Virus record (IMG/VR): IMGVR_UViG_3300021375_000095
Coordinates: 1-33,914 of that record
Direction: 5' to 3' (one strand)
Source of the DNA: a virus
Length of the DNA: 33,914 nucleotides
The position numbers and the translations under genes are program-made. Shown here one piece after another: positions 1 through 33,914 of the stretch (its first letter is position 1; each line of letters starts with the position of its first letter). The notes under the pieces were generated by a model. The model was not told where the DNA came from. It ran no database searches and was given only the letters and a program-made list of their open reading frames with translations.

Positions 1-164
1 TTTATACTTATAGGTATACCTCTTATACATCTTAGCGCATAGTCTGATCCATATCCTCCTAAGTAATAAAACATAAATTGACTTATTGGAAAACAATAAC
101 CAAAAGGAAATTGTACGTTGTAAACTAATTTTAACTCAGTTATATTATCAGCATGGTTTTGTCC
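1..164. repeat. left copy of 164-bp terminal direct repeat
   Basis: Bases 1-164 are repeated at the far end of the window (33751-33914) with a single difference: g at 36 versus t at 33786. This is what assemblers leave on a circular or circularly permuted genome. Joining the copies gives a 33,750-bp circle and restores one complete reading frame across the junction. It could also be a true short terminal redundancy, but the uninterrupted gene through it argues for circular closure. Confidence 0.93.
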
Positions 165-236
165 TGTATTTATATTTCTATGCTTACGAAACAAATGTTG
201 ATTATCTTTAAAAAAGCTTATAAAAATATCATACAT
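1..236 (-). CDS. Cys-His-Asp (papain/NlpC-like) phage protein, N-terminal part; continues across the circle junction
   Basis: The ATG at 236 overlaps the stop of the PLP-enzyme gene (ATGtaTGA) and the frame runs off the window start. Continued from 33750 it ends at 33462, giving one 174-residue protein. Visible features of the joined protein are GYC (Cys48), THW (His87) and IIDL (Asp100) followed by a QF-type segment. That is the C-H-D order of papain-fold thiol proteins, and it resembles a phage family with a G-x-C...HW...D-x-T-x-x-QF pattern. No signal peptide or membrane segment is seen, so it is probably cytoplasmic. Substrate is unknown; proteolysis, amidase or amide ligation are all possible. 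Its position between the PLP enzyme and the TS-like gene suggests a role in the same pathway. This copy encodes Ala at residue 67, the right-hand copy Glu. Confidence 0.8.
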   Translation of the reverse strand, partial: MYDIFISFFKDNQHLFRKHRNINTGQNHADNITELKLVYNVQFPFGYCFPISQFMFYYLGGYGSDYALRCIRGIPISI

Positions 237-1125
237 AATTAAAATCTTTTAAATCATTCCAATCTCTATAAGAATCTATAGTCTGTTTATCTATTGTTGG
301 TTTATTAGCATTTCCTGCTACATTAAAAAACCAATCACCTTTTCTACCATATTTAACCATGTAGTCCCAACCTTTCGCATCGTATGAATCTTCACTATTA
401 AAACCTATAGGAATTAAATCAGACTTAGAATTAAATGGTTTGTGATAAGAATAAAAATCAGATCTACCTAATTCTCCTTGTTGTATATTTCTAGCTACTG
501 CAACTGCTCTAAATTTAGTATCAGGTAAAGCTATCTGTAAAGTCCTTGTTAAAACGCCAGTAGATATAACTGACCAAATAGTATTTGGTTTAACTCTATT
601 TTTAAAATAATCATAAACACATCTTACTCCTCCAGCAATTACTAAAGGATGATTTAAACCTAAAGGTACATAATAAGAGTTAGTTGCTTTAGCATATTTT
701 TTTGCTAAAGAGTTAGCATTAGGCATGGCTGCTATTCTAGCAAACAATGGCTTAGCTCCTAATTCTATACATAAAGCTTGGTGATCACTTATCTCTTTTG
801 AAGATGGCATTACTAAAGTTAAATTTAAATTATACTTTTTACATAACCATGAAAGAGAAATACCAGCAAAACCTCTTCTTGGTTGTACGTAAACTATTTC
901 TTTAACACCTTGATTAGCAATATGCTGTATAAAGTACTCACCGCTTCTAGCTTTATAACCCACCTCGCAAGATACAGATTCATCTATTATATTAAATCCA
1001 TCTACTTGTTTTATATTAAATTCATTAAAAGATGACTTAAAGTTTTTAGTTTGTTCTAAATAATCGTTAAGACTATAATCTTTTAAATCATTATTAGCTT
1101 TTGTACTCTGTTTATTTAAGAACAT
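229..1125 (-). CDS. PLP-dependent fold type II enzyme (cysteine desulfhydrase/ACC deaminase/TrpB-like)
   Basis: 298 residues. The layout is that of a fold-type II pyridoxal-phosphate enzyme. GYKARSGEYF at about 56-65 supplies a candidate Schiff-base lysine (Lys58). Next comes a QPRRGFAGISLSWLC helix start at 81-95, like the segment after the lysine in this fold, then LTLVMPSSK and ELGAKPLF. A phosphate-binding turn at about 188-195 (STGVLTRT) precedes KFRAVAV. The reaction cannot be read from sequence: beta-elimination or replacement, deamination or transamination are possible. It overlaps the upstream glycosylase-fold gene by 14 bp and the downstream thiol-protein gene by 8 bp, so they are probably co-translated. 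PLP enzymes take part in thymidine hypermodification in phages such as ViI, and the neighbours fit such a role, but this is inference. Confidence 0.72.
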   Translation of the reverse strand: MFLNKQSTKANNDLKDYSLNDYLEQTKNFKSSFNEFNIKQVDGFNIIDESVSCEVGYKARSGEYFIQHIANQGVKEIVYVQPRRGFAGISLSWLCKKYNLNLTLVMPSSKEISDHQALCIELGAKPLFARIAAMPNANSLAKKYAKATNSYYVPLGLNHPLVIAGGVRCVYDYFKNRVKPNTIWSVISTGVLTRTLQIALPDTKFRAVAVARNIQQGELGRSDFYSYHKPFNSKSDLIPIGFNSEDSYDAKGWDYMVKYGRKGDWFFNVAGNANKPTIDKQTIDSYRDWNDLKDFNYV

Positions 1126-2005
1126 TATTCCAGTATTTAATATTATTATTTTTTATTATATGATGATCACTTTGAAAATTATCTATATATCTAATAAAAT
1201 CACAAGCAACATCCTCCATATCATAAGGCTTAGAGTAGTTTCCAGTTATTTCACAAAGATATCGTAAAGCTTTATTTTTATTCATCTTAGGTAATATCAT
1301 CTTTAAACATTTAGACGCGTTAGAACCTACGTATACATCACTGTCTTGGTCTACAAGATCAGGATAATACTCAGCTAAATCCATAGCAAAAGCAGTTAAA
1401 ACAAAATTTTGTCTTTTAAAACCTCTTGATCTTAGCCAATGATTTCCTAAATCAACTACATCAGTTATAGAGTAGCCACCTTGTTGTACTTCATTCATTA
1501 TATCGTCAACTAAATTTAAAGAGTCTTCTACTATAAAATTCCTTAATCCTTTTTTTATCATAGGTAATAAATAACCTTTAACATCACAAAAACCTTTATC
1601 TGGTATATTATTAACCCAATCAACAATATCATATCTTTTTAATACTAACTCTTGTACAATCCAAAAGTTTCCAAAACCATGACTCCCGTAAGGTAAAAGG
1701 TCTTTTGGTCTATAGTTAATACCTGATCCGCATAGTCTAAACAAGTAAGATAAGTAAATAAAATTATCTTTGTTTATTTTATGATCTTTAAAGTAGTTTC
1801 CATTGCCTTTAGGATCTAATTCTTTTTTGTCTATTGCTTCTAACAAACTACTAAAAGCTGCATACTTTCTATTTACAACATCATATATAGGTACATGCCA
1901 AACTAAATCATCATTAATATCTTCTTTTGTCCAATTAAAGCCTTGATATAATCTTTGTTGATTCATTTTAGCTTTATTATAGTAATCTTTGAATTGCTCT
2001 AACAT
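1112..2005 (-). CDS. DNA-glycosylase-fold protein, aGPT-PPlase / HMUDK-helical-like (putative base hypermodification)
   Basis: 297 residues, alpha-helical, soluble. The N-terminal part has an NQQR...FNWTKEDI...IYDVVNR pattern (15-46) reminiscent of the helical domain of 5-hydroxymethyluracil DNA kinases. Then come FRLCGSGINY (89-98), a GSHGFGNF block (107-114), KGLRNF, and near the C-terminus DLAEYYPDLVD followed by VYVGSNASKCL. Gly-rich and HG-F/Y-x-N blocks like these are what I recall from the alpha-glutamyl/putrescinyl thymidine pyrophosphorylase (aGPT-PPlase) families, which share a DNA-glycosylase-like helical fold and add an amino acid or polyamine to activated 5-hydroxymethyl pyrimidines. 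No P-loop is visible, so it is not itself a kinase. The exact clade needs a profile search; the alternative is an uncharacterised helical phage protein. Confidence 0.5.
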   Translation of the reverse strand: MLEQFKDYYNKAKMNQQRLYQGFNWTKEDINDDLVWHVPIYDVVNRKYAAFSSLLEAIDKKELDPKGNGNYFKDHKINKDNFIYLSYLFRLCGSGINYRPKDLLPYGSHGFGNFWIVQELVLKRYDIVDWVNNIPDKGFCDVKGYLLPMIKKGLRNFIVEDSLNLVDDIMNEVQQGGYSITDVVDLGNHWLRSRGFKRQNFVLTAFAMDLAEYYPDLVDQDSDVYVGSNASKCLKMILPKMNKNKALRYLCEITGNYSKPYDMEDVACDFIRYIDNFQSDHHIIKNNNIKYWNNVLK

Positions 2006-2916
2006 AACTGATCTATATATTTATATGACTTTGGTTTTAAATGTACGGATTGTCTTGATTCCATATCATCAAAAGATAATCCATTTTCATAATCTAAATC
2101 CCATTCTATTAAATTATAACCATAATGTAAACAACCTCTTTTTAATAGTTTATTAAACTCATTTACATAATATAATCTATCTAATTGACTACCGAAAAAA
2201 GGTTTGTCTTTATACAGTCCCGTACCTGGTATCTTTCTTGATTCATCTTCTATAGGTAATAAACAAACTAAAGTTATTTTATCTAAATACAATTTTCCTA
2301 GTTGCTCAAACAATTTTCTAATTAAATCAACTACTGCTTTTCTACCACCAAAACGATGTACATGAAATCTCATGTCTATGTTACCTGCATAAAATATAAG
2401 TTCTTTTACATTATCTTTTAAATACTTGTTTAAACCTATTTTTAAAAAACCATTTAATGTTTTACCATCATGTCTATCTATAGCGTAGCCATGTTTAAAT
2501 ATCGATACACTATGGCTATCTCCTAATATTAGTTTTGATGACACATCTTTAGTGTATATAATTTTAGGAATTTTATTACATGATAAACCTTTTAACTCTT
2601 TACGTTTATTACATACAACATTATAGTCTATCATTTCATTTATGCAAAACACATTACCATTATAATTGTTTAGCTTATCTAGTCTAGTATAAAAACCTTC
2701 TTGTACTCCACCAAAAAAATTAAACTTTCCTTCTTTATAATTAACTCCTTCGGATAAAATAATCTCATTGTATTGATTCCAATCGTCTTTTTCTGTAATT
2801 ATATCAGCATTAAACATACTCTTTAAAACAAGAGTCCAACCACCATTGTGACTATTTAAACTTTTAACCGGGTTACTAACTACACCTACTATTGCTCTAT
2901 CTTTTTTCATTTTCAT
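1999..2916 (-). CDS. SGNH/GDSL-hydrolase-like protein
   Basis: 305 residues. LILGDSHS at 129-136 is a GDS(H) block I with candidate nucleophile Ser134. FYAGNIDMRFH at about 175-185 gives the G-x-N oxyanion block, and a D...VH pair near the C-terminus (around 284-291, DDMESRQSVH) could supply the Asp/His. This order is that of SGNH-fold esterases, hydrolases and acyltransferases, although the GDS block starts unusually late, after an N-terminal domain of about 125 residues with its own hydrophobic strands. No signal peptide, so probably cytoplasmic. ATG at 2916 or 2910 are both possible starts. Its place before the glycosylase-fold and PLP genes suggests adding or removing an acyl or sugar group on small molecules or DNA, which is inference. 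Confidence 0.6.
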   Translation of the reverse strand: MKMKKDRAIVGVVSNPVKSLNSHNGGWTLVLKSMFNADIITEKDDWNQYNEIILSEGVNYKEGKFNFFGGVQEGFYTRLDKLNNYNGNVFCINEMIDYNVVCNKRKELKGLSCNKIPKIIYTKDVSSKLILGDSHSVSIFKHGYAIDRHDGKTLNGFLKIGLNKYLKDNVKELIFYAGNIDMRFHVHRFGGRKAVVDLIRKLFEQLGKLYLDKITLVCLLPIEDESRKIPGTGLYKDKPFFGSQLDRLYYVNEFNKLLKRGCLHYGYNLIEWDLDYENGLSFDDMESRQSVHLKPKSYKYIDQLC

Positions 2917-3163
2917 ATTTATTTAAAGCAGCTAAATATGCTACTGCATCTAGTAAATTATCTTCTTTGTGATTATATGACTCTCGTGATAGTTTAAGAG
3001 CTACCATAGCCATATACATATCTTTAGCAGTTAAATCTTTACCAGTACAAGCTGATGCAATTTTAGCTGCACGTTCCATACCTTTTGAAAAAGGGCCATA
3101 TAATCTTTCTTTTTCTTGTGAACGTTCGTTAATTATTTTATTAGCTTCATCTAAAATATTCAT
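2897..3163 (-). CDS. DUF6378-like small helical phage protein
   Basis: 88 residues. The core RSQEKERLYGPFSKGMERAA, then TGKDLTAKDMYMAMVALKLSR and DNLLDAVAYLAAL, matches a widespread small phage family (DUF6378 as I recall it) of unknown biochemical function, often near nucleotide-metabolism genes. It is all-helical and acidic-to-neutral with no membrane segment. The start ATG at 3163 overlaps the stop of the preceding 47-residue gene (ATGA). The end overlaps the SGNH-like gene by 20 bp. Confidence 0.65.
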   Translation of the reverse strand: MNILDEANKIINERSQEKERLYGPFSKGMERAAKIASACTGKDLTAKDMYMAMVALKLSRESYNHKEDNLLDAVAYLAALNKYENEKR

Positions 3164-3303
3164 ACTTCTATACTATCTAATATTTCAATAAGCTCTTTTA
3201 ACTTGTCGTCTGTGTTATCAGGGTTATTATGAAGTATGTACTTTGTTAACCCTATTGCATCGCCTATTTTACCAGCGTTTGTAAATCGTATTTTTTCGTC
3301 CAT
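3160..3303 (-). CDS. small conserved-looking protein, 47 aa, first gene after a promoter-like motif
   Basis: A 47-residue reading frame beginning MDEKIRFTNAGKIGDAIGL and ending LKELIEILDSIEV. It is helical and acidic at the C-terminus, with no known motif. Support is contextual: it fills the gap exactly, its stop overlaps the next ATG (ATGA), and it starts 23 bp after the intergenic motif at 3326-3346. It probably heads the operon that runs through the PLP and TS-like genes. Confidence 0.7.
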   Translation of the reverse strand: MDEKIRFTNAGKIGDAIGLTKYILHNNPDNTDDKLKELIEILDSIEV

Positions 3304-3325
3304 TGTTTTATATTTATTATTATTT

Positions 3326-3346
3326 TACTAATATAAACATTTTTTA
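3326..3346 (-). promoter_or_regulatory. promoter-like AT-rich motif (copy C)
   Basis: The minus strand reads AAAAAATGTTTATATTAGTA, nearly the same as motifs at 29401-29421, 15046-15065 and 6904-6923, each shortly upstream of a minus-strand ATG. TATATTAG resembles the Bacteroidota -7 box TAnnTTTG. A TTG lies 13 bp upstream, too close for the usual spacing. Possible target of the phage sigma-like protein. Confidence 0.45.
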
Positions 3347-3356
3347 AACAATAAAC

Positions 3357-3677
3357 CTATAAGCCTAAACTTTTTTCTTTTTTAAATTTTTGTAATTTTT
3401 GTTCGAGTTCAATAATTTTCAATTCAGATCTTCTTGATCGTTCTACAGCTCTAATTTTATCAGCTCTATATTCATTTAATGACTGTTCATACAATCTTTC
3501 TTCAGTTATAAGATTATTTACATAAAAGCCAATATCCTGCAAAGCTAAATACATTTCATTTAAAGCTTTATTATTAGGTTTTGCTTTTCTATTTTTTACT
3601 ATATAAGCGCCTAATAAATTAAAGTTTGTAATATATTCTATTTCTTTTAAATTATTTATCTTGTTAATTGTACTCAT
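3357..3677 (-). CDS. unknown protein with C-terminal coiled coil
   Basis: 106 residues. The last 50 or so (from about RADKIRAVERSRRSELKIIE to QKLQKFKKEK) form a charged amphipathic helix typical of a coiled coil. The N-terminal half carries NLLGAYIVKNRKAKP and ALQDIGFYVNNL segments that I do not recognise. It overlaps the preceding gene by 14 bp and is the last gene before an intergenic promoter-like motif. No function is proposed. Confidence 0.7.
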   Translation of the reverse strand: MSTINKINNLKEIEYITNFNLLGAYIVKNRKAKPNNKALNEMYLALQDIGFYVNNLITEERLYEQSLNEYRADKIRAVERSRRSELKIIELEQKLQKFKKEKSLGL

Positions 3678-4077
3678 TAAATATTTTATTTAGTTTATCA
3701 TATACACCATTTAAAAAACAACTACCACAACTTGTTGCAACTGCATTACCATTAAATACACGGTTGTATATTAATATTAATTGGTTTTGTTGTTCAGGTG
3801 TTACTGTTGATCTTTTTACACTAAAGAAAGTATTTAAATAGTTATACTCATCTTCTGTCAAACATTCAATCTTTTTACTTGGGAACATTTTGTTAAGCGT
3901 TTCTTTTCTTTCATCACATCCACAATCATCACCAAGTACAAATTTTGCAGCTTTATCAATACCTACCTTTTTAAATGCTTTCTCAACTTTATCCCCTAAA
4001 CCTTTACTTGCTTTTGCATGGTTTTTTTTCCACTGTTTATACTCTTTTGATCTCTTATCTCCTTTAAATTCTTCCAT
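3664..4077 (-). CDS. conserved Cys-containing phage protein (GDDCGCDER type), possible metal binding
   Basis: 137 residues. A lysine-rich N-terminus is followed by KGLGDKVEKAFKKVGIDKA, then GDDCGCDERKETLNKMFP and later SCGSCF near the C-terminus. CGC plus C-x-x-C gives four cysteines that could bind one metal ion. Proteins with a C-G-C-x-x-R...LN signature recur in phages of Bacteroidota as far as I recall, with no assigned role. It lies six bases after the sigma-like gene, in the replication and regulation operon. Confidence 0.72.
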   Translation of the reverse strand: MEEFKGDKRSKEYKQWKKNHAKASKGLGDKVEKAFKKVGIDKAAKFVLGDDCGCDERKETLNKMFPSKKIECLTEDEYNYLNTFFSVKRSTVTPEQQNQLILIYNRVFNGNAVATSCGSCFLNGVYDKLNKIFNEYN

Positions 4078-4082
4078 AATTT

Positions 4083-4631
4083 TTATATTAATTCGTAGTC
4101 ATTATTTTCATAATCATCCCAATCTTCTTGAAATTTGTTTTTAATTTTATTTTTAGCATTTTTTAAACTATTAAATATAGAAACCCAACTTATATTTGTT
4201 TCTTGCGCAATGCCTCTTATACTTAAATTAGAATCTCTATATAGCTTAAAAAGCTTTTTATTATACCATTCCCAAGATTCAACCTCGTTATCAATTAATT
4301 GACAAAGTTTATTAAAAGCTATTTGCTCATCCATTTGCGTATCGTCTGGAATTTCGTAGAAAAATTCTTCATTATCAATACTAATTTTCTTAACCTTTTT
4401 TTTAGAATTATAATACTGAAAATAAATAGACCTAAGAGTAAAATATATATAACCATTACTTACGATTCCATCTTTAATTATTTTTTCTTCTGATGAATAT
4501 TTATATAGTGTAATGTACATTTGTTGTACAATATCTTCATAGTAAGATTTTTCGCCAAAGCTCTTTACTATATTAATCCATTCTTTATGTTTTTTAGCTA
4601 CAATAGCTAACCACTCTGCCGATTTATCCAT
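4083..4631 (-). CDS. RNA polymerase sigma-70/ECF-like factor
   Basis: 182 residues. The first half contains SYYEDIVQQMYITLYKY (29-45), a good sigma region 2-like helix (E-D-[IL]-[VT]-Q-x-x-[FY]). The second half has LFKLYRDSNLSIRGIAQETN and SWVSIFNSLKNAKNKIKNK (127-166), a region 4-like helix-turn-helix. The linker is acidic. It would recruit host RNA polymerase to phage promoters, probably middle or late ones. Recurring intergenic motifs in this genome are candidate targets. The alternative is a small HTH regulator such as a late transcription factor. The ATG at 4631 lies inside the end of the preceding membrane-protein gene (25-bp overlap). Confidence 0.66.
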   Translation of the reverse strand: MDKSAEWLAIVAKKHKEWINIVKSFGEKSYYEDIVQQMYITLYKYSSEEKIIKDGIVSNGYIYFTLRSIYFQYYNSKKKVKKISIDNEEFFYEIPDDTQMDEQIAFNKLCQLIDNEVESWEWYNKKLFKLYRDSNLSIRGIAQETNISWVSIFNSLKNAKNKIKNKFQEDWDDYENNDYELI

Positions 4632-4822
4632 ATAACAGTTATACTAATTACACCTAACAAACATTGTAAGGTGATCTCTTCTTCGTCTTCGTATAAATCT
4701 CTGTTATAAAGTGAACCTATAACAAATCCAATTATAGGACTTATTATAACTTCTGCTTTTTTTACTTGTGCAATAATAATAAAAATAAAAGCAATAACGA
4801 CTAAAGTTATAGCTATTATCAA
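4607..4822 (-). CDS. small two-helix membrane protein (TTG start)
   Basis: 71 residues with hydrophobic stretches at about 1-18 (IIAITLVVIAFIFIIIA) and 53-66 (LLGVISITVIWI), plus a weaker one at 25-37. A charged LYEDEEEI loop lies between. No ATG exists in the frame. The likely start is TTG at 4822, overlapping the TGA of the helicase gene (TTGA), as ATGA overlaps do elsewhere here. It may be an inner-membrane protein of superinfection exclusion type, or may have no such role; unassigned. Confidence 0.6.
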   Translation of the reverse strand: MIIAITLVVIAFIFIIIAQVKKAEVIISPIIGFVIGSLYNRDLYEDEEEITLQCLLGVISITVIWINRQSG

Positions 4823-5727
4823 AATACTAATTTTTTATTTTCTTTACTTTCTAAAATATCTCTATTCATAAATTCAAAACCTGTATTATTAATTTTCATT
4901 TTTAATCTTATTGGTTCTTCATGAGGTGTTGGCCTGCCGCCAGTTTCATTCTCTTTAACTTTTAATACGTATAAATTACTATACATCCATTCACTTGAAT
5001 GGCTAGTATATCTATGTATACAAATTACATCATCAGCTCGATTACCCCATTTACCTCCACCCTCTACATCAGCCATCGATAAAGGTTTAGATAAATTTGC
5101 ATATTCATGATTTGCAGGATGTGTTCTTCTTAAAGCTTCAGTAACTCCGTGTGCATTTAAATATATAGTTATATTATTTTTTTTAGCAAACATTCTAAAT
5201 TCTGATGCAACTTGATAATCGTACTCGTGTCCTCCTACTACTTTTAGTAAAGAATAGTCTTTAGATAAACTATTGTAAGGGTCAACTAATAAAGCGTTAT
5301 AATCCCAAGCCTGTTTAATTGCTTCAGCCTCTTTAATTAATTGTTGATAATTATATAAGTCGTCTACATCTATAATTTTAAAATGGTTATCACACCAACT
5401 CATTGATTCTGTTATTTCTGTTTCAGATGCTTTTTGTATAGGTTTACCCATTTTAAACTCTATAATTTTTCTAACAATACTTTGTGGTGTATTTTCGCTA
5501 GACCAAATTAAAAATCTTAAATTATGCTTTAAAGCCCAAACAACAAACAAATAACATATAATCGAAGTCTTGCCAGTATTAGCATGGCCAATCAGTAAAT
5601 TAAAGTTGCCCTGCTTGTATCTAAGATACTCATCAATACCTTGTATGCCTATACCAAGACCTTCTTTTACTCTACCATATTTAACATCAAGTATTTTATT
5701 TTTTATAGCTGCATATTGTGCTATCAT
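4819..5727 (-). CDS. DnaB-like / RecA-fold replicative helicase ATPase
   Basis: 302 residues. Walker A GHANTGKT at 47-54 is followed by FLIWSSENTP (72-81) and Walker B ALLVDPYNS with Asp149. NITIYLNAHGVTEALRRTHP holds a motif-3-like histidine, and GGGKWGNRADDVICIHRY near 225-242 resembles the C-terminal motif of hexameric DnaB/Twinkle helicases. The protein corresponds to the C-terminal ATPase domain only, with no DnaB N-terminal domain and no primase. It would act at the replication fork or as a loader-type ATPase. The DUF3127, ERF and NinG genes lie upstream in the same transcription unit. The family is clear; replicative helicase rather than a RepA-like or recombinase ATPase is likely but unproven. 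Confidence 0.75.
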   Translation of the reverse strand: MIAQYAAIKNKILDVKYGRVKEGLGIGIQGIDEYLRYKQGNFNLLIGHANTGKTSIICYLFVVWALKHNLRFLIWSSENTPQSIVRKIIEFKMGKPIQKASETEITESMSWCDNHFKIIDVDDLYNYQQLIKEAEAIKQAWDYNALLVDPYNSLSKDYSLLKVVGGHEYDYQVASEFRMFAKKNNITIYLNAHGVTEALRRTHPANHEYANLSKPLSMADVEGGGKWGNRADDVICIHRYTSHSSEWMYSNLYVLKVKENETGGRPTPHEEPIRLKMKINNTGFEFMNRDILESKENKKLVF

Positions 5728-5865
5728 CTTTTGTGGTATTTTCTTGCTACTTTATCGTTCTGTTCTTTACGTAGTTGTGGTTCTATATAATAACCTACAA
5801 TTGGATTAATATTGTAATTCCAAAAATCGTAAGGTACTTTTTCACCATCTTTTAATTTTCTCATT
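5724..5865 (-). pseudogene. small gene with an apparent one-base frameshift
   Basis: From ATG 5865 the frame reads MRKLKDGEKVPYDFW and then stops four codons later. Skipping one G of the GGG at 5820-5822 moves into a frame reading NYNINPIVGYYIEPQLRKEQ and onward to RKYHKR, whose TGA overlaps the helicase ATG (ATGA), as in intact genes here. The total of 142 nt equals 47 codons plus one base. The two halves together look like one natural 46-residue protein. Explanations are an assembly indel in tttttggg, a real mutation, or translational frameshifting. No function is known. Confidence 0.45.
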
Positions 5866-5888
5866 AAATATAAACAACTTAAATATCA

Positions 5889-6224
5889 TTAAAAATCAAT
5901 TAAATCTTTTTGTCGATCTGGCTGATGATCGTTGTTAGTTATTTCATTTAGTCCTTTTGATATTTTCCAACCTTGAATAGAATTAAAGTATTTCGTTTGT
6001 CCTTCAGGATTAACCCATTCTCTACCTTTTACATTAATATTTATAGTAGCTTCATCTCCTTTATTATACATACTTAATTGATCTATTGATTTATTTATAA
6101 ATTCAATTAATATTGTTTGTGGATAATCTGAATTGTGATCTGTTTTTAAAACAAGTTCTACTTTGTTAGTTTTACCAAAAGTTTTTTGTTCTCCTATTTT
6201 TAATATAATTCCTTTTAATTGCAT
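5889..6224 (-). CDS. DUF3127-family OB-fold single-stranded-DNA-binding-like protein
   Basis: 111 residues. The pattern YNKGDEATININVKGREW followed by KYFNSIQGWKI is characteristic of DUF3127 proteins, which are largely from Bacteroidota and predicted to be OB-fold. The C-terminus ends DLIDF, an acidic tip like the SSB tail that recruits replication proteins. It sits directly after the ERF annealing gene (4-nt gap) and upstream of the helicase, so it probably coats single-stranded DNA during replication and recombination. The family call is strong; DNA binding is inferred from context and tail. Confidence 0.75.
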   Translation of the reverse strand: MQLKGIILKIGEQKTFGKTNKVELVLKTDHNSDYPQTILIEFINKSIDQLSMYNKGDEATININVKGREWVNPEGQTKYFNSIQGWKISKGLNEITNNDHQPDRQKDLIDF

Positions 6225-6228
6225 AATT

Positions 6229-6750
6229 TTAATTTAATAAATTTTGTTCTACTTCTTTGTCTATAATATATTTAACTTTAACATTTTCAATACTTCCTCC
6301 TTGATTTTTAATATAATTTTTAGCTTTATTATAAGCTTCACTATTTAAAGTAAGTTTTGATTTTGTTTTATCTACTACTCTACTACTTGCTAAATTAGCA
6401 TCATCATCTACAGCCTGCAAAGCTAATAAAGATGCTAAAGTGTATCTTCTATAGTATGTTATTGCAGATCCTAATTTTTGTGGATCATTTATTTCAGGTA
6501 ATTTTAAAGCTGAAATAACTCCGCCTGTACTATCTAAACATATTAGTTTACTATAAACCATATCTTCTTCTATAGGTTGTAACAATAAAAGTCTATGTTT
6601 TTTTAGTAAAGGTTGTAATTGCTTTATTAGCGAATTTATATCAAAATATTTTGATTTATAAAAAGGGTTTTTAGTATCTTTGCTAATAGTACCTATCTCT
6701 TGTTGTAAATTAAATAGCTTTTGATTAATATTATTTTTTTTATCCGGCAT
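6229..6750 (-). CDS. erf: ERF-superfamily single-strand annealing protein
   Basis: 173 residues from the ATG at 6750 (a TTG three codons upstream is less likely). Hallmarks are KNPFYKSKYFDINSLIKQ (28-45) and DPQKLGSAITYYRRYTLASL (89-108) followed by LLALQAVDDDAN, which is the ERF core including the GSA-x-TY-x-RRY motif and the acidic DDD. ERF proteins anneal complementary single strands in phage recombination and genome circularisation. The partner nuclease is probably the RecE-like gene at 31491-32531. The C-terminal 50 residues are lysine-rich and variable. The start overlaps the end of the small coiled-coil gene. Confidence 0.85.
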   Translation of the reverse strand: MPDKKNNINQKLFNLQQEIGTISKDTKNPFYKSKYFDINSLIKQLQPLLKKHRLLLLQPIEEDMVYSKLICLDSTGGVISALKLPEINDPQKLGSAITYYRRYTLASLLALQAVDDDANLASSRVVDKTKSKLTLNSEAYNKAKNYIKNQGGSIENVKVKYIIDKEVEQNLLN

Positions 6751-6883
6751 GATTAACAATTTGATTTTTTAAATTTTCTAGATCTTGTTTTAATTCAACT
6801 ATTGTTAGTTCTAATTGATTTATTTTAATATAAGGATCTCTCTCCTCATTCATTTTTTCGTAAAAAGTTTTTGTTTTTGACAT
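6740..6883 (-). CDS. small coiled-coil protein, 47 aa
   Basis: 47 residues starting MSKTKTFYEKMNEERDPYIK, then a heptad-like helix QLELTIVELKQDLENLKNQI. It begins 20 bp after the promoter-like motif at 6904-6923 and ends overlapping the ERF start by 11 bp. It is probably the first gene of the recombination/replication operon. No function is recognised; perhaps a regulator or partner of ERF. Confidence 0.65.
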   Translation of the reverse strand: MSKTKTFYEKMNEERDPYIKINQLELTIVELKQDLENLKNQIVNHAG

Positions 6884-6903
6884 AATATAATTTTTGTTTA
6901 AAG

Positions 6904-6923
6904 TAAAAATAAACATTTTTTTT
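6904..6923 (-). promoter_or_regulatory. promoter-like AT-rich motif (copy D)
   Basis: The minus strand reads AAAAAAAATGTTTATTTTTA, matching the motif at 3326, 15046 and 29401. It lies between a terminator (6934-6968) and the 47-aa coiled-coil gene (ATG at 6883), the expected place for a promoter. The -7-like part TATTTTTA is a weaker match to TAnnTTTG. Confidence 0.42.
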
Positions 6924-6933
6924 ATTATAAAGC

Positions 6934-6968
6934 AAAAAAAAGGGATAAAATAAAATTCTACCCCCTTT
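6934..6968 (-). terminator. intrinsic terminator after ninG
   Basis: AAAGGG (minus 6968-6963) pairs with CCCTTT (6944-6939), with extra AT pairing inside, and is followed on the minus strand by a run of T. It sits 22 bp after the ninG stop and just before a promoter-like motif, so it separates the lysis/ninG unit from the replication unit. Confidence 0.6.
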
Positions 6969-6989
6969 ACAAAACAAAAAAAACGAAGA

Positions 6990-7373
6990 CTAAAGAAATG
7001 CTTTTAATTTATTATTATATAAATTTATTAATTCTTGGAGTTCTAAACTTGTAAATTTAACTATACTTTTACTTAAATTATATAATAACTCTGATTCTTT
7101 AAAACCTAGTGCTTGAGAAAATTTATATTGCTCACCATATCTAAAAACATTGCATGCTAAACATTGTGGCTTTACATTACGTTCATCCCATCTAATACTA
7201 TAATGTTTTCTACTCATAAAGTGGCCTGCTTGAATTTCTTTCCAAAAAAAAGTTTTATTACAAGTTACACATTTACAATTACCATTTTCATCTGCATTAC
7301 TTAATCTTATATATTGGCTAAAAACAGTATCAAGTTTTTTTACAAGTTTACTTCTTGTAAGTTTTTTAGGCAC
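6990..7373 (-). CDS. ninG: NinG/Rap-like recombination protein (HNH-like, zinc-binding)
   Basis: 127 residues. LDTVFSQYIRLSNADENGNC, a C-x-x-C pair (VTCNK region), EIQAGHFMSRKHYSIRWDER and NVKPQCLACN follow lambda NinG (Rap) in order. The GHF...W-x-x-x-N...C-x-x-C arrangement is an HNH-like fold with a zinc site. Lambda Rap is a structure-specific endonuclease acting on recombination intermediates. It overlaps the preceding 102-aa gene by 8 bp. The length is shorter than lambda NinG, as in many phage homologues. Confidence 0.83.
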   Translation of the reverse strand: MPKKLTRSKLVKKLDTVFSQYIRLSNADENGNCKCVTCNKTFFWKEIQAGHFMSRKHYSIRWDERNVKPQCLACNVFRYGEQYKFSQALGFKESELLYNLSKSIVKFTSLELQELINLYNNKLKAFL

Positions 7374-7674
7374 TTGTTAAATCTTTTTCATTCATGTGTG
7401 CTTCTAATATATAACCATCTAAAGGACTTATAACAGATATAGCTTTATATATTTTTCTACTAATAGCTTTTACTTTTTTCTTCTCTGTAGTTGTTGAATC
7501 AATACCTAAATTAGTATACATAAAAGCATCTTCTTGTAGTAGTTCATCTACTTTTCTTTTTATACTCCAAGTTTTGTAACCTTGTATTTTTCTAATTTTA
7601 TCATCTGTAATCATAGTATGATTTTTAATTACATTCCCACTACCCACCAAATTTACAATCTTTTTTAATAACAT
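7366..7674 (-). CDS. unknown phage protein (KIRKIQGYKTWS type)
   Basis: 102 residues from the ATG at 7674; an internal ATG (MITDDKIRKIQGYKTWS) at residue 21 is an equally possible start and begins the better-looking part. The pattern IRKIQGYKTWSIKRKVDELL, then YTNLGIDSTTTEKK and SRKIYKAI, recalls a recurrent marine phage family of unknown function. Soluble and basic. It overlaps ninG by 8 bp, so a shared role in recombination or replication is possible but not shown. Confidence 0.65.
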   Translation of the reverse strand: MLLKKIVNLVGSGNVIKNHTMITDDKIRKIQGYKTWSIKRKVDELLQEDAFMYTNLGIDSTTTEKKKVKAISRKIYKAISVISPLDGYILEAHMNEKDLTSA

Positions 7675-7704
7675 GTAAAGTTTTAATGCTATTAGTTTTT
7701 AACA

Positions 7705-7836
7705 TCATCTTCCTTGTCCACGATATTTCTTAACGTAGTTTTTAGAAGATTTAAGTTTAGATTGTTTGTTTTTACTATGTACACCCTTACGTTTAACCTT
7801 AACTTTTTTATAGTTAATAACTATTTGCTTTGCCAT
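7705..7836 (-). CDS. small highly basic protein, 43 aa
   Basis: 43 residues, very Lys/Arg rich: MAKQIVINYKKVKVKRKG at the start and SKNYVKKYRGQGR at the end. The start is coupled to the preceding holin stop (TAATG). It is probably a nucleic-acid-binding or RNA polymerase/ribosome-associated microprotein. Similar small basic ORFs ending in a K-x-Y-R-G-Q-G-x tail recur in flavobacterial phages as I recall. Confidence 0.65.
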   Translation of the reverse strand: MAKQIVINYKKVKVKRKGVHSKNKQSKLKSSKNYVKKYRGQGR

Positions 7837-8252
7837 TATTGATGTTTATTATTGCCAAATACTTTTTCCACACCACGACTACCAAAATATCCACCTATAA
7901 CGATAGATAATAAGCCTGTAATACTATCTAATGGATAACCTAAATACCATCCTATAACATAGCTTATAGTTAAAAATACAAGTGTTAATGGACGTACATT
8001 AGAAGATAACCAAGAACCACTTCTAGCATCAGCTACCCACCTTCGTGTAGTACCATCTATTTCAGCACGTTCTATATCAAGTTTTTTAAGTGCTATTTCT
8101 TTGTCTGCATCGGACATATCAGAACCGCCTATAATAGCTTGTATTACACTACCGACTGCTGTGTTACCTGCAACTGCACCAACTACATCTGGTATTTTGT
8201 TTAGTAAGAATTTACCTACTTGTGTATCTTTAAATTTCTTTTTTTCAGCCAT
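7836..8252 (-). CDS. holin, 3TM type
   Basis: 138 residues. A basic N-terminus is followed by hydrophobic GAVAGNTAVGSVIQAIIGG, a charged helix with the conserved-looking WVADARSGSWLSSNVRP, then two membrane helices (LTLVFLTISYVIGWYLG and TGLLSIVIGGYFGSRG). This matches the three-TM holins of phages and gene-transfer agents (GTA_holin_3TM-type). It would form inner-membrane lesions that release the endolysin. It lies directly downstream of the M15 endolysin gene. Confidence 0.78.
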   Translation of the reverse strand: MAEKKKFKDTQVGKFLLNKIPDVVGAVAGNTAVGSVIQAIIGGSDMSDADKEIALKKLDIERAEIDGTTRRWVADARSGSWLSSNVRPLTLVFLTISYVIGWYLGYPLDSITGLLSIVIGGYFGSRGVEKVFGNNKHQ

Positions 8253-8270
8253 AATGTACTTCCTACAGTA

Positions 8271-8621
8271 TTAGTATGTCCAGACTGAATTTGGTTTTGA
8301 GTTATCGGTATCGCAATGTATAAAGGTTTTAGCGATTCCCAACCGTTTGAATCCTGCTTTAATAAGGGCATTAAGAACAACGTATCTTTCTTGTCCTGAT
8401 CCAATACTAATATCGGCTGCAAGTCCGTTAAGGTGTGATGAGTTTTGCACACCGCCAACTTTTTGGTTATGGTCGGCTGTTCTGTATCCACTTGTGATCT
8501 TAAATGGTATCCCTGCAATTTCACGTGCGTTGTTGAGCAACTCAAGAAAGTTACTATCCATATTAACACCACTTCCTTTGTGATCAGGTGAATCAAATTC
8601 ATCTAACGTAAAGTATTTCAT
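8271..8621 (-). CDS. endolysin, peptidase M15-type L,D/D,D-carboxypeptidase
   Basis: 116 residues. The M15 zinc motif is visible: SGYRTADHNQKVGG (44-57), NSSHLNGLAADI with His63 and Asp70, and FIHCDTD with His102. That is the S-x-H-x-x-G-x-A-x-D...H-x-D pattern of the M15_3 family, which cleaves peptide cross-links in peptidoglycan. Single domain, no signal peptide, so export depends on a holin. Its start is coupled to the preceding membrane-protein stop (ATGA). Confidence 0.88.
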   Translation of the reverse strand: MKYFTLDEFDSPDHKGSGVNMDSNFLELLNNAREIAGIPFKITSGYRTADHNQKVGGVQNSSHLNGLAADISIGSGQERYVVLNALIKAGFKRLGIAKTFIHCDTDNSKPNSVWTY

Positions 8622-8797
8622 TTTTTAATCTTTTCAATTTCTTGTTTTATATCGCTTACTACTTGGTTAAATTTATCTTCTAAAGCATCAGGTATTCCAT
8701 CCTTATCTTTATCTGTAAATATACCGTAAACTGTTAACGCCATCATTAAGGCAGTTAAAAACATTACTATTGAAATTATAATTATAAAAGTTTGCAT
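8618..8797 (-). CDS. small membrane protein with EF-hand-like calcium-binding loop, 59 aa
   Basis: 59 residues. Residues 3-27 are a membrane helix (TFIIIISIVMFLTALMMALT). Immediately after it comes DKDKDGIPDALED, a D-x-D-x-D-G-x-x-D-x-x-E/D loop like EF-hand or thrombospondin-3 calcium sites, and then a charged helix to the end. The ATGA overlap with the endolysin start and its place in the lysis cassette suggest a lysis role (antiholin, pinholin or spanin-like). It probably inserts with the loop close to the membrane surface. Confidence 0.75.
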   Translation of the reverse strand: MQTFIIIISIVMFLTALMMALTVYGIFTDKDKDGIPDALEDKFNQVVSDIKQEIEKIKK

Positions 8798-8799
8798 AT

Positions 8800-8880
8800 T
8801 TATTTATTTAAATGGCTACCATCGCAGTAACCTTCTGGGTTATTTGTGCATCCGCACTCACATTTAGGTTTATTTTCCAT
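8800..8880 (-). CDS. CDGSH-type iron-sulphur microprotein, 26 aa
   Basis: The whole product is 26 residues and holds CECGCTNNPEGYCDGSH: Cys7, Cys9, Cys19 and His23. This is the C-x-C...C-D-G-S-H ligand set of mitoNEET/CDGSH [2Fe-2S] domains, with nine residues between Cys9 and Cys19 instead of eight. The ATG lies within the end of the preceding gene (11-bp overlap), and the stop is 2 bp before the next ATG. Frame and spacing fit the packed lysis operon. It could bind an Fe-S cluster as a homodimer, or just a metal ion. Confidence 0.7.
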   Translation of the reverse strand: MENKPKCECGCTNNPEGYCDGSHLNK

Positions 8881-9274
8881 TTCTATTGTTTTTATCATCA
8901 AAGTCCATAGCTGCTTTTAATATAATTTTATCCATCATATTATCTTGGTTTTGTAGCATTTCTCTTTGTAGGTTTATTACCATTTCTTCTAACCTATCTT
9001 TTGCATCTACAAGCATTTGTATTTGGTGTTCTTTTTTCTCTAGTGTAGATTTTAAAGCATTTATATCATCTGGTCTTGTACCACTAATAGCAGAAATTAA
9101 AACAGGTATTGAAGCAGCAATAGAACCAATTAACATTAGAACAATTTCTTTGTTAGATTCTAAAACAGGAAACTGTACAAAAGTTATAATTATACCTACT
9201 ATAAAAAAGAATATTAAAAGACTTCCCAAATAACTTCTTATCTCTTTTGCCACTCCATTTTTAGGTAATGCCAT
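8870..9274 (-). CDS. two-helix membrane protein with coiled-coil tail, lysis cassette
   Basis: 134 residues. Two membrane helices (about 15-37, SLLIFFFIVGIIITFVQFPV, and 43-62, IVLMLIGSIAASIPVLISA) are followed by a long charged helix from about 70 to 120 (LEKKEHQIQMLVDAKDRLEE and onward). This fits a holin or a spanin-like protein. The start is coupled to the preceding gene (TAATG). No family is assigned with certainty. Confidence 0.68.
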   Translation of the reverse strand: MALPKNGVAKEIRSYLGSLLIFFFIVGIIITFVQFPVLESNKEIVLMLIGSIAASIPVLISAISGTRPDDINALKSTLEKKEHQIQMLVDAKDRLEEMVINLQREMLQNQDNMMDKIILKAAMDFDDKNNRNGK

Positions 9275-9414
9275 TATTTTAATTTTTTACTAATACTAAT
9301 TATTGTATATGCTATGGCTAATAATAAAGAAACGGCTTGTAAAATAGGATTTATAGAACTAATTGAAAAAGCTAATGCTATTGCGTTAAAACCATAAATC
9401 TTTAGTTGTTCCAT
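9274..9414 (-). CDS. small hydrophobic membrane protein, 46 aa (possible holin)
   Basis: 46 residues: MEQLKIYGFNAIALAFSISS, then a hydrophobic ILQAVSLLLAIAYTIISI helix and a basic SKKLK end. It is joined on both sides by TAATG overlaps, to the fibre gene upstream and the 134-aa membrane protein downstream. Size, two hydrophobic segments and basic tail fit a small class II holin, though such a role is not proven. Confidence 0.7.
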   Translation of the reverse strand: MEQLKIYGFNAIALAFSISSINPILQAVSLLLAIAYTIISISKKLK

Positions 9415-10433
9415 TATGCTATTGCTAAATAAGTGTAAACATTTCCATTTCCATTTACAGAACCATCTGTTGTGTTAACTTGAAACCCTGTCGCACTTGT
9501 AGTCGCTTGTGGATAATTGTTTCCTGTGCCTGTTTGTTGACCATTACTTGAATTTAACTTTAAATCATTTTCCATTGGATTGTTTGGTGTTCTTGATTTA
9601 TCGAATACAATCCAATTATCTGCTGCTGAAGTATTTCTAATAATTAAAAATCTTGGTTCAAATCCCGTAGATACAGTTGTTCCTGTTGTGTTTCCATTTC
9701 CTGTATAAACTCCAACTTGTTGTACTCCTGCTACATCTGCAAAAAAGTAAACAACAGCAGAACCTGAACTAAAAGGGTCGCTATCTTGAAAGGTTAAATT
9801 TGTTGAACTAAAAGTAGGCACACCACTATTATCAAAAACTCCTGCTGACGGAAAATAACCTCTCCCTTTGCTTGGTACTACTGTATTATACCAAAACCAA
9901 TCCGAAGTAGAGTTTGTTTTTTTAACGATAGCAAGTTTTGGAGTAGAACTTAATCCGTGAGGAATAGCTACGGCTGATGAACTCATTGTATAAGTAACAA
10001 TGCTAAATCCTGCTGTTGGATTTGCAGAACGTGATGCTGCTGAAACACCTGTTGAAGAACTTGTTATATCGGTAGCTGAACCACCTGCTTTGAAATGATA
10101 GGATATATAATTTTCACCTGTATAATTATTATTACCTGTACTTACTTTAAATCCATCTGAAACTGCTGATGGTGTAACGTAAGCAGAACCTGTTTGTCCG
10201 TTAGTTAAATTTGAATAAAGTATATAACCTCCACCTCTAACTGTATCTCCCCAACCCCAACTTTCTCCTGCACCTTTATTTTTTACAATAGTTAAATCGG
10301 GGTTAAAACCTACTCCTGTTATATTTCTATCACTAGAATTGTTTCCTGCATATTCAACCATACTAAAGTTACCTGTATTGTCAATAGGAGCAGCACCTCC
10401 TTGTGAAAGTATTTTACTTTTTCCTAAACCCAT
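9414..10433 (-). CDS. tail fibre / receptor-binding protein with three tandem repeat domains
   Basis: 339 residues, Gly/Ser/Thr/Asn-rich. Three repeats of about 100 residues share one pattern: F-x-x-V-x-Y-x-G...G-F-x-P-x-x-x-I-x-K-N...W...G-F-x-V...Y-x-x-x-x-A. Starts are near 23 (FSMVEYAGN), 125 (FSIVTYTM) and 236 (VGVYTGNG). Conserved pieces include GVGFNPDLTIVKNKGAGESW and TGFEPRFLIIRNTSAADNW. This is the repeat of DUF7483-type phage fibre domains as I recall. It would sit at the tail tip and bind the host surface. It follows the tail-fibre-assembly-like gene. Confidence 0.72.
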   Translation of the reverse strand: MGLGKSKILSQGGAAPIDNTGNFSMVEYAGNNSSDRNITGVGFNPDLTIVKNKGAGESWGWGDTVRGGGYILYSNLTNGQTGSAYVTPSAVSDGFKVSTGNNNYTGENYISYHFKAGGSATDITSSSTGVSAASRSANPTAGFSIVTYTMSSSAVAIPHGLSSTPKLAIVKKTNSTSDWFWYNTVVPSKGRGYFPSAGVFDNSGVPTFSSTNLTFQDSDPFSSGSAVVYFFADVAGVQQVGVYTGNGNTTGTTVSTGFEPRFLIIRNTSAADNWIVFDKSRTPNNPMENDLKLNSSNGQQTGTGNNYPQATTSATGFQVNTTDGSVNGNGNVYTYLAIA

Positions 10434-10894
10434 TAGATAGAATTTGGAAGTTGATAATCTACAATAGAACTTTTTGTTGAAAGCGCTGAAATTTCTGCTT
10501 CTTTAGTTGCACATTCGGTTCTTAAATCACTTCTTTCTGTAGCTATATCACTTGGTACTGCTGTACCACCTTCTGCTGCTCTTACAACGTACCAATCTGT
10601 CTTTCCTAACTTACTTCCGTAAATATGTTTTAGGTTTTCTATTTTTTGTGTTTTAAGTTCAGCTACTGTTTGGCTATAAGTTTTATTTTGTACAGGATAA
10701 GTAAAAACACTATTATCTGCATCCCATTCAATATCACCTAATTCTTGACTTTGTTTAGTTGTTGGTGTTACTACATCGTAAAATCCAAGTGCTTCTAAAT
10801 CGCTATCACTAGAATATTGTAAACCTAAAGCACCTCCAAAAGATTTAAGGTTACTATACGTTTTTATTGTACCATCTATATTAATTGCTTTCAT
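10433..10894 (-). CDS. tail-fibre-associated protein (DUF4376-like C-terminus)
   Basis: 153 residues. The C-terminal half has KTDWYVVRAAEGGTAVPSDI followed by ATERSDLRTECATKEAEI, the K-x-x-x-W-x-x-x-R-x-x-E-x-G...P-x-x-I-x-x-x-R-x-x-L-R signature seen in tail-fibre assembly or tail-associated phage proteins (DUF4376 type). The N-terminus opens MKAINIDGTIKTY. It is coupled to the fibre gene by a TAATG overlap, so it may be a fibre chaperone or connector. Confidence 0.6.
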   Translation of the reverse strand: MKAINIDGTIKTYSNLKSFGGALGLQYSSDSDLEALGFYDVVTPTTKQSQELGDIEWDADNSVFTYPVQNKTYSQTVAELKTQKIENLKHIYGSKLGKTDWYVVRAAEGGTAVPSDIATERSDLRTECATKEAEISALSTKSSIVDYQLPNSI

Positions 10895-10904
10895 ATCTTA
10901 TTTT

Positions 10905-11477
10905 TTAACTTGGTGTTGTATCACTTACATAGGTTAATACTGAATAATTGAAAACAGCATTTGCTGAATCACTAATACATTCTATCATTAAAGCGTTAGT
11001 TGCTGAACCATCATAATCATTACCACCTAGCTTGTTAAAGGTTTCACTTGTTGCAGCGTTAGAATCTAAAGTAATTGTTTGCGAACCTGTAAGGTTGTGA
11101 ATAGTTAAAACTTGACCTGTTTTGAAGTTTGTAAAATCAAATTCTATTGCTCCTGTTAAACCACTTCCCATTACAAAGTTAGTAGCTGCTGACCAATCAA
11201 CAGTTACTGCTCCTGTATAAGTTGTTATACTTCCACTTGCTGTATATCTGTTTTCTAGTTTAGCGTGTGTAACTCCATCATCTAAAAGAGATATGGTTAC
11301 TGCTCCTGTTGCTGAATCTCTTGCTATCGGTGCTGTTGCTGTTATACTTCCAACATCTCCTGCATCGTCTGTATACAGTTCTGTAAAGTTATCGTTGCAA
11401 ATATCAAATGCCGCGCGTAAGGTTGAGCCAGTACCGTCGTTGGCAGTAGTTCCTATATTTATTGTTTGTTTAGCCAT
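10905..11477 (-). CDS. fibre-type structural protein with NIGTTANDGTG N-terminus
   Basis: 190 residues, no membrane segment, mostly beta-strand. The N-terminus INIGTTANDGTGSTLRAAFD then NDNFTELY is an anchoring motif shared by many phage fibre and decoration proteins. The rest (VTVDWSAATNFVMGSG, DFTNFKTGQVLTIHNLTG) is a jelly-roll-like stretch also seen in virion fibres. Probably a head or tail fibre. Confidence 0.65.
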   Translation of the reverse strand: MAKQTINIGTTANDGTGSTLRAAFDICNDNFTELYTDDAGDVGSITATAPIARDSATGAVTISLLDDGVTHAKLENRYTASGSITTYTGAVTVDWSAATNFVMGSGLTGAIEFDFTNFKTGQVLTIHNLTGSQTITLDSNAATSETFNKLGGNDYDGSATNALMIECISDSANAVFNYSVLTYVSDTTPS

Positions 11478-11480
11478 AAT

Positions 11481-11648
11481 TTAAAATTGTGTTGCGTCTG
11501 CTGTAAATTGTGTCGTATCCGATGTTATTTTTGTTGTATCTGCTGTAAAGGTTGAACCATCAGCATCAAAAGGATAAATAATACCCCATGCGTTTAATGC
11601 ATTTACTGCGCCCCACCAACTAACAGGATATATTGATCCGTAACTCAT
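11481..11648 (-). CDS. small conserved-looking structural protein, 55 aa
   Basis: 55 residues: MSYGSIYPVSWWGAVNALNA, WGIIYPFDADG, then three short T/D repeats (FTADTTK, ITSDTTQ, FTADATQF). The start ATG at 11648 and the stop at 11483 fit snugly before the fibre gene. The MSYGSIYP...WWG opening resembles a small virion-associated ORF found in other marine phages as I recall. No function is known. Confidence 0.68.
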   Translation of the reverse strand: MSYGSIYPVSWWGAVNALNAWGIIYPFDADGSTFTADTTKITSDTTQFTADATQF

Positions 11649-11658
11649 ATATATATAA

Positions 11659-11751
11659 TTACTTTTTTACTTTTTTGTTATACATTTTTTTTAAATAGTT
11701 TTTTAACTTAACTATATTATGTTGTTTTGGTTTATAAGTCCTTTTAATCAT
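11659..11751 (-). CDS. very small basic peptide, 30 aa
   Basis: 30 residues, 13 of them Lys or Arg: MIKRTYKPKQHNIVKLKNYL then KKMYNKKVKK. The ATG overlaps the stop of the head-tail adaptor gene (ATGA), typical of real genes here, and the stop leaves 10 bp before the next ATG. The short AT-rich sequence makes a chance ORF possible. Confidence 0.45.
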   Translation of the reverse strand: MIKRTYKPKQHNIVKLKNYLKKMYNKKVKK

Positions 11752-12251
11752 AAAACCCATCCAGAAAAATTAGCATCCTTATCAGGGTATACATTATCAT
11801 CATTATTAGTGTAATATTCCGCGTATCTTTCTGCTGCATAAAAACTAAAATGTTCTATCATTCTATCTGTATAGTATTGTGCTGTTGTACGTTCTTTTTC
11901 TATTAAAAAATCTACTTCTGTTTTAGATACGTTTTCAGCATTTTCACTACTATGTTTGTAAACACCTTTATTAGATACCGTGTAAGCAGCAAATGGTAAA
12001 TACTCAACCATTGCCCAATGTACTAAACAAGGCTTAATATGTGTTTCAACTAATGTTGCATAATGTCCTGCTAAATTACCAGCTATAATATCTGTACTTA
12101 TTTTATCATATAGCTTTGTACCTATATAATTTTGTATATGTATGTTTTGTGCAATCTTAACGTATTGTATAAATTTGTCCGTGTCTACTCCACCGGATAC
12201 ATTAGTGTATTTTACAATATCTTTACGAGTAACAAATAATGCTTCAGCCAT
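11748..12251 (-). CDS. head-tail adaptor protein (DUF6712-like)
   Basis: 167 residues, helical. ITRKD-like opening (LFVTRKDIVKYTNVSG), VDTDKFIQYVKIAQNIHIQN and YIGTKLYDKI match a head-completion/adaptor family of Bacteroidota phages (DUF6712 as I recall). It follows the portal by 2 bp, where adaptors usually sit. It would seal the portal and join the tail. Confidence 0.66.
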   Translation of the reverse strand: MAEALFVTRKDIVKYTNVSGGVDTDKFIQYVKIAQNIHIQNYIGTKLYDKISTDIIAGNLAGHYATLVETHIKPCLVHWAMVEYLPFAAYTVSNKGVYKHSSENAENVSKTEVDFLIEKERTTAQYYTDRMIEHFSFYAAERYAEYYTNNDDNVYPDKDANFSGWVL

Positions 12252-12253
12252 AA

Positions 12254-14179
12254 CTATCGTGGTGTTGTAAAGTTTTTAGGTTTTATAAATCCCCTATTTT
12301 TCATATCTCTTGGTCGTTTTGCAACTTTAGCATCATTAGTTTCAGGTTTAAAACCTTCTTTCTTTGCTTCATTTACACTTATTTCTGCATTTGGGTTATT
12401 AGCATCTGGTTTTACACCTTTAGCCATATACGTTTTTCTCATCCAAAAATGCTGACACGATCCACCACCTTTGTAAAGCCATATATCGTAAGTTGCAGCA
12501 CCACCTTTACCCCAACCAGCATTTACAGGTTGTTTACTCATTTGCATTATATCTTCTTTTCGGTATATCTTTCTAGCTGATACCATTTTTCTACAAAACT
12601 CCCTGCTATTAGCAGAAACTGTTAATGGTGCATATTGATAACGTACTTTAAACTTCATATCATCTGCTTCACCATCTTGTTCACTTTTAGCATTTGATCT
12701 TGCTTTACCTGTAGATGCTAAACCTACCATTTTATCTAATGCTTCTTCTTGGTCGTAGTCTACTTTGCGTTCATCTACTAAATCCCAATTTTCTAAATCT
12801 TCATCTTCACCAAACTCATTAAGCAAATCAAATACTTTATCATCTGTTTCAGCACTTAAATTACTTTGCTTATGTTCTTCACAAGGCATAAACCATATCT
12901 TGCCTTCGTACTCGTGTTCGTGGTAACCTTCGCATCCTATGTTTTTAGCACCTTCTATTGCCATTTCTTTTGTTGCGTATGCTAACCTATCATCTATAAT
13001 GGCAAAGTCTTTATCTACTACTTGGCTTTTTAGTGTTAACTCTTTTTTTACACCTGTTTCTTCTTCACGCGCTTCATCTGTTATTGCATTGTCTGTATCA
13101 ATAAATGCTAAAGGCTGTAGTGTTTTAAAATATAGTTTTAAACTAATTTCATTAATAGCTAAAATATCATCTATACATTCACATATAAGATCTTGATAGG
13201 GTTTTATAGTAATATTGTCAAAAAGTAGCGCAGCGGTTTTTATTTCGTCTGCGTTTGATCCTAAACCATTGTTTTCGGTACGTATACCTAATAGTAAAGG
13301 TGAAGTAACCCTATGTGCTACAATTAACTTATTACTACATTCATTTGATAAATATTCATAATGTTGAGGTGCATCGTTTAATGGTATATCATCAACTGTT
13401 GTTTTGCTTTCTGCATTGTTATTAAATGCAATTACTACTTTTTCACCTCTTGCGCCTGTAAGTTTTGACATTACATCATTCTTAACTTGCATTTGTTTCT
13501 CGCGATCAGGGACGCCATTGTTAAAGTTTACTACTTTAGTCCCGCTAAAGCCATGTTGAACATCATTAATTAAATAATCAGAGATCTCACTTTCAAGCTC
13601 AGCATAAGACAAGCCTCCTTGGTAATCTACGGGACAGTAGTAATCGTAGCCGCTAACATATTTTTTTATTATTTTAATTTCTGGCTCTTTTCCGTTACCA
13701 AAACCAAATGCTGCTATACGTTCTGGTTTGTCTTTTGGCTTTATTTTTGTCCAGTCTGGTGCATAATAGTACCCTTCTATCTCGCCATCTTCATTCATTT
13801 TTTCAGCACGTAATGTTTGACGTGGAAAATGCTCAGCTTTAAATACTTTATTATCTTTGTAAAGTACTTGAAAAGAACCCTCACCTAATAGTTTTAAATC
13901 TAGTACAACCTTTTTTAAACATACATTGCTTATAATAGATCGCATTGCAGCATATTCGTTTGTTTTAGTATTACTATCTAAAGCATCTAACCCTTTACCG
14001 TATATCATATTACTAACTCCGTTAATAATTGCGTTATTAGTAGTTGAATCTGTATAAAGTTTAATTAAGTAAGAATAATAATCATTATCTTCTCCATAAT
14101 TGACCCATTCTTTTTGCTTATCTTCGCTTATTTTAGGGCGGTTGTAAGAAGCTAATTTTACTATATGTAAGTTATCCAT
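12254..14179 (-). CDS. portal protein with extended C-terminal domain
   Basis: 641 residues, longer than most portals (400-550). The N-terminal 400 residues show the portal pattern (KEWVNYGEDNDYYSYLIKLY, TTNNAIINGVSNMIYGKGLD, LKLLGEGSFQVLYKDNK, VTSPLLLGIRTENNGLGSNA). The C-terminal 200 residues contain an acidic linker (LLNEFGEDEDLENWD) and a domain with VSARKIYRKEDIMQMS and GGGSCQHFWMRKTYM, whose Cys-x-His pair may bind metal. This extra domain could be a fused head-morphogenesis module. The portal is the dodecameric packaging channel at one capsid vertex. Confidence 0.76.
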   Translation of the reverse strand: MDNLHIVKLASYNRPKISEDKQKEWVNYGEDNDYYSYLIKLYTDSTTNNAIINGVSNMIYGKGLDALDSNTKTNEYAAMRSIISNVCLKKVVLDLKLLGEGSFQVLYKDNKVFKAEHFPRQTLRAEKMNEDGEIEGYYYAPDWTKIKPKDKPERIAAFGFGNGKEPEIKIIKKYVSGYDYYCPVDYQGGLSYAELESEISDYLINDVQHGFSGTKVVNFNNGVPDREKQMQVKNDVMSKLTGARGEKVVIAFNNNAESKTTVDDIPLNDAPQHYEYLSNECSNKLIVAHRVTSPLLLGIRTENNGLGSNADEIKTAALLFDNITIKPYQDLICECIDDILAINEISLKLYFKTLQPLAFIDTDNAITDEAREEETGVKKELTLKSQVVDKDFAIIDDRLAYATKEMAIEGAKNIGCEGYHEHEYEGKIWFMPCEEHKQSNLSAETDDKVFDLLNEFGEDEDLENWDLVDERKVDYDQEEALDKMVGLASTGKARSNAKSEQDGEADDMKFKVRYQYAPLTVSANSREFCRKMVSARKIYRKEDIMQMSKQPVNAGWGKGGAATYDIWLYKGGGSCQHFWMRKTYMAKGVKPDANNPNAEISVNEAKKEGFKPETNDAKVAKRPRDMKNRGFIKPKNFTTPR

Positions 14180-14523
14180 TATATTGTGATAAATTCGTTT
14201 GTAGTGGCATTAGAAGTATACTCACCGTTGTTTATTGAGTAAGCTGGTAAATCTGTTTGGTTTGTACAGTATATTTTATCTAAAAATACAACTGAACTAC
14301 CTGAAAGTATTTTAAGCGTGTAATAAATATCTTGTTTTACAGGAAATACAGCATTATACCTATTAAAGTATAAGTTTTGTGATATACTTGTTGTTGCTTG
14401 ACTGTACACTTCTTTGTTTTGCGTTTCATCTGTTATTTTAACCGTATAAGATGCGTTTGCAGTAAATTCTCTTGGTATAAAATCAATATTTTGTGCTGAT
14501 CCACTTTCTTGTAGTACTATCAT
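14179..14523 (-). CDS. small beta-rich structural protein (114 aa)
   Basis: 114 residues from the ATG at 14523 (MIVLQESGSAQNIDFIPREF). A longer frame opens at 14583, but that ATG lies inside the loop of the terminator at 14568-14595. The ATG at 14523 carries the AT-rich leader TTATTGTA just upstream, as the starts at 17820, 19640 and 28519 do. Mostly beta strand (SYTVKITDET, NLYFNRYNAV). Adjacent to the portal (1-bp overlap), so probably a head or neck protein; function unknown. Confidence 0.65.
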   Translation of the reverse strand: MIVLQESGSAQNIDFIPREFTANASYTVKITDETQNKEVYSQATTSISQNLYFNRYNAVFPVKQDIYYTLKILSGSSVVFLDKIYCTNQTDLPAYSINNGEYTSNATTNEFITI

Positions 14524-14567
14524 ATATATACAATAAAAAAGTATGAAATTTGTTATTAATAAAGCAA

Positions 14568-14595
14568 TAAAAAAGGGTAACATTTCTGCTACCCT
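14568..14595 (-). terminator. intrinsic terminator with GAAA tetraloop
   Basis: The minus strand has a 9-bp stem whose core is GGTAGCAGAAATGTTACC (GAAA loop, one G-T pair), followed by T6. It lies 6 bp after the stop of the 14602-14994 gene. The core is nearly identical to the hairpin at 28561-28580. Confidence 0.85.
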
Positions 14596-14601
14596 ATTAA
14601 A

Positions 14602-14994
14602 CTATGGTCTTCTCCAAGTATTATATGGATACTTATACCTACAGTCCCAAAGATCTCTTACTAACCCTTGATCTAAACAGACCATATGATTAGCAAGATT
14701 AACTACATAAACTCCATTATCACTTACTGGATATTCACCTAAGCAATAACCATTAATTTTCTTTTCTTTTATAAAACCTCTTTTAATTAGAAAAGTATCA
14801 GTGGTTAATCTTCCATTTGGCATGTCTCCATTGTTTAATGATATATCCCAAAGTTCGTTTCTAACAGATAGATAATCTTCTTCTGTTGCTAAAGTTAATG
14901 CTCTTACAACACAATCTCCAACTCTATCTTTTTTATATTTCATTTGGAAATACTTATGACGACCACCGTCATCGTAAACATAATCATTTTTCAT
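14602..14994 (-). CDS. papain-like/C39-like cysteine-protease-fold protein, stand-alone transcription unit
   Basis: 130 residues. GDCVVRALTLATEEDYLSVR places a nucleophile-type Cys28 at a helix start. VVNLANHMVCLDQGLVRDLWD supplies His103 and Asp114. C-H-D order with G-D-C-x-x-R-A and N-H-M-V...D-x-W-D is a recurring phage thiol-peptidase-like pattern (C39/papain fold). The gene has its own promoter-like motif (15046-15065) and is flanked by terminators at 15125-15156 and 14568-14595, so it is expressed independently amid structural genes. No signal peptide. Candidate host-directed enzyme. Confidence 0.66.
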   Translation of the reverse strand: MKNDYVYDDGGRHKYFQMKYKKDRVGDCVVRALTLATEEDYLSVRNELWDISLNNGDMPNGRLTTDTFLIKRGFIKEKKINGYCLGEYPVSDNGVYVVNLANHMVCLDQGLVRDLWDCRYKYPYNTWRRP

Positions 14995-15045
14995 TTGATT
15001 CTTGTTTTAGTTAATACACAATGTCAATGAACTTAATCATTATGG

Positions 15046-15065
15046 TACAATATAAACATTTTATT
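15046..15065 (-). promoter_or_regulatory. promoter-like AT-rich motif (copy B)
   Basis: The minus strand reads AATAAAATGTTTATATTGTA, matching copies at 29401, 3326 and 6904. It lies 52 bp upstream of the cysteine-protease-like gene and just after a terminator. The -7-like segment is TATATTGT. Confidence 0.5.
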
Positions 15066-15127
15066 AACAATATAAAAAAAAACATAGAAATATAACAAAA
15101 TAATTAAAATTGTTATATATGTAACAA
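15066..15127. promoter_or_regulatory. cluster of TTGTTA/TAACAA half-sites (possible operator)
   Basis: Within about 60 bp, next to promoter-like motif B, four TAACAA/TTGTTA elements occur, at 15066-15071, 15093-15098, 15110-15115 and 15122-15127. The arms TATAACAA (15091-15098) and TTGTTATA (15110-15117) form an exact inverted repeat. The segment 15110-15127 is a near palindrome as well. Could bind a dimeric regulator; AT-rich composition makes chance occurrence possible. Confidence 0.3.
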
Positions 15128-15156
15128 AAAAAAGGGTAACCGTTAAGTCACCCCTT
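15125..15156 (-). terminator. intrinsic terminator after the major-tail-like gene
   Basis: The minus strand forms AAGGG / CCCTT with an inner TGAC/GTTA stem after one bulged G, followed by T8. It starts 23 bp after the stop at 15179. Confidence 0.75.
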
Positions 15157-15178
15157 AATTTACCAAATAAAAACCCTA

Positions 15179-15754
15179 TTAAGAATTTGTTCCTAAAGTA
15201 ATTGTTACTGTACCATCTAAACCAGCGTAATCTGTTACACTAAATGGGAAGTCTATATCTTTTGTATCAGAATCCATAAAGTTAGCAGGAGCAAGTTCTG
15301 TTGCTGCCATTGTTAATGTATATCCTGATAAATCACCCATTGCAGCACCTGTGGAAATAGTACCACCTGTTACTTCTGCACCGTGTTCTAATCCCATCAT
15401 AAAGACATTACCGTTATAGTCTTCCACCGCTACGTGAGGTCTACCATAAGCTAACAGTTTTAACTCTTTATTATCTTCTTTAGTAAGTTTTTTCAAAGTT
15501 AAAGTTAAAGTTTGCTCAACAAAAGTTGTACCATTTTCACGTGAAGAAGTAATAGCTTGTTCAAAACTACTATTTCCTTTTAATTCGTATTTAAATGCTG
15601 TTAAACTACCAGAACTACCTGTCATATTTGTTATTTCATCATTTGTTAAAGTTACCGTACCTAAATCACCAAAATCTACGAAATAAACATTTTTTAATCC
15701 CCCTACAACATCTTTGCAAGGTTCTTTTCTACCAAGTGTTAAATCACAAGCCAT
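15179..15754 (-). CDS. major tail (tube) protein, probable
   Basis: 191 residues, mainly beta-strand, opening MACDLTLGRKEPCKDVVGGL. The body (FEQAITSSRENGTTFVEQTL and LTLTLKKLTKEDNKELKLLA, YGRPHVAVEDYNGNVFMMG, DLSGYTLTMAATELAPANF) follows the pattern of tail-tube-type phage proteins, with the G-Y-x-L...E-x-x-P end. It is framed by terminators on both sides (15125-15156 and 15772-15808), as expected for a protein needed in many copies. The alternative is a head decoration protein. Confidence 0.6.
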   Translation of the reverse strand: MACDLTLGRKEPCKDVVGGLKNVYFVDFGDLGTVTLTNDEITNMTGSSGSLTAFKYELKGNSSFEQAITSSRENGTTFVEQTLTLTLKKLTKEDNKELKLLAYGRPHVAVEDYNGNVFMMGLEHGAEVTGGTISTGAAMGDLSGYTLTMAATELAPANFMDSDTKDIDFPFSVTDYAGLDGTVTITLGTNS

Positions 15755-15771
15755 ATTTATATATTTTTAAT

Positions 15772-15808
15772 AAAAAAAGGTGAGTAGGCACAATTGGCTT
15801 ACCCACCT
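15772..15808 (-). terminator. strong intrinsic terminator after the capsid gene
   Basis: On the minus strand AGGTGGGTA pairs with TACTCACCT over 9 bp (one G-T) and is followed by T7. It lies 21 bp after the stop of the major capsid gene. Confidence 0.85.
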
Positions 15809-15829
15809 AATTTATTGGTTAATTATCTA

Positions 15830-16759
15830 TTAAGAATAAAGTACGATATCACTACCGATGCCATATTGTACACCTGCTGTAAATCTCATTACTACTCTTA
15901 CGTTCTGTGAACCATCAATATCAGCCATATCGATCACCTTCACTTCATTATGATCCGATAAAAGACCGGTTCCAAAATAAAGATTTGATTTTTCTGCTGC
16001 TACCATTGTGTTGTCAGCTAATCCATTTGCTACTGCAATTTTGATACCATCAAAAGATAGACCTCCACCGTTGTACCATTGTGTACCTTTATCATCTGTA
16101 CCTGCGTTTGATGTTGCAGCTACTGAAAATCCTCCTAATGCTCTTACATACGCTCTTGCTACGTTTTGTGAAACATAGATAAACATATCTTCAGAAGTAT
16201 AAAGTGAACTACCGATTCCATCGACTACAAGACCTAATTTTTCGACTGCATTTGCAGCAGTTACAGCAGCACCTGCTCCTACATCTGTTACATCAGCATC
16301 AGCTAAAAGTAATTCTTTAAATCCACCAAACTGACCTGCTGTTGCAGCAGCACCATTCCAGATAGATTGTTCTGTACGTTGTGCTACTTTAGAAGCTACG
16401 TGTCCAATTAAAAAGTCAGCAAATGATGGAGGTAGGCTATCAAAAGCACTATATCCCATTTGTACAGCTTCCCAATCGTTATGAAAGTCAGATTTACATA
16501 GTTGTAAATTTACTTGCTGATAGTCAGGTTGTAAAATACGCTCTGTAAGCGTTAAAGTTGAAGTAGGATCAAAATCACAAGTAGCATCTTTTACGATGTC
16601 ATCACTTGATACTTTTTTAATCACTTCTTTAAATTTAATGTTTGGCTTAATGGTAATTAAACCATTGTCCAAAGTTGAACCACTAAGTAACGCGGCAGAA
16701 ATGTACTGTCCAGCGAATTCTCCGGAATACGTAGTAGTTATAGAATTTGTTGTTGCCAT
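15830..16759 (-). CDS. major capsid protein (HK97-fold type)
   Basis: 309 residues. Pattern of a phage coat protein: an N-terminal extended arm, SDFHNDWEAVQMGYSAFDSL and FADFLIGHVASKVAQRTEQS (long spine helix), SLYTSEDMFIYVSQNVARAY (mid domain), a GLSFDGIKIAVANGLADN loop, then VRVVMRFTAGVQYGIGSDIV at the C-terminus. This is the coat family common in Bacteroidota siphophages. A strong terminator follows it, consistent with high expression. Confidence 0.8.
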   Translation of the reverse strand: MATTNSITTTYSGEFAGQYISAALLSGSTLDNGLITIKPNIKFKEVIKKVSSDDIVKDATCDFDPTSTLTLTERILQPDYQQVNLQLCKSDFHNDWEAVQMGYSAFDSLPPSFADFLIGHVASKVAQRTEQSIWNGAAATAGQFGGFKELLLADADVTDVGAGAAVTAANAVEKLGLVVDGIGSSLYTSEDMFIYVSQNVARAYVRALGGFSVAATSNAGTDDKGTQWYNGGGLSFDGIKIAVANGLADNTMVAAEKSNLYFGTGLLSDHNEVKVIDMADIDGSQNVRVVMRFTAGVQYGIGSDIVLYS

Positions 16760-16784
16760 TTTATTTTATTTATAAGTTTATTTA

Positions 16785-17192
16785 TTAAGATTCACTTGCC
16801 CATACACCATCACCGCCTGTTAAATACCAGTCAGTAAGTGCTACAGCTTTAAGTGTACACCAATCGCCTTTATTTGCAGTTGCTTTTGTGTTAATCCAAT
16901 CTTTATTATCTACACCGCCTGATGATATAGCAGCTACAGTACCGTGAATTGCATCAGTAGAAGCAGGTGAAAGTGTGATAATGTTGTTACCATCAGCACC
17001 TGTGTTTCTAAATGTAAATTCCATACCGATGTTATTTGCATCAATAGTTGGTAAAGTAATTACTAGTGCATCAGTAGCTACATTAAATTCGCCACCAGCT
17101 TGGTTTGCATCAACGCTTCCAGAAGTAGAAATCGTAGTTTGTTCCGATCTTGCTCTTAAAACGTCATTTGAAGTTGTTATTGTTGTTGACAT
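16785..17192 (-). CDS. capsid decoration-like protein
   Basis: 135 residues, beta-rich with Thr/Ser/Gly and no membrane part. ALVITLPTIDANNIGMEFTF and RNTGADGNNIITLSPAS are strands typical of decoration or fibre domains, and DWCTLKAVALTDWYLTGGDG closes the chain. It lies 25 bp upstream of the major capsid gene. A decoration role is inferred from context. Confidence 0.6.
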   Translation of the reverse strand: MSTTITTSNDVLRARSEQTTISTSGSVDANQAGGEFNVATDALVITLPTIDANNIGMEFTFRNTGADGNNIITLSPASTDAIHGTVAAISSGGVDNKDWINTKATANKGDWCTLKAVALTDWYLTGGDGVWASES

Positions 17193-17199
17193 TATTTAT

Positions 17200-17820
17200 T
17201 TATTTAAAATTTGATATTTTATTTAAAACTCTATCTAGTGTTGTATTCATTCTTTTTTGAGAATACAAGTTTAAGTTAGGTTTGTTTTCTTTTTCAGGGT
17301 TATGAGTAACCTTTTGTACTTCGCTTAAATCTTCTTTTTCAGCGTATACAGTTTTTGTAGTTGTTTCTTCTGATTTAACAGAATTTTCGCTTATAGGTTC
17401 TTCAGCCATCTCTTCTTCTTTAGGCTCAAGCATTGATTTAATTTCTTCAACCATTTCTTTAACCTCTTGAAGTTCTTCTTTAGTAGCATAACCCATTTCT
17501 TCTTTAGGTTCTTCTTCTGCTTCTACTTCTTCTTCTGTAGTTTCTTCTGGGGCTTCTTCAACTGCACCAATAGAAGCTATAATACCTTCTTCTTCTACAA
17601 TTAAAGTTTCTCCGTCTATAAGTTTATACTCGCCTACTGGTAGTGCTACTTTTTCATCTTCGGTAACAATAAAAACTTCTGCTCCAGCTTCAAAGTTTTC
17701 GCTTTCTATAATTGCACCGTTTTCAAGTTCAGCTTGTGCCAACTTTACTTCTACAGGTTCTTCGGATAATTCTACCCCAAGTACCTCTTTTACTTTGTTT
17801 AACATATCTGTTGCTTTCAT
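17200..17820 (-). CDS. acidic scaffold-like head assembly protein
   Basis: 206 residues. An N-terminal beta segment (LPVGEYKLIDGETLIVEEEG at about 80-99) is followed by a run very rich in Glu (about 107-150, with EELQEVKEMVEEIKSMLEP as a coiled coil). A basic C-terminal helix (RMNTTLDRVLNKISNF) ends it. An acidic coiled body with a basic C-terminal hook is the layout of scaffolding proteins, which bind the coat by the basic end. It stands immediately upstream of the decoration and coat genes. The beta part may be a decoration-type domain. Confidence 0.55.
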   Translation of the reverse strand: MKATDMLNKVKEVLGVELSEEPVEVKLAQAELENGAIIESENFEAGAEVFIVTEDEKVALPVGEYKLIDGETLIVEEEGIIASIGAVEEAPEETTEEEVEAEEEPKEEMGYATKEELQEVKEMVEEIKSMLEPKEEEMAEEPISENSVKSEETTTKTVYAEKEDLSEVQKVTHNPEKENKPNLNLYSQKRMNTTLDRVLNKISNFK

Positions 17821-17858
17821 ATATATTACAATAAATTAGTATTTAGTTTGTTATATTT

Positions 17859-18251
17859 TTATTTAACATTACCTAGTTCGGTATAAATTCTTTTCCAATC
17901 AGATTCAGCTTTTGATAAACTTACAAAAGCACTTGTTAACTCATCTCTTCGTCTTTCAATACCGCTAACAGCTTGTGGAATATCAGAACCTATTGTTTTA
18001 ATCATTTGGTCTACTTCCCTTATGGCTGCTCCTAGTTTTCTTTGATCTTGCTCAATTTCACTTATACCTTGTAAAAGCTGTTTACTAATTCTATTTAATT
18101 GACCTTTTAAATCTTTTGTTTCAGCTTCGTATTTATTAGCAAATTTTGTATAAGATTTAACTCCTTGTACTATTTTTTCAGCTTCTTTTAAACTTAATTC
18201 TATTTTATTAGAGGAAAATTTTTGTAATATTCTTTTTACGTCTGATTTCAT
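17859..18251 (-). CDS. coiled-coil protein, paralogue of the next gene upstream (copy 2)
   Basis: 130 residues. The first 22 residues (MKSDVKRILQKFSSNKIELS) match those of the gene at 18266-18649 almost position by position (M-K-x-[ED]-V-K-R-I-x-x-K). The rest is a coiled coil with different sequence (LKGQLNRISKQLLQGISEIE, GIERRRDELTSAFVSLSKAE). The shared tag and head-gene location suggest an assembly or internal virion role. Confidence 0.62.
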   Translation of the reverse strand: MKSDVKRILQKFSSNKIELSLKEAEKIVQGVKSYTKFANKYEAETKDLKGQLNRISKQLLQGISEIEQDQRKLGAAIREVDQMIKTIGSDIPQAVSGIERRRDELTSAFVSLSKAESDWKRIYTELGNVK

Positions 18252-18265
18252 TGTTGCTATTTTTT

Positions 18266-18649
18266 TTATAAAGACCTTATTCTTTTTTTATGTAAATCTA
18301 CTACTTTTAACATTTCATTTATTTGTTGCCTATCTTTTGCTATTTGTTTTTCTTTTTGGTTTAAAGAAGAAGTATCAATATCATTTTCTTTCATCGTGTT
18401 TTTTAATTTTGAAATTTCTATTTCAGCTCTATCCGTTACGCTACGGGCTGATTTTAATTCTAATTCAAAATCATTTAACTTATTAAAAATTTTTTGACCT
18501 TTACTAATTATTTCGTTAATAATACTAGCATTATCTCTTTGTCTTCTAAAAAAATCAGTTATAGTTACTTTAGATGTATATCCTTTTAAACTTAAATCTA
18601 TTTTTTTATTATTAAGCTTTTCAAATATTCTTTTAACTTCTGGTTTCAT
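18266..18649 (-). CDS. coiled-coil protein, copy 1 of a tag-sharing pair
   Basis: 127 residues, opening MKPEVKRIFEKLNNKKIDLS. It shares the N-terminal tag with its downstream neighbour, then continues as a different basic coiled coil (IINEIISKGQKIFNKLNDFE, QINEMLKVVDLHKKRI). Lies between the Cys/His-rich protein and copy 2. Function unknown; scaffold or internal head protein is possible. Confidence 0.62.
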   Translation of the reverse strand: MKPEVKRIFEKLNNKKIDLSLKGYTSKVTITDFFRRQRDNASIINEIISKGQKIFNKLNDFELELKSARSVTDRAEIEISKLKNTMKENDIDTSSLNQKEKQIAKDRQQINEMLKVVDLHKKRIRSL

Positions 18650-18694
18650 ATTGTATTTTTTATTATAATAATATATTTAACTGTTTGTTATATT

Positions 18695-19057
18695 TTAGTT
18701 TGCTGCTTGACACGCTGCACAATCGTTATATAATGTTACAGCACTAAAATGATGACCGTGTGCAGTTTGGTCATTACTTAATACGGTATAACAACCATCG
18801 TGGTTATTGTGGTCTGCATTTATATAGTATACATTGCCTACTACTAATTGTGTAGAACCGTAAAAGTGTTTTTTTTGGCTATGGCCACACTTTTGTACTC
18901 TATATCCGTATTCACCTGCACTTGGTGTTTCTATTGTTGCTGTTACATTCCCTACTCCTTGTGCTTGAAAACTACCGTCGCAGCATTCTATAGAATATGT
19001 ACCATTTTTACATAAGCAACCTCTACGGCCTGATTGTGGACTTGGTGCTTTACTCAT
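18695..19057 (-). CDS. Cys/His-rich protein in the head cluster, possible metal-binding
   Basis: 120 residues with nine Cys and about nine His. Blocks are GCLCKNGTYSIECCDGSFQA, KCGHSQKKHFYG, NADHNNHDGCYTVLS, HGHHFSA and DCAACQA. The spacing suggests one or two structural metal sites or disulphides rather than an enzyme. It overlaps the prohead protease start by 8 bp. I recall similar GCLCKNGTYS-type ORFs beside head genes in flavobacterial phages, function unassigned. Confidence 0.6.
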   Translation of the reverse strand: MSKAPSPQSGRRGCLCKNGTYSIECCDGSFQAQGVGNVTATIETPSAGEYGYRVQKCGHSQKKHFYGSTQLVVGNVYYINADHNNHDGCYTVLSNDQTAHGHHFSAVTLYNDCAACQAAN

Positions 19058-19640
19058 TAAAAAGTGCTTTTAATTTGTTAATTTTAGCTTGTGCATCCAT
19101 TTCTAAATCATCTTTCACAGGTTCGTTAGGTCTTTCTAATTTATCAGCAAAGTAACCTTCTATACTAAAGCCTTTTACTTCACCTGCTTTTACTTTTTTC
19201 CAAACATCATCATTGTTTACTTTCATAGATACCATCCAAGTACCAATAGGCACGTTTAAATCGTACATTCTGCTTTTATCTTGTTCGCTTTCTACTATCC
19301 AACTTTCTACAGCAGTTAAACCTTTAAGTTCTAATTGGTGTTCTAATGTTGAGTTGTTTTGGTTACCTTTTATAAAGAATAATTCACTTGCTTTTCTTAC
19401 AGTTGCTTGACTAAAGTATATATAATACTCTTGCTCACCGTTTGTACGGTAGATAGGTTTGTTAGGTATCAAAGCAGCACCCATAAGGATTCGTTTTTCT
19501 TTGTCTACCTCTGCAAGTTTAAACTCTTGTGCTTTAAGTGCTATAAAGTTTTCTTCTATTGCTGGGTTTTCTACTACTGATATTGCTTCAATTCCAGAAA
19601 CCTCATCATTTTCATCTATAAAAAGTTCTACTATGTCCAT
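19050..19640 (-). CDS. prohead serine protease, XkdF/S78-like
   Basis: 196 residues. The opening VELFIDENDEVSGIEAISVV and ENPAIEENFIAL is the signature of XkdF-type proteins. STLEHQ holds His101, and VKGFSIEGYF holds Ser159, matching the His...Ser pair of S78-like prohead proteases. GTWMVSMKV precedes the serine as in the family. It would cleave scaffold and coat N-termini during head maturation. Confidence 0.75.
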   Translation of the reverse strand: MDIVELFIDENDEVSGIEAISVVENPAIEENFIALKAQEFKLAEVDKEKRILMGAALIPNKPIYRTNGEQEYYIYFSQATVRKASELFFIKGNQNNSTLEHQLELKGLTAVESWIVESEQDKSRMYDLNVPIGTWMVSMKVNNDDVWKKVKAGEVKGFSIEGYFADKLERPNEPVKDDLEMDAQAKINKLKALFNE

Positions 19641-19669
19641 GTTAATACAATAATTATTTATCTATTTTG

Positions 19670-21373
19670 TTATCCAATTGAAGCACCTTCTACTATATTT
19701 CTGTCTAGTGATTGTGCTGTGCTTACATCACCACTTACTACAAATGCTTTTATAGGTTTATCTTGTTGATCACCTATTGTTTGTGCTAATTGGTTTTCAG
19801 GTGCTGCTCCTACTACGTTAAATGATGGAGGTGCTGGTGCTGTTGATCCCATTGATCCACTTCCTCCTGATGTTGGTGAAGATTTCATTTTAGCAATACT
19901 TACTCCTGCAAACCCTGCTGCTAATCCTGCTTGAATATATGGATATGCAGGAAAAACAGTAGTTATTGGTGAAGCATTAGCTGTTTGAAAAGCATTTATT
20001 GTTGATTGAATACCTGCTATTGTTGCTTGTGCTATAGCTGCTGCTTTACCTACTTTAGAACCTTCACCTGCTATTTCAGCAATAAGACCTAAACCTGCTT
20101 GTGCCATATCCATCTTGGCATTCATTACATCTTGATCTAATTGCTTTTCATCCTCTGCTGATTCATCATCAAGTTCTTTCTTTTTAGCTGCATAATGTTC
20201 AAGTATTTTTTGTTTTTCAGCTTCTGTTCCTTCAAGTAATTCTAATTCTTCTAAAGCAATTTGCTTATCTCTTTCTAATGCATCATAAGCGTTAAGTTCT
20301 TCAAAAGTTGTAAGTTCTTTTATTTTTTCTAAACGATCCGTTTCTAATTCATCTTTTTCTTTAATAAGATCATTTCTTTCACGTTCTAATGAATTAGTAT
20401 TTATTAATTGTTCTGATCTAAAACCTTCTATTTGTGCTTCAATAGCAGCAACTTCATTTTTAGCTTCTTGTAATGCTATAAAATTTTCATCACTATCATT
20501 TTTGTCAAATTGTGCTTGTGCTGCTTTTTCTATTGATGCTGCATTAGCTAACATTTTTTCTTCTTGTAAATCAAGAATTTCACCTAATTTATTGTTTGCA
20601 GCAATACGTTCTTCAATGGTTTTAGTTTCATCATCTCGTATTTGTCTTTGTTGCTCTGCTTGTCTATCATACTTTTCTATTAACCCTTGATTAATAACAG
20701 CGGCTTTAGCAGCAGATTTATTTAATTCAACAACACCTGCTGCTGCTTCATAAGTACTTTTTCCATATTCTACAATACTACTTGTAATTTCTTTAGTGCC
20801 TTCAACAATTTTATCTACAGAATTATCTACACCTGTTAAAACATCTACATATTCTTTACCTGCATTTTTAGCAGCTTCCATTGCACCATCAAAATCACCT
20901 TCAAAAACTTTTTTTATGGCTGTACCTAAAAATCCAAGAACTTCTAAAGCACTATTAAAACGTTCTATTAAATTTTTCTTTATAGCTACACCAAAATCTA
21001 CTATTGCTTGTTTTGGATCACTAAAAATAGCTTTAAAATAACCAACAATATTACCAATGTTTGAATCAAGAAATTTAAATAAATCATTAAATGCTAAACT
21101 TAATGTTTCCATTACAGTAGCAAATGTATCTGCTACCTTTTGGTTTTGCATAAATGTTTCTTTTAGAACATCAAACAGCTTTATAACAATACCTAAACCT
21201 AAAGCACCTTTAAAAAGGTTGCTTATGCCTTTTAGTATTTTATTAGTTTTCTTACCTTCTTTACCTGCTGCATCTAAACCTTTTTCAACACCTTTTAATC
21301 CATCTTGTATATCACCTAAATCATCTTTAGTTTTACCTGTTTTAAGTTCAAATTCTGCTGTTATCTTTTTCAT
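19670..21373 (-). CDS. tape measure protein
   Basis: 567 residues. An N-terminal helical lead (GDIQDGLKGVEKGLDAAGKE), a hydrophobic ISNLFKGALGLGIVIKLFDV segment, long charged coiled coils in the middle (RNDLIKEKDELETDRLEKIK), and a Gly/Ala-rich C-terminal section (AAAIAQATIAGIQSTINAFQ, IQAGLAAGFAGVSIAKMKSS). This arrangement is typical of siphovirus tail tape-measure proteins. Using the usual ~0.15 nm per residue, a tail of around 85 nm is expected. The start is coupled to the 46-aa gene upstream (ATGA). Confidence 0.72.
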   Translation of the reverse strand: MKKITAEFELKTGKTKDDLGDIQDGLKGVEKGLDAAGKEGKKTNKILKGISNLFKGALGLGIVIKLFDVLKETFMQNQKVADTFATVMETLSLAFNDLFKFLDSNIGNIVGYFKAIFSDPKQAIVDFGVAIKKNLIERFNSALEVLGFLGTAIKKVFEGDFDGAMEAAKNAGKEYVDVLTGVDNSVDKIVEGTKEITSSIVEYGKSTYEAAAGVVELNKSAAKAAVINQGLIEKYDRQAEQQRQIRDDETKTIEERIAANNKLGEILDLQEEKMLANAASIEKAAQAQFDKNDSDENFIALQEAKNEVAAIEAQIEGFRSEQLINTNSLERERNDLIKEKDELETDRLEKIKELTTFEELNAYDALERDKQIALEELELLEGTEAEKQKILEHYAAKKKELDDESAEDEKQLDQDVMNAKMDMAQAGLGLIAEIAGEGSKVGKAAAIAQATIAGIQSTINAFQTANASPITTVFPAYPYIQAGLAAGFAGVSIAKMKSSPTSGGSGSMGSTAPAPPSFNVVGAAPENQLAQTIGDQQDKPIKAFVVSGDVSTAQSLDRNIVEGASIG

Positions 21374-21510
21374 AACTGACTTTTAAATTGTTTGTACGCT
21401 TCCCTTATTGATTCAGGGTATTTGTTTTTACCCATAGCTATATCTATATATTGTCCGTTCCATTTTTCGCTTCTTGCAAATTCTAATAAATCTAATATAT
21501 TCTGTATCAT
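21370..21510 (-). CDS. small protein, 46 aa, between tail-tip and tape measure genes
   Basis: 46 residues (MIQNILDLLEFARSEKWNGQ ... IREAYKQFKSQL). ATG and stop both make ATGA overlaps with the neighbours, so it is almost surely translated. Helical, soluble, with a Trp. No family recognised; perhaps a small tail assembly factor. Confidence 0.75.
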   Translation of the reverse strand: MIQNILDLLEFARSEKWNGQYIDIAMGKNKYPESIREAYKQFKSQL

Positions 21511-24191
21511 AATGTAGATGTTGTGGTTGCTTGTTTTATATCACTTAAAACTGATGTAACCGTATATTGTGTATCTGTATTTGTAAACACATAAAATCTG
21601 TAAAATATTGTCTGATTTGAAGATAGAGATGTAATACCTGCTTGAACAGATGCAGGGTTAACTCTTTTATTTAATTGTGTTGTATCAAATTTAATTTCTG
21701 TTACTCCTGCTGTTGCTCTTATAACTGTTATATCATCTGGAATAATGTCGCTTTGTGTTGTTGAGTAAAAGAATCCGTATTGGTCTAATTGTTTTACTCT
21801 TCCAAGTGTTCCAAGTTCGTTAATTGTAGCACTTAAAATCATTGTGTTATTAGTTATTACAGTAGGGGTATTTATAGTTACTGTAGCTTTTGTAACAGGT
21901 AGTGTTGTACTATGGTCATCAACTAAAGGTTCGTTTCCTGTATCCAATAAAGTTGGTATAACCTCATTAGTAAATTTTATTTCTAACCCTTCAAAATTAC
22001 AGTCTGCATCTGCTGTTATAATTGTGTTATCAGCAAAGTAAACAGTACTATCTGCTGTAATACAAACAGAATTAGGTGCAAACTTATCTGGTACAATAGG
22101 TGATATATCTATTGCTTCTCCTGCTGTTGGTTTTACGTTTATTAATTCTAATGTTGATTGATTAGTTTCAAAGTTTGTATTTATTTTATTTATCTTATAT
22201 AGGTTTTCAAATATTCTAACTTTATCTGCTAAACTTAAATCAAGTGTTATAGAAATGGGTAAGTATGCTTTTACTGTTGTTAACCTTCTTTGTGCATCAA
22301 ATATTTCTTTAATGTAGTTTATATAGTATTCTGCAAATAGTGTTTTCTTAAATGGTGTACCTAAATACTCATTTGGTTCTGCACTAAAGTTTAGGTTTTT
22401 AGAATCTGTTAACCTTACAGAATTACTTGGTATAAACACATCTGTTTGTTGTGATTTACTACCATCTGAATTTAACACACCAATATCTTGTGTAGATAAA
22501 ATAGGATAAAATAATAATGGCTTACCTAAATTTGGTTCTTGTTTTATGTCTGCACTCCATCCCCATACTAAATCTTTAAAGCTACCACCGTTCTGATCTT
22601 TTAACCTTTCGTATTTAAAGTGTTCTAATGGTATGCTTACTTTATATGTTTCTCCTTCTATCTTATCTAAATCTTCTGCTGTGTAGTTTTCAGCACCCCA
22701 CTTTCTATTAAATAACTCATCGTGGTTTTTAGCAAAAAAGTTATCTAAACCTTCATAACTAAAATCTACTTGTTTAAATGGTAATACTGTATCTACTGAA
22801 GATTCTGATTTATCTATAAATTCTGTTATATCCCAAATAGTTGTACTGCTAGAATAAAAACTATCAAGTGTTTTAACCTCAACAATACCATCACTATTTT
22901 GAAAACTCGTAAGGTTAAACATCTTAAATAAAGAAGTAAGAAAATCTAAAACCTTAATATCTGGTAATTGGTTTGATGCTCTTAATTGTACATCTGATAA
23001 TACAGAAGCAGTACCACTAAAGTGTGCATTTCTATAACCACCTCCTATATTTTTTTTTCTTCTTACATCAAATTCTATAGCGTATGTTGATGCTGTACCT
23101 GTATCTACTGCAAAAGTATATGTACCTGCATCTATGTTTAAATCTCTTATTTCATATCTATTAGAAGTTGCGGTTACATCTTTATATTCTTCAAATACAA
23201 TTCCATCTTTATAAATAATAAATGAAAATGGATCTGATAGGCTAGTAGAAATTGTAACATCTAATATTCTTTGTGCTTTTGCTTCTTTTCCTTTTTGGTC
23301 GGCTTGTGGTGTTGTAAAATAATTATCATATAAATCAATAACTGCTCCACTTGAATCAGATTGACTTAAAATAAAATTACCTACAGGACTTTCATTACCC
23401 TCATCTTCAAACAACCCACCTGTTTTATTATGTAACCATAAATACAAATTATAAAAAGGCTCGTTTGTATCACTAAAAAAATCTGTACTAAAAGTAATTC
23501 CGTATCTGTGTTCTATTGCTTTTATTATAGGGTAAACTCTTAATGCAGGTTTTAATTGTGATAGTTGTAAACCTGTATCTGTTGTACTTGCTTCATAAGC
23601 AATATTGTTTTGTTTATCTGAATTGTTGTTTGCAGTTGCAAAAGCAGAATCGTATATAAGTCTTTTACTGTGGCTTATTAATGGGAATAGTATTGCATCA
23701 GGATATGTTACACCATCAGCAGTTACATCTAAACCATTTTTTAAATAGGCTTTTATGTTTGTATCGTTGTATGTAAAATTAAAAGAATCTTTTAGTAACG
23801 GTAATGACTTTAGTTTATCATCTCCCATTATATCTTTTAGGTTTACACCATTGCCAAAGAAAGTTAGTTTGTATGTATGTGCTTTATTATCTTTTCTTGT
23901 TGCACCTTCAAATTTTACTTTACCTTCTTTAAACAACTCATAGTTAAGATATAGTTGTGCTGTTTTCTTCTTTCTTGCATCAAAAGCTGAATCACCTACA
24001 ATATGATAATTATAAAAATGTCCGAAAATTTTATTGTTTGCTCTACTTGCAGGTACTGAAAAAGTCCTTGAAAAATCAGTAAACACCTTTTCAATATCTT
24101 TTACATCTTGCAAAGATTGTGTTAAGGTTACTGATTCATCTTTAAATAAATCAACTTCTTGACCTTCTATATATAGTTGTAAGTTTAACAT
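21507..24191 (-). CDS. large tail-tip/baseplate-type protein
   Basis: 894 residues. The N-terminal part opens MLNLQLYIEGQEVDLFKDES and continues VFTDFSRTFSVPASRANNKI, with YKLTFFGNGVNLKDIMGDDK, a pattern of distal tail/baseplate hub proteins of Bacteroidota phages as I recall. The C-terminal ~200 residues are beta-rich and Thr-rich (TVYFADNTIITADADC and later TFFYSTTQSD-like stretches), likely a Fn3/Ig-like domain. It lies directly after the 328-aa protein with which it shares the start overlap. Confidence 0.6.
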   Translation of the reverse strand: MLNLQLYIEGQEVDLFKDESVTLTQSLQDVKDIEKVFTDFSRTFSVPASRANNKIFGHFYNYHIVGDSAFDARKKKTAQLYLNYELFKEGKVKFEGATRKDNKAHTYKLTFFGNGVNLKDIMGDDKLKSLPLLKDSFNFTYNDTNIKAYLKNGLDVTADGVTYPDAILFPLISHSKRLIYDSAFATANNNSDKQNNIAYEASTTDTGLQLSQLKPALRVYPIIKAIEHRYGITFSTDFFSDTNEPFYNLYLWLHNKTGGLFEDEGNESPVGNFILSQSDSSGAVIDLYDNYFTTPQADQKGKEAKAQRILDVTISTSLSDPFSFIIYKDGIVFEEYKDVTATSNRYEIRDLNIDAGTYTFAVDTGTASTYAIEFDVRRKKNIGGGYRNAHFSGTASVLSDVQLRASNQLPDIKVLDFLTSLFKMFNLTSFQNSDGIVEVKTLDSFYSSSTTIWDITEFIDKSESSVDTVLPFKQVDFSYEGLDNFFAKNHDELFNRKWGAENYTAEDLDKIEGETYKVSIPLEHFKYERLKDQNGGSFKDLVWGWSADIKQEPNLGKPLLFYPILSTQDIGVLNSDGSKSQQTDVFIPSNSVRLTDSKNLNFSAEPNEYLGTPFKKTLFAEYYINYIKEIFDAQRRLTTVKAYLPISITLDLSLADKVRIFENLYKINKINTNFETNQSTLELINVKPTAGEAIDISPIVPDKFAPNSVCITADSTVYFADNTIITADADCNFEGLEIKFTNEVIPTLLDTGNEPLVDDHSTTLPVTKATVTINTPTVITNNTMILSATINELGTLGRVKQLDQYGFFYSTTQSDIIPDDITVIRATAGVTEIKFDTTQLNKRVNPASVQAGITSLSSNQTIFYRFYVFTNTDTQYTVTSVLSDIKQATTTSTL

Positions 24192-25177
24192 TAACGTACA
24201 TTGTTTATCTTGTTAAATGCAAATTCAAAGTCTACTGTGTAGTTTGCAAGTTTATCGTTTAAGCTAGTTTTAAGTGTTAATGATTTACTTTTAGGTATTA
24301 TAGGTAATGTATCACTACCGTATCTTATCCAAACATTTTCTGATAAAAACAATTCTTCTATAGATGAGTTACTATCTTCATTTATAAAACCTGTATTAAG
24401 GGATATACTTTTAGTTGCGTTTGAGTTATATCTTTCTTGTTGCCCTGCATACTTGTTGTAAGTTGCTGTACTGTTGTCTATAGTATTGCGTTTAAACGTT
24501 TCATCTGTTACGTTAAATGATTCTGTTGTTTTCTTAAAAAAGTACAAGTCTTGGAATGCACCGTACTTATTTGTAAAGGTTACTTTGTATGGTGTAAACT
24601 TTGGTTCACATATATTATTTACTGTAATAGTTTTTCTTAATGTTGTATCATCCGTATCATATACTTTAATACTAGAACTGTCAGCAGGTATTGTAATGTA
24701 TTGTATTTTTTGATTTGTATTACCACTATCTGTTACTTGTGTTGTAGTAGAATCTATTATGTATTTTCCCACACCTTCTGCAAATATTGGAAACTTTCCT
24801 GCTGTACCCTCTGGTAAGTAAATTGTGTTAGCAGTCATTAATGCGTTTCTTGATAATTCAGGACTTGCTCCATCTTCAAAAAAGCCATAACCCTCAACAG
24901 CTAAATAGGTATTTGTTATTGGTGATCCGTATGTAAATACATTATTGTTTTCATCTAATAAAGTTGCAATGGTTGTAACCCATACACATTTAGAAACGTA
25001 GTCATTATTAAATGTTAATGTTAGGTAATCTCTTACAAGTTCAGATATTTCAAATACTACATTTGTATCTTCTCCTATTAAAGAGTTTTGTAATGTATAT
25101 TTTAAATCACTACTTGTATAAGAACCAGAAGTGCCTTCGTAAACGTAAACTTGTAATTGTACTGTCTTTAGTGCCAT
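24191..25177 (-). CDS. tail-tip-associated beta-rich protein
   Basis: 328 residues, mostly beta-strand. Segments such as VFEISELVRDYLTLTFNNDY, KYGAFQDLYFFKKTTESFNV and LSENVWIRYGSDTLPIIPKS resemble a family repeatedly adjacent to tail-tip genes in Bacteroidota phages. No domain of known enzyme type. The stop overlaps the start of the 894-aa gene by 1 bp. Confidence 0.58.
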   Translation of the reverse strand: MALKTVQLQVYVYEGTSGSYTSSDLKYTLQNSLIGEDTNVVFEISELVRDYLTLTFNNDYVSKCVWVTTIATLLDENNNVFTYGSPITNTYLAVEGYGFFEDGASPELSRNALMTANTIYLPEGTAGKFPIFAEGVGKYIIDSTTTQVTDSGNTNQKIQYITIPADSSSIKVYDTDDTTLRKTITVNNICEPKFTPYKVTFTNKYGAFQDLYFFKKTTESFNVTDETFKRNTIDNSTATYNKYAGQQERYNSNATKSISLNTGFINEDSNSSIEELFLSENVWIRYGSDTLPIIPKSKSLTLKTSLNDKLANYTVDFEFAFNKINNVR

Positions 25178-25178
25178 A

Positions 25179-26792
25179 TTAAGCTATTTTAGTAAATGTT
25201 TTAAACGCATAATTAACAAACCAAACTTCTGTTATCATTCCTGCACTATTAATACCCACCCAATAATCCGCACCAACTTTGCTTGGGTTTGTATTATTTG
25301 AAAAAGTATTTCGTAAATCTTTAACTTTACTTATTCTACGATATGCAATTCCTACTTTATTTATAGATGGGTTTTTTTGACCAAAAAATTGTAAAGGGAA
25401 AGAACCTGTTATTAAACCTCTAAAAATAAACGTATTTATATTATTTTCTGCAACTGAATCTGTAAGCCTTATTGGATCAGATGTTGGTGTTAGCGTAGAA
25501 AAACTATTGTATCCGTGATATTCTAACCTTCCTTCCAAAGTACTTGCATTGTTTGGATTCCTTCTAAAACTTGTTGTTCCACTTGGATAAGCAGCATCTA
25601 TTTGTGCGTATGTTATATATCCATAAAAAATACCACCTGCATACCATTGTTCATTTCCTGCTGTTGGTGTTAAGCCTGATTGTGTCATTGTAACAGGACA
25701 AGTAATATCTGAACCACCACTATTAGAGTATCCACTTGCAGGAGGTGTTATTGAATAAGTAACTGTTCTTGATGTATCACTTGTTACTGAATCAAAACCA
25801 ATAGGCGAAAAACTTGTTATAGTTCCTTTGTTTGCTAAACCTTTAGAGATAGAACCAAAAGATGTTATTGATTGATTTGTTAAAGATGCAATACTACAAG
25901 TAAATGTAGGTAAAGAAGCTGTGGGTTGTGAAAATAATTTTGAAACTTCTACTGTTGCACCTGTGTTAGAATATCCTGCTGGAACAGTTACATTAAAAAA
26001 CAAAGTTACATCTCTATTGCTTCCTGTTGTATTTGCTGGATAGCTTGTTATTGTACTACCACCACTTGAATCTTTTATTGCAGTTATAGTTCCGTTTACA
26101 CTTGGGTTTACAATTACTCCTGCTTGTGATATTGAACCTCCAGACAAATAAGCATCTGATGAGGTATAGGCTTCTGCTGCTGTTGTTGTTACTTGTATTG
26201 TTTGTGTTGCTTTACAATGCGTTAAATCGCCATCTGTGGCTTCAACAAGTAATTTTTTATTTGTACCTGCTTTCCTAACTGATATAATTGTTAAAGTATC
26301 TCCTGAAACTGATGTTATAAAATGTTCTAAATTATTATTTGTAATTAAATAACCTGATACAGTTCCACCTGTAAAATAAGAAGATAGGTCTATGCTTACT
26401 GAATTACCCCCTGTATTTATTGATTGATTAGGAATTGATCCATTATTTGTTATTCCACCTGTACAAGATGTTGCAGGTTGTGTTGCTGTTGCATTACAAT
26501 TTATTGTATCATCTCCTGCATTACTAAAGTTAGGTGGTATACTTAAAGTAAATGTTATTGTTCTACTTGTTGCAGTTCCTACTGCTGCAAACTTACCATC
26601 TGCAAAATCTCCTGCTGTTGAGGTGTAAGAAATTATTTCACCATAAACAGAAGTTGGTAGTGTTACATTTCCAAACTCATCTACTGATAAATTTTGTAAG
26701 TTAATAGTTGCACAATCTAATGCTACTGCTGGTAAAGCAGGTTCACCATACTTTAAATAAAATGGACTTCTTACGTTTATCTTTGTACTCAT
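25179..26792 (-). CDS. large Ig-like repeat adhesin/tail fibre
   Basis: 537 residues. Three copies of one module: SRTITFTLSIPPNFSNAGDD (about 75), NRDVTLFFNVTVPAGYSNTG (about 258) and SRTVTYSITPPASGYSNSGG (about 340), each ending with Q-P/S. A cadherin-like stretch with NGSIPNQSINTGGNSVSIDL and ATDGDLTHCKA lies between. The C-terminal 150 residues are distinct (FYGYITYAQIDAAYPSGTTS). A cell-surface-binding role is likely; it stands among tail-tip genes. Confidence 0.65.
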   Translation of the reverse strand: MSTKINVRSPFYLKYGEPALPAVALDCATINLQNLSVDEFGNVTLPTSVYGEIISYTSTAGDFADGKFAAVGTATSRTITFTLSIPPNFSNAGDDTINCNATATQPATSCTGGITNNGSIPNQSINTGGNSVSIDLSSYFTGGTVSGYLITNNNLEHFITSVSGDTLTIISVRKAGTNKKLLVEATDGDLTHCKATQTIQVTTTAAEAYTSSDAYLSGGSISQAGVIVNPSVNGTITAIKDSSGGSTITSYPANTTGSNRDVTLFFNVTVPAGYSNTGATVEVSKLFSQPTASLPTFTCSIASLTNQSITSFGSISKGLANKGTITSFSPIGFDSVTSDTSRTVTYSITPPASGYSNSGGSDITCPVTMTQSGLTPTAGNEQWYAGGIFYGYITYAQIDAAYPSGTTSFRRNPNNASTLEGRLEYHGYNSFSTLTPTSDPIRLTDSVAENNINTFIFRGLITGSFPLQFFGQKNPSINKVGIAYRRISKVKDLRNTFSNNTNPSKVGADYWVGINSAGMITEVWFVNYAFKTFTKIA

Positions 26793-27337
26793 CTTAATCT
26801 ATCTTCTTTTAATGTAAATGCTAAAAAATCTTCTACATCTAAACCAAAACTTTCTATTAGTTCATCTGGTAATTTTTTAAATGCGTTTTCAAATGGTTTA
26901 GTAAAAAACAAACTTGGTTTAATACCTTTATTCCAAATTGATCTTGTTATTAAATAAGCTGTACTATTGTAAGACATAAACTTACCTGTTTTTTTATCTC
27001 TAAACTGAAACCTTTTTGCTTTTACCCATTTTTTAATACCACCACTTAATCCACCTTTCTTTCCTTTGCCTGAACCAAATTTTGCTAATGTTCCATATTT
27101 ACCTATTTCAGAATAAGTTGAGGTTTTACCTTTAACACCTCTGTCTTGATAATAACCATACTCTTCCATTTCAAATGAAACACTAATAGAATTAGGCATA
27201 GCTTTAACAACACCATCTAAACTTCTATAAAGGTCGTTAGAAACATTCTTTCCTTTCTTTGAAAGCATTGCTCTACTTTGATTTAGAACAACCTGCTTGA
27301 ATACATCTAAAACCTTTTGTGTTTCTTTTAACTGCAT
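26789..27337 (-). CDS. HK97 gp10-like tail/neck component
   Basis: 182 residues. GYYQDRGVKGKTSTYSEIGK, GGIKKWVKAKRFQFRDKKTG and TRSIWNKGIKPSLFFTKPFE follow the Y-x-Q-D-x-G-V-x-G...I-x-W...R-x-I-x-x-x-G-I-x-x-x-x-F-F pattern of HK97 gp10-type proteins, which join head and tail or initiate tails. It overlaps the tail-terminator gene by 10 bp and the adhesin by 4 bp (ATGA). Confidence 0.66.
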   Translation of the reverse strand: MQLKETQKVLDVFKQVVLNQSRAMLSKKGKNVSNDLYRSLDGVVKAMPNSISVSFEMEEYGYYQDRGVKGKTSTYSEIGKYGTLAKFGSGKGKKGGLSGGIKKWVKAKRFQFRDKKTGKFMSYNSTAYLITRSIWNKGIKPSLFFTKPFENAFKKLPDELIESFGLDVEDFLAFTLKEDRLR

Positions 27338-27786
27338 ATTGTCATATCGTTTTGTACTACTACATCAAATGTTGCTGCCCATCCTGCTAACTTGTTTTCA
27401 AACCTATCTACAAATGGTTCGCAACTTACATCACCCTGTACTTGGTAAAGTTCTGTATATAGATCACCACGTTGTAAGATGTTTATTATTCTTGTTAGTA
27501 ATCCTAATTGTGTATTTAGCACATCTTGTTCGTTATCGTTTCCTACAAATATATCAGTAGTTGCTTCTTTGCTAATATCTACAATATCCATAGATAAGAT
27601 AGAAATGTTAAATGTTAGTGTTTTAGTTCCTACTGTTGTGTTGTTTACTATGATATGTGATAATGGGAATATTGTTTGCTTGTTAAGGTCTACATCATCT
27701 AAACTACCAAATGTAACTGTATTAACAAATGGTTCTGCTGCAAGTGCTGTTTTTAATTGTTCTGTTACGTTGTAAAAACCTTTCAT
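27328..27786 (-). CDS. tail terminator-like protein
   Basis: 152 residues, beta-rich. VNTVTFGSLDDVDLNKQTIF, FPLSHIIVNNTTVGTKTLTF and NISILSMDIVDIS then NDNEQDVLNTQLGLLTRIIN fit a small tail-terminator/completion family of Bacteroidota phages. It begins with an ATGA overlap to the end of the -1 frame product of the tail chaperone gene, supporting the latter's reality. Role inferred from pattern and place. Confidence 0.6.
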   Translation of the reverse strand: MKGFYNVTEQLKTALAAEPFVNTVTFGSLDDVDLNKQTIFPLSHIIVNNTTVGTKTLTFNISILSMDIVDISKEATTDIFVGNDNEQDVLNTQLGLLTRIINILQRGDLYTELYQVQGDVSCEPFVDRFENKLAGWAATFDVVVQNDMTICS

Positions 27787-28519
27787 CGTTTTTTAATTAA
27801 CTTCTTTTCTAATTCTACTTTATCTTTTTCAAATGCTAAATACATTAAACACTTGTGGACGTTAAGCTTGGTAACCGTGTCAAACTTGGTAGCATCTCCT
27901 TTAGCAATACCATAGACCGACTGATACCAGCCCCACTTTGATCCAAAGCTTCCTTCTGCTGAATAGTCAGTTTGTTCGGCAACTCCTTCTGTAAATAATT
28001 CAGGATAGTTTGTGTTAACTCGTTGCTTAAATGATAAAAAAAAACCATGGAACCAAATACAATATCTAAAGGCATACGTTTTAGCTTATCATTCATACCA
28101 TCGTAATCTTCTATGTTGTACTTTTTATCTTTCTTAAATTTTATAGGTCTGTATAATACGCTCATTGCTTTGTGCATATTATCCCACTTACCCAAGTTCT
28201 CATCAAGGTCTATAAACTCACCTAATGACATATCATCTAGTACAGGTATAAATCCATACTCTACATTGCCTAAAGTAAACGTAGGTGTTAAACTATGCTT
28301 CTGGTCAAATATCTTGTTGAGGTGTACAACTATCTCTTGTACTGATTTGTATTTTATGTTTGCAACATCCTTTAAGTTAAGGTTACAAAATATCTCTACC
28401 ATCTTTTGTAGTAAGAATGTAGATTCTTTATTTTCTTCGGTGTTTAACTTTTCAAATCTTTGGTATTGATCTAAAGTTATTTCTTTAAGTGAATCAGGTA
28501 CATTTATTTCTACTTTCAT
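27783..28519 (-). CDS. tail assembly chaperone, -1 frameshift fusion product (G-T type)
   Basis: The 0-frame gene (27845-28519) has GTT TTT TTT TAT at 28045-28034. A -1 slip in the T9 run enters a frame open for 84 further codons, reading LSFKQRVNTNYPELFTEG and SFGSKWGWYQSVYGIAKGDA, then TKFDTVTKLNVHKCLMYLAF and ending KKLIKKR, with TGA at 27783. The fusion is 245 residues. The -1 stop overlaps the next gene's ATG (ATGA), which the 0-frame stop does not. This is the layout of lambda gpG/gpG-T. No ATG, GTG or TTG lies in the first 60 codons of the -1 frame after the slip, so frameshifting is the simplest route. Confidence 0.72.
27845..28519 (-). CDS. tail assembly chaperone, 0-frame product
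   Basis: 224 residues. It has an N-terminal IYD-like start (MKVEINVPDSLKEITLDQYQ), VEYGFIPVLDDMSLGEFIDL (about 108-127), and ends QKEALDQSGAGISRSMVLLK. No enzyme motif, mainly helical. Position before the tail terminator and other tail genes, and the -1 overlapping frame (27783-28519), match gpG-type chaperones that hold the tape measure before assembly. Both the ISR-type C-terminus and the -1 version look conserved-like, so the gene seems to make two products. Confidence 0.7.
   Translation of the reverse strand: MKVEINVPDSLKEITLDQYQRFEKLNTEENKESTFLLQKMVEIFCNLNLKDVANIKYKSVQEIVVHLNKIFDQKHSLTPTFTLGNVEYGFIPVLDDMSLGEFIDLDENLGKWDNMHKAMSVLYRPIKFKKDKKYNIEDYDGMNDKLKRMPLDIVFGSMVFFYHLSNELTQTILNYLQKELPNKLTIQQKEALDQSGAGISRSMVLLKEMLPSLTRLPSLTSTSV
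28034..28046 (-). other. T9 slippery site for -1 frameshifting
   Basis: On the minus strand the sequence reads GGTTTTTTTTTAT; nine T (plus-strand A, 28036-28044) lie in codons Val159-Tyr162. T-TTT-TTT allows full -1 re-pairing of both tRNAs. I see no clear pseudoknot by eye downstream. Confidence 0.6.
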
Positions 28520-28549
28520 ATAAGTACAATAACTAAAACACTATTCTGT

Positions 28550-28580
28550 ATAAAAGGAAAAGGTAACATCTCTGCTACCT
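28550..28580 (-). terminator. intrinsic terminator with GAGA tetraloop
   Basis: The hairpin core GGTAGCAGAGATGTTACC (minus strand, GNRA loop GAGA) pairs over 8 bp with one G-T. The following tract TTTCCTTTTA is a weaker U-run. It lies 28 bp after the stop of the 28609-28836 gene and almost copies the hairpin at 14574-14595. Confidence 0.72.
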
Positions 28581-28608
28581 AATCCCAAACCAAATCAAAT
28601 GAAAAAAA

Positions 28609-28836
28609 TTAAATGTAATTGTGATATAATATCCTATATAGATCTTCTATAGCTTTTTCTAATTCAATACTATTTTGATCATATATTTTTTTACCTTGTA
28701 TATAGTTATAATCTATAGCTGCAATTAGTTTAACTACAGGTGGTTTATTATATCTACCTCTACCTAATGGCTTTTGAATAACTTTAATATTGTTATCCCA
28801 ACACTTGTTTAATATTTTATAATATTCTATATCCAT
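28609..28836 (-). CDS. small unknown protein, 75 aa
   Basis: 75 residues: MDIEYYKILNKCWDNNIKVI then QKPLGRGRYNKPPVVKLIAA and a helical end (ELEKAIEDLYRILYH). Soluble, basic at the centre. It overlaps the TM-protein gene by 10 bp and is followed by a terminator. No family is recognised. Confidence 0.65.
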   Translation of the reverse strand: MDIEYYKILNKCWDNNIKVIQKPLGRGRYNKPPVVKLIAAIDYNYIQGKKIYDQNSIELEKAIEDLYRILYHNYI

Positions 28837-28970
28837 CCTAGATCATATCTTAAATATAAAAATAAATCTAATACGCCATACATAGTTGTGATCCATGTAG
28901 CATTAAATAATATACCTAATAATATGTTCTTCTTTGTAAATATTTGTTTTAATATCTGTAAATCTTTCAT
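28827..28970 (-). CDS. small single-TM protein, 47 aa
   Basis: 47 residues: basic MKDLQILKQIFTKKN, then hydrophobic ILLGILFNATWITTMYGVLD and LFLYLRYDLGWI. Basic-in orientation suggests an inner-membrane protein. It overlaps the next gene by 10 bp. Not annotated by length-limited gene calling; function unknown. Confidence 0.6.
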   Translation of the reverse strand: MKDLQILKQIFTKKNILLGILFNATWITTMYGVLDLFLYLRYDLGWI

Positions 28971-28989
28971 AATATAATTATTGGTTAAT

Positions 28990-29062
28990 AAAAAAGAGAA
29001 GCTGCCTTTCGCTTGATGTTATTAGTCAGGGTTATAAACAACTAAACTGTACAACTTCTCTT
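28990..29062 (-). terminator. long-loop stem terminator or structured RNA
   Basis: The arms AAGAGAAG and CTTCTCTT (minus strand, 29062-29055 and 29001-28994) enclose about 53 nt and end in a T-run. The loop has smaller pairing options, e.g. TGTT(T)AT with ATAACA. It directly follows the stop at 29069. Either a terminator with an unusually long loop or a small structured RNA. Confidence 0.5.
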
Positions 29063-29068
29063 ATGTTT

Positions 29069-29371
29069 TTACTTTACTTCTAAATTAATGTATTTATACT
29101 CTGGACTTCCAGCATTTGTCCATTTGCCTGTTAAAGTATAAAATTCGTGACTGATAGTTACGAAAGAACCGTCACCAAATCCACCGTCGTCAGTTAAAGT
29201 TAATATACCTTTTTGAGATAAAGTACTAATTAAAGCTCTCAACTGTCTTGAGTCGATGTCTATTTCGTGAACATTACACCAAGCTGCTGAGTCTGAACCG
29301 AAATCTTCAGCTGTGAAGTTTTGTATTTGTTTTAAAACTTGATTTTCGTTTTTTGTAATCTTTTTTGTCAT
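29069..29371 (-). CDS. small protein, winged-helix-like
   Basis: 100 residues. N-terminal helices (NENQVLKQIQNFTAEDFG), then IDSRQLRALISTLSQKGILT, a possible recognition helix, and a beta wing (LTLTDDGGFGDGSFVTI). Layout resembles a winged helix DNA-binding protein; no direct proof. It has the best promoter (29403-29434) in the genome and its own terminator-like end, so it may be expressed separately. Confidence 0.55.
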   Translation of the reverse strand: MTKKITKNENQVLKQIQNFTAEDFGSDSAAWCNVHEIDIDSRQLRALISTLSQKGILTLTDDGGFGDGSFVTISHEFYTLTGKWTNAGSPEYKYINLEVK

Positions 29372-29402
29372 TTTATTTAATATTTATTTGTTTTGGTTAG
29401 TA

Positions 29403-29434
29403 CAAATATACACATTTTTTTAATATATAAACAA
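29403..29434 (-). promoter_or_regulatory. Bacteroidota-type promoter (copy A of the AT-rich motif)
   Basis: The minus strand has TTG (29434-29432), a 21-bp spacer and TATATTTG (29410-29403), which matches TTG-N17-23-TAnnTTTG of Flavobacterium promoters. It lies about 32 bp before the ATG at 29371. The core AAAAAAATGTGTATATTTGT is shared with three other intergenic copies. Confidence 0.72.
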
Positions 29435-29447
29435 TTTATTAACTTTT

Positions 29448-30620
29448 TTAGTAAATATAGTATTCTCCTTTATTTGGATTCTCTAATATAGAGCTAAGGA
29501 TATATCTTGCTGCGTCAATACAGTGATCACCGCTTGTAGGGTTTGGTTTTTGTAATGTATTGCCTTGTTTATCTTGCATCCATATATAACCATTTAGTTC
29601 TCTTATTAGGTTTTTACTTCGTTGAGTGACGTATATAACGTTCTGATTTATTAAGTTAATTCCATATACAATAGAGTCTCTTCCTTTGCTTACAGGATAT
29701 ATAGGATGGCCGTAGCTTAACAATTCGGCTATAGACTTTGGTTCAGCACTGTCAGCATAGATTATATCGTTAACTTGATTGTTTTTTAAGAATTGACTTA
29801 TATCGCTGTTTAACATTCCTTTCTTGCATAAAACCTCATCAAATATATATGAATTATTATACTTATACAAAGCTACAAGAGTACTAGGGTCTACACTATA
29901 TCCAAAGTCCATGCCATAACCTAATAATCTTGTTTCATCTGGTACTGATGGTATCTCTTTCCAATCTGGTATACATACACCTTCAAGAGATCCAGTCTCT
30001 CCTAGGCCATATACTTTCCACCAATTTGACCAGTAAGTTGAGGTCTTTGCTTTATCTTTAGCTTTTTCTATCTCGTCTACAATAGACTTAGGTAATACAT
30101 TATTGTCTTTATAAGTTAGTGTAACGTAGTCTACTCCTGGCTGTCCTAATACTTCTTTGTCTACCCAAAACAAACTAGACGGGTTATAGTCTAACCATAT
30201 ATTACCTGATGTTCTTACTACTAATTGATTGTATGCATCAAATGGTACATTGTTACATTCGTTGATATATAAGTCTGTTCTTCTTGCTCCTCTTAATTTA
30301 TCTGGCTGATCTGTACTAAAAAATTCTATATAGCTACCATTTGTAAATATATACTTTAAAGTACTCTTATTGAACTGATTTTCTTTATACCTATTTAATC
30401 CATTTAATATAGACAGAAAGTCCTTTAGAGCGCCTCTGCGTAAGTGTGGGACCGACTCTGATACTATACTTATCTCTCTACCTTCATTTTTTATAGCATA
30501 ATCGATTAAAATAAGTATAATACATATTGTTTTACCAGCTGACGTACCTCCTCTTATAACCTTAATACGGTTGTTAAGTACACGTAATTTCGATAAAGCT
30601 TCGGTTTTTTTAACCTGCAT
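29448..30620 (-). CDS. terL: terminase large subunit
   Basis: 390 residues. Walker A GGTSAGKT at 24-31; Walker B-like DLYINE with Glu121; ATPase coupling region follows. The C-terminal nuclease has YGMDFG (Asp238), IYADSAEP (Asp290) and GDHCIDAARY (Asp365/Asp369), as in Terminase_3C RNase H-like nucleases. It cuts and pumps DNA into the prohead. Coupled to TerS with a 1-bp gap. No fusion or break seen. Confidence 0.92.
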   Translation of the reverse strand: MQVKKTEALSKLRVLNNRIKVIRGGTSAGKTICIILILIDYAIKNEGREISIVSESVPHLRRGALKDFLSILNGLNRYKENQFNKSTLKYIFTNGSYIEFFSTDQPDKLRGARRTDLYINECNNVPFDAYNQLVVRTSGNIWLDYNPSSLFWVDKEVLGQPGVDYVTLTYKDNNVLPKSIVDEIEKAKDKAKTSTYWSNWWKVYGLGETGSLEGVCIPDWKEIPSVPDETRLLGYGMDFGYSVDPSTLVALYKYNNSYIFDEVLCKKGMLNSDISQFLKNNQVNDIIYADSAEPKSIAELLSYGHPIYPVSKGRDSIVYGINLINQNVIYVTQRSKNLIRELNGYIWMQDKQGNTLQKPNPTSGDHCIDAARYILSSILENPNKGEYYIY

Positions 30621-30621
30621 A

Positions 30622-30861
30622 CTAATCTACAAACAACGGAATATCCTCGTTGATTGTAATGTCTTTAGTCTCTCTAGGTTTACCAGCATAATAGTTATAA
30701 AATAGCTGTACATACTTAAACTCTGCACTTTCTAATCCTTTCTTTAATGCTTCAAAGGCCATAGGTTCTAACGGCGTAAGCTTCTCAATAAGTTCTACCT
30801 CATCAGCTTTAGACTTACGTCCTGCATTCTTATGACCTCCATTGTTTTTTCTACCATCCAT
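30622..30861 (-). CDS. terS: terminase small subunit-like protein
   Basis: 79 residues. The basic N-terminus MDGRKNNGGHKNAGRKSKAD is followed by a helical region and an end reading AGKPRETKDITINEDIPLFV. The N-A-G-R-K-x-K-x-D...Y-Y-x-G-K-P pattern is that of small terminase/DNA-binding subunits in Bacteroidota phages, and the gene lies immediately before TerL. It would recognise packaging sites. Shorter than most TerS, which weakens the call a little. Confidence 0.65.
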   Translation of the reverse strand: MDGRKNNGGHKNAGRKSKADEVELIEKLTPLEPMAFEALKKGLESAEFKYVQLFYNYYAGKPRETKDITINEDIPLFVD

Positions 30862-30903
30862 AATTAAAAAACATTATTAATAATTATATAATAACAAATA
30901 AAG

Positions 30904-31305
30904 CTAACTGTTAAGTAGTAGCTGTCTTTTCTCGGATCTTTCTTTTCTAAGTTCTACAAGAGTAGTTGCATATTTATTTCTATAATAAACTCCAGGGTTT
31001 CGATCTCTTTCTCTTGTGCTATTTGCTCTTCTTATTATATTATCTATTTTTTCAAATATTTTATAATACTCATTAGCGTCTTTGTAAAAACTAATTTGTT
31101 GATCAAAAACTTTAACACCATGTAATACTGTAGCATGATCTCGTCTTACAGTTTTTCCTATTGTGCTTAACGATTCTCTTGTATGTTCTTTACATAGCTT
31201 ATAGTATATAGATCTAGCGTATACAACTTCTCTTTTTCTATTTCTCATTCCTAATTTTATATTAGTATTATTTTCAACTAATTCTTTAATCTCTTGTATT
31301 TTCAT
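30904..31305 (-). CDS. DnaA domain IV-like DNA-binding protein
   Basis: 133 residues. RRDHATVLHGVKVF holds the DnaA signature [R-D-H-[AS]-T-V-x-[HY]] (residues 54-67) that recognises DnaA boxes; the preceding KEHTRESLSTIGKTV helix matches. There is no AAA+ domain or domain I, so only the DNA-binding domain is present, with a C-terminal basic tail (STRERDRNPGVYYRNKYATT). Possible roles are origin recognition, blocking host DnaA, or transcription control. Confidence 0.78.
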   Translation of the reverse strand: MKIQEIKELVENNTNIKLGMRNRKREVVYARSIYYKLCKEHTRESLSTIGKTVRRDHATVLHGVKVFDQQISFYKDANEYYKIFEKIDNIIRRANSTRERDRNPGVYYRNKYATTLVELRKERSEKRQLLLNS

Positions 31306-31498
31306 TTTTTAGTATGTTTTTTATATCTCTTAATGTTAAATATTCACTTTCCTTTATAGCTTTTTGTATACCCGCACAAGCTTCGTATGCTTCTAGTTTT
31401 TCATATACCTTAATAGCTTCTTGTAATTCTTTTACTGGAGAACCATCTACTAAATCAACTAAAGCTAATAAATAGTATTCTTTTATTGTATTATTCAA
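31286..31498 (-). CDS. small helical protein, 70 aa
   Basis: 70 residues, acidic, helical: EYYLLALVDLVDGSPVKELQ, VYEKLEAYEACAGIQKAIKE and LTLRDIKNILKN. It overlaps the nuclease gene by 8 bp and the DnaA-like gene by 20 bp. No recognised family; perhaps an adaptor to either neighbour. Confidence 0.65.
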   Translation of the reverse strand: MNNTIKEYYLLALVDLVDGSPVKELQEAIKVYEKLEAYEACAGIQKAIKESEYLTLRDIKNILKNENTRD

Positions 31499-32531
31499 GT
31501 GTACCAGTTACTACATATTCATTTATCTCTTCTGTTCTATCAATAAAGTAATTTTGAAATACTTTTAAACCATATTCAACTTTATCTTTACCAGAATTAT
31601 AAAAACTTTCTTTTACATCATATATTCCTAAATCTCCTGATCCTTTATCAATAACAAAAAATTTAAAATCTTTATAATCTACTTTAAATAAATTACAATA
31701 TATGTATACTTGAACATCATAACCAAACTTTTTAGCAGCCCATTTAAATCCTTTAATATCACTAGTAGTTTTTAAGTCTGCTATATAATCAAATCCTAAT
31801 ACATCTGCTTTAGCTCTGAAAGGAAAACCATTTAATATATCAAAACCAGGTACTTCAAATTTTGCGCCTCTTGTTAGCTCTTGCCAAACATTATTTTGTA
31901 ATAAAGCGTCTGCAGTATACATAGCTTTATCATATTCTTTACGAGTAAAAACAAATTGTGCACTTCCTACTTCAGCTACTTTATCTTTAAACTTTTTTGT
32001 TACTGCTGATTGTACCTCAACAACGTGACATAAACTATCTAATTTTTCTGGCTCTAATGCTGCTAAGTGAATTAGTCTACCTATTTTAAATGCTCCTGTA
32101 TCTGATTTAAAGTTTAATGACCTTTGATAGCTCTTAGGTGAATCTATTAATTGTTTTATAGCTGAGCTACTTAAAGCATATTTACCTAACTCTCCGTAAT
32201 AAAAACTATCGCTATACATCTTTTTAATTAGCTCATCCTTATCCCATACTTTACCATTTAGTAGTTCTATCTTTTCCATTCTTTCTTTGCTTTTTACGTG
32301 TACTGATTTCATTTCATCTGGCGATATATAACATGTATCAGATCCTAAGTTCATAGTAGGGTTTATACTATACCTTAAAGCTTCTAACTCTTGTTGTGAT
32401 TCAAACTTATAACTTTTATCAGATATTTTAATATTTATACCGCCATGCTTAATTGCCCAATCTAAAAAATTTAACTTAGTTGTTCTAAATGTGATATTTT
32501 TCCAATTAGGATGCTTTACTACGTCTTTCAT
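31491..32531 (-). CDS. RecE-like PD-(D/E)XK exonuclease (DUF3799-type)
   Basis: 346 residues. The nuclease half starts at about 109 (SFYYGELGKYALSSSAIKQL), has GRLIHLAALEPEKLDS (His155), then ADVLGFDYIADLKTT with Asp243 and Asp252-x-Lys254, and Q274-x-x-x-Y. This is the PD-(D/E)XK order of RecE/lambda-exo-like proteins: a 5'-3' dsDNA exonuclease. The N-terminal 100 residues are extra. It probably pairs with the ERF annealing protein at 6229-6750. Confidence 0.77.
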   Translation of the reverse strand: MKDVVKHPNWKNITFRTTKLNFLDWAIKHGGINIKISDKSYKFESQQELEALRYSINPTMNLGSDTCYISPDEMKSVHVKSKERMEKIELLNGKVWDKDELIKKMYSDSFYYGELGKYALSSSAIKQLIDSPKSYQRSLNFKSDTGAFKIGRLIHLAALEPEKLDSLCHVVEVQSAVTKKFKDKVAEVGSAQFVFTRKEYDKAMYTADALLQNNVWQELTRGAKFEVPGFDILNGFPFRAKADVLGFDYIADLKTTSDIKGFKWAAKKFGYDVQVYIYCNLFKVDYKDFKFFVIDKGSGDLGIYDVKESFYNSGKDKVEYGLKVFQNYFIDRTEEINEYVVTGTLE

Positions 32532-32833
32532 TATTTATCTTTTATAAATGTTCCATTTTCCATTTTACCCTTACGGTTTTTTATTTCATGATAAGCTGAT
32601 TCTATACAAGTTTCAATACTTAGATTACATAATCTAGCTAAGTTTGTTAATACAACTACCATATCTCCTATAGCATCTTCTATTTCAATCTTATCTTTAT
32701 TAAGTATTGCTTGTGATAATTCGCCAGCCTCTTCCATTAATTTAAGGTATTGTGTCTTAGGATCTCCTTTTTGATATATACCTCTTTGATCAGCCCATTG
32801 TCTAATAGGCTCAAACTCGTTATTTAATCTCAT
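32531..32833 (-). CDS. MazG-like nucleotide pyrophosphohydrolase
   Basis: 100 residues. The LMEEAGELSQAIL helix (E34, E35, E38) and EIEDAIGDMVVVL (Asp53, Asp57) are the all-alpha NTP-PPase metal motif. It would hydrolyse (d)NTPs to NMP and pyrophosphate. Its start lies in an ATGA overlap with the TS-like gene and its stop in a TAATG overlap with the nuclease gene. Removing an unmodified dNTP, like T4 gp56 does, is an attractive inference given the neighbours. Confidence 0.82.
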   Translation of the reverse strand: MRLNNEFEPIRQWADQRGIYQKGDPKTQYLKLMEEAGELSQAILNKDKIEIEDAIGDMVVVLTNLARLCNLSIETCIESAYHEIKNRKGKMENGTFIKDK

Positions 32834-33465
32834 GTTTTTTTATTTAAAAAATTATTATATAAATGTAAATTATGTGCAAAATGATAATAAGTTCCTAATG
32901 GTAATTTTAATTGAGTTGCTACTAAATTATGTAAATTACTAAAACAATATTGGTCATTACAAAATCCATACCATAAATCATTTGATCTCATTAAAATAGA
33001 CATATGTAGTTTATTATTATAAATACTAAATTGTATAGCATAAGTACAAGGTGTATCTTTACTATATGTGTCTATTTCTTTACCATCATATATTGAAATA
33101 GTAGCCTGTCTAGTATTATTATCACTTTTTAGCTTATCTATAACTTTTATTATTTGATTGTTCCTATTCCACTGCCAACCATAATTAGATCTAACATTAC
33201 CTTTTTCATCCATCATTGATTTCCATATAGGAGCATAGTTAGATATTTCTTCTGCATTTGGATCTCCTTCTAAATACCATTGCCATTCTCTTTGTGCATA
33301 TTTACTTGAAAAATTACGCCATTTAGTATTTATAATATTATCTTTAGGGTTTAAAATAGTAAAACCTATATTAAATAAAGCTTTCGTTCCAGCAAAGTCT
33401 ATTCCTTCTTTTATTATATAATCGTAATAATATTCAAAAGCCGATTGTGCGTTAGAAAAAGTCAT
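32830..33465 (-). CDS. thymidylate synthase family enzyme; probable deoxycytidylate (or dUMP) hydroxymethylase
   Basis: 211 residues, shorter than ThyA (264) because the C-terminal ~55 residues are absent. Key parts: EWQWYLEGDPN (dNMP-binding helix), TPCTY with catalytic Cys140, MRSNDLWYG with Arg160 and Asp163, and H201-L-Y203. From PC to HLY it aligns without gaps to E. coli ThyA as I remember it, and places Asp171 at ThyA Asn177, the base-reading residue. Asn-to-Asp is the hallmark of T4 dCMP hydroxymethylase. So a dCMP hydroxymethylase is likeliest; plain TS or dUMP hydroxymethylase cannot be excluded. Confidence 0.75.
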   Translation of the reverse strand: MTFSNAQSAFEYYYDYIIKEGIDFAGTKALFNIGFTILNPKDNIINTKWRNFSSKYAQREWQWYLEGDPNAEEISNYAPIWKSMMDEKGNVRSNYGWQWNRNNQIIKVIDKLKSDNNTRQATISIYDGKEIDTYSKDTPCTYAIQFSIYNNKLHMSILMRSNDLWYGFCNDQYCFSNLHNLVATQLKLPLGTYYHFAHNLHLYNNFLNKKT

Positions 33466-33914
33466 AATGATTTATACTCTTTTAAATAAAACTCTAATGT
33501 TTTCGATTGTGAATTTAAATAAATTTTTCTAAACTGTTCATATAATTTTAATACAGTTTTAGATGGTACAGTGTTTTTATACCTTTTACCTCCTTTTTTT
33601 AAATAAGGGAAACCGAAATTAGCTTTTCTACCTTTTTTATAATACTTGTCTATATCTAATATTTTTTCAAACTGTTCTTTAGATAAATCTATTATTTCTG
33701 CTGTCAACTTATTTATAACAAACCAATGAGTTGTCATGTGTTTACATCCTTTTATACTTATAGGTATACCTCTTATACATCTTAGCTCATAGTCTGATCC
33801 ATATCCTCCTAAGTAATAAAACATAAATTGACTTATTGGAAAACAATAACCAAAAGGAAATTGTACGTTGTAAACTAATTTTAACTCAGTTATATTATCA
33901 GCATGGTTTTGTCC
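33462..33914 (-). CDS. Cys-His-Asp (papain/NlpC-like) phage protein, C-terminal part reaching the window end
   Basis: The frame is open to the window edge, so the internal ATG at 33824 is not the true start; the gene begins at the equivalent of 236 on the left. This segment includes Cys48, His87, Asp100 of the joined 174-residue protein and the basic end (KGRKANFGFPYLKKGGKRYK). The stop TGA overlaps the TS-like start (ATGA). It carries Glu67 where the left copy carries Ala. Confidence 0.8.
   Translation of the reverse strand, partial: GQNHADNITELKLVYNVQFPFGYCFPISQFMFYYLGGYGSDYELRCIRGIPISIKGCKHMTTHWFVINKLTAEIIDLSKEQFEKILDIDKYYKKGRKANFGFPYLKKGGKRYKNTVPSKTVLKLYEQFRKIYLNSQSKTLEFYLKEYKSL
33751..33914. 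repeat. right copy of 164-bp terminal direct repeat
   Basis: Identical to bases 1-164 save t at 33786 versus g at 36. The difference is a Glu/Ala change in the junction-spanning gene, so the two copies come from different molecules or one has a sequencing error. Confidence 0.93.

Follow-up and report, generated by a model that had tools for sequence, protein, structure and literature searches.

A conserved viral gene cassette that pairs an SGNH protein with a glycosylase-fold helical protein is a candidate for hypermodification of cytosine

Which base does this viral locus modify, and how would a hydroxymethyl group be activated there if no P-loop kinase is encoded? The locus belongs to an uncultured phage, probably of marine origin, and we analysed the whole of its IMG/VR record (IMGVR_UViG_3300021375_000095, 33,914 nucleotides, referred to here as the window). 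The genome has a GC content of 30%. Positions 1 to 164 and 33,751 to 33,914 are the left and right copies of a 164-bp end repeat that share 99.4% identity, and we therefore read the record as a closed circle of ~33.75 kb. A first-pass annotation had placed two minus-strand genes near the left end, P (positions 229 to 1,125, 298 aa) and X (1,112 to 2,005, 297 aa), in one operon with a thymidylate synthase (TS)-family hydroxymethylase across the circle junction. Both reading frames are where it had put them and overlap by 14 nt, and the TS homologue (32,830 to 33,465, minus strand) follows downstream of P within that operon.

The operon is larger than that gene set. P, X and the TS homologue stand, however an SGNH gene (1,999 to 2,916) and two genes of the MazG/DUF6378 type had been missed. 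The complete order, all on the minus strand, is DUF6378 (2,897 to 3,163), SGNH, X, P, an optional small gene, the TS homologue and MazG (32,531 to 32,833), and neighbors from DUF6378 to MazG overlap by 4 to 20 nt. The optional gene, of 174 aa, crosses the junction, with its 5′ part at 3 to 236 and its continuation from 33,750 down to 33,462 (33,462 to 33,914 with the right repeat copy included), where the reading frame was joined once the duplicated 164 bp had been removed. It has no Pfam match and is present in only 10 of 134 cassette loci. We propose that the seven genes form a single translationally coupled operon for a hypermodified cytosine, a proposal that stands or falls with the overall explanation developed below, to which we give about even confidence.

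Conservation sets these genes apart from the rest of the window. Scanning IMG/VR with X and with P returned 143 loci, and X and P occur together on one strand in 134 of them, a gene block far beyond chance. Gene presence was counted only in loci with enough flanking sequence, and strand was scored relative to X. By this measure P is directly downstream of X on the same strand in 130/130 loci, the SGNH gene is present in 118/118, DUF6378 in 109/109 and the TS homologue in 92/92, the last three always on the X strand, while MazG is found in 63 of 82. Window genes outside the cassette, such as the helicase, are like the junction gene present in only a fraction of cassette loci. The conservation spans diverged relatives, with identity falling as low as 44% for X and 46% for P. 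A conserved-motif search for X in GTDB genome contigs from 84,980 bacterial and archaeal genomes found none, and neither did a tblastn search of cultured phages in INPHARED.

The choice of base rests on the TS homologue. This 211-aa protein matches PF00303 (E 6.9e-26), as expected from the first-pass assignment to the TS-family hydroxymethylases, and its best PDB matches include the CMP 5-hydroxymethylase MilA and the T4 dCMP hydroxymethylase. An Asn/Asp switch at E. coli TS position 177 decides between dUMP and dCMP (PMC8670742, PMC5175136). The corresponding residue here is D171 (codon at 32,953 to 32,955, minus strand), and both D171 and the catalytic C140 are conserved in 126/126 aligned cassette TS sequences. 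T2 gp42 likewise has Asp at this position, whereas the enzymes of M6, an SPO1-like phage, a Kuttervirus, Rhodoferax phage P26218, phage ctpVu19 and Acinetobacter phage SH-Ab 15599 have Asn. Judged from one residue and from homology, the TS homologue is most likely a cytosine-type (dCMP) hydroxymethylase, and therefore the likely precursor is 5-hydroxymethylcytosine (5hmC) as opposed to 5-hydroxymethyluracil (5hmU). The first-pass annotation, which had modeled the base on ViI, M6 and SP10, is probably wrong on this point.

Two small proteins frame the operon. The last common cassette gene encodes a MazG-like nucleotide pyrophosphohydrolase (PF03819, E 4.1e-7; PF01503, E 2.9e-5). The first encodes an 88-aa DUF6378 protein (PF19905, E 6.6e-13) that has no informative PDB relative. 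It may be a small all-alpha nucleotide pyrophosphohydrolase acting to reduce dCTP; a firm assignment as a dCTPase was set aside, as no PDB match supported it.

P is a fold-type-II PLP enzyme of the PALP family and resembles cysteine synthases, in agreement with the first-pass reading. It matches PF00291 above the curated cut-off (E 3.6e-10) and cysteine synthases in the PDB (E 1.2e-5). K58 (codon at 952 to 954, minus strand), the presumed Schiff-base lysine, corresponds in the alignment to the lysine of SIKDR in cysteine synthase, and across 31 diverse relatives neither K58 nor the phosphate-binding STGVL loop varies. The PLP enzyme of M6 is also a Pfam PALP protein, however the A2 model did not distinguish it from decoys, and for that reason we claim no special sub-family of PLP enzymes for hypermodification. 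Homologues of P also occur in Microcystis and Erythrobacter phages that lack TS and ADDT genes, which tells against the explanation given below; the "DNA modification methylase" names of these homologues had made them a candidate bridge to DNA modification, which was dropped because the phages gave no match to TS, ADDT or HMUDK_hel.

The fold of X is well supported as DNA-glycosylase-like and related to the ADDT and HMUDK_hel proteins, judging from its predicted structure. Its AlphaFold2 model has a pLDDT of 91.7 and a pTM of 0.90. When searched against viral models in BFVD, this model matched, after its own orthologue, an unnamed phage protein (E 1.3e-10), ADDT-domain proteins (E 7e-10 and 1e-4) and proteins named HMUDK_hel (E 0.02 to 0.03), with unrelated proteins clearly set off below them. 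Against solved structures (VIA-align), the PaMx11 5-PmdU glycinyltransferase took ranks 1 and 2 (8z2n and 8z2m, Z 9.7 and 8.9), with the DUF2419 queuosine salvage enzymes at Z 8.7 and AGOG glycosylases at Z 8.3. Because these Z-scores are close together, and helical folds reach middling Z by arrangement alone, we leave the sub-family of X unassigned. The glycosylase-like helical fold foreseen in the first-pass annotation was thus returned by structure prediction. In profile searches, X matched neither PF18724 nor PF18723 at E ≤ 10; the PF18724 (ADDT) profile matched nothing at that threshold in the whole window.

Sequence comparison places X near these families without assigning it to either. 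Searches with X gave nothing useful in Pfam, PHROGs, NCBIfam, PDB sequences, INPHARED phages or GTDB contigs, and weak matches to PHROG 4901 (E 0.14) and, in four members, to DUF5495 were set aside. Aligned by hhalign, X and ADDT gave a non-significant E of 0.42, and X and HMUDK_hel gave 0.038; the accepted pair ADDT and HMUDK_hel reached 3e-4 in the same test. An hmmsearch comparison of X with HMUDK_hel and ADDT models against decoys gave no separation. As neither the Pfam profiles nor hhalign reach significance, we do not class X as ADDT or HMUDK_hel. A few cassette contigs carry a paralogue clearly related to X (E 2e-7), with a GGPG motif and a C-terminal NEDKVC...KPRSNY stretch that are HMUDK_hel-like. 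Adding two paralogues lowered the E-value against HMUDK_hel to 0.0044, with GSNA...EDVACDFIRY of X aligned to AGPG...ENxLCEFDKY of HMUDK_hel, an alignment we consider suggestive of kinship.

The conserved residues of X give a similar picture. Its FRLCGSGINY and HGFGNF blocks are invariant or nearly so in 35 diverse relatives, and E264 and C268, in the stretch EDVACDFIRY (1,202 to 1,216, minus strand), are invariant in all 35. We propose that this E-x3-C is the counterpart of E243-x3-C247 of ADDT, where both residues are invariant in the ADDT alignment, and of CExxKY of HMUDK_hel. It is the only element in common with ADDT: the invariant ADDT blocks DxDPxY, GxERRxxR and FGxWxxFKxAD (or GPWxxFKxAD) are absent from the X alignment. 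When the HMUDK_hel blocks F-x7-D, [AV]G[PS][GN] and C[ED]xx[KR]Y (F196, D204, G224-G226 and C295-Y300 in that family) were looked for in X, they fell at F201, D209, G227-N229 and C268-Y273, with a weak alignment score.

The first-pass annotation had seen no P-loop hydroxymethyl kinase, and our searches agree. The DnaB-like helicase and the terminase account for all Walker A motifs in the window, and queries with four P-loop kinases taken from phage ADDT/HMUDK_hel loci gave no match in it. Known phage kinases also had no match in any X/P locus, a search in which some contigs were incomplete and which covered viral loci as opposed to the host genome. In a Microbacterium phage, a short P-loop gene directly precedes the HMUDK_hel gene, and in PaMx11 a short gene does so as well. 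In the cassette the gene directly upstream of X is the SGNH gene. Given this parallel in position, and as no kinase was found, we propose that the SGNH protein and X are a unit that acts on 5hmC.

The SGNH protein itself (1,999 to 2,916, minus strand) has an extra N-terminal domain and carries the motifs GDSHS, GNIDxRxH and SVHxxPxxY. In its AlphaFold2 model (pLDDT 92.3), residues 121 to 305 match many GDSL esterases with Z of about 14 (range 12 to 15) and the O-acetyltransferase PatB with Z 12.5, and on the strength of this model we place the protein in the SGNH/GDSL superfamily. S134, N179 and H292 are invariant, as are the GDSHS and GNID blocks, and almost every member has Gln in place of the Asp that normally lies three residues ahead of the His. 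We propose that this protein is the acyl-transfer or activation partner of X. The SGNH family consists mostly of hydrolases, so the protein could also remove a group as opposed to adding one.

Cultured relatives of the SGNH protein are found in Aeromonas and Stenotrophomonas T4-like phages and in Tenacibaculum phage PTm1. The match to ORF233c of Aeromonas phage 44RR2.8t has 32% identity (E 8e-36), and in 44RR2.8t and UP87 the SGNH protein is part of a single protein of ~800 aa whose C-terminal half is HMUDK_hel-like. In the 44RR2.8t genome PF18723 is matched with E 4.1e-4. Scanning with this helical half returned 60 viral loci, one of which is the fused gene of 44RR itself; another 58 have an unfused SGNH gene in the vicinity and on the same strand, in some cases at a short distance and in others beyond intervening genes. 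Where typed, the intervening genes were a small gene and genes for an inositol-1-phosphate-synthase-like protein and an FkbM methyltransferase. One helical protein of this type scores above the HMUDK_hel cut-off (33.1 bits, cut-off 25 bits), and the family of 60 loci aligns with HMUDK_hel by hhalign with E 2e-4; an earlier value of 3e-74 for 44RR was discarded, as the query sequences were present in the target alignment. TS homologues near the 44RR-type helical proteins have Asp at the specificity position in 21 of 23 cases, and so does the gp42 homologue of 44RR. In phages IME13 and AS-gz, a UDP-galactopyranose mutase gene adjoins the SGNH gene. Together, the 44RR fusion, the 58 loci and the Asp-type TS homologues make an SGNH protein, a glycosylase-fold helical protein and a dCMP hydroxymethylase a recurring set beyond the window. 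As hhalign gives no link between X and the 44RR-type helical family (E 0.49 to 0.63), we draw the parallel between the two from fold and from the association of the genes.

Computation showed the operon and how well it is conserved, the folds, the cytosine-type residue and the fusion of SGNH and helical domains elsewhere, and the explanation that best accounts for them is in our judgment hypermodification of 5hmC, to which we assign an even chance of being right. We hypothesize that the TS homologue converts dCMP to 5-hydroxymethyl-dCMP, which would enter DNA as 5hmC, while the MazG and DUF6378 enzymes would clear competing dCTP, comparable to gp42 and gp56 of T4. X would then flip out 5hmC in DNA and present the base to the SGNH protein, and X may possibly be a transferase too. 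The SGNH protein would activate or esterify the hydroxymethyl group by acyl transfer, and the SGNH and helical pair would take the place of the pair of P-loop kinase and HMUDK_hel protein in thymidine-hypermodifying phages. We infer this division of labor between X and the SGNH protein from gene association and fold. Last, P may supply, add or trim an amino-acid-derived group, a role suggested by its PALP membership. Activity on DNA, the chemistry of the SGNH protein, the sequence in which the steps follow and the nature of the final base are the parts of this scheme that we put forward as proposals.

Other arrangements of the same genes must be weighed. X could itself be an amino-acid:DNA transferase working on 5hmC already phosphorylated by a host kinase or by one whose gene lies outside the cassette, with P then decarboxylating the attached amino acid, as happens in pathways of the M6/ViI type, and the SGNH protein adding or removing an ester late. 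The best solved match of X, the PaMx11 5-PmdU glycinyltransferase, its best named BFVD matches, all ADDT-domain proteins, the E-x3-C block at the ADDT position and the PALP gene that also adjoins the ADDT gene in M6 are consistent with such a role. We nevertheless consider it unlikely, although it is a serious contender, since neither the window nor any X/P locus yielded a P-loop kinase, X lacks the GxERRxxR and GPWxxFKxAD blocks, its hhalign comparison with ADDT is not significant, and the SGNH protein is no less obligate than X. The scheme of the first-pass annotation, in which 5hmU is made and elaborated to a hypermodified thymine, draws on the resemblance of the gene set to the characterised ADDT/HMUDK_hel systems discussed here, which act on 5hmU (PMC6449724). 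It appears improbable to us, as all 126 TS homologues have the Asp of dCMP and CMP hydroxymethylases, unlike the dUMP enzymes of those phages, and both the SGNH and the 44RR-type helical relatives co-occur with dCMP hydroxymethylases.

A cassette that builds a modified dCTP from free nucleotides, with X handling nucleosides or nucleotides like DUF2419, would fit with the MazG-like and DUF6378 proteins, which act on nucleotides, and with the DUF2419 score of Z 8.7 next to 9.7 for the glycinyltransferase. In the Foldseek search of viral models, however, ADDT and HMUDK_hel proteins head the list and are clearly separated from the rest, and the known relatives act on DNA, an activity that is established in the case of PaMx11 gp46 and of the 5hmdU DNA kinase; we hold this reading to be doubtful, on a par with the 5hmU scheme. 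It is also conceivable, though to our minds very improbable, that X is an active DNA glycosylase directed against host or rival DNA and that the linked biosynthesis genes provide self-protection through a modified base. X does have the HhH-glycosylase fold, and two reports describe anti-phage defence that uses glycosylases against 5hmC DNA (PMC11078745, PMC13160076). No canonical HhH Lys/Asp pair is visible in X, however, the lysine position in a motif alignment being the invariant Ala205, and the obligate SGNH pairing together with the SGNH/HMUDK_hel-like fusions elsewhere points to a modification complex.

Hypermodification of 5hmC, the explanation we prefer, combines features of several known systems. 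The thymidine systems of M6, PaMx11 and ViI comprise a TS-type dUMP hydroxymethylase, a 5hmdU DNA kinase, HMUDK_hel (PF18723), ADDT (PF18724), a PALP enzyme and a radical SAM enzyme. The cassette resembles them in clustering a TS-family hydroxymethylase, a glycosylase-fold helical protein and a PALP enzyme, and the X model superposes best on PaMx11 gp46. It differs in its cytosine-type TS site, the lack of a P-loop kinase, the obligate SGNH protein and an X that falls below all family thresholds, and no radical SAM gene was found in it. With the T4-type pathway, formed by the gp42 dCMP hydroxymethylase, the gp56 dCTPase and glucosyltransferases, it has in common the Asp of the dCMP hydroxymethylase and the nucleotide pyrophosphohydrolases; unlike T4, no glucosyltransferase was identified, and the SGNH protein, helical protein and PLP enzyme are there instead. 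ORF233c of 44RR2.8t, from a 5hmC-type phage, joins a homologous SGNH domain to broadly the same helical domain, although that domain is nearer to HMUDK_hel than X is and no PLP enzyme was found with it. The 5-carbamoyloxymethyl-dC system found by MetaGPA (PMC8670742) also has a dCMP hydroxymethylase with Asp177, a MazG-like PF01503 protein and an enzyme modifying 5hmC, but uses a carbamoyltransferase in place of the SGNH protein, X and the PLP enzyme.

More tentatively, and with somewhat less than even confidence, we suggest that the cassette is one form of a modular machinery for cytosine hypermodification that is widespread in viruses, in which a core of an SGNH and a glycosylase-fold helical protein works on 5hmC instead of a P-loop kinase and the donor genes are swapped. 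The donor genes would be the PLP enzyme here, the inositol-1-phosphate-synthase-like and FkbM methyltransferase genes elsewhere and UDP-galactopyranose mutase in IME13 and AS-gz, and each set would yield a different new cytosine modification. The ADDT/HMUDK_hel fold has so far been tied to hypermodified thymine, and the cassette would extend its chemistry to cytosine and would point to a route by which the hydroxymethyl group is activated or decorated without a kinase. The Aeromonas phages 44RR, 31 and 25 are reported to carry gene 42 and to lack a glucosyltransferase, the modification of their 5hmC being given as unknown (PMC2993671); in the open-access papers we found no description of ORF233c as a DNA modification gene. 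ORF233c is therefore a concrete candidate for a question posed in 2010, namely what, if anything, modifies the 5hmC of these glucosyltransferase-free T4-like phages (PMC2993671), and since 44RR2.8t grows in the laboratory, the idea is directly testable.

In two T4-like phages, an SGNH domain and an HMUDK_hel-like domain are joined in one protein of ~800 aa: ORF233c of Aeromonas phage 44RR2.8t (L230, 7998-10385) and its counterpart in UP87 (L239, 3920-6337), with motA and asiA on either side of the gene in both. The T4-like phages bearing this fusion make 5hmC without glucosyltransferases, and the fused protein is a candidate for their cytosine modification. As separate genes, SGNH and a relative of the C-terminal half of ORF233c flank intervening genes in 48 viral loci (L252-L300; for example, L282, 1537-6197). 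Among the framed genes of the loci typed are one of inositol-1-phosphate-synthase-like type (PF01658) and one for an FkbM methyltransferase (PF05050), a set that perhaps places a different group on 5hmC. Lone SGNH homologues lie near a UDP-galactopyranose mutase gene in Stenotrophomonas phage IME13 (L232, 3258-7035) and Aeromonas phage AS-gz (L240, 1771-5035), where 5hmC may receive a galactofuranose-type decoration.

Three cassette-bearing contigs carry a diverged paralogue of X, the helical glycosylase-fold protein (L061, 4415-5335; L109, 760-1755; L110, 1043-2038), with a GGPG motif and C-terminal motifs that are both HMUDK_hel-like. The cultured Microbacterium phage Guetzie (Kojivirus; L219) encodes, at 1352-2822 and 5077-5883, a P-loop kinase followed by HMUDK_hel, as well as a TS homologue with Asp at position 177, genes that possibly make up a 5hmC DNA kinase system. 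Homologues of the PLP enzyme P, annotated as 'DNA modification methylase', occur in Erythrobacter phage vB_EliS_R6L (L223) and Microcystis phage Mae-JY30 (L224, 7375-9693), preceded in the latter by two ParB/sulfiredoxin genes; neither phage gave a match to TS, ADDT or HMUDK_hel.

Bacteroides phage BF503P2 (L222) has two distinct dCMP-hydroxymethylase-type genes (4115-4921 and 6995-7675), both with the Asp and one sharing 51% identity with the window TS homologue (32830-33465); a search for X in this phage found none. The closest cultured relative of the window TS homologue is in a Bacteroides phage, which, together with a DUF3127 protein at 5889-6224 (PF11325, E 2.3e-19), hints at a Bacteroidota host for the window phage.
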